From Acidobacteriota bacterium (GTDB taxonomy: Bacteria; Acidobacteriota; Thermoanaerobaculia; Gp7-AA8), in contig QHVT01000014.1 of NCBI GenBank assembly GCA_003223645.1, positions 102,264 through 140,856 of the forward strand: a DNA stretch of 38,593 bases, read 5' to 3'. Positions 1 through 38,593 of this stretch are shown here, one piece after another. The notes under the pieces were generated by a model, which made no database searches, was not told where the DNA came from, and saw only the letters and a list, made by a program, of their open reading frames with translations. Within the stretch, counting starts at the first letter, position 1, and the number at the start of each line of letters is the position of its first letter. A program made the position numbers and the translations under genes.

Positions 1-2
1 GC

Positions 3-503
3 GTCGCGGTCGTCCCGTTGAGCGCGGCGACGCGCGAGGACGCGATCGCGCAGCTCGCGCAGCGCCGCGCGAATTTCCATGGGATGAAGAGTCTCATGCG
101 CGTGCGCGCGACAAACGGAAAGACGACGCAGTCGTTCCGCGCGCAACTGATCGTGCACGACAACCAACGAATGGAGCTGATCGCGTACACGCCGGTCGGT
201 ACGACCGCACTGAAGATGAAGGCGAACGGCTCGCGGATCGAGAGCGATCCGGAAGTGACGCCGGAGGCGTTCGCATTTCTCCGCGACTCGGGCCTCACCC
301 CGGCAGAGATGGGAATGCTGGTCCTCGGGTTGCCGCCGCGCGACGATACGACGTGGACGTTCACCGCGGGCGGATTGGCGCGGGTCGACATCGGTGAAGT
401 CATGGCCGTTTTCGATCCGCCGGCGTTCCCAGCCAAACGCGTGACGATCTCGACGACGCGCGACCACATCGAGATCGAGCATTTGGAAGTGGTGTCGGAG
501 TGA
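3..503 (+). CDS. Outer-membrane lipoprotein-like protein (LolB/DUF4292-like), 5' truncated by window edge
   Basis: The reading frame is open from base 3, so the true start lies upstream of the window; the TTG at 18 is probably internal. The visible 166 or so residues show a LolA/LolB-like pattern: a helical start, then alternating beta strands (SLMRVRATNGKTTQSFRAQL, RMELIAYTPVGTTALKMKAN) and a hydrophobic short helix (EMGMLVLGLPP). Proteins of this type are usually lipoproteins that bind lipids or lipoprotein tails in the periplasm, but the signal peptide is not visible here. The stop codon overlaps the GTG start of ispE (GTGA at 500-503), suggesting translational coupling. The family assignment is by overall pattern only; LolB-like versus DUF4292 cannot be decided by eye. 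Confidence 0.6.
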   Translation, partial: VAVVPLSAATREDAIAQLAQRRANFHGMKSLMRVRATNGKTTQSFRAQLIVHDNQRMELIAYTPVGTTALKMKANGSRIESDPEVTPEAFAFLRDSGLTPAEMGMLVLGLPPRDDTTWTFTAGGLARVDIGEVMAVFDPPAFPAKRVTISTTRDHIEIEHLEVVSE

Positions 504-1312
504 TCGAAGTCCGTGCGCACGCGAAGATCAACTGGTCGCTGCGCATCACCGGAAAACGCGCCGACGGCTATCACAATCTCGAGACCGTCTTCCAGACGAT
601 CTCGCTGCACGACACGCTGATCTTCCGCGAGTCAGACGAGCTGTCGCTCACGTGCGACGACCCGTCGATTCCCGTCGACGAATCGAATCTAGTTCTCCGC
701 GCCGCGCGCGCTCTCGGAAAAACCGCGGCGATCGAATTGCGCAAACGCATTCCGGCCGGCGGCGGGTTGGGCGGCGGATCGTCGGACGCGGCCGCGACGC
801 TGCGCGCGCTCGGCGGCGATCGCGAGGATCTTCCCGAAATCGCGCTCTCCCTCGGATCGGATGTTCCGTTCCTTCTCGTCGGCGGCACCGCATACGCGAC
901 CGGCCGCGGCGAAGTTCTCACGCCGATGCCGCCGATCCAGGCGTCACTGCTGCTCGTGCTCCCGGCAGAGCGCGTGATGACGAAAGACGCGTTCGCGCGT
1001 CTCAAACATTATTCGGAACCGCTCGGCTACGATGCCTTTGTGGGTGCCGCTGCCCTCAGCGGCACCGCGAGCGCTGAGGCCAGCGGTCGCCACAACTTTA
1101 CGAACGATTTCGAAGAGCCGGTCTTCGCGATGCTGCCGCAACTGCGCGAATACAAGCAGCGCCTTCTCGACGCCGGCGCGACGTGGGCGGGGATGAGCGG
1201 ATCGGGATCGACGATCGCCGGACGCTTCGAAAGCGCCGCCGCACGGGACCGCGCGGCGGCGCACTTCGCGGATCTGCGCGTGGAGCGCGCGGAAACGATT
1301 ACGGGCGTTTAG
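500..1312 (+). CDS. ispE: 4-diphosphocytidyl-2-C-methyl-D-erythritol kinase
   Basis: IspE phosphorylates 4-diphosphocytidyl-methylerythritol with ATP in the non-mevalonate (MEP) isoprenoid pathway. This 270-residue protein has the GHMP-kinase features: N-terminal AKINWSLRITGKRADGYHNL, the glycine-rich ATP loop PAGGGLGGGSSDAAA, the SDVPF strand, the conserved NDFE segment and the C-terminal MSGSGSTIAG loop. The GTG start overlaps the upstream stop by four bases. Residues about 181-198 (VGAAALSGTASAEASGRH) are not part of the family core; they are encoded by an imperfect palindrome at 1040-1093, inserted in frame just before NFTNDFE. The gene converges on the downstream secreted-protein gene with a 14-base overlap of the 3' ends. 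Confidence 0.95.
   Translation: MIEVRAHAKINWSLRITGKRADGYHNLETVFQTISLHDTLIFRESDELSLTCDDPSIPVDESNLVLRAARALGKTAAIELRKRIPAGGGLGGGSSDAAATLRALGGDREDLPEIALSLGSDVPFLLVGGTAYATGRGEVLTPMPPIQASLLLVLPAERVMTKDAFARLKHYSEPLGYDAFVGAAALSGTASAEASGRHNFTNDFEEPVFAMLPQLREYKQRLLDAGATWAGMSGSGSTIAGRFESAAARDRAAAHFADLRVERAETITGV
1040..1093. repeat. Palindromic element inserted in frame in ispE
   Basis: Two 22-base arms (1040-1061 and 1072-1093) are inverted copies with about 18 of 22 positions matching, separated by a 10-base loop. The total of 54 bases equals 18 codons, and the ispE frame is kept. It encodes an Ala/Ser/Gly-rich insert directly before a conserved IspE motif, which suggests a tolerated surface-loop insertion. 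Confidence 0.75.
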
Positions 1313-1754
1313 GAACGCGTTCCATGTGCATCGCCACGCTCGTTCCGCTCTGGAGCGTGTAGATGCCTTCGACGTCGAGCTCGAGCGGCGAGCGGATCTC
1401 GACGTAGCCTTCGATGAACGTGCCGACCGGCATGTTCAAGTGCGCGTAGATGCTGCGGCACTCGATCTCTTCGGTACGCGACGGCGGAGCCGGCATGGCG
1501 AAGAATGCGGAGAGCTGGCCGGGGACTTCGTCGAAGTGCCCGATCGAGAAGCGCTTCTGCACGGTGATGTTCGTGTTCGAGAAATTCTTCACGTTGATCG
1601 ACGTGAAGTACGCCCCCGGCGCGAACGCGAACGCGGCGGGCTCGGCGGCGCTGGTCCTGCCGCAGATGAATTTCGCCGAATAGAGAAACTGCTGCTGCGC
1701 GAACGCGGAGCTCGCAACGAGAATGAGAATGATTCCGAGAATCAAACGTTTCAT
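1299..1754 (-). CDS. Secreted protein of unknown function
   Basis: The product is 151 residues. I place the start at 1754 because GGAGG lies at 1761-1765, seven bases before this ATG; the ATG 15 bases further upstream has no such site. The N-terminus MKRLILGIILILVASSAFAQ is a clear signal peptide. The mature part is strand-rich and contains ICGRTSAAEPAAFAFAPGAY, NVKNFSNTNITVQKRFSIG and a C-terminal IEGYVEIRSPLELDVEGIYT stretch. This looks like a small beta-sandwich of the kind found in secreted proteins of acidobacteria. Two cysteines (in FICGR and IECRS) could form a disulfide. No enzyme motif is visible and I do not recognise the family. Confidence 0.75.
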   Translation of the reverse strand: MKRLILGIILILVASSAFAQQQFLYSAKFICGRTSAAEPAAFAFAPGAYFTSINVKNFSNTNITVQKRFSIGHFDEVPGQLSAFFAMPAPPSRTEEIECRSIYAHLNMPVGTFIEGYVEIRSPLELDVEGIYTLQSGTSVAMHMERVPKRP

Positions 1755-1848
1755 GACCGTCCTCCACACAGATAGTGCAGAGGACAGTCGAAACGTTTCA
1801 TCGAATCACGTACCGGCGACGGAGACGTTCTCGAATACGAGCGTGCTG

Positions 1849-1870
1849 GCGAGACGCCCGCGCTCCTCGG
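1849..1870. repeat. Half copy of a GCGGGCGTC-type palindromic element
   Basis: The stretch contains GACGCCCGCGCTCCTCGG, identical to the right arm of the palindrome at 35832-35890, and begins with the small hairpin GGCGAGACGCC. It lies just past the tetR-family stop codon (minus strand), before the RBS of the secreted-protein gene. It could act as a terminator, but no T-tract follows. Confidence 0.5.
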
Positions 1871-1872
1871 AT

Positions 1873-2478
1873 TTACGCGCGCTTCCGCCGCCGCACCCGC
1901 AGCGATTCGAGCTTCTGATCGACCGCGCGCTCCGCTCGGTCGATCGCGCTCGCGTCGTTGCGGAGGTAGTAGGAGAAGTTGGCGCCGAAGAAGAGCGAGT
2001 TGAGCTCGAAGGCGAGTTGCGCGGGATCGACGGCAGGATCGAGATGGCCTTCGTCGACCGCCATGCGGATTGCTTTTTCGAGTGCGCCGATCCAGTCGTC
2101 CATCAAACGCCGCACGGTATCGCGGACGGGACCGGGTCGGCCGTCGAATTCGAATGATGCGGCGGCGAAGAAGCATCCGCCCGGAAAGACGCCGCGTCGC
2201 AAATAGGACAGCCACGAGCGGCAGATGGCGAGGAGGCGAGGATAGCCGCGCGGTTCGCGGAGCGCGGGCGTGTAGATCTCGTCGATGAAGCGCTCAGCCG
2301 CGGTCTCGATCGCCGCGATCTGCAAATCCTCTTTGGAGCCGAAGTGGGCGAAGAGACCGCTCTTCGACAAGCCGAGGTCGTCGGCGAGGCGGCCGATGGT
2401 CAGGCCTTCGAGGCCTTCGAGCGACGCGAGATCGACCGCGCGCTCGAGGATCGACTGCCGGGTGCGCTCACCTTTCAT
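1873..2478 (-). CDS. TetR/AcrR-family transcriptional regulator
   Basis: This 201-residue protein has an N-terminal TetR helix-turn-helix (about residues 5-50: SILERAVDLASLEGLEGLTI, then LADDLGLSKSGLFAHFGSKE). The C-terminal ligand domain includes GVFPGGCFFAAASFEFDGRP, a signature common in one TetR subgroup. The start codon overlaps the stop of the upstream thioesterase gene (ATGA at 2475-2478), so the two are co-transcribed and probably coupled. In such pairs the regulator usually represses its own operon in response to a small hydrophobic ligand; here an acyl-CoA or fatty-acid-like ligand is a guess from the thioesterase partner. Confidence 0.9.
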   Translation of the reverse strand: MKGERTRQSILERAVDLASLEGLEGLTIGRLADDLGLSKSGLFAHFGSKEDLQIAAIETAAERFIDEIYTPALREPRGYPRLLAICRSWLSYLRRGVFPGGCFFAAASFEFDGRPGPVRDTVRRLMDDWIGALEKAIRMAVDEGHLDPAVDPAQLAFELNSLFFGANFSYYLRNDASAIDRAERAVDQKLESLRVRRRKRA

Positions 2479-2858
2479 GCGTACGCCGGAAGATCCTTCA
2501 AAAGCTCTTCATGCGCAACACGAAAATCGCGGCTCCACTTCTCGGGGCGGCGCGACGCCGGATCGATGTTGACGACGCTGCGCTCGCCGCGCGCGTGCGG
2601 AACGCGTCCGTCCTCGCTCGAGCAGAAGAAGCCATACGTGCACGTGAAGTCGTCGAGCGCATTTACCCAGAGATCGACGCGCAGCGCGTTCTCCTCGAAC
2701 GACACCGGCGCGAGCTGCTCGATCGCGCAATCCCCGCCCGCCGGCGCGCGCCCGTCGAGCGCGATGATCGCGTGATCGACATGCTCGACGAGATTGAGCG
2801 GATCCGAGAGAACGTTGTGCAGCGGCGAGAAGAAGACGAATTTGGGGTTGAGGTCCAT
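2475..2858 (-). CDS. Acyl-CoA thioesterase-like hotdog protein
   Basis: The product is 127 residues. The ATG at 2858 has a good ribosome site (GGAGG eight bases upstream). The central part (AIEQLAPVSFEENALRVDLW, then FTCTYGFFCSSEDGRVPHAR and ERSVVNIDPASRRPEKWSRD) matches single-domain hotdog (4HBT) thioesterases that hydrolyse acyl-CoA. The N-terminal third (FVFFSPLHNVLSDPLNLVEH) is unlike the usual DTD-containing opening, so the catalytic acid is not identified and substrate is unknown. The gene overlaps the tetR-family gene by four bases, forming a two-gene operon. Confidence 0.65.
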   Translation of the reverse strand: MDLNPKFVFFSPLHNVLSDPLNLVEHVDHAIIALDGRAPAGGDCAIEQLAPVSFEENALRVDLWVNALDDFTCTYGFFCSSEDGRVPHARGERSVVNIDPASRRPEKWSRDFRVAHEELLKDLPAYA

Positions 2859-2914
2859 GATCGTGCCTCCTTGTTGCTGGAGTGAAAATAGCACGATCGT
2901 TCGTTTATGTGCAA

Positions 2915-3925
2915 TCAGTCCCCATAAATCGAAACATGCGCCACCCCGTCCGCCCCCATCCACCCGCGGTACATGCCCTCGGTGTTGAACGGCATCGCGA
3001 AGTTGCCCTTCGCGTCGAGCGCGATCACGCCGCCGTCGGCTCCCGGGACGGCTTTCAGCGTCTTGTTGATCACTTGATCCGCGGCTTGCTGCACGGTCAA
3101 GCCTTTGTACTTCATCAGCGCGGCGATCTCGTGCGCGACGGTCCAGCGGATGAAGTACTCGCCCGTGCCGGTGGCGGAGACGGCGCAGGACTCGTTGTCC
3201 GCGTACGTGCCCGCGCCGATGACGGGCGAGTCGCCGATGCGGCCGTACTGCTTGTTCGTCGTGCCGCCGGTCGACGTCGCCGCGGCGAGATTTCCGTATT
3301 GATCGACCGCGACCGCGCCGACGGTGCCGAAGCGGTTTTCCGGCGCGCGCTCGAGCTCCGCCTGCGGTTTTCCCTGCTGCTCTTTCACCAACTCGTCCTG
3401 CAGCGCTTTCCAGCGGCGCTCGGTCCAGAAGTACGACGGGTCGACGATCTCGAGTCCCATCTTCGTCGCGAACAGCTCCGCGCCGCGGCTGGCCATCATC
3501 ACATGCTGCGACTTCTCCATCACCGCGCGCGCGGCGGTGATCGGATTTTTGATGATCGTCACGCCGGCGACCGATCCCGCCTTCTTCGTCTTCCCGTCCA
3601 TGATCGCGGCGTCGAGCTCGTTCTTTCCCTCGTGCGTGAACACCGCGCCCTTGCCGGCATTGAAGAGCGGCGAGTCTTCCATGAAGCGCACGCTGGCCTC
3701 GACCGCATCGAGGCTCGTGCCGCCCTTCACCAGCACCGCCTGCCCGATGTGCAGCGCCTGTTCGAGTGCGGCGCGATACTCCTTCTCGCGGTCCGCAGTC
3801 ATATTGGAGCGGTTGATCGTTCCGGCCCCGCCGTGAATCACCAGCATGATTTTCTTCGTCTCCTGTCCGGCGGCGATGAGGGCGAACACGAAAGTTGCAA
3901 CGCTGAGGAGAAGGCGCTTGAACAT
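2915..3925 (-). CDS. Secreted isoaspartyl peptidase / plant-type L-asparaginase (Ntn hydrolase)
   Basis: Enzymes of this family cleave isoaspartyl dipeptides and L-asparagine after autocatalytic processing into alpha and beta chains. The 336-residue protein has a signal peptide (MFKRLLLSVATFVFALIAAG), the N-terminal IHGGAGTI motif, the SLDAVEASVRFMEDSPLFNA region and NAGKGAVF. The cleavage/nucleophile site is Thr201 in RFGTVGAVAVDQYGN, followed by AAATSTGGTTNKQYGRIGDS and the GAGTYADN substrate loop. Length fits the family plus the signal peptide. Export suggests use of peptides or damaged protein in the periplasm. It is divergent from the metallopeptidase gene, with only 22 bases between starts. 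Confidence 0.92.
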   Translation of the reverse strand: MFKRLLLSVATFVFALIAAGQETKKIMLVIHGGAGTINRSNMTADREKEYRAALEQALHIGQAVLVKGGTSLDAVEASVRFMEDSPLFNAGKGAVFTHEGKNELDAAIMDGKTKKAGSVAGVTIIKNPITAARAVMEKSQHVMMASRGAELFATKMGLEIVDPSYFWTERRWKALQDELVKEQQGKPQAELERAPENRFGTVGAVAVDQYGNLAAATSTGGTTNKQYGRIGDSPVIGAGTYADNESCAVSATGTGEYFIRWTVAHEIAALMKYKGLTVQQAADQVINKTLKAVPGADGGVIALDAKGNFAMPFNTEGMYRGWMGADGVAHVSIYGD

Positions 3926-3947
3926 ACTTCGTACACTAGCACGCGCG

Positions 3948-6566
3948 ATGCGCGTGACGCCGCTGCTGATCCTGTTCGCGATTGTGGGCCCGGCACTCTA
4001 CGCGCAGAGCCCGGCGGCGGATTGGCGGACGATCGAGACTGCGCATTTTCACGTGCACTTTCCGCGCGAATACGAGCAGTGGGCGACGCGCGCGGCGTCG
4101 CGGCTCGAGTCGATTCGCGAGGCCGTGTCGAAAGAAGTCGGCTTCACGCCGGCGCAGGTCGTCGACGTCGTGGTGATGAATCCGATCGCGGAGGCGAACG
4201 GCAGCGCGTGGCCGCTCCTGAAGTCGCCGCGCATGATCTTCTACGCGGAGCCGCCCGGTCCCGACGAGTCGATCGGCAATTACACCGACTGGATCGACCT
4301 CCTCGCCATTCACGAGTACGCGCACACCGCGCACATGCTGCGGCCCTCGCGCAATCCGCTCGAGCGCGCGCTCGTTCCGTTCGATCCGATCGTCTTCCGC
4401 GCGCCGCGTTGGGTCCTCGAAGGCTACGCGACGGTGATCGAAGGACGACTGACCGGCGCGGGACGTCCGAACGGAACGTTTCGCGCGCTGTTGTTGCGGC
4501 GATGGGCGGAAGCGGGACGGTTGCCGTCGTACGGCGAGTTGGACGCGAGCCGAAAATTTTTCGGCGGATCGATGGCGTACCTGATGGGCTCCGCGTTTCT
4601 CGAATGGCTCGAACAGAAACGCGGTCCCGATTCGCTGCGAAACCTCTGGCTGCGATTGACGGCGCGGCATCGACGTTCATTCGATGAAGCATTCACGGGC
4701 GTCTTCGGCGATCGCGCGGATCGGTTGTACGGCCGCTTTCTCGCGGAGCTGACCACGTCGGCAATCGAGCTCGATCGCGCGCGCACGCTGCAGGAGGGAG
4801 AGCTGTTTCAGGAGACGTCGCGCAATTCAGGCGAGCCGGCCGTTTCGCCGGACGGAAAACAGATCGGGATCGTGATCCGCGATCGCGATCAGCCGGACAA
4901 GCTCGTGATCTGGTCGACGGGCGAGCCGGCGGAAGAAGAGAAAAAATTCAAGGAGCGCGTGGAGAAAATTCTCGAGCGCGATCCGGAAGACGTCGGACCG
5001 CTGCGCGAGAAGCCGCTGCCGCGCAAGGCGATTCACACATTGATTCTTCCCGACGGCGGCGACATCAACACGCCGCGTTGGATGCCCGACGGCAAGTCGA
5101 TCCTCTTCTCCCATCGCGCGCCGGACGCCGAAGGGTTCCTGCATTTCGATTTGTATCGGTGGGACTTCGAGAACGTCACGCGCGTCACGCACCTCGCTGA
5201 TGTCCGCGAAGCGGATCCGTATCCCGACGGGGTCAGCGCGGTCGCCGTCCAGAGTCGCTACGGCATCACGCAACTCGCGACCGTCCATCTCGCCGACGGC
5301 TCGCTGATCACCGCGACCTCGGAGCTTCCTTCCTACGAAGTCATCTACACGCATCCGCGCGTGAGCCGCGACGGACGATTTGCGTACGTCGCGCATACGC
5401 GCGGAGAGTGGACGCTATTCGTCGACGGCAAGCCCGTGCCGCTCCCCGGCGACGCATCGTCGCCGGAGTGGATGGGAAGCTCCGTCATCGCGACCGTCGC
5501 CAAAGGCGGATTCGCGGAACTCCATCGCGACGGCGTCATCATCACCACAACGCGCGGCGGCGCCTTCGATCCCGCGCCATCACCCGACGGCCGCATCTTC
5601 TTCATGAGCCTCGACCCGGACGGCTACGTGCTCCGCGTCCTCCCGGCCAACACGAACGCCGCCACCTTCACCCCTCCGCCCGCGCCCTTCGCCCCCATTC
5701 CCCCACACCTCGTCACGCAATCACTCCCGAAATCGCACGCCTACGGATTGGGCCGCCAGGAATTCTCCTGGTTCGCCGGAACCAACGTCGCGCGCGGTCA
5801 TCGCGCGCTCGAAGCAGGCGCGCGCCTCGGCGATGTCGTCGGCCGTCTCGACACGCTGCTCATCGCCTCGATCGGCAGCGGCAATGCGCCGGAAGGCGTC
5901 GCGCTCGCGAGCACATGGCGCGGATGGCCGATCGAGTTGCAAGCGCACGCGTTCCGGACGGACGACGACACCGGCATCGAGCTGCGCGCGCGATGGACGC
6001 ACTATCGCCTCGCGCTGGAGAGCGGGCGTCTCGCCCGCCTCCGGGGGGCGGACGAGACGTCCGCTCTCCTCTTCGCGAATGCGTCCTACTCGCTGCGCCA
6101 CGTCTTCGGCTCTTGGCGCATCGAAGAATCGCTGCGCGTCGACGTCGACGACGCGCATCAGCGCGGCATTCTCGGCGCGTCGCTTCGCAGCGGCTCGTTC
6201 CGCATCGCCGCGCAAGTGCAGCACGATCGCGGCGACGAGCTCGTCCTCGGCGGGCTCGCGTCGTCGATCCTGCCGCGCTCGGCGTACGCACATCGCATCC
6301 TCGATCCCGCACTTCCGGTAGCGGCGCTGCGCGGGAGCGACTACGATGGATGGCGGATCGAATCGACAGTGCCGGGACTTCCGTTTACCGCCTTCTATCA
6401 GCGACATGAGCTCGGCGGCGCGCGCCTGTCCGTCTATGGCCTCGAGGCGGAGCTGCACAGCGATCCGTTCCCGATCCTGAAACTGCCGGCGCTCGGTCTC
6501 ACCGCCGGCGTCGCGCGCGCGAATCAACGCACCAACTGGTGGCTGGGCATGCGGTGGCGTCCGTGA
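3948..6566 (+). CDS. Secreted MA-like metallopeptidase with C-terminal beta-propeller
   Basis: I start at ATG 3948 because the frame then opens with a signal peptide (VTPLLILFAIVGPALYAQ); upstream codons overlap the divergent gene. Of 872 residues, about 25-270 form a gluzincin-type peptidase: HEYAH at 122-126 is the zinc motif and Glu158 in PRWVLEGYATVIEG the likely third ligand. Repeated TolB/WD-like strands follow (EPAVSPDGKQIGIVIRD, TPRWMPDGKSILFSHR, THPRVSRDGRFAYVAH, PAPSPDGRIFFMSLDPDGY). The last 270 or so residues are strand-rich and may be a further beta domain. This peptidase plus propeller arrangement is common in acidobacterial and Bacteroidota-type secreted proteins. Residues about 690-708 come from a palindromic insertion (6017-6069). 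Confidence 0.85.
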   Translation: MRVTPLLILFAIVGPALYAQSPAADWRTIETAHFHVHFPREYEQWATRAASRLESIREAVSKEVGFTPAQVVDVVVMNPIAEANGSAWPLLKSPRMIFYAEPPGPDESIGNYTDWIDLLAIHEYAHTAHMLRPSRNPLERALVPFDPIVFRAPRWVLEGYATVIEGRLTGAGRPNGTFRALLLRRWAEAGRLPSYGELDASRKFFGGSMAYLMGSAFLEWLEQKRGPDSLRNLWLRLTARHRRSFDEAFTGVFGDRADRLYGRFLAELTTSAIELDRARTLQEGELFQETSRNSGEPAVSPDGKQIGIVIRDRDQPDKLVIWSTGEPAEEEKKFKERVEKILERDPEDVGPLREKPLPRKAIHTLILPDGGDINTPRWMPDGKSILFSHRAPDAEGFLHFDLYRWDFENVTRVTHLADVREADPYPDGVSAVAVQSRYGITQLATVHLADGSLITATSELPSYEVIYTHPRVSRDGRFAYVAHTRGEWTLFVDGKPVPLPGDASSPEWMGSSVIATVAKGGFAELHRDGVIITTTRGGAFDPAPSPDGRIFFMSLDPDGYVLRVLPANTNAATFTPPPAPFAPIPPHLVTQSLPKSHAYGLGRQEFSWFAGTNVARGHRALEAGARLGDVVGRLDTLLIASIGSGNAPEGVALASTWRGWPIELQAHAFRTDDDTGIELRARWTHYRLALESGRLARLRGADETSALLFANASYSLRHVFGSWRIEESLRVDVDDAHQRGILGASLRSGSFRIAAQVQHDRGDELVLGGLASSILPRSAYAHRILDPALPVAALRGSDYDGWRIESTVPGLPFTAFYQRHELGGARLSVYGLEAELHSDPFPILKLPALGLTAGVARANQRTNWWLGMRWRP
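6017..6069. repeat. Palindromic element inserted in frame in the metallopeptidase gene
   Basis: The 23-base arms at 6017-6039 and 6047-6069 match inversely at 21 of 23 positions around a 7-base loop. The arms carry GCGGGCGTCTCGCCCGC. The element is translated as ESGRLARLRGADETSALL in the C-terminal strand-rich region and does not break the frame. Confidence 0.8.
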
Positions 6567-7468
6567 TCCACATTCACAACGGAGACGTCGTCGCGCAGCT
6601 CGCGAAGCGCGCGAACATTCCCGGCGATCACGTCGCGTTCCGCGAGTCGCTCGTCACCGGACCGGTCACGCCGGATGACTGGATTGAGACGCGCGCGAAC
6701 GCGCTGGCGGCGTTTTTCGGCGAAGACCTCCTGCGCGTGCGTACGAGCCTCATGGAACAGGAGCAGATGCTCGACAGCGCGCCATCGCGCGGCGAGATCG
6801 TGCTCTGGTTCGAGCACGATCTGTTCTGTCTCGTCCATCTGCTGTACATCCTCAATCGGCTTGGCACAGCAAAGCTCTCTTTGGTTTGGTGCCCGACGCC
6901 GCTCGGCATGATGGAAGAGCGCGATCTCTTCCTCCGCTTCGAGTCGCGCGGCGCGGTGACGCCCATGATGGTCAAGGCTGCGCGCAGCGCGTGGCAGGCG
7001 TACACCGCGGAAGACCCAACCGGAATCAATCCGCTCCTGACGCGCGAGCTGCCCGACTTCCCGTTCCTTCGCGAAGCGTTCTCACTGCACGCGTCGCGTT
7101 TTCCATCGACGCAAAACGGCCTCGGCGCGATCGACCAGCGCATCCTCTCGGTTCTCGCCAACGGCGCGCTCGAATTCCCCGCGCTCTTCCCGCAGGTCGA
7201 CACCGATCCGCCGAAATTCGGATTCGGCGACGCACAGGTGATGGCGACGCTGCGCGATCTCGCGGCGCGCCCCGTGCCGCTCATCACGATGACAGGCTCC
7301 GCGCCGAAGACCCTCTTCGCGATTACGCCTGCCGGCGAGAACGTGCTGAGCGGCGAGATCGACGAATGCAAGATCAACGATCCCGACGCGTGGCTCGGCG
7401 GCGTGCATCTGACGAAGGAGAATTTGTGGCGCTGGAACGGCGCGACTCTGAGCCTCTCGCCCGCCTAG
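6563..7468 (+). CDS. DUF1835 domain protein
   Basis: The product is 301 residues from GTG 6563, which overlaps the upstream stop in GTGA and gives the family-like start IHIHNGDVVAQLAKRANIPG. DUF1835 features include DHVAFRESLVTGPV, the acidic VLWFEHDLFCLVHLLYILNR segment and a C-terminal winged-helix-like region (LSVLANGALEFPALFPQV... QVMATLRDLAAR). The biochemical role of the family is not established. Here it is coupled to a peptidase upstream and overlaps an alpha/beta hydrolase by 43 bases downstream, so the three are probably one transcript. Confidence 0.8.
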   Translation: MIHIHNGDVVAQLAKRANIPGDHVAFRESLVTGPVTPDDWIETRANALAAFFGEDLLRVRTSLMEQEQMLDSAPSRGEIVLWFEHDLFCLVHLLYILNRLGTAKLSLVWCPTPLGMMEERDLFLRFESRGAVTPMMVKAARSAWQAYTAEDPTGINPLLTRELPDFPFLREAFSLHASRFPSTQNGLGAIDQRILSVLANGALEFPALFPQVDTDPPKFGFGDAQVMATLRDLAARPVPLITMTGSAPKTLFAITPAGENVLSGEIDECKINDPDAWLGGVHLTKENLWRWNGATLSLSPA

Positions 7469-8313
7469 TACGCTTTCCGACGCGCGACGATCTCGAGCTC
7501 GCGGGATTGCTCTTCGAGCCGAAGCGGAAGTCGAAGCGCGCCGCGATCTTCATTCACGGAATGGGCGGCTCGTTCGAGTCGCGCCGCACGAACATCCTCG
7601 CGCGCGCGTTCACGAATCGAGGTATTGCCTGGTTTGCGTTCAACAACCGTGGCTCCTACATCATGCGCCGCGGCGGCGGCACGGCGATGGAGAAAATTCG
7701 TGACGGCGTGCAGGACATCGACGCGGCGATTCGCGAGCTCCGTCGCCGCGGCTATCGCGACCTCACACTCATCGGCCATTCCACCGGCGCCAACAAGATC
7801 GCCGTCTACAACATGTACACGCGCCGCAATCTCGCCACGCGCTACATCCTCCTCGGCGGCGGCGACGACACCGGCCTCTCATTCTCCTACCTCGGCGCGC
7901 GCCGCTTTCACGACGCGCTCGCGAAAGCGCGCGCGATGATCAAGGCGCGCCGTGGGGACGAGCTTGCGCCGCGCGCAATCGCGCCGCACGTCACGAGCTG
8001 GCGCTCGTTCTATGACATGTCCAACCCCGACGGCGACTACAACGTCTTCCCGTTCCTCGAAATCATGCGCGGCACCCGCCTCTCCAAACGCCCGCGCTTC
8101 CGCCATCTGCGTACGATCCGTAAACCGACGCTCGTCCTCTACGGCGACCGCGACGAATTCTGCTTCGGCGACGTGTCGGGCTGTGTCGCGATTCTCGCGG
8201 ACGCGATCGGCGCGCGCACGAACTTCGAGATCGCGACGCTCGCAGATGCGGACCACGGATTCAACCGACACGAGGAAGAGCTCGCGCGCGTGATGCTCGA
8301 TTGGATCGGCTAG
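7426..8313 (+). CDS. Alpha/beta hydrolase (DUF1749-like)
   Basis: I choose GTG 7426 because AAGGAG lies at 7415-7420, five bases before it, although this puts the start 43 bases inside the DUF1835 gene. The 295-residue protein has an alpha/beta-hydrolase layout: the oxyanion segment FIHGMGGSFESRR, the nucleophile elbow LIGHSTGANK (Ser), the acid strand LVLYGDRDEF (Asp) and the catalytic His in LADADHGFNRHEEE. The GHSTG elbow and insertion pattern resemble DUF1749-type serine hydrolases. No signal peptide is present, so it should be cytoplasmic. Substrate unknown. Confidence 0.82.
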   Translation: MALERRDSEPLARLVRFPTRDDLELAGLLFEPKRKSKRAAIFIHGMGGSFESRRTNILARAFTNRGIAWFAFNNRGSYIMRRGGGTAMEKIRDGVQDIDAAIRELRRRGYRDLTLIGHSTGANKIAVYNMYTRRNLATRYILLGGGDDTGLSFSYLGARRFHDALAKARAMIKARRGDELAPRAIAPHVTSWRSFYDMSNPDGDYNVFPFLEIMRGTRLSKRPRFRHLRTIRKPTLVLYGDRDEFCFGDVSGCVAILADAIGARTNFEIATLADADHGFNRHEEELARVMLDWIG

Positions 8314-8415
8314 GAGCTTGCGCGGCAGAAACGACGATCTCAGGCGCGTTGCGCCGCTCGAAGTCGCAGGTCGTGACGTGGCGACAAGCATGCCGCGAGG
8401 CGGAGCAATCCACGC

Positions 8416-8432
8416 AGCCGCCCGTGGCGGCT
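8416..8432 (-). terminator. Hairpin immediately after recO
   Basis: AGCCGCC and GGCGGCT form a 7-base-pair stem with a 3-base loop, overlapping the recO stop codon on the minus strand. There is no T-tract, so it is at best a weak or factor-dependent terminator, or a short dispersed hairpin. The rest of 8314-8430 shows only another small hairpin (GGCGC GTT GCGCC at 8343-8355) and no gene. Confidence 0.35.
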
Positions 8433-9162
8433 AAAACACACTCGCCAAAACCTCAAACGACTTCAACTCGTGTCCCAGGAAATTGCGCCGCACCGTTCCC
8501 GCGAGCGAGCGCACTTCGAGCAGCACTTCGATCGGCGCGCTGAACTCGGAGACCGGCAAACGCACGATTGCGTCGAGCGCATCCGCCGCGTCGTTGCTGA
8601 TCACGAACGCGTCGCGACCTGCGCAGTCGCCGCACACGAATCCCTCCCGCCGCGAGTCGAAGCGCAGCGGGCGCGCGAGCGGGCCGCCGCATTCGATGCA
8701 CGCTCGCAGCGACGGGAAAATGCCGGCCAGTCGCAGCGTCCAGATCTCCGCGTACGCGACGACGGCCATCGGCAACGCGCCTTCGAGCAGCGCCCCGGTC
8801 GTGCGATCGAGCAGTCGATAAATCAACTCCGCGGGATCGTTCGCCGGCGCGAACGTGTCGACCATCTCCGCGATGTACGTCGCGGACACGCTGCTGACCA
8901 GGTTCTGCTGCGCGGGGAAGAGCGAGCGCACGAGGTCGACCGACTCGATGCGCACGACCTCGTCGGACTCGCGCTCGCTGTAGCCGATGCGCACTTTCGC
9001 CAGCGGCTCGAGCGCCGCGCCGAAGCGGCTCTTGATCGCGCGCGCGCCGTACGCCCACCCCTTGCGCTTGCCGTGATCGGGCGTGAGGAACACCACCATC
9101 TTGTCCCGTTCGCGCGCCGGAACGGTGTGCAGGATGATCGCTTCGGTGCGCTCGATTTTCAC
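8431..9162 (-). CDS. recO: DNA repair protein RecO
   Basis: RecO works with RecF and RecR to load RecA on SSB-coated single-stranded DNA. The 243-residue product begins with the OB-fold signature (TEAIILHTVPARERDKMVVF, then LTPDHGKRKGWAYGARAIKS), continues into the helical domain, and has the four-cysteine zinc site at ACIECGGPL and FVCGDCAGR. Length is normal for RecO. It is divergent from the SirB1-like gene with 17 bases between starts, so the two promoters must overlap the genes. Confidence 0.95.
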   Translation of the reverse strand: MKIERTEAIILHTVPARERDKMVVFLTPDHGKRKGWAYGARAIKSRFGAALEPLAKVRIGYSERESDEVVRIESVDLVRSLFPAQQNLVSSVSATYIAEMVDTFAPANDPAELIYRLLDRTTGALLEGALPMAVVAYAEIWTLRLAGIFPSLRACIECGGPLARPLRFDSRREGFVCGDCAGRDAFVISNDAADALDAIVRLPVSEFSAPIEVLLEVRSLAGTVRRNFLGHELKSFEVLASVF

Positions 9163-9179
9163 CGTGACATGATAGGCGC

Positions 9180-9851
9180 GTGCTCGTTCATCCGGCCGAG
9201 GCGAGGAGACAGTTCCGCGAGTATGCGTCGGGAGAGATTACGAATGAGAATCTCGCCTGGGGCGCGCTGCTGATCGCGCTCGAAGACAATCCGCGCATCG
9301 ATCCGCATCACTACCTCAACGAGCTCGACGCGCTGGCATTGCGCGCGCTGCATCGCTGCTCGCGCAATGAACCCCCGATCTTCCGCCTCGGGCATCTGCA
9401 CGCCGAGGTGTTCGACGAGGCGGGATATCGCGGCGATGAAACGAACTACTACGACCCGCGCAATGCGTACCTGCATGAAGTGATCGAGCGCAAAGTCGGA
9501 CTGCCGATCACGCTCTCGATCATTTTTCTCCACGTCGCGGCGAAGCTCGGGCTCGCGGCGGCGGGCGTCGGATTGCCGGGGCACTACATCGTCAAAGTGC
9601 AGTTCGAATTGAACGAGGTCTACGTCGATCCGTTCAACGAAGGCTCGACGATGACGATGATGGAGATCGAGAAGCTGCTGCATCAGATCAGCGACGGCAC
9701 GATCGAGCTCACCAGCGATCACCTCCGCGCCTGGAGCGGCCGGCAGACGCTGCACCGCGTCCTCGGCAACCTGCAGAGCATGTGGATGCGCACCGGCGAT
9801 CCGCGCAAAGCCGCCGCCGCGCGCGAGCGGATGGAGATCCTCGGCGCATGA
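9180..9851 (+). CDS. SirB1-like transglutaminase-fold protein
   Basis: The 223-residue product, from GTG 9180, matches the SirB1/Transglut_core2 group: YLHEVIERKVGLPITLSIIF, AAAGVGLPGHYIVKVQF and VYVDPFNEGSTMTMMEIEKL are its typical core. The usual transglutaminase Cys is not at the expected position, as is normal for this group (the LPITLS site), so catalysis is doubtful; the His of GLPGHYIVK and Asp of VYVDPFN are kept. The C-terminal part (HRVLGNLQSMWMRTGDPRKA) is TPR-like. The stop overlaps the aroDE start (ATGA), so it leads the aroDE-trpE operon. Its role there is unknown. Confidence 0.85.
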   Translation: MLVHPAEARRQFREYASGEITNENLAWGALLIALEDNPRIDPHHYLNELDALALRALHRCSRNEPPIFRLGHLHAEVFDEAGYRGDETNYYDPRNAYLHEVIERKVGLPITLSIIFLHVAAKLGLAAAGVGLPGHYIVKVQFELNEVYVDPFNEGSTMTMMEIEKLLHQISDGTIELTSDHLRAWSGRQTLHRVLGNLQSMWMRTGDPRKAAAARERMEILGA

Positions 9852-11110
9852 GGCTCGTCGTCACCGTTTTTTCGATCGACGAGATTCGTCCGGACTACGA
9901 CACGGTCGAATTACGCGCGGAGAATTTGCCCGATCTCGATCTGCGCGCGCTGCGCGCTGCGACCGACAAGCCGATCATCCTCACGTATCGCGGCTCGCGC
10001 GCGCCGGACGTGCGTCGCGCGTTGGACGCGGGCATCGACTTCGTCGACGTCGAATGGCACGACGGAGTCGAGATCATCGCGCCCGAGCGAACCGTGCTCT
10101 CGCATCACGACTACGAAGGAATGCGCGACGTAGAGTCGATCTTCGCCGCGATGCGCGCGCGCAACTGCGCGTACACGAAGATCGCCGCAACGCCGCACAA
10201 CTTCGCCGACAACGAGCGACTGCTGCGTCTCTTGCCCGGAACCGTGATCGGCATGGGCGAGCGCGGCCTCTACTCGCGCATCCTCGCGCCGTTCCTCGGA
10301 TCGGAGCTCGTGTTCGTCGCCGGCAACGCGATCGCCGCGCCCGGTCAGCTCACGCTCGAGCGCGCGCTGGCGATTTACGGACGTGATGGAGTGGTGCGCG
10401 CCTCCGGCACGCCTTCGGGCGGGGGCGCGCCGGAGGCGCGCACCACTCGCGTATTCGCGATCCTCGGCAATCCCGCAGGACACAGCCTCTCGCCGACGGT
10501 TCACAACCGACTCTTCCGCGAGAAAGGCGTTCCCGGCGCGTACACGATCGCTTCGTTCGAAATGTTCGACGAGATCAAGGATGCGTTCCTGCGCGGCGAG
10601 CCGTGCGGCCTCAGTGTCACGACTCCGTTCAAAGAAGACGCGTTCAGGTTCGCGGAGAATGACGAGATGGGTGAGAACGCGCGACGCGCGCGTGCGGTGA
10701 ACACGCTCGTGAATGTTCGCGGGAGGATCATCGCGGACAACACGGACGTCGACGGATTCAAAGCGCTGTTACCGGAAGCGCGGAGTGCAGCGGTGTTAGG
10801 CGCAGGCGCCACCGCCCGCGCTGCCCTCGTCGCGCTCGAAAATGCGCGCATTCCAACAACCGTGTTCAATCGCACTGTGCACCCCGGCATGCAGCCACTC
10901 GACAAACTCGCAACGTTCGACGGCGATCTCATCATCAACACGCTCCCCGCGAACGTGGCACTTCCCATCCCGCCGTGCGACACGTACATTGAAGCGGCCT
11001 ACGGCGGCGCGCCGCGCGAAGTCGAGGCGCGAAAACGCATTGGAGGCATCGAGCTGCTGCACGCGCAAGCGGTGCGGCAGCATCAACTGTTCATGAAAGT
11101 GTTCGAATGA
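9848..11110 (+). CDS. aroDE: Bifunctional 3-dehydroquinate dehydratase (type I) / shikimate dehydrogenase
   Basis: This 420-residue fusion carries out two consecutive shikimate-pathway steps. The AroD half (about 1-178) has the catalytic His in LSHHDYEGM, the Schiff-base Lys in YTKIAATPHN and GMGERGLYSR. The AroE half (about 202-420) has GNPAGHSLSPTVHN, the Lys in VTTPFKEDAF, NTDVDGFKALL and the nucleotide loop VLGAGATARAAL. AroDE fusions are known in plants and some bacteria. The linker is largely made of a 60-base palindromic insertion (residues about 181-201). The ATG overlaps the upstream stop and the gene's own stop overlaps trpE, implying one operon. Confidence 0.95.
   Translation: MRLVVTVFSIDEIRPDYDTVELRAENLPDLDLRALRAATDKPIILTYRGSRAPDVRRALDAGIDFVDVEWHDGVEIIAPERTVLSHHDYEGMRDVESIFAAMRARNCAYTKIAATPHNFADNERLLRLLPGTVIGMGERGLYSRILAPFLGSELVFVAGNAIAAPGQLTLERALAIYGRDGVVRASGTPSGGGAPEARTTRVFAILGNPAGHSLSPTVHNRLFREKGVPGAYTIASFEMFDEIKDAFLRGEPCGLSVTTPFKEDAFRFAENDEMGENARRARAVNTLVNVRGRIIADNTDVDGFKALLPEARSAAVLGAGATARAALVALENARIPTTVFNRTVHPGMQPLDKLATFDGDLIINTLPANVALPIPPCDTYIEAAYGGAPREVEARKRIGGIELLHAQAVRQHQLFMKVFE
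10389..10448. repeat. 60-bp palindromic element, family A copy 1, in the AroD-AroE linker
   Basis: Arms 10389-10408 and 10429-10448 are perfect inverted 20-base copies around a 20-base loop. The total is 60 bases, or 20 codons, and the translation runs GVVRASG...GAPEARTT. The same element occurs at 19999-20058 and 29890-29952. It sits exactly at the junction of the two enzyme domains. Confidence 0.92.
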
Positions 11111-12507
11111 ATGACTACGACGTGATCCCGGTGGTGCGCGAGCTAAGCGCGGACACGCTCACGCCGCTCGTCGCGTTCGCGGCGCTCAGCGGCGGCGAGA
11201 ACGTGGAGGCGTTTCTGTTCGAGAGCATCGAGCGCGGCGAGAACGTCGGGCGCTACTCGTTCATCGGCTTCCAGCCGCGCCGCAATCTGCGCATCGACGC
11301 GACGACTGCCAATCCGGTCCAGCTGCTCAACGGCGAGCTCGTTCCGCTGCGCGTGAAAGGCGAAGACCAGCTCCCGCCGTTCTTCGGCGGCGCAGTCGGC
11401 TTCTTCGGCTACGGCGCCGGCGGCTGGGTCGAGGACATCCCCGACACGCACCCGAACCACCACGGCATCCCCGACGCGAAGCTGCTCTTCTTCGACAATG
11501 TCGTCGTCTTCGATCACGTGATGCAGCGTCTCTATATCGTCGCTAATGTCTTTACGAAAGAGGACACGATCGAGGACGCCGAGCGGCGCCTCGAGAGCGC
11601 GGTCGAAAAGCTTCGCAACGCGAACGTCGATCCGATCTCGTTCCCGCACAACACGCCTGCCGCGACGTTCACTTCCAACTTCACGCGCGACGCGTTCGAG
11701 CAGATGGTGCGGGACGCGAAAGAGGAAATCGTCGCCGGCGAGATTTTCCAGATCGTCGTCTCACAGCGATGGGAGACCGACTTCCCGACGAACCAGTCGC
11801 TGACGCTCTATCGCGCGCTGCGCTCGATCAATCCGTCGCCGTACATGTTTCTCCTGCGCACGCACGAATGCACGCTTGTCGGCGCATCGCCGGAGATGAT
11901 GGTGCGCGTTACGGGCGACGTCGTCGAAAATCGGCCGATCGCCGGCACGCGTCCGCGCGGCCGCACCTTCGAAGAAGACGCGGCGCTCGAACAAGCGCTG
12001 AAAGACGATCCGAAAGAAAATGCCGAGCACCTGATGCTCGTCGACCTCGGGCGCAACGATCTCGGACGCGTCTGCCGCAGCGGCTCGATCGAAGTCAGCG
12101 ACTTCAAACACATCGAGCGCTACAGCCACGTCATGCATCTCGTCACCAACGTGCGCGGAAAATTGCGCGACGACTCGACGCCGTTCGATGCATTCATCGC
12201 CTGCTTTCCGGCCGGCACCGTCAGCGGCGCGCCGAAGATTCGCGCGATGGAGTTGATCGATCGATTCGAGACCGTTCGCCGCGGCCCGTACGCCGGTGCC
12301 GTCGCGTACTTCAGCTTCAACGGCAATCTCGACTCCTGCATCACGATCCGCACGATCACGCTCGTCAACGATCGCGCGTACGTGCAGGCCGGCGCGGGAA
12401 TCGTCTACGACTCCGATCCGGCGACGGAGTTCGAGGAGAGCGAGAACAAGTCGACGGCGCTCAAGCGCGCGATCAGCGTAGCAAGAGAGGTGCTCTCGTC
12501 TCGTTGA
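11107..12507 (+). CDS. trpE: Anthranilate synthase component I
   Basis: TrpE converts chorismate and ammonia or glutamine-derived nitrogen to anthranilate, the first step of tryptophan synthesis. The 466-residue protein shows the N-terminal FLFESIERGENVGRYSFIGF signature and the chorismate-binding core: VASPEM-like LVGASPEMMVRVTGDVVENR, PIAGTRPRGRTFEEDAALE, LVDLGRNDLGRVC, FPAGTVSGAPKIRAMELID and AGAGIVYDSDPATEFEESEN. The LLES-type segment favours TrpE over PabB. It overlaps aroDE by four bases. No trpG follows; the next gene converges with a 35-base overlap, so the glutaminase partner must be elsewhere. Confidence 0.93.
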   Translation: MNDYDVIPVVRELSADTLTPLVAFAALSGGENVEAFLFESIERGENVGRYSFIGFQPRRNLRIDATTANPVQLLNGELVPLRVKGEDQLPPFFGGAVGFFGYGAGGWVEDIPDTHPNHHGIPDAKLLFFDNVVVFDHVMQRLYIVANVFTKEDTIEDAERRLESAVEKLRNANVDPISFPHNTPAATFTSNFTRDAFEQMVRDAKEEIVAGEIFQIVVSQRWETDFPTNQSLTLYRALRSINPSPYMFLLRTHECTLVGASPEMMVRVTGDVVENRPIAGTRPRGRTFEEDAALEQALKDDPKENAEHLMLVDLGRNDLGRVCRSGSIEVSDFKHIERYSHVMHLVTNVRGKLRDDSTPFDAFIACFPAGTVSGAPKIRAMELIDRFETVRRGPYAGAVAYFSFNGNLDSCITIRTITLVNDRAYVQAGAGIVYDSDPATEFEESENKSTALKRAISVAREVLSSR

Positions 12508-13117
12508 AGCGCACGCGCTCGAAGCCGAGGGTGTGGAGGAAGTCGGCCATTTTCTTCTCGCCGTTTTGTTGCGCCATCGTGAGGATGCCTTTGCGCAGCG
12601 ATTCCTGACGGATGTTCTGCTCCGCGTGCTGGCGCGCGCGCGTTTCGAGATCGATGTCCGCGCGACGCAGCATGCCGGTCTTGCGCGAGATCACGCGCGA
12701 TTCCGTGTTGTCGACGCGCGAGACGAGAATCTGCGGCGGCGGCAGTCGCAGATTGAGCGTGCCGTCCGGCGATCGCCACACATCGTTCTGTTTGATCTGC
12801 GAGAGATCGATGCCCGCGATCACGTCGCCGGTCGCGAGGAACGTGATCTCGTCGCCCGCGAGCGCGTCGGGGACGAGCTTGTAGGTTTGTGTCACTCGGC
12901 CGATGTGCACGACGCGCATCGATGCCGTCTCGAGCCGCTGCAGCTCGCGCACCTGCGTGACGAGCGTCGACATGTCGATGACTTTTTCCTGCGGCTTGAA
13001 AACGATCGTCTGGACCGATTTTTTCGCGATGCGCCAGACGATGATTCCCGTGCCCGCTACGAACGCGGCGAGCAGCACCACGACGAGGAGCGCGATCAGA
13101 AGTGTCTTGCGATTCAT
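12473..13117 (-). CDS. DUF4230 membrane-anchored protein
   Basis: The 214-residue protein has one N-terminal membrane segment (about residues 5-29: TLLIALLVVVLLAAFVAGTG). The rest is an outside domain matching the DUF4230 pattern: TQVRELQRLETASMRVVHIG, EITFLATGDVIAGIDLSQIK and LRLPPPQILVSRVDNTESRV, then a charged helical tail. DUF4230 proteins have no established function. It is on the same strand as purC but 136 bases away; that gap contains only a small hairpin (CGCCC GATA GGGCG, 13208-13221) and no gene. Its 3' end overlaps trpE by 35 bases. Confidence 0.8.
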   Translation of the reverse strand: MNRKTLLIALLVVVLLAAFVAGTGIIVWRIAKKSVQTIVFKPQEKVIDMSTLVTQVRELQRLETASMRVVHIGRVTQTYKLVPDALAGDEITFLATGDVIAGIDLSQIKQNDVWRSPDGTLNLRLPPPQILVSRVDNTESRVISRKTGMLRRADIDLETRARQHAEQNIRQESLRKGILTMAQQNGEKKMADFLHTLGFERVRFNETRAPLLLR

Positions 13118-13253
13118 CGACTTGCAAACAGTAGTGGCGCTTCCACTAAGGTTGTGCTACTTTGTTCAGCCTCCCGGTAAGGTTCAAGGAAGCGTCCAAA
13201 CGGCCCACGCCCGATAGGGCGAATGTCCAATATCGTTGCGATGCCGGCCTGCC

Positions 13254-14138
13254 TCACACCTTCAACGACTCACCCGTGAGCTGTTTGTACGCCTCGAGAT
13301 ATTTCTCGCGTGTTTTCTCTACGACGTCGTGGGGCAATTCCGGTGCCGGAGGGTTCTTGTCCCATCCCGTCGTCTCCAGCCAGTCGCGCACGAACTGCTT
13401 ATCGAACGACGGCGGATTCTTTCCGACGACGTATTGATCCGCGGGCCAGAAGCGCGATGAGTCGGGCGTGAGCGCTTCATCAATCCACACGACGCGATCG
13501 TCAATGAGGCCGAATTCGAATTTCGTGTCGGCGATGATGATGCCGCGCGACAGCGCGTAATTCGCGGCCTCTTCGTAAATCTCCAGCGTGAGATCGCGCA
13601 GCTTCGTCGCGAGCTCTTCGCCGGTGATCTTCGCCATCTGCTCGAACGAGATGTTGATGTCGTGTCCCGTGTCTTCCTTCGTTGCCGGCGTGAAGATCGA
13701 ATGCCGCAGCTTGCTCGCCGTCGTCAGGCTGGGCTCGAGCTCGATGCCGCACACCGATCCCGTTTCCCTGTACTCCTTCAATCCGCTGCCGACGAGATAA
13801 CCGCGCGCGACGCATTCCACCGGCACGACCTTGCACTTCTTCACGATCACGCTGCGCCCGCGCAGCTCATCGTGTGTGCGGATGTCGTCGGGAAACCGGT
13901 CGAAGTCCGCTTCCAGCAGATGGTTCTCGAGTCCGGTGAAGCGCTGGAACCAGAAATTCGAGATCTGCGTGAGGATCGACCCCTTGTCGGGGATGCCGGG
14001 CGACAGCACGACGTCGAACGCGGAGATGCGGTCGGTGGCGACGAAGAGATAGCGGTCGCCGAGGTCGTAGACGTCGCGCACTTTTCCGCGACGCGCGAGG
14101 GGGAAGGGGAGCGTGGTCGAAGTGATCGCGGCGCTCAT
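13254..14138 (-). CDS. purC: Phosphoribosylaminoimidazole-succinocarboxamide synthase
   Basis: PurC joins CAIR and aspartate using ATP in purine synthesis. The 294-residue protein is the longer, yeast-like form: RRGKVRDVYDLGD, LFVATDRISAFDVVLSPGIP, VECVARGYLVGSGLKEYRET, SFEQMAKITGEELATKLRDL and IIIADTKFEFGLID are all present, ending in ESRFW-type PDSSRFWPADQYV and DWLETTGWDKNPPAPELP. No Shine-Dalgarno sequence is visible before the ATG (the leader there reads GCGCCCCC), and a large palindrome starts 17 bases upstream of the start codon. Confidence 0.96.
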   Translation of the reverse strand: MSAAITSTTLPFPLARRGKVRDVYDLGDRYLFVATDRISAFDVVLSPGIPDKGSILTQISNFWFQRFTGLENHLLEADFDRFPDDIRTHDELRGRSVIVKKCKVVPVECVARGYLVGSGLKEYRETGSVCGIELEPSLTTASKLRHSIFTPATKEDTGHDINISFEQMAKITGEELATKLRDLTLEIYEEAANYALSRGIIIADTKFEFGLIDDRVVWIDEALTPDSSRFWPADQYVVGKNPPSFDKQFVRDWLETTGWDKNPPAPELPHDVVEKTREKYLEAYKQLTGESLKV

Positions 14139-14154
14139 GGGGGCGCATTGTAAC

Positions 14155-14232
14155 TTTGGACTGCGGCGGCTAACGCCGCCGCTTTTGTCTACGGTATGAA
14201 AAAGCGGCAGCGTTTAGCTGCCGCAGTCCAAA
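14155..14232. repeat. Palindromic element in the purC leader
   Basis: Inverted arms TTTGGACTGCGGCGGCTAAC... (14155-14185) and its partner (14200-14232) match with a few substitutions; each arm itself contains a GCGGC/GCCGC hairpin, so the whole can fold as a cruciform or cloverleaf. It fills the space between the secreted-protein stop and the purC start on the minus strand, and could terminate transcription or affect purC expression. Confidence 0.8.
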
Positions 14233-14242
14233 GGAGCACGTC

Positions 14243-15220
14243 TTACCGCTGAATGCGCCAGCCCTTCGCGTCGTGCATCAGCGTCGCCATGCCGCGGTAT
14301 TCGGCCTGTTCGCGCACGCCGCGCGCGTACTTCGTGTCGATCTTTTTGCCGATCGACGTCGGATCGGATGCGAGCGCGGTCGTGCGCACGCCCTTCGACG
14401 TCAGCGAGCTGAGAGGCGCGAGGAGCATCGGCGCCTGATACTGCGGATCGCCCGAGCGCGGGTCGATCGTCGACGCGTAAGGGAAGACGACCGCGTAGTC
14501 GGTGTTGCTCGACGCGCAGGGATCTTCGACCCAGAACTCGACGGTCGCGGCGTCGTTGTCGACCGGCAGGCGATCCTGGAAATGACCGAGCGGCGGCATC
14601 ACGAACGGCGCGTTTTTCAGAATGGTGTTGCCGTCGGCGTCATAGACGTTCACGCGCAACGTGGCGCTGCAGCGGCCGAGGTTCACGGCGCCGATGTTCG
14701 TGCGCCATCCGCTGCGCGAGCTGTTGCGCACGTTCTGCGCGATCGCGGTGATGCCGTCATCGAGCATGCCGATCCACACGCCCGGATTCGTCTGTCCGTA
14801 CGTTCCGCTCGACGCGTTGTTGTACGTGTTCGTCGTGACGAGGAACGAGCGGTCGAGCACCGTGTTTGGCACGCCGGGATTGTCTTCGGGGAACGTTGCG
14901 ACGAGCAGCGAGCCGCCGCCGTTCGCGATGCCGAAGAGATCGAGCAGGATGTTGTCGGAGAAGGCGAGCGAGTTGCGTGGAACGGTGATGCGCTCCTCGG
15001 CACCCTGCGCGCCGCCGGTCGGCAGGAACGTGACGCTGACGACGAGATCGTGATCGAGCTGCGGATTGAAGATGCTGAATTGCGTGAGCCAGCGCGTGTT
15101 GTTCGCGCCGCCCTGATTCGCCGCGGCGGTGATGATGTACGTGTCGTTCACCTGGGCGGCGAGGGGGAGCGATGCAACGGTGAGGAAGAGTGCCGCGAGG
15201 AGCAGTCTGGAGGTTTTCAC
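14243..15220 (-). CDS. Secreted beta-sandwich protein of unknown function
   Basis: I start at GTG 15220, with AAAGGA seven bases upstream, rather than the TTG at 15235. The product is 325 residues with a signal peptide (KTSRLLLAALFLTVASLPLA). The mature part contains TQFSIFNPQLDHDLVVSVTF, TVPRNSLAFSDNILLDLFGI and ANGGGSLLVATFPEDNPGVP, then IAQNVRNSSRSGWRTNIGAV and LRVNVYDADGN. Paired FNP/VSVTFLP and NLLGI-type strands are characteristic of extracellular domains that recur in acidobacterial secreted proteins; a binding or structural role is likely but unproven. It ends RGMATLMHDAKGWRIQR. It lies upstream of purC on the same strand, separated by a palindrome. Confidence 0.75.
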   Translation of the reverse strand: MKTSRLLLAALFLTVASLPLAAQVNDTYIITAAANQGGANNTRWLTQFSIFNPQLDHDLVVSVTFLPTGGAQGAEERITVPRNSLAFSDNILLDLFGIANGGGSLLVATFPEDNPGVPNTVLDRSFLVTTNTYNNASSGTYGQTNPGVWIGMLDDGITAIAQNVRNSSRSGWRTNIGAVNLGRCSATLRVNVYDADGNTILKNAPFVMPPLGHFQDRLPVDNDAATVEFWVEDPCASSNTDYAVVFPYASTIDPRSGDPQYQAPMLLAPLSSLTSKGVRTTALASDPTSIGKKIDTKYARGVREQAEYRGMATLMHDAKGWRIQR

Positions 15221-15358
15221 GGTCGGTCCTTTCAAAAGCTGCGACTACTTGCTGCGCGGGCTCAACTGCAGTGGCGGTGCCGACCGCTCCTCTCGTAGAT
15301 TCAGCGAGTTACGTCGCGCGCGGCTGCGCGTCGTCTACGTCACGCTACACTACCGTCC

Positions 15359-15400
15359 ATGAATCAGATCAGCGATTCAAAGGATAAACTTCTGTCATGA
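15359..15400 (+). CDS. Possible 13-codon leader ORF duplicating the downstream start
   Basis: ATG 15359 begins MNQISDSKDKLLS, whose TGA overlaps the aminotransferase ATG in ATGA (15397-15400). Its first 17 bases (ATGAATCAGATCAGCGA) are repeated exactly at the aminotransferase start 38 bases downstream. It could be a coupling leader or just a duplication scar. The rest of 15221-15396 is the divergent intergenic space and shows no other gene. Confidence 0.3.
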   Translation: MNQISDSKDKLLS

Positions 15401-16563
15401 ATCAGATCAGCGACCGTTTGCGTGGTCTCGTCCAGTCCGACATCCGCCGCATGTCCCGCGAGTGCGAGCGCGTCGGCGGCATCAACCTCGGCCAGGGGAT
15501 CTGTGATCTGCCGACGATTCCCGAGCTCGTCGAAGGCGCGTGCGACGCAATTGCGACGTCGAAGGCGACGTATTCGAAGTTCGAAGGGATCGATCTTTTG
15601 CGCGAACGCATCGCGCGCAAAATCGCCACATTCAACGGATTCGAAGTCGATCCCGCGCGCGAGATTGTCGTGACGGTCGGATCGACCGGCGGATTTGCGG
15701 CCGCCGCGATGGCGACGTTGAACGCCGGCGACGAAGTCATCCTCTTCGAGCCGTACTACGGCTATCACCTCAACACGCTCAAAGTCCTCGGCGTCGAGAC
15801 GAAGTACGTCCCGCTCAATCTTCCCGACTGGTCGATCGACTTCGACGCGCTGCGCGCCGCGTTCGGTCCAAAAACGCGTGGCATCGTCGTCTGCACGCCA
15901 TCGAATCCGTGCGGCAAAGTCTTCACGCCGGACGAGCTGCGCAGGATCGCCGCGCTCTGCCGCGAGTTCAACGCGTGGTGCTACACCGACGAGATCTACG
16001 AGTACATCGTGTACGACGGACGGCGCCACACGTCGATGGCTTCGATCGATCGCGACGTCACGATCACGATCAGTGGATTCTCGAAGACGTTCTCCGTGAC
16101 CGGCTGGCGCATCGGCTATGTCGCCGCCGACGCGCGCGTCGCCGCATCGATCGGACTCGTGAACGACCTCTTCTACGTCTGTGCCCCCACGCCCTTGCAG
16201 TGGGGCATCGCGCGCGCGCTCGAGATCGGCGAGGAGTACTACCGAAATCTCGCGTCCGACTACGAGAAGAAACGCGACCTCTTCGCCGCCGCTCTCAACG
16301 ACAGCGGCTTCCGCGCGTACGTCCCCGAAGGCGCGTACTACATGCTCGCGGAAATCCCCGACGAGCTCGCGGACTCGCGCGAAGCGGCGATGGCGTTGAT
16401 CGAAGAAGTGGGAGTGGCCTCGGTGCCGGGACCATCGTTCTACGCGTCGAATCGCGGCGACCGGTTGCTGCGGTTCTGTTTTGCGAAGGACTTTGCGTCG
16501 CTCGAAGAAGCGGCGCGGAGGGTACGCGCGTTTTCACACGCGCGAGCAGGAGCGAGGCGATGA
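15397..16563 (+). CDS. PLP-dependent aminotransferase, class I/II
   Basis: The 388-residue protein is a fold-type I aminotransferase. Visible features are INLGQGICDLPTIPE, the SKFEGIDLLRERIARK region, TVGSTGGFAAAAMATL, EPYYGYHLNTLKVLG, the Asn in TPSNPCGKVFT, the Asp/Tyr of CYTDEIYEYIVYDG, the PLP lysine in SGFSKTFSVTGWRIGY, and the carboxylate-binding Arg in LLRFCFAKD. The best general match is the aspartate/kynurenine/methionine aminotransferase group; substrate cannot be told. Start choice: ATG 15397, which overlaps the stop of a 13-codon upstream ORF carrying a duplicate of the same start sequence. AAAGGA at 15378-15383 is rather far (13 bases) from the ATG. Confidence 0.88.
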   Translation: MNQISDRLRGLVQSDIRRMSRECERVGGINLGQGICDLPTIPELVEGACDAIATSKATYSKFEGIDLLRERIARKIATFNGFEVDPAREIVVTVGSTGGFAAAAMATLNAGDEVILFEPYYGYHLNTLKVLGVETKYVPLNLPDWSIDFDALRAAFGPKTRGIVVCTPSNPCGKVFTPDELRRIAALCREFNAWCYTDEIYEYIVYDGRRHTSMASIDRDVTITISGFSKTFSVTGWRIGYVAADARVAASIGLVNDLFYVCAPTPLQWGIARALEIGEEYYRNLASDYEKKRDLFAAALNDSGFRAYVPEGAYYMLAEIPDELADSREAAMALIEEVGVASVPGPSFYASNRGDRLLRFCFAKDFASLEEAARRVRAFSHARAGARR

Positions 16564-16620
16564 GGCATCGGCGGCCGAAGTGCCCGCCGCTCCACTGTTC
16601 GTAATTGAAGTCGTCCCAGC

Positions 16621-16665
16621 GTCGGCGCTCAGCTGCGACCGAAGGTCGCCAGCTGCGGCACCGAC
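16621..16665. repeat. Palindrome between convergent genes, possible bidirectional terminator
   Basis: GTCGGCGCTCAGCTGCGACC (16621-16640) pairs with the inverted stretch at 16644-16665 around a GAA loop. It lies between the aminotransferase and bcp stop codons. Its GGTGCCGC/GGTCGC words are similar to those in the ispE element. No T-tract is seen. Confidence 0.6.
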
Positions 16666-16698
16666 AGCCGCCGCGGCGCGAAGCGACCGCGCGCGGCG

Positions 16699-17187
16699 TT
16701 ATTTCTTAGTCCGCGCCTCCCGCATGTCCGCAAGGATGTCCTCGGCGTGTTTCTTCGCGTCGACCTTCTTGTAGATTTTCTTGATCCGCCCGTCGGGGCC
16801 GATCCAGTACGTCGTGCGCGCGACGCCCCAGTAGCGGCGGCCGTACATGTTTTTCTCCTTCCATGCGCCGTACATCTTCGCGACGTCGGCGGAGGTGTCG
16901 GAGAGGAGGGGGAAGTTGAGGTTGTATTTGCCGCTGAATTTCTCGTGGCTGTCGATCGAGTCGGTGGAGATGCCGAGGACGTAGGCGTGTTCTTTCGCGA
17001 GATCGGATTCGTGGTCGCGGAAGTTGCAGGCTTCTGCCGTGCAGCCGGGCGTATCGTCTTTCGGATAGAAGTAGAGGATCACGTCCTTCCCCTTGAAATC
17101 CTTCAGCCCCATCTCTTTTCCACGCGTGGACGGCAGCCGGAAGTCGGGCGCGCGATCGCCTACCTTCGGCTCGTAGTAATCCTGCAT
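16699..17187 (-). CDS. bcp: Thioredoxin-dependent peroxiredoxin, BCP/PrxQ type
   Basis: Bcp reduces hydrogen peroxide and organic peroxides using thioredoxin. I start at ATG 17187, with AGGAGGAAC just upstream (17191-17199); a longer frame would read into a palindromic repeat. The 162-residue product has [19 protein letters not shown] and the active site [19 protein letters not shown]: Cys49 is peroxidatic and Cys54 the resolving Cys of the PrxQ group. Further motifs are [19 protein letters not shown] and [20 protein letters not shown]. It follows the ASADH-like gene on the same strand, with the repeat filling the gap. Confidence 0.95.
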
Positions 17188-17200
17188 GTCGTTCCTCCTG

Positions 17201-17260
17201 GATGGCGGATGGCAGATGGCAGATGGCGGTTTCTGGTTCTGCCATTCGCCATCTGCCATC
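17201..17260. repeat. ATGGC-rich palindromic element, copy 1
   Basis: GATGGCGGATGGCAGATGGC (17201-17220) is an imperfect inverse of 17241-17260. The element begins at the last base of the ASADH-like stop codon and ends one base before the bcp ribosome-binding site, so it is placed between genes without damaging either. The same family occurs at 31700-31771. Confidence 0.8.
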
Positions 17261-18243
17261 TAAAACAGCACTTTCTCCGCGACGAGAACGGCGTTCAGCG
17301 CCGAGCTGCGGCGCAAATTATCGCAAGCGGCCCACACCCAGAAGCCTCCGGGGATCGCCGCGTCCGCGCGCACTTCGGCGATCAACACTTCGTCTTTCCC
17401 CGCGGCGTCGATCGTGCCGAACTGCTGATCGCCTTCCGGCAGCGCGAGCGCGGAATTCGCGGCGAGCTCGTTCTTCACGCGGTCGATGTCGAGCTCGTCG
17501 CGCGTCCTGATGAAGAGCGAGAACGTGTGTCCGTGAAAGATCGTGCCTTGCGTGACGAAGAGCGCGAGTTGCATGCGCGGATCGGTGAGCGCGCGGATCT
17601 GCGAGACGATGAGCTCTTCGTTGTGCTCGGGCGCGGGATAGAGATTGAACGCGAGCTGGCGATCGAAGACCGACTGCGGAACCGTCGAGATGTTCAGCAC
17701 GCTGATCGTCTGCCGCGCGAGCTCTTCGATGCCTCCCTGCTCGAACTCCGACGCCGGCTGAATCACCGTCGCCGTGCACGATTCGATCGGACTCAGTCGC
17801 TCGATCTGATGAAGAATCAGCGCGATCGGAATCACGACGGGATGCGGCGAGACGAGCAGCCGATCGTCGATCGCGACGTCGTCGAGATTCACTCCCGCGA
17901 TGGCGAGCTTCCCGTCTTCCGCAGTCGAGGGCCGCGAGAGATCGATCGCGATGAAATCGTCTTCCGCGGAATGCGCGATCCATTCGCGATTGCCGGCCGC
18001 GGGTCCGCAGAAGAACACGAGATCGAGATCTTCGAGCTCGATGCGGGCGACCGGTGAGACCACGGCCGGCTCGTCGGCGACCTCGGTCAGCGCGCCCGCG
18101 GCCGCGCCGGTCGAATCGAGCAGCGAGACTTTCGCGAACGGAAACGCGCGCTCGCGCAGGATCGTCTTGATCTCGTTGCCGACCAGCGTCAGCGGATTCA
18201 CGATGCCGAGGCGATAGCCGGCGGACGACTTAGGATGCGGCAT
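17260..18243 (-). CDS. Aspartate-semialdehyde dehydrogenase paralogue lacking catalytic residues (Usg-like)
   Basis: The fold is that of ASADH: C-terminal VWAACDNLRRSSALNAVLVA, LAFNLYP and GTIFHGHTFSLFIRT align with conserved ASADH segments. However, the nucleotide loop is IVNPLTLVGNEI instead of a GATGxVG type, and the active-site motif (normally NPNCST) reads SPHPVVIP, so the catalytic Cys is absent. The 327-residue protein is therefore probably an inactive paralogue like Usg of enterobacteria, whose function is unclear. It overlaps the pssA end by 14 bases and precedes bcp. A true asd must be elsewhere if the organism makes its own lysine, threonine and methionine. Confidence 0.8.
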   Translation of the reverse strand: MPHPKSSAGYRLGIVNPLTLVGNEIKTILRERAFPFAKVSLLDSTGAAAGALTEVADEPAVVSPVARIELEDLDLVFFCGPAAGNREWIAHSAEDDFIAIDLSRPSTAEDGKLAIAGVNLDDVAIDDRLLVSPHPVVIPIALILHQIERLSPIESCTATVIQPASEFEQGGIEELARQTISVLNISTVPQSVFDRQLAFNLYPAPEHNEELIVSQIRALTDPRMQLALFVTQGTIFHGHTFSLFIRTRDELDIDRVKNELAANSALALPEGDQQFGTIDAAGKDEVLIAEVRADAAIPGGFWVWAACDNLRRSSALNAVLVAEKVLF

Positions 18244-19057
18244 CGGTCGTGATTTCCGCGGGCACGGGCGGCGGCGGAGGTGATGCTTTCGGAAACGCGA
18301 TCGACCAGAGTTTCGCGAGCGGTCCCGACACGAGGTACGCGATGGACACCGCGAACCAACACTCGCGCGGCCACTTGAAGCCGAGGCCGAGGACGAGCGC
18401 GAGCAGGAGGAAGTACATCAGCGAGCGCTCTTTCTGCAGAGCGAGACCTTTGGCGCTGCGATAGCGGATCGGCGAGACCATCGCGAACGCCGTGATGACG
18501 GTGAGGACCATCACGATGACTGCGAAGCGGCGATCGGTGACCGGTGCGGGCGCGTAGAAGATCATCGAGGCGAGGATCAATGCGCCTCCGGGGATTGGGA
18601 GGCCGACGAAATAGCGGTAGTCGGTCTTGCCGGTGATGACGTTGAAGCGGGCGAGGCGCAACGAGCCGGCGGCGAGAAACAAAAACGCGATGCCGCCGCC
18701 GAGTCGCTCGAAGATGTGCAGGCCCCACGCGTAGACGAGGAGCGCGGGCGCGCAGCCGAACGTCACGACGTCGGCGAGTGAGTCGTACTCCTTGCCGAAC
18801 TCGCTCGTCGCGCCGAGAGAGCGCGCGACGAGACCGTCGAATGTGTCGAAGATTGCGGCGAAAAGCAGCGACAGGCACGCCGTTTCGAAGCACTCGATCG
18901 CGACTTCGGTGCGGCCGAGCGTCATGGCTTCGATGGCGCGCGTCGAATAGAGGATCGAGCGGAAGCCGAAGAAGACATTCAGCACGCTCAGGGATGTCGG
19001 GACGACGTAAATCCCGCGGCGGACGTTTCCCCGGATCCGGTTCAGATGAAAATCCAC
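18230..19057 (-). CDS. pssA: CDP-diacylglycerol-serine O-phosphatidyltransferase
   Basis: PssA makes phosphatidylserine from CDP-diacylglycerol and serine, the precursor of phosphatidylethanolamine. The 275-residue membrane protein contains the full CDP-alcohol phosphatidyltransferase motif, DTFDGLVARSLGATSEFGKE followed by YDSLAD, with all Asp and Gly positions kept. It has about six to eight hydrophobic segments and a proline-rich C-terminal tail (PPPPPVPAE). The start is GTG 19057. No psd decarboxylase gene is beside it, which is unusual. It lies 51 bases after the DUF465 gene and overlaps the downstream ASADH-like gene by 14 bases. Confidence 0.93.
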   Translation of the reverse strand: MDFHLNRIRGNVRRGIYVVPTSLSVLNVFFGFRSILYSTRAIEAMTLGRTEVAIECFETACLSLLFAAIFDTFDGLVARSLGATSEFGKEYDSLADVVTFGCAPALLVYAWGLHIFERLGGGIAFLFLAAGSLRLARFNVITGKTDYRYFVGLPIPGGALILASMIFYAPAPVTDRRFAVIVMVLTVITAFAMVSPIRYRSAKGLALQKERSLMYFLLLALVLGLGFKWPRECWFAVSIAYLVSGPLAKLWSIAFPKASPPPPPVPAEITTDAAS

Positions 19058-19108
19058 CTTTCGGGTGCGAATCGCACTCGCATGACTTGCACCTCTCGAG
19101 CGCGTCGG

Positions 19109-19339
19109 CTACGCGACGTGCGCTGCTTCGTAGGAGCGAATTCGTTCAGCCATCTGATCTTTCAGTCGCAGTTTTCGCTTTTTCAACGTCTTCTCTTCCA
19201 TCTCCTCGTCGACCGTGATCTCGGGTTTCGCCGTGAGCTCGTGCAGGCGCGTTTCGCACATGCGATGCTCTTCGGACCAGGTACGAAACTCGGGATCTGC
19301 GTCGGCGAGCATGTGTTGAATCTCAGCGAAATCTGACAT
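19109..19339 (-). CDS. DUF465 (YdcH-like) small coiled-coil protein
   Basis: The 76-residue protein begins MSDFAEIQHMLADADPEFRT and contains the typical EEHRMCETRLHELTAKPEIT and EMEEKTLKKRKLRLKDQMAE, the charged helical pattern of the DUF465/YdcH family of small bacterial proteins with no fixed function. GGAGGAAATTCG precedes the ATG. It is the first gene of the minus-strand run leading to pssA. Confidence 0.88.
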   Translation of the reverse strand: MSDFAEIQHMLADADPEFRTWSEEHRMCETRLHELTAKPEITVDEEMEEKTLKKRKLRLKDQMAERIRSYEAAHVA

Positions 19340-19410
19340 CGAATTTCCTCCTTCGAAGTTCCTGTTCGCGAGACTGATGATAGCACCGTGCCCGCGCGCG
19401 CCAGCAGGTG

Positions 19411-19441
19411 GTGTAAGCCGTTTTCGTACAGCGGCTTACAC
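19411..19441. promoter_or_regulatory. Inverted repeat just upstream of the GT39 gene
   Basis: GTGTAAGCCG (19411-19420) and CGGCTTACAC (19432-19441) are perfect 10-base inverted copies separated by 11 bases, ending four bases before the proposed ATG at 19446. Two-turn spacing would suit a dimeric repressor; it could also be a hairpin covering the start. No regulator is identified. Confidence 0.35.
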
Positions 19442-19445
19442 TACA

Positions 19446-20996
19446 ATGCCGCGCGTGGGCGCTGCTCGGGTCGCCATCGGAATCGTCGTGTTGACGACAC
19501 TGATTTCGCCTCTGCGCCGCGAGCTGTTTGCGGGCGACGAGACGAAGTACAGCCAGGTCGTGCGCGAGATGCGCGCCGGTGCGTTTTTTCTGCCCACGCT
19601 GGAGGGGAGCCCGTTTACGCACAAGCCGCCGCTGCACTTCTGGATCGTCGATCTGCTGACGTATCCGTTCGGCGTTTATTCGATCTGGCCATTCGTGATT
19701 CCGTCGCTGGTCGCGTTTGCGCTGCTCTTGTGGCTTCTCTGGAAAATCGAAGGACCGACGGCGGCGTTCGTCGCGGGGACGTCGCTGATGTTGTGGGGCT
19801 CGGCGCAGACCGCGCGGATGGACGTCGAGTTCACCGCGCTTCTCGTGTACGCGGGATGGATGCTGCAGCGCGCGTTCGATGGAGAGCGGACGCTCGTGCG
19901 CGCGGGAGTCGCGACCGGAGCCGCGGCGCTGATCAAAGGACCGATGGCGCCGGTGATCATTCTCTGTTTGTTTGGATTCGAGACGCTGCGGCGGCGTGGA
20001 GTGGTGCGCGCCTCCGGCGCCCGTTCGGGTGGGGGCGCGCCGGAGACGCGCACCACTCCACGCCACCACTACGTGCTCGCGATCATCGCGATGATCGGAA
20101 TCCCGCTCGCGTGGCTCGCCGCGGCGGTGGCGGTGGGAGGGCGCGAGTTCTTCCGCGAAGTGTTTTTCAAACAGACGGTGGGGCGGGCGGTGGGGTCGTG
20201 GGTGCATCAGTCGCCGCCGTGGTTTTACGTCGCGCGCGCGCCGATGACGCTCTTGCCCTGGTTCTTTCTCCTCATCGTCGCGATCGTCGCGGTCTACAAA
20301 CGCAACGACGAGCGCGCGAAGTTTTACGTCAGCTGGATCGCGGCGGTGATCGTGCCGTACTCGCTGCTGTCGTCGAAGCTCGACGTCTACATGATGGCGA
20401 TGGCTCCGCCTGCGGCTCTCGCGATCGCGCGGCTGCTGCAATCCGACGATGCGTTTTCGCGCTACGGAAAATTTGCGAATGCATTCATGGCTGTCATTTT
20501 TTTGACAATCGGCGTCGCCGGATTCTTCGTGAAGCGGCCGGAGATCGCGCTGTATTCGCTGCAGCCGCTGCTCGCGATTCTCTCGATCTTTTCGTTGATC
20601 GCGCTGGTCATCGCGCTTCGCTCGACGCTTGTCGCGTCCACGATCGCCGTCGGCTTCGTCGCCGTCGCAGCGCTGACGTACGCCGCAATCGCCCTCGTTC
20701 CGACAGCGAACGAGCTCGCGTCGACGAAGCCGCTGGTGCGCGCGCTCGCGCAGCAGAACGTGCCGGCCGAGGAGATTGCGCTCTATGTCACGCCGCACGT
20801 TTGGGTCCGCGGAATGCCGCTCGCGTTGAGCCGTGTGAATTACGTCGACGCGGAAGAGCTGCATGTCATCGCTCCGCCGCGTGTGATCGTCGCGCGGCGC
20901 AAGGACGCGGATCGGGTTAAAGACGTTCTCGCGCGCTACCAGCGCGTCGGCGAGCTGCAGATGATCGGAAAATGGTTCGATGTCTATCGACGATAA
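19446..20996 (+). CDS. Glycosyltransferase family 39-like membrane protein (ArnT-type)
   Basis: The 516-residue polytopic protein starts at ATG 19446; it shows the GT39/ArnT pattern: first-loop acidic motif ELFAGDETKYSQVVREMRAG, then LEGSPFTHKPPLHFWIVDL and ARMDVEFTALLVYAG, with many membrane segments. Such enzymes move a sugar from a polyprenyl-phosphate donor to lipid A, protein or another acceptor on the outer face of the inner membrane. Residues about 185-205 (GVVRASG...ETRTTP) are a palindromic insertion in a loop after LFGFETLRRR. The end overlaps the PAP2 gene by 17 bases; PAP2 could recycle the polyprenyl carrier, fitting a shared role. Confidence 0.85.
   Translation: MPRVGAARVAIGIVVLTTLISPLRRELFAGDETKYSQVVREMRAGAFFLPTLEGSPFTHKPPLHFWIVDLLTYPFGVYSIWPFVIPSLVAFALLLWLLWKIEGPTAAFVAGTSLMLWGSAQTARMDVEFTALLVYAGWMLQRAFDGERTLVRAGVATGAAALIKGPMAPVIILCLFGFETLRRRGVVRASGARSGGGAPETRTTPRHHYVLAIIAMIGIPLAWLAAAVAVGGREFFREVFFKQTVGRAVGSWVHQSPPWFYVARAPMTLLPWFFLLIVAIVAVYKRNDERAKFYVSWIAAVIVPYSLLSSKLDVYMMAMAPPAALAIARLLQSDDAFSRYGKFANAFMAVIFLTIGVAGFFVKRPEIALYSLQPLLAILSIFSLIALVIALRSTLVASTIAVGFVAVAALTYAAIALVPTANELASTKPLVRALAQQNVPAEEIALYVTPHVWVRGMPLALSRVNYVDAEELHVIAPPRVIVARRKDADRVKDVLARYQRVGELQMIGKWFDVYRR
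19999..20058. repeat. 60-bp palindromic element, family A copy 2, in the GT39 gene
   Basis: The core matches copy 1 in length and frame. Extended 24-base arms (19997-20020 and 20037-20060) differ at one position. The loop carries CGTTCGGGTGGGGGCGC. The translation GVVRASGARSGGGAPETRTT falls between predicted membrane segments. Confidence 0.92.
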
Positions 20997-21933
20997 GCGA
21001 CTCCCGTCGCGCGACGATAAGCGACTCCCGTCGCGCGACGATAAGCGACTCTCGTCGCGCGTCGCTAAACGCCGCTACGCCGCCGCGGCGTTCGTGACGC
21101 TGCTCGTGCTGTCGGTCTTCTGGCCATCGCCGATCGTCTCCGCGAACCGGCTGTGGTGGGGCCAACCCCTCGGCGTCGACGAGCTCTCATTTCTCGGCCG
21201 CGAAGCGCCGTCGTGGGACGTTGTCTTCTGGTTCTTGGCCGGACTGCTGTTGCTGGTCATCATCCAAAGTGCGGAAATCGTGGATGTTCGCGAGCCGCTG
21301 CGTCAATTGAAAGCGGTTCGCTTCGAACGACGCCTGTGGCCGCACGTGCTCATTGGACTCGCAGTCGGCGCGATCGCGACGACGCTGACGTGGCTGCTGC
21401 TCGACGTGCCGATGCTCGCGTGGGCGGAGGGAGTGCAATCCGATTTCACCGAGGACGTCATTCGCATCATGAATCGCCTCGGCGGCGGGATGAATCCGGT
21501 CCTCATCGTCGCGTTCTTCCTCGTCGCCGGAGTCGCGTACGCGGAACGGCGATGGGTTTCGTACGCCGTCGCGATGGCGCTCGCGGGACTCGTCGCCGGA
21601 ATCGGCGGACAGATCATCAAACAGCTCGTCGGCCGCGCGCGTCCGGAGCTTTGGCTCGGACCGTCGCACTACGCGCCGGGATCGTCGACCTCATTTCCGA
21701 GCGGACACACCGTCGGCGCGTTCGCGCTCGCGGGCGTGCTCGTGTTCGCGTCACGCAATCACGCGCTGCGCGTCGTCGCGCTGCTGCTCGCGATCGCGGT
21801 CGGCCTCTCGCGCATGCTCGCGTTTCGCCATTGGATGTCCGACGTCACCGCGTCCGCCGTCGTCGGCCTGCTCGCCGCGTGGATCGCCGTCTCCGTGATC
21901 CCGCTCACAAAAGTTTCCGAAGCGCGCCCGTAA
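20980..21933 (+). CDS. PAP2-family membrane phosphatase
   Basis: The 317-residue protein carries the three PAP2 motifs: KQLVGRARP, PSGHTVGAFAL and SRMLAFRHWMSDVTA, with the catalytic His residues in the last two. Several membrane segments surround them. PAP2 enzymes remove phosphate from lipid phosphates such as undecaprenyl diphosphate or phosphatidic acid. The N-terminus is unusual: three copies of an 8-residue repeat (DDKRLPSR) encoded by 24-base tandem repeats (20989-21060), giving a highly basic cytoplasmic lead before the first membrane segment. The start ATG 20980 is inside the GT39 gene, so translation is probably coupled; a shorter form starting after the repeats cannot be excluded. 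Confidence 0.9.
   Translation: MSIDDKRLPSRDDKRLPSRDDKRLSSRVAKRRYAAAAFVTLLVLSVFWPSPIVSANRLWWGQPLGVDELSFLGREAPSWDVVFWFLAGLLLLVIIQSAEIVDVREPLRQLKAVRFERRLWPHVLIGLAVGAIATTLTWLLLDVPMLAWAEGVQSDFTEDVIRIMNRLGGGMNPVLIVAFFLVAGVAYAERRWVSYAVAMALAGLVAGIGGQIIKQLVGRARPELWLGPSHYAPGSSTSFPSGHTVGAFALAGVLVFASRNHALRVVALLLAIAVGLSRMLAFRHWMSDVTASAVVGLLAAWIAVSVIPLTKVSEARP
20989..21060 (+). repeat. 24-bp tandem repeat, three copies, at the GT39-PAP2 junction
   Basis: Copies at 20989-21012, 21013-21036 and 21037-21060 are identical except one base in the third; a decayed partial fourth follows. The first copy holds the GT39 stop codon. In the PAP2 frame each unit reads DDKR-L-(P/S)-SR; in the GT39 frame each unit contains TAA. 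Unit length is a multiple of three, so copy-number change keeps the PAP2 frame. Confidence 0.95.
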
Positions 21934-21960
21934 ACTGCGCGCGCCTTTTGGGAGAGGTGT

Positions 21961-22197
21961 ATGTCGAAGCAACGCTTGTCACTCATCAACTATGACGTTC
22001 TGCGCGAGCTGTGCGACAGCTGCCGCAACGAGCGTTTCCACTTCGTCCCGATCGGCGCCGCGCCGACCACCGGCGCGTGCAAAAGTTGCGGCGCGGAATC
22101 GAAACTCGCGGATGTGAGCGACACCGCGGTGTGGCGGCTGATGACGCGCGCGGACGGCGAGGTCGTCGTGGTGCCGGTGATCGCGAAGTCGGCGTAA
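21961..22197 (+). CDS. Small CxxC zinc-ribbon-like protein
   Basis: The 78-residue protein has a good ribosome site (GGGAGAGG) before ATG 21961. It contains two CxxC pairs, LCDSCRNER and ACKSCGAES, spaced as in a zinc ribbon, then a strand-rich tail (EVVVVPVIAKSA). Function unknown; it follows PAP2 by 27 bases and may share its transcript. Confidence 0.7.
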   Translation: MSKQRLSLINYDVLRELCDSCRNERFHFVPIGAAPTTGACKSCGAESKLADVSDTAVWRLMTRADGEVVVVPVIAKSA

Positions 22198-22254
22198 CGG
22201 ATCAGCGCGCGCCCGTTTTTCGCGGGGCGGAACCTATGCGCGGCTGTTTGCGGT

Positions 22255-22737
22255 TTGCACGCGCGTATCATCGAGCGCGTGGCTGCCGACCCGCTACCGG
22301 AGACGAGACGTGCACGCGTAAAGTCTGTTCTCGGCGGCGAGATCAACCAGCGATTCGATCGCGGTGATGGTGGCCCCGGAGGATGGTGGATCGTCGACGC
22401 GCCTGAGATACATCTGGGCGATGCGGTGTTTCGTCCATCGATCGCGGGTTGGCGCCGCGAACGGATGCCGGTATATCCCGACGCGCCGTACTTCGAGATC
22501 CTGCCCGATTGGATTTGCGAGATTTTCGCTGACTGCCATGTCGGTGGTGGCCGCGCGATCTGGCCGAAATACGCGGAGTACGGAATCCCGCACGGTTGGA
22601 TCCTCGATCTCGCGACGCAAGCAGTCGAGAACTATCGGCTCAGCGGGAAGTATTGGACGTATTGGTCGGCGCACGAAGACGTCGTCCGCGCCGAGCCATT
22701 TGAAGAATGCGAATTCGACCTTCGCGTGCTGTTCTGA
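22255..22737 (+). CDS. Uma2-family endonuclease-like protein, N-terminally shortened and degenerate
   Basis: The segment GGPGGWWIVDAPEIHLGD, then AGWRRERMPVYPDAPYFEIL, PDWICEIFAD and KYAEYGIPHGWILDLATQAV is diagnostic of Uma2 (DUF820), a PD-(D/E)xK nuclease fold. Two things are off. The N-terminal 25-30 residues found in most relatives (the acidic Glu-Leu-Ile-Asp-Gly-Glu part) are missing, and the usual Pro-Asp before LAGW reads RPSIAGW, so a catalytic Asp is Ser. The start (TTG 22255 or GTG 22279) has no clear ribosome site. It may be a decaying gene. Uma2 genes are often numerous; their role is not settled. Confidence 0.7.
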   Translation: MHARIIERVAADPLPETRRARVKSVLGGEINQRFDRGDGGPGGWWIVDAPEIHLGDAVFRPSIAGWRRERMPVYPDAPYFEILPDWICEIFADCHVGGGRAIWPKYAEYGIPHGWILDLATQAVENYRLSGKYWTYWSAHEDVVRAEPFEECEFDLRVLF

Positions 22738-22739
22738 GC

Positions 22740-25700
22740 CTACCCCTCCATCTCCGCAAAATTAACGCTCACCAACCGCGAGCACCCCGCCTCTTCCATC
22801 GTCACGCCGTACAACACATCCGCGGCTTCCATCGTGCGGCGCGAGTGCGTGATCACGATGAATTGCGTGTCGCGGGACATGTCGCGGACCAAGCGCACGA
22901 AGCGTTCGGTGTTGACTTCGTCGAGCGGGGCGTCGACTTCGTCGAGGATGCAGAAGGGGCTCGGTTTGTAGCGAAAGATTGCGAAGAGGAGCGCGATCGC
23001 GGTCAGGGCGCGCTCCCCACCGGACAGCAACGCGATCGACTGGTTCTTTTTGCCGGGCGGTTGGGCGATGAGCTCGATGCCGCTCTCCAAGACGTCTTCT
23101 TCGTCCAGCAGCTGCATGCGCGCACTGCCGCCGCCGAAGAGAGACGTGAAGATTTCGCCGAAGAAGACGTTGGTTGCGTTGAAGGCGTCGCGGAAGAGCT
23201 CGCGCGACGTGAGGTTGATCTTACGAATGGTCTGGCGCAGCGACTCGATCGAGTTGACGAGGTCGTCGCGTTGGGTGCGCAGGAACGACTCGCGCTGTTC
23301 GAGCTCCTGATGTTCTTCGATCGCGAGGACGTTGACCGGTCCGATGCTCTCGAGTTTCTCGGTCAGCTTCGTGACTTCGACTTCGAGCGCGGCCCGCGCT
23401 TCATCATCAGTAGGCGGCTCCACGTCGGCCAGTGCGTCGATGCCCGCGTGCAGGTCGAGCGAGATTTGTTCGCGCAGCAAATCGATCGCGGATTTCGCTC
23501 GATCGACGCGGCGCTCGGACTCGAACAACGCGTCCTTCGCCGTGTTCCACTGCTCCCGCGACGCGACCGCGCGCGCCTCGAGCTCCTGCACGCGCACTTC
23601 GAGGTCCGCGACCTCGGCTTCCAGCGCCACGCGCATCTCCGAGAGGTCGTGCAGTTTCGTCAGCGACTGTTCGAGCTGTCCGCGCGCGTTTTCGGACGCG
23701 GTCTCGGTCTCTTCCTTCTTGCGAAGGAGCGTTTCGATTTCCTGCTGCAACTGCGTTGCGCGTGCGCCGAGGGAGATCACGATGCGCGAGAGGTTCTCGT
23801 GCTCGCGCTGGACCGCGTTCACGTTTCCGCTCGCGCTCTCCACGTCCACGCGCGCCTTCGATGCGACCTCGGTCACGTCTTCGAACGCCGTGCGTGACAC
23901 CGTCAGCTCTTCGTCCAGCGTACGAATGCGGTTGTGGAGTTCCTGCTCGCGCGCCTGCAGCTCTTCGAGCTCCGCGATCGCCGCGTGTTTGCGCGCGAGG
24001 AGCTGATCTTTTTCTTCCACGTACAGCGTCTGCTCTTCCGACGCGACGGCGAGATCTTTCTCGAACCGCTGCAACTCCGCGCCGGCGCGCTCGCGCTGGT
24101 TCTGCGTCTCGCGCAGTTCCTGCTCCGCGCCGCGCGCACGCTCTTCGGAAAGAATGCGTGCGTCGTCCGCGGCGCGCAGTTCTTCTTCGAGCGTTTGCAG
24201 CTCCACGGCGATGCGGCTGGCGCGCGTTTCTTCCGTGCCGAGGAAGGACTCGAGGTCGGCGATCTCTCGCTTGATCGAGAACACGCCGGGCGTCGCGCCT
24301 TCGGTTTTGCCGCCGATGACGAGCGGCCCGCGGACGATGTCGCCTTCGAGCGTGACGAACGTCGCGTGCGGACGCTCTTTCGCGCGCTCGAGCGCTTCGC
24401 CGAGCGAGCCGACGATGTAGGCTTCGGGGATCGCCTGGCGCACCGCATCGGCGACGGCGCCTTCGCCCATCACCGAATGCGCGGCATCGCCGCGTCGCGT
24501 GCCTTCGCCGTGCGGCACATAGTCGAGCGCAATGAATGCGCCTCGACCGGCGCCGCGCTCGCGCAATCTGCGAATTGCCGTCGACGCGACGTCGCTCGTG
24601 TCAACGACCACCGACTTCGAGACTTCGCGCAGCAGCATGTCGAGCGCGGCTTCGTATCCCGGCGCGGCATACACGGACTCGGCCGCGCTCATCGCGTTCG
24701 GAATCAGCTCGAGGATCGCGCGCCGCACGTCTTCGTCCTGCGCTTCGAGCGAAGCCAGGAGCGCGCGCAGCGAGTCGATCTTGTACGTCGTCTGCGACAC
24801 GCGATCGCGCGTGCCGGCGAGCGACTCGCGCAGCGAGTCGCGGCGCGCGGTCAACTCGTCGCGGAACTGCAGCGCGGCGTGCGCGTTCTGGCGCGCGACT
24901 TCGAGCGCGATTTCGGCGTCGCGCACCATCTGCTCCCAGTCGTTCATCTGCGCGAGCGCGCCGTCGCGGCTTTCCGTCGCGCGTCGCGCGCCCTCGGTCA
25001 GCTTCGACAGATAGAACTCGCACTTCTCGACCGCGATCTCGATCTGATGCACCTGGTTGCGCGACTCGGAGATGCGCGCGATGGTGCGCATCAGCGACTC
25101 GCGCGCATCGGCGAGCGACTTCTCCTGCTGCCGCACCGCGTCCGATTTTTCCTGTCTATCGCGCTCGAGCTGATCCGCGATGTCGCGAAAACGATTGCGC
25201 TCCGCGCGCGCGCCTTCGAGCTGCTGCGTCTTTTCATCGAGAGCGGCCTGCTGCTCCGCGCCTTCCTGTGCCAGCGCGTCGATCTGTCCGCTCGCGTTGT
25301 CGATGCGCTGCACGAGATCGCCGAGGTTCGTTTCGGACTGCTGCAGGAACGAGCGAAGGCGCTCGACTTCACCCGACAGTCCGGCGATCTCCTCGCGCAC
25401 TTTCGACGCGCGATGCGAGCGATCGGTGTGAATCGTGCGCGTTTCCGCGAGCTCCGCCTCGTCGCTGCCGAGTTGTGCGGCCAGCTCCGACTCCGATGCC
25501 TGCGCGGACGCGAGTCCGTTGCTCGCGGCCTCTTCTTCGATCTGCGCCGCGACGATGCGTCTTTTGTACAGCGCGCGTTTCGCGGTCGAGAGCTGATCGG
25601 CGAGCTCTTTGTGCCGCCGCGCTTTTCCGGCCTGCCGCTTCAGCGAATTGAGATTGCGCGTGACCTCGGCGAGCGTATCGTCGATGCGCAGAAGATTCTG

Positions 25701-26267
25701 CTGCGTCTCTTCGAGCTTCAGCTCCGCGGCGCGGCGCTTCGTTTTGTACTTCGTGATTCCGGCGGCTTCTTCGATCAGCCTGCGGCGGTCCTGCGGTTTG
25801 TTGGAGAGGATCAGATCGATCTTCCCCTGCTCCATCACCGAGTAGTTGCGGATGCCGAGGCCGGTGTCCATCAGGATGTCGGAGATGTCCTTCATCCGGA
25901 CGCGGCGGCCGTTGAGGCGGAACTCCGACTCGCCGGTGCGGAACACGCGGCGGTTGATGACGATCTTCCCGTCGTCCGCCATCGGATGATTGCTGTCGCC
26001 GTTGCTCGTGGCGAGCGTGAGCGTGACCTCGCCCATCGAGAGCGGCCGCCTTCGCGCCGAGCCCTGGAAGATGACGTCGTCCATCGTCTCGCCGCGGATG
26101 TGCGAGGCGCGGTTTTCGCCGAGGACCCAGATCAGCGCGTCGCAGATATTCGACTTGCCGCAACCGTTCGGACCGACGACGGCCGTCAGCGCGGCGGGGA
26201 AGGTCAGCTTGGCTGGATCGTAGAAGGACTTGAAGCCGTGGATGTCTAACTTTTCGAGTCGGAACAT
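22740..26267 (-). CDS. smc: Chromosome segregation protein SMC
   Basis: SMC dimers, with ScpA and ScpB, compact and separate the chromosome by ATP-driven loop handling. The 1175-residue product starts at ATG 26267 (MFRLEKLDIHGFKSFYDPAK), giving normal length; the longer open frame upstream overlaps the divergent gene. Walker A GPNGCGKS is at 32-39. Long charged coiled coils flank the hinge (about 515-665, with YEAALDMLLREVSKSVVVDT and VTLEGDIVRGPLVIGG). The C-terminal head has the signature LLSGGERALTAIALLFAIF and Walker B FCILDEVDAPLDEVN. scpA and scpB are not in this window. Confidence 0.97.
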   Translation of the reverse strand: MFRLEKLDIHGFKSFYDPAKLTFPAALTAVVGPNGCGKSNICDALIWVLGENRASHIRGETMDDVIFQGSARRRPLSMGEVTLTLATSNGDSNHPMADDGKIVINRRVFRTGESEFRLNGRRVRMKDISDILMDTGLGIRNYSVMEQGKIDLILSNKPQDRRRLIEEAAGITKYKTKRRAAELKLEETQQNLLRIDDTLAEVTRNLNSLKRQAGKARRHKELADQLSTAKRALYKRRIVAAQIEEEAASNGLASAQASESELAAQLGSDEAELAETRTIHTDRSHRASKVREEIAGLSGEVERLRSFLQQSETNLGDLVQRIDNASGQIDALAQEGAEQQAALDEKTQQLEGARAERNRFRDIADQLERDRQEKSDAVRQQEKSLADARESLMRTIARISESRNQVHQIEIAVEKCEFYLSKLTEGARRATESRDGALAQMNDWEQMVRDAEIALEVARQNAHAALQFRDELTARRDSLRESLAGTRDRVSQTTYKIDSLRALLASLEAQDEDVRRAILELIPNAMSAAESVYAAPGYEAALDMLLREVSKSVVVDTSDVASTAIRRLRERGAGRGAFIALDYVPHGEGTRRGDAAHSVMGEGAVADAVRQAIPEAYIVGSLGEALERAKERPHATFVTLEGDIVRGPLVIGGKTEGATPGVFSIKREIADLESFLGTEETRASRIAVELQTLEEELRAADDARILSEERARGAEQELRETQNQRERAGAELQRFEKDLAVASEEQTLYVEEKDQLLARKHAAIAELEELQAREQELHNRIRTLDEELTVSRTAFEDVTEVASKARVDVESASGNVNAVQREHENLSRIVISLGARATQLQQEIETLLRKKEETETASENARGQLEQSLTKLHDLSEMRVALEAEVADLEVRVQELEARAVASREQWNTAKDALFESERRVDRAKSAIDLLREQISLDLHAGIDALADVEPPTDDEARAALEVEVTKLTEKLESIGPVNVLAIEEHQELEQRESFLRTQRDDLVNSIESLRQTIRKINLTSRELFRDAFNATNVFFGEIFTSLFGGGSARMQLLDEEDVLESGIELIAQPPGKKNQSIALLSGGERALTAIALLFAIFRYKPSPFCILDEVDAPLDEVNTERFVRLVRDMSRDTQFIVITHSRRTMEAADVLYGVTMEEAGCSRLVSVNFAEMEG

Positions 26268-26305
26268 TTCTCTGCCGCGGAGGGTAACATCCGTCACCAC
26301 GTCGC

Positions 26306-27286
26306 ATGGCAGCGGATCTTGTGCAGTTCCTTCAACAGGAGATCGATCTCGGCTCCTTCCCGGGCGCGAGCTGCGCGATCGGGTCGGTCTCCGGCGGCAT
26401 CGAGCGCGAGGATGCGCTCGGAAACGCGGTCGTGGTGCCAATGCGGATCGCGGCGACGCCGGACACGATTTATGACATCGCGTCGGTGACGAAAGTCGTC
26501 GTGACGACGATTCTCGTGCTGCACGCGGTGGATGAGAAGCGCATCGCGCTCGACGACCGATTCGATGGCTTCACTTTCCGGCAACTGCTCACTCACACGA
26601 GCGGCCTGGTGGCGTGGCTGCCGCTGTATGCGCTGGGAGCGTCCTATCGCGAGACCATAAGACATCCTACGACGTCCTATGACGCCCCAGGACGTCCTAC
26701 TTACTCCGATCTCAATTTCGTCCTGCTCTGGTACGCCCTCACTGAAATCTTCGGCGACTACGTGCAGGCCGCACGCGAACGCATCTTCGCGCCTCTCGGC
26801 TTACGCGACACGACGTTTAATCCGCCTCCGATCCTCAAGCCGCGCATCGCCGCGACGGAGTGGGGACAGCGATTCGAGGCGAAGATGGCGGCCGATCGTC
26901 ACGTCGAGTTTCACGGCTTTCGACAGGGACTGATGTGGGGCGAAGTGAACGACGGCAATTCGTTTCACGCGGGCGGCACGTGCGGCAACGCGGGAGTGTT
27001 CGCGACCGCGCGCGACATCTTTCGCATCGTGCAGGCGTTCGCGCGCGGCGAGCTCGTGTCGCGCGCGCTCGTGGACGAATCCGCGCGCGCGCACGCCGGC
27101 GATCGCGGTCTCGGATGGCAAATCGGTGAGTTGGGCTACGGCCACAACGGATTCACCGGAACGTCCGTGTGGGTGCAGGGCGATCGCATTTCGGTGCTGC
27201 TCACGAATCGCGTGCATCCGTGCGCGGCGTCGATCGCGATGTCGCGCATTCGTGCGACGTTTCACGGGATGTCATCCCGAGCGTAG
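26306..27286 (+). CDS. Serine hydrolase, class C beta-lactamase-like
   Basis: The 326-residue protein has the SxxK motif in YDIASVTKVV, the Tyr motif as YSDLN (family variant of YxN), and GYGHNGFTGTS in place of KTG, as in esterase/beta-lactamase-like (EstB, PBP4*) hydrolases. Other features are RQLLTHTSGLVAWLPLYALG and GGTCGNAGVFATARDIFRI. No signal peptide is visible, so it is probably a cytoplasmic esterase or peptidase and not a secreted lactamase. A 10-base quasi-tandem repeat (26661-26700) precedes the YSDLN motif. The last residues (MSSRA) and the stop are supplied by a palindromic element shared with the convergent TPR gene. Confidence 0.87.
   Translation: MAADLVQFLQQEIDLGSFPGASCAIGSVSGGIEREDALGNAVVVPMRIAATPDTIYDIASVTKVVVTTILVLHAVDEKRIALDDRFDGFTFRQLLTHTSGLVAWLPLYALGASYRETIRHPTTSYDAPGRPTYSDLNFVLLWYALTEIFGDYVQAARERIFAPLGLRDTTFNPPPILKPRIAATEWGQRFEAKMAADRHVEFHGFRQGLMWGEVNDGNSFHAGGTCGNAGVFATARDIFRIVQAFARGELVSRALVDESARAHAGDRGLGWQIGELGYGHNGFTGTSVWVQGDRISVLLTNRVHPCAASIAMSRIRATFHGMSSRA
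26661..26700 (+). repeat. 10-bp quasi-tandem repeat, four units, in the serine hydrolase gene
   Basis: Units GACATCCTAC, GACGTCCTAT, GACGCCCCAG and GACGTCCTAC follow each other. GGACGTCC within is itself a palindrome. Translated, they give part of RHPTTSYDAPGRPTY, directly ahead of the YSDLN active-site motif. The 10-base period is out of step with codons, which suggests slippage or an inserted element, not protein repeats. Confidence 0.6.
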
Positions 27287-27372
27287 CGAGGGACTTGGCG
27301 GGTGGCGCGCAGTGCACGAGCCTCGCACCACCACCCGGGCCCCAGGTCCCTCGCTCACGCTCGGGATGACAT
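27269..27372. repeat. GTCATCCCGAGC-type palindromic element between convergent genes
   Basis: The left arm 27269-27298 and the right arm 27342-27372 are inverted copies with a 3-base difference in length and one substitution; the 43-base centre is GC-rich. Each arm reads ATGTCATCCCGAGCGT(A/G)(G/A), giving MSSRA and a stop in both flanking genes. The element may also act as a bidirectional terminator. A second copy is at 30698-30795. Confidence 0.92.
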
Positions 27373-27951
27373 AGGCCAGCCCCACTCCCGCGCCTGACGC
27401 GCGAGCGAGTCCGCTCGCGCTTCTTCTCCGTTCGCGTCTGCGAGCTGCGAGAATAAATACAGCGTCTCCGACAGCAGCGGATCGGGATCGGTGTAGTCGT
27501 CGTGGAAGCGCGTCTCCAGCAGTTCGACGTTGTCGCGATAAAGACGCAGCGCGGCGTCGCGATCGCCGGCCTTCAGCAGAATGTAGGCGAGGGCGAGCGA
27601 CTGGAACTCCTGGATCTGCGGATGCTGCGCGATCTGTGTTTCCATCCGCGTGCGCGCCTCATCGAGATTGCGGCCGAGGTGCGCGAGCGAGAGCGCGATG
27701 CCCTCGTTGGCGGAGGGATCGTTCGACTGGCGATAGGAATCGATCGCTTCTTCGAATCGTCCGAGAAGTTTCAGCGCCTCGGCGCGATGAAAGACGTCGT
27801 TCGTGCGCGTCGCTTCCGCGACGGCGTCGGCGTAGCGGCGCAGATGAATGAGCTGCTGCACGCTCGTCACCGGCTTCTGCGCAATCATGTACGCGAGCAG
27901 CCAGCCGATCAGCACCACTGCGATGAGAAGTGTCCACAGCCCGATCGTCAT
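27355..27951 (-). CDS. Membrane-anchored TPR protein
   Basis: The 198-residue product begins with one membrane helix (MTIGLWTLLIAVVLIGWLLA), followed by helical TPR-like repeats: HLRRYADAVAEATRTNDVFH, ALKLLGRFEEAIDSYRQSND, ALAYILLKAGDRDAALRLYR. The ATG overlaps the stop of the upstream zinc-ribbon gene (ATGA at 27948-27951). It is the last gene of the eight-gene minus-strand run. The C-terminal MSSRA and the stop codon come from a palindromic element. A scaffold role in a membrane complex is inferred from the TPRs and context. Confidence 0.8.
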   Translation of the reverse strand: MTIGLWTLLIAVVLIGWLLAYMIAQKPVTSVQQLIHLRRYADAVAEATRTNDVFHRAEALKLLGRFEEAIDSYRQSNDPSANEGIALSLAHLGRNLDEARTRMETQIAQHPQIQEFQSLALAYILLKAGDRDAALRLYRDNVELLETRFHDDYTDPDPLLSETLYLFSQLADANGEEARADSLARQAREWGWPMSSRA

Positions 27952-28442
27952 CGCGGCGGCGGCGCGGTCGTCGTCGTTTGCGGTTGCGAAGTTTGCGGCT
28001 GCGGTGGTTGCGGCGCCACGGCGCCCGGCTCGACGATCATCGTGCGCATCGCCTGCGGACGTCCCGCGTACTGAAAGTCGAGCTCGGGCAGCGGCGCCTG
28101 CGTTGTGTCGGCGGTGTGGGTCGCGACATCGACGACTTCGCTGAGCGGCACGGCCGGCGACTCGGAGACGTCGCGCGCATTGCGCGCGGTGACGAACGAA
28201 TGCGCCGCCGCGAGGAGCAACACGACGACGGCGACGCTGATGCCGATCACGACTCCCTGCCGCTGCCGCGCGTACTCCAGCACGCTCTCCGAGCGCGTCA
28301 GTGTTTTCGGCTGAAAGAGCTCCTGCATGAGCGCCTGCGTGTCGATGCGTTCGCCGGTGCCCGGATCGGCGCCGCAGTACGGACACACTTTCGCGGCTGC
28401 ATCGATCGAGCGCCGGCACGCGGCGCAGACGCCACTACTCAT
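27948..28442 (-). CDS. Zinc-ribbon single-pass membrane protein
   Basis: The 164-residue protein has a zinc ribbon (Cys6, Cys9, Cys20, Cys23: VCAACRRSIDAAAKVCPYCG) at the N-terminus, one membrane helix at about 63-80 (GVVIGISVAVVVLLLAAAHS) and a Pro/Gln/Thr-rich C-terminal tail. The ribbon should face the cytoplasm and the tail the periplasm. The upstream TonB-type protein has the same ribbon-then-helix plan, so the two may be partners. It overlaps the upstream gene by eight bases and the downstream gene by four. No enzyme motif is seen. Confidence 0.75.
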   Translation of the reverse strand: MSSGVCAACRRSIDAAAKVCPYCGADPGTGERIDTQALMQELFQPKTLTRSESVLEYARQRQGVVIGISVAVVVLLLAAAHSFVTARNARDVSESPAVPLSEVVDVATHTADTTQAPLPELDFQYAGRPQAMRTMIVEPGAVAPQPPQPQTSQPQTTTTAPPPR

Positions 28443-29274
28443 GACCTTTGAATTGTATTTGCACGCTGTACGGCGCGGCTACGGGCTGCCCGTTCACGGT
28501 CGCCGGGCGGAAGCGCCAGTGCTGCACCGCACCGATCAGCGCACCGGTGCCGCCGAACGGGGCCCGGCGGACGTTGATGCCGGTGACGCGGCCGTTCGGT
28601 CCCACCGTCAGATCGAGGACCGCGGAGCCTTGCGCGCGCATCGACGGCAGCCCCTGATATTCGGGAACGGGACGCGTGCGCGCGGCGGCGACAGCGACGC
28701 GATTCGCAATCGGACGCCGCTGCGGTTGCTGCGCGTACGCGGCGCCGGTCAGCGATCGCGGATCGACGAGCGGCTGCGCTTTCTTTTTCTCCGCGGCCGC
28801 GCGTTGCGCGAGCTGCGCGTATTCGGCGGACGAGACGGCCGTCGCGTCGCTGCGATCCCATTCATTCGCCGGCGTGCCGGGAACGGGCCCGCTCACGGGA
28901 GCGCTGGTGATCGGCTGCTCGATTCCGCCCGGCTCATTGGTTGGAACCAGTTGCGTGTCCGCACGCTTCGGCGCGGAGACGGGAGTGTTCTCCGATGTTT
29001 CGTCGATGGTTTGCGGCACGTTCTTCGGCGTGCCGTCGCGATTGATGATCATCCCGCCGAAGAACGCGAGGATGAGGACGAGCACGCCGATCCCGGCGTA
29101 GATCAACTTCTTTTTCGCGTTGCGCTCCTCGGGCGGCTTGTACTCCGCGACTTCCACCGGCACGGCTTCACGCACCGGCGCCGCCATCGACTGGTTCCAG
29201 TTGCAGTACGGGCAAATGCTTGCGTACGCATCGATCGTGCGCTCGCAGCGGATGCACTTTTTTCGATCGCTCAT
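28435..29274 (-). CDS. Zinc-ribbon protein with TonB C-terminal domain
   Basis: The 279-residue protein starts at ATG 29274, with AAAGG upstream. It has a zinc ribbon (Cys7, Cys10, Cys21, Cys24: CIRCERTIDAYASICPYC), a membrane helix at about 57-77 (LIYAGIGVLVLILAFFGGMI), a long linker and a TonB-C-like end: AVLDLTVGPNGRVTGINVRR, then HWRFRPATVNGQPVAAPYSV. TonB proteins pass energy to outer-membrane transporters through ExbB-ExbD; an N-terminal cytoplasmic zinc ribbon is not part of classic TonB. No exbB, exbD or TonB-dependent receptor is next to it. It may instead span the periplasm as a signalling or structural protein. Confidence 0.8.
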   Translation of the reverse strand: MSDRKKCIRCERTIDAYASICPYCNWNQSMAAPVREAVPVEVAEYKPPEERNAKKKLIYAGIGVLVLILAFFGGMIINRDGTPKNVPQTIDETSENTPVSAPKRADTQLVPTNEPGGIEQPITSAPVSGPVPGTPANEWDRSDATAVSSAEYAQLAQRAAAEKKKAQPLVDPRSLTGAAYAQQPQRRPIANRVAVAAARTRPVPEYQGLPSMRAQGSAVLDLTVGPNGRVTGINVRRAPFGGTGALIGAVQHWRFRPATVNGQPVAAPYSVQIQFKGHE

Positions 29275-29278
29275 CGCG

Positions 29279-30247
29279 CTACCTTTGTGCAACCAGCTTG
29301 CCGTCCTTCCAATAGACGACCTCGTCGGAAGTGACGGCAAACGCCTGCGGCGCAACGCCTTTGGCGATGATCGAGCTCTTCGATTTCGTAAAGCGATAGA
29401 GCGTGCCGCTGCTCGAGTCGTACGCGATCCAGATTTTGTCGCGGATGACGACACGGTCGACGCCGGTGGGAAATTGCGACGAGCGATTACCGAAGAGCCC
29501 GAGTCCAAGAAAACCGCGCAGAAATCCGCGCGCGACCGCTTGCAAGGTCGACTGCGTCCCCTCGGTGAGCCAGACGCGTTTTGCCGATGGATCCGCCACG
29601 GCGAGGATGCGCGCGGTGATCGCGGTGCCGCCGCCGGCGAAGGCGAGGTCGACCGGAACCGCGCCGACGTTGACCGTGCCGCTGACTTTCATCGACGCAA
29701 GATCGATCGTGCGGATCTTCGCCTCGCGCGGGAAGACGAGGTAGCCCGTGCGTCCGCCGATCTCGAAGTCGGACGCGAACGGCGCGACCTGCACGTTGCG
29801 GCCGCTTCCGATTTCCGTGAGCGTGCCTTTGGTGCGCGAATAAACGTACAGCGTGCCGTTGGATTCGCGCAAAAAGTCGCCCTGGAGCGGAGTGGTGCGC
29901 GCCTCCGGCGCGCCTGTGGGGGGCGGTGGCGCGCCGGAGGCGCGCACCACTCCCGCGTCGCGTGCGAGCACGTATAGTTTGTTGCCCACGAATGCGCCGC
30001 CGACCGGCGTCTCCGCCGTTTGCACGCGTGTCGTTTTTCCGGTGGCGAGGTCCACGATCACGGCTTCGTTGTTGAGCGCATCGAGCACCGCGATGCGATC
30101 GCGGCCGACGACGATCGACGTCGCGTTCTCGACGCCTTCGGCTGTCCATCCGCCGCGCAACTCGATGCGCCGATCGTGCGCGACGACCGCGCCTTTCGGC
30201 GTCGCCGCGACCACTTGCGCGAGGACGAGCGCGAGTGCAGGGATCAC
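29279..30247 (-). CDS. Secreted beta-propeller protein
   Basis: The 322-residue product starts at GTG 30247, overlapping the upstream stop (GTGA). A short hydrophobic N-terminus (PALALVLAQVVAATPKGAVV) may be a signal peptide. Repeated strands such as ATSIVVGRDRIAVLDALNNE, AVIVDLATGKTTRVQT, KIRTIDLASMKVSGTVNVGA, VPVDLAFAGGG and PQAFAVTSDEVVYWKDGKL fit a YncE/PQQ-like propeller. Residues about 99-119 are a family A palindromic insertion, placed between propeller strands. A binding or scaffold role is likely; no catalytic site is seen. Confidence 0.75.
   Translation of the reverse strand: MIPALALVLAQVVAATPKGAVVAHDRRIELRGGWTAEGVENATSIVVGRDRIAVLDALNNEAVIVDLATGKTTRVQTAETPVGGAFVGNKLYVLARDAGVVRASGAPPPPTGAPEARTTPLQGDFLRESNGTLYVYSRTKGTLTEIGSGRNVQVAPFASDFEIGGRTGYLVFPREAKIRTIDLASMKVSGTVNVGAVPVDLAFAGGGTAITARILAVADPSAKRVWLTEGTQSTLQAVARGFLRGFLGLGLFGNRSSQFPTGVDRVVIRDKIWIAYDSSSGTLYRFTKSKSSIIAKGVAPQAFAVTSDEVVYWKDGKLVAQR
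29890..29952. repeat. 63-bp palindromic element, family A copy 3, in the propeller gene
   Basis: Perfect inverted 20-base arms (29890-29909 and 29933-29952) are the same sequence as in copies 1 and 2; the loop is 23 bases, so the total is 21 codons. Read on the minus strand it gives GVVRASGAPPPPTGAPEART, in the same frame as the other copies. Confidence 0.92.
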
Positions 30248-31788
30248 GGCTGCACTCCGAGGGGCTCGAGGAGCAGCGCGTCGCGGTCGGCGCTGCGCGT
30301 GACGCCGAGGATGCGGTAGGTGAGGTGAGCGTTCGCGGGGAACGCGCCGGCGAAGATCGTCGGCTCGCTGAAGCGGAACGGCACGCCGTCGATCGTTCCC
30401 GACTCGAACGTCGTCTGATTGTTTGCGACCTGCGCGCTGTCGAAGACGACCGCGCTGGTGAACGTCGTTTGATCGAGCGCGACGCGCTGCTCGGGTGTGA
30501 GGCGCTCGAAGTTTTCGAGGAGCTGTCGCAGCTCGGTGCCCGTTGGTTTCGCGCTTGGCACTGCGACTGCGGATGTTTGTTCCGCTTCGCGTCGCAGCGT
30601 GCGCAGCGTTTCGTTCTGCGGGAACTTTGCGATCAGCGCGTCGAGCGTTTCGCGCGCGGCGCGCGTTTCGCCGCGCGACAGTTGCACGAGCGCGCGCCGT
30701 ACTGTCATCCCGAGCGTGAGCGAGGGACCTGGATGGGCGGTGTCACGCTGCCCCTCCCACCCAGGTCCCTCGCTCACGCTCGGGATGACAGTACGCAGGT
30801 AGCGCTGGTACTCGCGCACGAGTGTCATCGAGAACGGATTCGCCTCGAACGCTTCCGCGTAATGCCGCTCGCGCTCTGCGTCCGATTGCGAGAGCCGCGC
30901 GAGTGCCGCGAGCGCGGAGGCATCGTCGCTGCGCGCGTCGAGCACGCGCTGATACTGCGCCCGTGCGCGCTCGACGTCGCCGCGCTGTTCGTAGAGCGAA
31001 GCGAGGCGGAGCTGCGCTCGATTGAGGAGCGACACGTACGCTGCGACGTCGCCGCGCGCGGAGGAGTAGATCTCGAACGACTCCGTGCGCGCGGCTTCGC
31101 GTTTGAGCGCGTCGAATTTCGACGAGCGCAGCGACTCCGTCACCGTCACGAGCAATCGCTCCGCTTCGTCGATCTGGCCCGACTCGATGAGCGCGGATGC
31201 GAGCGCGTGCTGATAGAGCGCGACGTCGAGGAGCGTCTTCGCGAGCGCGACCGCGTTACGCGCGGCGCCAGCGGCTTTGAGCGGATGTCCGAGGATGCGC
31301 ATCGCGGACGAATACAAATTCCAGGTCTCGGCGTCGTCGCTCGCGTAGCGGATCGACTCTTCGAGCAGTTCGAACGCGCGCGACTCGCTGCCGAGCTTCG
31401 CCTGCGCCAGCGCGGCGTACGACGTCGCATTCGCGTATTGCGTGAGCTTCGAGTCGCGCCGCGCGTCGAGGCGCTCTTTCGCCGCGATCTCGTACGCCTT
31501 CATGTACTCCGCGCGCGCCAGCGACTGCTCGTTGCGCGACGCGCGCAAGTCGCCGAGGTTCAGGCGGCCGGAGAGCTGCGCCTCGAATGAATGAGACTGC
31601 GCGAGCTGCTTTTCCATCTGCGCGATCTCGAAGTCGGAGGCGATGCGCTGTTGCGCGAACGCAGGCACGGCGAGGAACACGAGCGCGAGCAGAACGACGG
31701 ATGGCGGATGGCGGATGGCTGATGGCAGAAGTATCTGTGGCTCTGCCATCTGCCATCCGCCATCCGCCATCGGCCGCAGGCCCCTCAT
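30244..31788 (-). CDS. Secreted TPR-repeat protein
   Basis: The 514-residue protein is mostly TPR-like helices: QLSGRLNLGDLRASRNEQSL, YAALAQAKLGSESRAFELLE, YQHALASALIESGQIDEAER, LASLYEQRGDVERARAQYQR. The ATG overlaps the VWA stop (ATGA at 31785-31788). Two palindromes lie inside. One (31700-31771) lies in the n-region of the signal peptide, so the protein reads MRGLRP, then about 24 element-encoded residues, then the core VVLLALVFLAVPAFAQQ. The other (30698-30795) inserts about 33 residues (PSVSEGPGWEGQ...GPSLTLGMT) between TPR-like segments. The C-terminal 90 residues look strand-rich. Probably a periplasmic scaffold. Confidence 0.82.
   Translation of the reverse strand: MRGLRPMADGGWQMAEPQILLPSAIRHPPSVVLLALVFLAVPAFAQQRIASDFEIAQMEKQLAQSHSFEAQLSGRLNLGDLRASRNEQSLARAEYMKAYEIAAKERLDARRDSKLTQYANATSYAALAQAKLGSESRAFELLEESIRYASDDAETWNLYSSAMRILGHPLKAAGAARNAVALAKTLLDVALYQHALASALIESGQIDEAERLLVTVTESLRSSKFDALKREAARTESFEIYSSARGDVAAYVSLLNRAQLRLASLYEQRGDVERARAQYQRVLDARSDDASALAALARLSQSDAERERHYAEAFEANPFSMTLVREYQRYLRTVIPSVSEGPGWEGQRDTAHPGPSLTLGMTVRRALVQLSRGETRAARETLDALIAKFPQNETLRTLRREAEQTSAVAVPSAKPTGTELRQLLENFERLTPEQRVALDQTTFTSAVVFDSAQVANNQTTFESGTIDGVPFRFSEPTIFAGAFPANAHLTYRILGVTRSADRDALLLEPLGVQP
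30698..30795. repeat. GTCATCCCGAGC-type palindrome with perfect 35-bp arms in the TPR gene
   Basis: Arms 30698-30732 and 30761-30795 are exact inverted copies over 35 bases, with a 28-base loop. Perfect arms suggest recent insertion or gene conversion. On the minus strand it is translated as VIPSVSEGPG...PGPSLTLGMT. The same element type lies between genes at 27269-27372. Confidence 0.95.
31700..31771. repeat. ATGGC-rich palindromic element, copy 2, in the TPR gene signal peptide
   Basis: GATGGCGGATGGCGGATGGC... (31700-31729) is an inverted match to 31742-31771 at 29 of 30 positions; the loop is 12 bases. The total of 72 bases equals 24 codons and keeps the frame between the ATGA-coupled start and the hydrophobic signal core. 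Confidence 0.9.
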
Positions 31789-32807
31789 TCCGCGAAGTAC
31801 CCCTTTCGCGCGCTCACGATCTCGATGCCTCTCGCACGCGGTTTCACGTCGATCGTGCGCCAGCCGCGCTGCGTGCCGCCGCTTTGGTAGACGACGAGGT
31901 AGCGGCTGTTGATGTCGCTCAAGATGCGCGTCAGTTCGCGCGAGACATTTTCTTTCGACGCGCCGACGACGGCGCCGCCGGTGTTCGATGCCGCGCGGTC
32001 GAGGAACTTCGTATGCGCGTTGCCGAGGACGATCGCGTGCACGATCGTCTTCGTGTTGCTGATTTTTCGCAGCGCGGCCTCGTCGCTCAGCTCACTGTTG
32101 CGGTCGCCGCCGTCGGTGATCACGATCGCGTACGTTCGCGCGTTCGATGCCACCGACGCAACCGCATCGCGCAGCGACGTGCCGCCCGACGTGTGGGGCC
32201 GGCTTTCCAGCCGGCCCGAGTGAGGGATCGCCTCCGCCTTCGACACGATGTGATTGAAGAACGTGATCGACGCCGTGTCGCCCTTGCGCAGCAACGCTCG
32301 CGCGTCTTCGACGGCGCGCAGCGCCGCGTCGAGCTTGCCGTCGCCCATCGAGAGCGAGCGGTCGACGACGAACGCGAAGTGCGCGGGAGGACGCTCCTGC
32401 TTCACCTCGCGAATCGTTTGCTCGACGCCGTTCTCGCGCACGCGCAGATCTGCTGCGCGAAGCGCTCGCGAGGCTCGAACGCGCAGCGGCACTTCGACGA
32501 CGTCGACGTTGAGTACGTCGCTGACGCTCGTCATCACCGACGCGCTCTCGCTGGTCTTATAGCCGTTCGACCATACCTTCGCGGTGATCGTGCGCGGCGC
32601 GAGCGTCGTGCCGAAATCGTAGGCGATGCGGTACGGCGGCTTGCGCGCGACGCCGGCGAGGACGCCGTCGACGAAGAAGTCGACACGGTCGACGTGCGCG
32701 GTCGTGGTCGTCACTTCGATCGCCTGCACGCCGACGGCCTGCGAGCCGGGGAGCGACGACACGAACGTCAGCGCGGCCAGAACGAGAAGCGTCTGCACGC
32801 CCGTCAA
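31785..32807 (-). CDS. Secreted VWFA-domain protein (acidobacterial type)
   Basis: The 340-residue protein (TTG 32807; GTG 32798 is an equal alternative) has a signal-like N-terminus (VQTLLVLAALTFVSSLPGSQ), an Ig-like region (RVDFFVDGVLAGVARKPPYR) and a VWA domain with a complete metal site: Asp149, Ser151 and Ser153 in FVVDRSLSMGDG, Thr210 in SGGTSLRDAV and Asp232 in IVITDGGDRNS. The ending YLVVYQSGG...GWRTIDVKPR is typical of the VWFA-related acidobacterial family (TIGR03436). Residues about 197-204 come from a short palindrome. It starts 24 bases after the LytTR regulator and overlaps the TPR gene. A metal-dependent adhesion or assembly role is likely. Confidence 0.85.
   Translation of the reverse strand: MTGVQTLLVLAALTFVSSLPGSQAVGVQAIEVTTTTAHVDRVDFFVDGVLAGVARKPPYRIAYDFGTTLAPRTITAKVWSNGYKTSESASVMTSVSDVLNVDVVEVPLRVRASRALRAADLRVRENGVEQTIREVKQERPPAHFAFVVDRSLSMGDGKLDAALRAVEDARALLRKGDTASITFFNHIVSKAEAIPHSGRLESRPHTSGGTSLRDAVASVASNARTYAIVITDGGDRNSELSDEAALRKISNTKTIVHAIVLGNAHTKFLDRAASNTGGAVVGASKENVSRELTRILSDINSRYLVVYQSGGTQRGWRTIDVKPRARGIEIVSARKGYFAE
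32196..32217. repeat. Short GGGCCGGCT palindrome in the VWA gene
   Basis: GGGCCGGCT and AGCCGGCCC form a perfect 9-base-pair stem around TTCC. It is read on the minus strand as SGRLESRP, directly before the metal-site Thr segment HTSGGTS. Confidence 0.7.
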
Positions 32808-32831
32808 AACGAGATGCGGCCCGGACCTTAT

Positions 32832-33539
32832 TCACGCGCCGCGCAGTCTGCGCTCGAACTCGCTTCGTCGCGCGCGGCTGAGACGCAGCTTCGTGCCATC
32901 GTGGAGGATGAGCACGGAGTCACCGCGAAACAGCGGATGCATCTCCTTCACGCGGTCGACGTTCACTATCGCGGAGCGATGCACGCGTACGAAGCGATCG
33001 GGATCAAGATCGGTTTCGATCTCAGCCATGCTGCGCCGCAGCAGGTGCGTCTTTCCGGCCGCGTGCAGCGACACGTAGTAATCGGCCGCTTCGATCCAGT
33101 CGATGTCCTCGGTCCTGATGAACAGCACCTTCTCGCCGTTGCGCACGAGAAATCGCGCCACACGCTCGCGCGGCGTCTCGCGTTTCCGCGCGTGCTCTTT
33201 CGCGCGCAGGAGTGCGGCGAAGAAGCGCCGGTCGTCGAACGGTTTCACGAGATAGTCGAGCGCGTGCACGTCGAACGCGCGCAGCGCGTGCTCGTCGTAC
33301 GCGGTGACGAAGATGACGGCCGGCACGGCATTCAATCCGACCTGTTCGATGACCTGGAAGCCGTCGACCTCCGGCATCTGGATGTCGAGAAACAAAATGT
33401 CCGGCTGTTCGCGACGGATCATTTCCGCGGCGTCGATGCCGCTGCATTCGCCGGCGACCGTCAGCTCCGGATCTTCGGCCACGAGTCCGCGGATCGCGCT
33501 GCGCGCGAGCGGCTCGTCGTCGACGATCACGACTTTCAT
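32832..33539 (-). CDS. LytTR-family response regulator
   Basis: The 235-residue protein has a receiver domain (VVIVDDEPLARSAIRGLVAE; phosphoacceptor Asp52 in LFLDIQMPEVDGF; Lys99 in YLVKPFDDRRFF) and a LytTR DNA-binding domain from about 135 (IRTEDIDWIEAADYYVSLHA, then HLLRRSMAEIETDLDPDRFV, RVHRSAIVNVDRVKEMHPLF). The ATG overlaps the kinase stop (ATGA at 33536-33539). LytTR regulators bind paired imperfect direct repeats; I did not find a convincing pair in the window. The downstream six genes are candidates for its regulon because they continue the same strand after 24 bases. Confidence 0.94.
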   Translation of the reverse strand: MKVVIVDDEPLARSAIRGLVAEDPELTVAGECSGIDAAEMIRREQPDILFLDIQMPEVDGFQVIEQVGLNAVPAVIFVTAYDEHALRAFDVHALDYLVKPFDDRRFFAALLRAKEHARKRETPRERVARFLVRNGEKVLFIRTEDIDWIEAADYYVSLHAAGKTHLLRRSMAEIETDLDPDRFVRVHRSAIVNVDRVKEMHPLFRGDSVLILHDGTKLRLSRARRSEFERRLRGA

Positions 33540-34570
33540 GCGACTTCGCTCCACGGAATCGTGATCTCGGCGAGCACGCCGTCGTCCGCGTCGCGGAGCT
33601 CGAACCGGTACGCGCTCGCATACAACTGCCGCAGCCGCTCCTCGGTGTTCCGCAACCCGATGCCTTGCTTCTCGCGCTTCAGCGTCCCGGTGTTGAACAT
33701 CTCGATGTGCAGCGACGAGCTCTCGCGATACGCGCGCACTTCGATGCGTCCCGCGGCCGCGGACATCGCGACGCCGTGACGGATGGCGTTCTCGGCGAGT
33801 GGCTGCAGGATCAGCATCGGCACCGCGCCGCGGCGCGCGTTCTCGTCGACGTCGATCTTCACGTTGAGGCGATCGGGGAATCGCACGCGCTGGATGTTCA
33901 GGTAGCGCCGCAGCATCGACATCTCCTGCTCCAGCGGCACGCGCTGATCGCCGGCGTGATCGAGCGTGTAGCGCAACAGGTCCGACAGTCCGGCGATCAC
34001 TTCGACCGCTTCGCTGTTCTTTTGCGCCCGCACGAGCGCGCTGATGGCGTTGAGCGTGTTGAAGAGGAAGTGCGGCTGCAACTGCAGTTCGAGCACGTGC
34101 AGGCGCGCGGACGCGAGCGACTGTTCGAGACGCGCCGCGCGCGACTGCAATTCCAGCATCTGCGCGACTGCGATCACCGCGAGATAGATCATGATCTCGA
34201 AGGGGAACCGCACGAGGATTGCCTGCGTGAAATACGGTCCGAAGCGCGTCTCGGTCATCGCGTCGTAGGGATGGATCAGAATCGTGATCGTCACCCACAA
34301 CGCGATGTGCGCCGGAATGAGCGCCAGCATCGCCGCGACGTGCAGCGAGAGCGCGCGGCCGCGGACCGGGAAGAGCGGAACGCGCTGCGTGAACCGGAAC
34401 AGCAGCGGCGTGAGCACCGCCCAGAACGTCCACACCGACAGCTGGTACGCGATGATTCGGACGAGCGAGTGGCCGTGCGCGATCATCGCCAGGTAGGTCT
34501 GGGTCGCGAGCACGAGCGCCAGCAGGCCCCAGGCTGTGGCGATCGGAATCCAGGCGCGTCTCTCCGTCAT
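33536..34570 (-). CDS. LytS/YehU-type sensor histidine kinase
   Basis: The 344-residue protein has about four membrane helices in the first 140 residues (ATAWGLLALVLATQTYLAMI, VWTFWAVLTPLLFRF, LHVAAMLALIPAHIALWVTI, FEIMIYLAVIAVAQML), then a His_kinase domain with the phosphorylated His167 in ELQLQPHFLFNTLNAIS, and an ATPase domain (ILQPLAENAIRHGVAM, GIGLRNTEERLRQLY). No separate sensor domain is seen, so the signal is probably sensed in or near the membrane. It is the first gene of the long minus-strand run; the promoter should be in the 163 bases shared with the divergent DJ-1-like gene. Confidence 0.93.
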   Translation of the reverse strand: MTERRAWIPIATAWGLLALVLATQTYLAMIAHGHSLVRIIAYQLSVWTFWAVLTPLLFRFTQRVPLFPVRGRALSLHVAAMLALIPAHIALWVTITILIHPYDAMTETRFGPYFTQAILVRFPFEIMIYLAVIAVAQMLELQSRAARLEQSLASARLHVLELQLQPHFLFNTLNAISALVRAQKNSEAVEVIAGLSDLLRYTLDHAGDQRVPLEQEMSMLRRYLNIQRVRFPDRLNVKIDVDENARRGAVPMLILQPLAENAIRHGVAMSAAAGRIEVRAYRESSSLHIEMFNTGTLKREKQGIGLRNTEERLRQLYASAYRFELRDADDGVLAEITIPWSEVA

Positions 34571-34733
34571 CGCCGCCTAGTGTGCCTCAGTCGCGCGGGG
34601 ACGGGCGCGCGATGCAGCGAATGGAGCATTTGGCGCGGTGAATCGCCCGTTCGCTGCACGTTTCGCGCAGTTCGCTGACTTGCGCTCCGCTTCCCGCCGC
34701 CGCGCGCGTAATTTTCACGCCGGAGGCTTCGAC

Positions 34734-35825
34734 ATGAAACGAATCATCATCACCACCATGCTGCTCCTGCTGGCCGCGATGCCGGCGCTGGCCGCCGGCT
34801 ACACGAAGAACGTCGCCATCGTGATCTACCAGGGCGTCGAGATCCTCGACTTCGCCGGACCGGCGGAAGTGTTCTCGTCCGCGTCCTTCAACGGCGCGAA
34901 CGGAAACGAGCGCGCGTTCAACGTCTACACCGTCTCGAAAACGAAGGCGCCAATCGTCAGCCAGGGCTTCATCGACGTCACGCCCGACTATTCGATCGCC
35001 GACGCGCCGAAGCCGGACATCATCGTGCTGCCCGGCGGCGCCTCGAACAACGTCATCAGCGATGCGGAGTGGATGGAGTGGGTGAAGACGTCCGCGGAAG
35101 GAGCGGACAACATTCTCACCGTCTGCACCGGCGCGTTCATCGCCGGCAAGCTCGGATATCTCGACGGGCTCGACGTGACGACGTTCTACAATGCGATTCC
35201 CGGACTCGCGGAAGAGTTTCCGAAGGCGCGCGTGCAGCCGGGACGCCGCTTCATCGACAACGGCAAGATCATCACGACCGCGGGCGTGTCCGCCGGCATT
35301 GACGGCTCGCTGCATCTCGTCGCGCGCACCCTCGGACGCTACGTCGCCGATCGCACCGCCGAATACATGGAGTACGCGTGGTCGCCGCAGTCGTACACGT
35401 CGTCGAAGTACGCGCAGCTCAATCCACGTCTCGACGCACACGGAAAGCGCATGCAGGAAGCGACGATCGCGAATCACGGCGGCGACGTCGACGGCGCGGT
35501 CGCCATCTATCGCGAGCTGATCGCGAAAGACAAAGCCGACGCGCAGGCCTGGCTGAGCCTCGGACTCACCACGCTCGCCGCAAAGCGCTACCCCGACGCG
35601 ATCGCCGCGCTCACGCAGGCCGCGAGCGCGGAGGCGATCAGGGGACGCGCGTACTACAACCTCGCATGTGCCTACGCGCTGACGGGCGAGAAGGAGAAGG
35701 CGATCGAAGCCGTCGGACGCGCGATCGACGCCGGCTTCCGAAGCAAAGGAAACTTCGAAGGCGATCCCGATTTGAAGTCGATTCGCGAGGACGGACGCTT
35801 CCGGCAGTTGATGGCGAGCCTGTAA
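34734..35825 (+). CDS. Secreted DJ-1/PfpI-like protein fused to TPR repeats
   Basis: The 363-residue product starts at ATG 34734 (GGAGG eight bases upstream) with a signal peptide (KRIIITTMLLLLAAMPALAA). Residues about 24-215 are a GATase1/DJ-1-PfpI domain: VAIVIYQGVEILDFAGPAEV, IIVLPGGASNNV, the nucleophile elbow ILTVCTGAFIAGK (Cys) and TTAGVSAGIDGSLHLV, as in AraC-type ligand domains and isonitrile-hydratase-like proteins. Residues about 240-363 form TPR-like helices (AQAWLSLGLTTLAAKRYPDA, AYYNLACAYALTGEKEKAIE). This fusion and its export are unusual for the family. It is divergent from the histidine kinase. Substrate or ligand is unknown. Confidence 0.85.
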   Translation: MKRIIITTMLLLLAAMPALAAGYTKNVAIVIYQGVEILDFAGPAEVFSSASFNGANGNERAFNVYTVSKTKAPIVSQGFIDVTPDYSIADAPKPDIIVLPGGASNNVISDAEWMEWVKTSAEGADNILTVCTGAFIAGKLGYLDGLDVTTFYNAIPGLAEEFPKARVQPGRRFIDNGKIITTAGVSAGIDGSLHLVARTLGRYVADRTAEYMEYAWSPQSYTSSKYAQLNPRLDAHGKRMQEATIANHGGDVDGAVAIYRELIAKDKADAQAWLSLGLTTLAAKRYPDAIAALTQAASAEAIRGRAYYNLACAYALTGEKEKAIEAVGRAIDAGFRSKGNFEGDPDLKSIREDGRFRQLMASL

Positions 35826-35831
35826 TCGCGT

Positions 35832-35890
35832 CCGAGGAGCGCGGGCATGCCCACCTCCCGGGGCGGGCGCGGGACGCCCGCGCTCCTCGG
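35832..35890. repeat. GGAGCGCGGGC palindromic element between the DJ-1-like and kinase genes
   Basis: CCGAGGAGCGCGGGC at the left end is the inverse of GCCCGCGCTCCTCGG at the right end (35876-35890), with a GC-rich imperfectly paired middle. The right arm word also occurs at 1849-1870. It lies seven bases after the stop of the DJ-1-like gene and could work as a terminator; no T-tract. Confidence 0.8.
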
Positions 35891-35940
35891 CGTTCCGAAT
35901 GACACGTTGATTCGCGGAGCCGTTACCATGGTCTCCGCGC

Positions 35941-37524
35941 ATGCTTCAACCGGACGCACCTCTCGGCAGTTATCGGCTTATCGCCAAGATCGGCGCGGGC
36001 GGGATGGGGGAGGTGTGGAAGGCGGAAGACACGCGCCTCGGCCGCACGGTCGCGATCAAGATTCTGCCGCAGGCCGTCGCGGCGGACGCGCAGTCGATCG
36101 CGCGGATGAAACGCGAGGCGCGCACCGCGGCGCAGCTGTATCACCCGAACATCGCCACGATCCACGCGTTCGAAGAGGCGGACGACCGCATCTTCATCGT
36201 GATGGAGTACGTCGAAGGCGAGCCGCTGACGGCTCTGATTCGACGCGGACCGATTGCCGAAGCGGATGTTTGCCGGATCGGGCGAAGCGTGGCGGATGCG
36301 CTGGCGGAGGCGCACGAGAAAGGCATCGTGCACCGCGACATCAAGCCGGACAACATTATGGTCAACGGTCCGCGCGTGAAAGTGCTCGACTTCGGCATCG
36401 CGAAACAGATCGAGCCGCACGGCGTGAGCGCGAACGATCCGACGACCGTGCTCACGCAGCAGGGGATGATCATCGGCACGGTCTTCTACATGTCGCCCGA
36501 GCAGGCGCTCGGCAAGCAGCTCGACCGCCGCAGCGACATCTTCTCCCTCGGCGCGGTGATGTACGAAGCCGTGTCGGGACGCCGTCCGTTTCACGGCGAC
36601 ACCGCGACCGACACGATCACGCGCATCGTCCGCGACGAAGCGCCGCTGCCGCAGAGCGTCTCGCACGGACTCGCGTCGATCATCTCGCGCTGCCTGCGCA
36701 AAGAACGCGCGGACCGCTTCGCGTCGGCGCGCGAGCTCGCGTCCGCACTCGAGGCGCAGCTTGCCGTCGCGCCGACCGCGCCGTTCACCAAGCCGGCCGC
36801 GCCGTCATCGCCTGCAGCTCCGACGGTGATCACCGGCGCGCATCCGCAACCGACATCGCACAAATGGATGTGGGTCGCGCTCGTCGCGCTGCTCATCATC
36901 GTCGCGGGACTGTCGGCGATCGTGATCTCGCAACAGCGCAAGAACGCAGAGCCGATCGCTGTTCCGCAAGTCACGAGCGCACCTCCGACAGCGACGACGG
37001 TCACCGAGCCGCCGCCATCGACCACGACGCAGACGGTGACGGCGCCATTGGTCATCGAAGAACAAAAGCCGACTCCCGTTCCGACGACGACCACGGTTGC
37101 GCCTCCGGCTCCCGCACCTCCTCCCGCGCGCACCGCCGACGACGACTACAAAGAAGGCATCGACCATCTCCTCGAACGCCAGCTCGCGCTCGCGCGCACG
37201 TCGTTCCAATCAGCGATCGCAAAAGATCCGCATTCCGCGCGTGCGCACTTTCGCCTCGGCGAGATGGCGATATTCGAGCGCGATCCGGTCACGGCGCGGA
37301 GCGAGTTGGAAGCGGCGATCACCGACGGCGATCGTCTCGAGCCGCGCGAGCGCATCCTCACCGACGCGGCGCTCGCGTATCTCGACGGCGATCGCGCACG
37401 CGCGCTCGAGTTGATCCGCGAGCTGCCCGGCGATCCCGACGTGATGCGCTTCCGGCAGCTGATCCACGAGCTGCGCGAATCGCAGAGACCGCCATTCCGG
37501 CCGCGCCGTCTGCGTCCGCATTAG
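35941..37524 (+). CDS. PknB-type Ser/Thr protein kinase with membrane anchor and TPR tail
   Basis: The 527-residue protein has a full kinase domain: glycine loop IGAGGMGEVWKAED, Lys40 in VAIKILP, Glu58, catalytic Asp132 in HRDIKPDN, DFG at 149-151, and FYMSPEQALGKQLDRRSDIF. A membrane helix at about 309-330 (WVALVALLIIVAGLSAIVIS) is followed by a Thr/Pro-rich stalk and TPR-like helices (YKEGIDHLLERQLALARTSF, AHFRLGEMAIFERDPVTARS) outside the membrane. This layout is common in acidobacteria. No PASTA repeats are present. The TPR end may bind a protein signal. A Crp/Fnr gene follows after 31 bases. Confidence 0.94.
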   Translation: MLQPDAPLGSYRLIAKIGAGGMGEVWKAEDTRLGRTVAIKILPQAVAADAQSIARMKREARTAAQLYHPNIATIHAFEEADDRIFIVMEYVEGEPLTALIRRGPIAEADVCRIGRSVADALAEAHEKGIVHRDIKPDNIMVNGPRVKVLDFGIAKQIEPHGVSANDPTTVLTQQGMIIGTVFYMSPEQALGKQLDRRSDIFSLGAVMYEAVSGRRPFHGDTATDTITRIVRDEAPLPQSVSHGLASIISRCLRKERADRFASARELASALEAQLAVAPTAPFTKPAAPSSPAAPTVITGAHPQPTSHKWMWVALVALLIIVAGLSAIVISQQRKNAEPIAVPQVTSAPPTATTVTEPPPSTTTQTVTAPLVIEEQKPTPVPTTTTVAPPAPAPPPARTADDDYKEGIDHLLERQLALARTSFQSAIAKDPHSARAHFRLGEMAIFERDPVTARSELEAAITDGDRLEPRERILTDAALAYLDGDRARALELIRELPGDPDVMRFRQLIHELRESQRPPFRPRRLRPH

Positions 37525-37528
37525 TTGT

Positions 37529-37534
37529 TATACT
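37529..37534 (+). promoter_or_regulatory. Candidate -10 element before the crp/fnr-family gene
   Basis: TATACT stands out in an otherwise GC-rich gap, 21 bases before ATG 37556, so a short leader is expected. No convincing -35 hexamer is visible at the usual spacing. It suggests the regulator can be expressed separately from the kinase. Confidence 0.35.
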
Positions 37535-37555
37535 GAATTCGTCCGAGCCCCTACT

Positions 37556-38281
37556 ATGAGCCGATATGGAATCGAAGTCTGCAACGACTGCAAAGCGTGT
37601 CAGTGGCGAAATGACGATTTCTTCTGCCAGTTCGATCCCGAGACGCTGAAGGCTTTCGACTCCGTCACCTTCACCAACGTCTATCCCGACAACGCCGTGC
37701 TGTACGCCGAAGGCGAAAAGCCGCAGGGCCTCTTCATTCTCTGCTACGGACAGGTGAAGCTCACCATCTCCGCGTCGGGAAGCGGCAAGACGCTCATCAA
37801 GCGCATCGTCAGCGCCGGCGAAGTCCTCGGCCTCTCCAGCGTCCTCTCCGGCAATCCGTACAAGGTGACGTGCGAGACCGTGCGGCCGTCGCAGTTGAAG
37901 TTCGTCAAGCGCGACGACTTTCTGCGCTTTTACGCCGAACATCGCGAAGTCTCGTTCAACATCGCGCGGCAGCTGATCGAAGAGTGCGAGTCCGACGCCG
38001 ACCAGATCCGCGCCCTCGGTCTCGCCAACTCCGCCGCCGAACGCCTCGCGCAGCTGCTCCTGACGTGGTGCGAAGAATCGGGAAGCCCGTCCGCGAGCGG
38101 CATGCGCTTCCCCGTCATGATGACCCACGAGGAAATCTCGCAGCTCATCGGCACCTCGCGCGAGACGGTCACTCGTCTCCTTAAACGCTTCAGAGATCAG
38201 AAGATCCTGACCGTCCGGCGATCCTCGATGACCCTTCACAAGAAGGACGATCTCGAGGATTTGATCATGGATGTGGGCTGA
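37556..38281 (+). CDS. Crp/Fnr-family regulator with N-terminal cysteine cluster
   Basis: The 241-residue protein has a cyclic-nucleotide-binding-like domain (AVLYAEGEKPQGLFILCYGQ, VKLTISASGSGKTLIKRIVS, AGEVLGLSSVLSG) and a Crp-type winged helix (MTHEEISQLIGTSRETVTRL). Before them sit Cys9, Cys12, Cys15 and Cys24 (VCNDCKACQWRNDDFFC), spaced unlike E. coli FNR (Cys20, 23, 29 and 122) but suited to an iron-sulfur cluster or zinc. A redox or oxygen-sensing role is an inference. The RExxTR-type recognition helix resembles that of FNR/CRP. Adjacent kinase may be functionally linked. Confidence 0.92.
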   Translation: MSRYGIEVCNDCKACQWRNDDFFCQFDPETLKAFDSVTFTNVYPDNAVLYAEGEKPQGLFILCYGQVKLTISASGSGKTLIKRIVSAGEVLGLSSVLSGNPYKVTCETVRPSQLKFVKRDDFLRFYAEHREVSFNIARQLIEECESDADQIRALGLANSAAERLAQLLLTWCEESGSPSASGMRFPVMMTHEEISQLIGTSRETVTRLLKRFRDQKILTVRRSSMTLHKKDDLEDLIMDVG

Positions 38282-38593
38282 GGCCCCCCGCCCGTCATGG
38301 GCGGCCTTTGCGCGCACTGCACAGGAATGCAGAAGGCAGAATGCAGGCACCACCGGCGGCTGACGACCACCGTTGACCAAACGGGAGTTGCGAGGGCGGG
38401 CCAGTCTGCGATACCTCTGGCGTTGCTTGAAGACGCGTAGAGGTCGTTTTTTCTGTGGAGGTTTGAACCCCGCAATGCAGGCTGACCCGCGCCGTATAGA
38501 GGTACCACCTTTTGTCGCTCCGCGCCACTGGCCGGAAGCACGCGCAGCAGAATCTGAAGCTGACCTGCGGCGTACGCGTCCTCAAGACATTCA
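38282..38593. other. Non-coding 312-bp end region
   Basis: No convincing gene, tRNA or rRNA is seen. A short hairpin (CCGCCC GTCAT GGGCGG at 38288-38304) followed by CCTTTG lies just after the crp/fnr stop and may be its terminator. A GCAGAAGGCAGAATGCAGGC stretch near 38329 is repetitive. The minus-strand open frames here have no ribosome site or recognisable protein. The region may be the upstream part of a gene or element outside the window. Confidence 0.4.

Follow-up and report, generated by a model that had tools for sequence, protein, structure and literature searches.

A 54-bp imperfect palindrome lying in frame within the ispE gene of an Acidobacteriota bacterium belongs to a dispersed repeat family (family B) built like a REPIN, and is probably translated as a tolerated insert of 18 residues. 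Short copies of this repeat are found mostly inside genes and in a single codon phase, longer ones mostly between genes. The explanation favored here, which seems likely if well short of certain, is that a short REPIN-type palindrome has spread recently, probably moved by a REP-associated tyrosine transposase (RAYT), and that copies in genes which keep the frame and encode a bland peptide have been tolerated and kept.

The palindrome in ispE

Near the start of the window (the whole stretch of DNA analyzed, 38,593 nt), the ORF at 500-1312(+) scores 168.7 bits against the TIGR00154 ispE model (cut-off 138.7) and matches both the N and C domains of GHMP kinases, consistent with a 4-(cytidine 5'-diphospho)-2-C-methyl-D-erythritol kinase. 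From established knowledge of the pathway, the gene is expected to be essential. It is the one IspE-like gene found in the genome: a protein search gave seven matches, of which one is ispE, one a different GHMP-type protein (E 6.6e-6), and five are short, including element copies in other reading frames.

The palindrome (GTGG...CCAC) occupies 1040-1093 and is self-complementary at 38 of its 54 positions, a value reached in the window by only six 54-mer starts, this copy and those at 10392, 20002, 21008, 30720, and 31709. RNA folding of the element with short flanks (1034-1100) predicts, for either strand, an outer stem and two hairpins. The stem (1038-1095) pairs TTGTG at 1038-1042 with CACAA at 1091-1095, including the flanking T 1039 and A 1094; the first hairpin (1043-1066) pairs 1043-1052 with 1057-1066; and the second, inverted hairpin (1067-1090) is mismatched in this copy, whose two differences from the family consensus both fall in that half. 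The z score of the fold is -4.26 on the plus strand and -3.91 on the minus strand, and on neither strand was any of 200 shuffled sequences equally stable.

The ORF stays open across the palindrome, in agreement with the first-pass annotation, which had described an 18-codon palindrome that entered ispE in frame just before the NDFE segment. Residues 181-198 read VGAAALSGTASAEASGRH and are followed by NFTNDFE, in which N202 of the NDFE segment is invariant among 14 aligned sequences. The insert was absent from all of the IspE homologues compared (0 of 20 in one set and 0 of 13 in another, with some shared), so that its residues were not found conserved in IspE proteins whose DNA lacks the palindrome. 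The size of the gain needs qualification: the element does contribute 18 codons, but the same-genus orthologue (67% or 73% identity, depending on the comparison), which reads SEPIGRDDHASFADFTNDFEEPVF at this site, is just 14 residues shorter. Relatives differ in the length of the segment before NDFE, and without the insert this IspE would be shorter there than the relatives shown from its own taxonomic family; a few codons were thus probably lost when the element arrived or later.

An AlphaFold model of IspE, made with 14 sequences, has a mean pLDDT of 92.5, and its best solved matches in Foldseek are IspE structures (TM about 0.8). The blocks with lowest confidence are 181-190 (71) and 191-200 (58), where two short helices are predicted. 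For the surface loop that the first-pass annotation had proposed to look for, the model is a partial test: the insert coincides with the least confident part of the model, but a plain loop would be too strong a description of what is modeled, at low confidence, as partly helical.

Copies and forms of family B

The search for more copies that the first-pass annotation suggested was productive. The left 27 nt of the element occur 63 times in the 6.38-Mb genome with at most three mismatches, 28 times in forward and 35 in reverse orientation and on many contigs, while the same 27 nt read backwards do not occur in it. Of 62 half-copies examined (one, C8:36267, was left out), 41 belong to elements of 54 bp, 3 to elements of 53 bp, and 15 to elements of 87-90 bp, with 3 lacking a recognizable right end. 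The long copies carry about 34 extra central bases relative to the short form. A census by left halves is biased, as long relatives with another left end exist. Two of these, at L133 14305-14397 and L151 11336-11431, are 93-96 bp long, have GTGGTGACCGCTG as their left end, are not inside genes, and were missed by it.

Copies are very uniform: 18 of the 41 54-bp elements are identical to the consensus, which is self-complementary at 42 of 54 positions, and none has more than three changes. The left half was found in 0 of 118 related genomes (at most three mismatches), and its exact sequence in no stretch of the viral contigs searched. Near-identical copies together with absence from relatives suggest a recent spread confined, among the genomes searched, to this lineage. 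Since no filled orthologous site was found in relatives (118 genomes for family B, 59 for the second family, A, considered below), the insertions cannot be dated by that route, and the orthologues are too distant for the empty site to be read base by base. The ends are constant, with T at position -1 in 43 of 44 short copies and A at +1 in all 44.

Position in genes and codon phase

Genes were called with a custom codon-usage caller, which gave coding fractions of 0.84-0.94 by stretch. By these calls, the 44 short copies (53-54 bp) divide into 38 intragenic, 2 edge, and 4 intergenic ones, and the 15 long copies (87-90 bp) into 2, 2, and 11 (Fisher p 5e-7 for short versus long). The predominantly extragenic position of the long form had not been part of the first-pass annotation. 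The exceptions, in L058 and L079, are 88-bp copies inside called genes. In an 838-kb sample drawn irrespective of the element, genes contained 8 of the 9 short copies and none of the 5 long ones; the loose-pattern search behind these counts gave 30 rows, of which 14 were counted as family B and 16 set aside as family C (see below) or chance, and the same pattern has two sites in 400 kb of a same-genus genome (G001).

All 35 intragenic 54-bp copies are in one codon phase (phase 0), although the 38 intragenic short copies are divided between orientations (21 and 17). Scoring by the flanks alone identified 27 54-bp copies between clearly coding sequences; 24 of them keep the frame, always in phase 0, and 3 do not. 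Phase 0 reads VGAAALSGTATAEGSGRH or VATAALSGRGAAEGSGTH depending on orientation, an Ala/Gly/Ser-rich peptide in either case. Phase 1 is open and rich in Trp, Pro, Leu, and Arg, and phase 2 is interrupted by a stop whichever way the element is oriented.

Host proteins

Of 36 frames containing family B, 30 were scanned against Pfam (one edge case, L042), IspE was scanned separately, and five were left out (L051, L057, L076, L082, and L097). The element falls within a single Pfam domain match in 12 of the 30 scanned proteins, and 5 have no recognized family. The domains concerned are those of the ornithine cyclodeaminase family, phosphoglucomutase domain II, a SAM methyltransferase, peptidase S46, type I phosphodiesterase, pantoate ligase, ATP-dependent DNA ligase, a histidine kinase ATPase domain, saccharopine dehydrogenase, an AMP-binding enzyme, a TonB receptor barrel, and FecR. 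The host genes are functionally unrelated.

For orthologue comparison, 83 proteins were searched against about 800 kb of G001. Seventeen rows spanned an element; ten of these, below 37% identity, were dropped as paralogue-level, and the other seven represent six genes with at least 48% identity (IspE appears twice). In all six, which include hosts of families A and B, the orthologue lacks the element. Net gains are 14, 13, 18, 20, and 16 residues in five of them, compared with inserts of 18-19; the sixth (L064) is misaligned at the insert.

Family A and other palindrome families

The ispE element differs in sequence from family A, as the first-pass annotation had noted, yet the two have a common architecture, a REP doublet, which that annotation had not described. 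Its view that more than one palindrome family enters genes in frame here also held, the examined copies of both A and B being mostly in frame. Three family A elements were mapped in the window. One (10391-10446, 56 bp, GTGG..CCAC) is in frame in ORF 9847-11110(+), which we take to be shikimate dehydrogenase-like, and a second (20001-20056, 56 bp) in ORF 19445-20996(+), presumably glycosyltransferase-like; the same-genus orthologues of both lack the element. The third (29892-29950, 59 bp) is in frame in ORF 29279-30247(-).

Half-matches to family A number 214 in the genome, and the family was found in 0 of 59 related genomes (at most two mismatches). At 40 loci fetched as the first-listed exact half-matches, hence not a random sample, there are 32 complete elements, 24 inside genes, 5 between, and 3 at edges. 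Phase 0 is used by 21 of the 24, which encode VVRASGxP...GAPEARTT or a variant of that peptide. Lengths of class 2 modulo 3 account for 18 of the 24 intragenic copies and 0 of the 5 intergenic ones (p 0.004; the 3 edge copies left out). A T follows the element in 30 of 32 copies.

A preference for genes is not general among the palindromes of this genome. Counts inside genes in the 838-kb sample are 6/11 for A, 8/11 for B, 7/28 for C, 4/14 for D, 5/18 for E, 7/30 for F, 1/23 for G, 1/34 for H, and 0/7 for J, so families C to F are intragenic in a minority of cases and G, H, and J hardly at all. The intragenic lengths of families C and E are not limited to one class modulo 3. Dispersed-repeat regions of at least 30 bp number 273 in the 838 kb here versus 3 in 400 kb of the same-genus genome, at an equal copy threshold applied to unequal amounts of DNA, which favors the larger sample.

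A candidate transposase and the origin of the insert

The genome, which is 97% complete, encodes one recognizable RAYT, a further point beyond the first-pass annotation (locus L009, frame 1396-1968; NF047646, 103 bits, cut-off 80); no second RAYT or Y1 match was found in it. Among 60 genomes searched, 47 have a Y1_Tnp match, including the present one; the same-genus genome does not. The gene is flanked (L009 1314-2195) by GTGG palindromes of family C, one upstream and three downstream, with no family B palindrome in the 3.3-kb locus. At its 3' end the transposase ORF runs into the first of the downstream copies (1879-1948), so that the repeat encodes the last residues of the protein.

In the favored explanation, the element consists of two inverted REP-like hairpins with GTGG tags that would have spread recently in this lineage, most likely moved in trans by the RAYT (TnpA-REP) as folded single-stranded DNA. 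The inserted DNA would have C|A at the end of each strand, and its arrival would often disturb a few target codons. Most insertions into genes would be lost, the survivors being those that keep the frame and the phase giving a small Ala/Gly/Ser-rich peptide, and such copies would be kept because the host protein tolerates the peptide. In IspE, the insert would be translated as residues 181-198 in a naturally length-variable segment before NDFE, with the enzyme presumably still active.

A REP-like element might instead have been moved by other means, either a transposase since lost or undetected or a replication or repair process, and this is a real possibility, though clearly the less probable one. 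It draws on the position of the only RAYT found, which adjoins family C and not B and so speaks against its moving B, and on the lack of a second RAYT or Y1 match in the genome. Set against this, families A, B, and C are alike in their GTGG tag and doublet design, and the terminal dinucleotides fit a TnpA-REP. Enzymes of this type have been reported to cut at CT, and one also at CA; altering the tag of a substrate to GTGG did not abolish cutting at CA but lowered its efficiency (PMC8266576). The terminal C|A of family B and C|T of family A would agree with these dinucleotides, which is suggestive only.

Tolerance by itself does not account for all of the genic excess. A random model in which 85% of the DNA is coding and all phase-0 insertions are tolerated predicts that 65% of the short copies that survive will be genic, and the 38 of 44 observed exceed this with p 0.0016 (0.014 at 88% coding and 0.05 at 90%). 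Three explanations offer themselves: quicker loss or remodeling of intergenic copies, a preference for genes as targets, or an advantage of in-frame copies. The excess hints at adaptation to genes or preferential insertion into them; it is conceivable, but on balance doubtful, that the frame-neutral short form of B has become adapted to life within proteins, with coding sequence as its principal niche, and that its 88-bp sibling occupies the gaps between genes. The same excess, being above the most permissive neutral expectation, could mean that genic insertions are favored for a useful hairpin or peptide, for example in tuning mRNA stability, but this is improbable given that the host genes have no common function, that both orientations are used, and that intragenic copies show 23 non-synonymous and 8 synonymous changes, which argues against selection at the peptide level. 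Purifying selection on the insert peptide is likewise unsupported by these changes.

That the message is read through the element, as tolerance of a peptide implies, is much the likelier reading of the codon-phase pattern. Its strong predicted RNA structure might invite ribosome skipping or excision from the message, leaving the element untranslated, but ribosome hopping needs no single codon phase, an untranslated element would have no need of a stop-free reading either, and in L050 and L061 53-bp copies lie in one open frame inside a single Pfam match spanning both flanks, where exact excision of 53 bases would break the frame. We consider this alternative very improbable. Least credible of all is the idea that the segment is an ordinary variable loop native to IspE and palindromic by chance. 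The repeat family in effect already refutes it: the segment is indeed length-variable among relatives, but these 54 bases are found again in dozens of unrelated genes, and the peptide is absent from the homologues compared.

Relationship to known elements

REPINs, which are doublets of REPs, were described as extragenic elements (PMC3116915). Those of Pseudomonas fluorescens SBW25, like the BIMEs, resemble family B in having an inverted pair of tagged hairpins, many copies, and a repeat-flanked RAYT in the genome (PMC3116915). Family B has a GTGG tag beside its hairpins, halves in inverted orientation, and a high dispersed copy number. It departs from REPINs as described there in that 38 of 44 short copies are in genes and the RAYT found is not flanked by B; of the long form, 11 of 15 copies lie between genes. 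With its mainly genic location, family B is better called REPIN-type than a classical REPIN.

GTGG is a reported variant of the GTAG-like REP tag, and the genomes described as richest in intragenic REPs are those of Opitutus terrae, with mostly GTGG as the GTAG-20 tag, and of Rickettsia conorii (PMC3733652). The GTAG/CGTC REPs of the Opitutus type include tagged palindromes and dimers inside ORFs, with GTGG in O. terrae (PMC3733652), and family B likewise has a tagged dimer wholly inside ORFs. In the text available, however, they are mostly intergenic, their inserts usually comprise 20-30 residues, and they come from other phyla; neither a single-phase rule nor a division into short and long forms appears in that part of the description (PMC3733652).

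Rickettsia palindromic elements (RPE) are also palindromes in frame in conserved protein genes; nearly half are intragenic in R. conorii, and an RPE-bearing guanylate kinase is reported to remain active (PMC2229807, PMC10969869). Family B shares their in-frame position (ispE and 12 of 30 scanned proteins) but not their length, 105-146 bp or about 150 bp as described versus 53-54 and 87-90 bp. The Correia/NEMIS elements of Neisseria offer a parallel to the two forms, an open 107-bp form being abundant in ORFs and a stop-bearing 155-bp form almost exclusively intergenic; as described, they are longer, have terminal inverted repeats and a target duplication, and are not REP doublets (PMC2229807). 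Each ingredient of family B therefore has precedent. What is new is a mainly intragenic, single-phase REPIN-like family in the Acidobacteriota; no mainly genic REPIN-type family in one phase in both orientations was found for this phylum in the portions of the open-licence literature searched.

In Rickettsia, palindromes lying in frame in genes prompted two questions: by what agent they are mobilized, and whether selfish DNA can supply proteins with new segments. The acidobacterial genome, 6.4 Mb in size, shows this phenomenon on a large scale and combines REP-type elements with a transposase gene of the matching class. The mostly genic short form and mostly extragenic long form provide a natural control, so that mobilizer, target choice, and protein-level filter could be tested in one system. 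Annotators should be aware that an Ala/Gly-rich insert in a genome of this kind can derive from a mobile element.

Other repeats

Several further repeats were seen in the window and elsewhere in the genome. A palindrome of the TGTCATCCCGAGCGTGAGCGAGGGACC type at 30698-30795 is in frame in a TPR-like ORF, 30244-31788(-), where it reads VIPSVSEGPGW...PGPSLTLGMT. Near the start of the same ORF, at 31695-31776, is an inverted array of GATGGC-type heptamers; in the 838-kb sample, 20 of 23 such arrays are intergenic. ORF 20980-21933(+) opens with DDKRLPSR repeats, encoded by three tandem copies of a 24-bp unit at 20988-21071. Short repeats of the CATTGCACTCGCGRCGAGGAAC and TTTTCATTTGCAACCGGCCTG types form tandem arrays in intergenic DNA at L134 7270-7836 and L136 658-1117.
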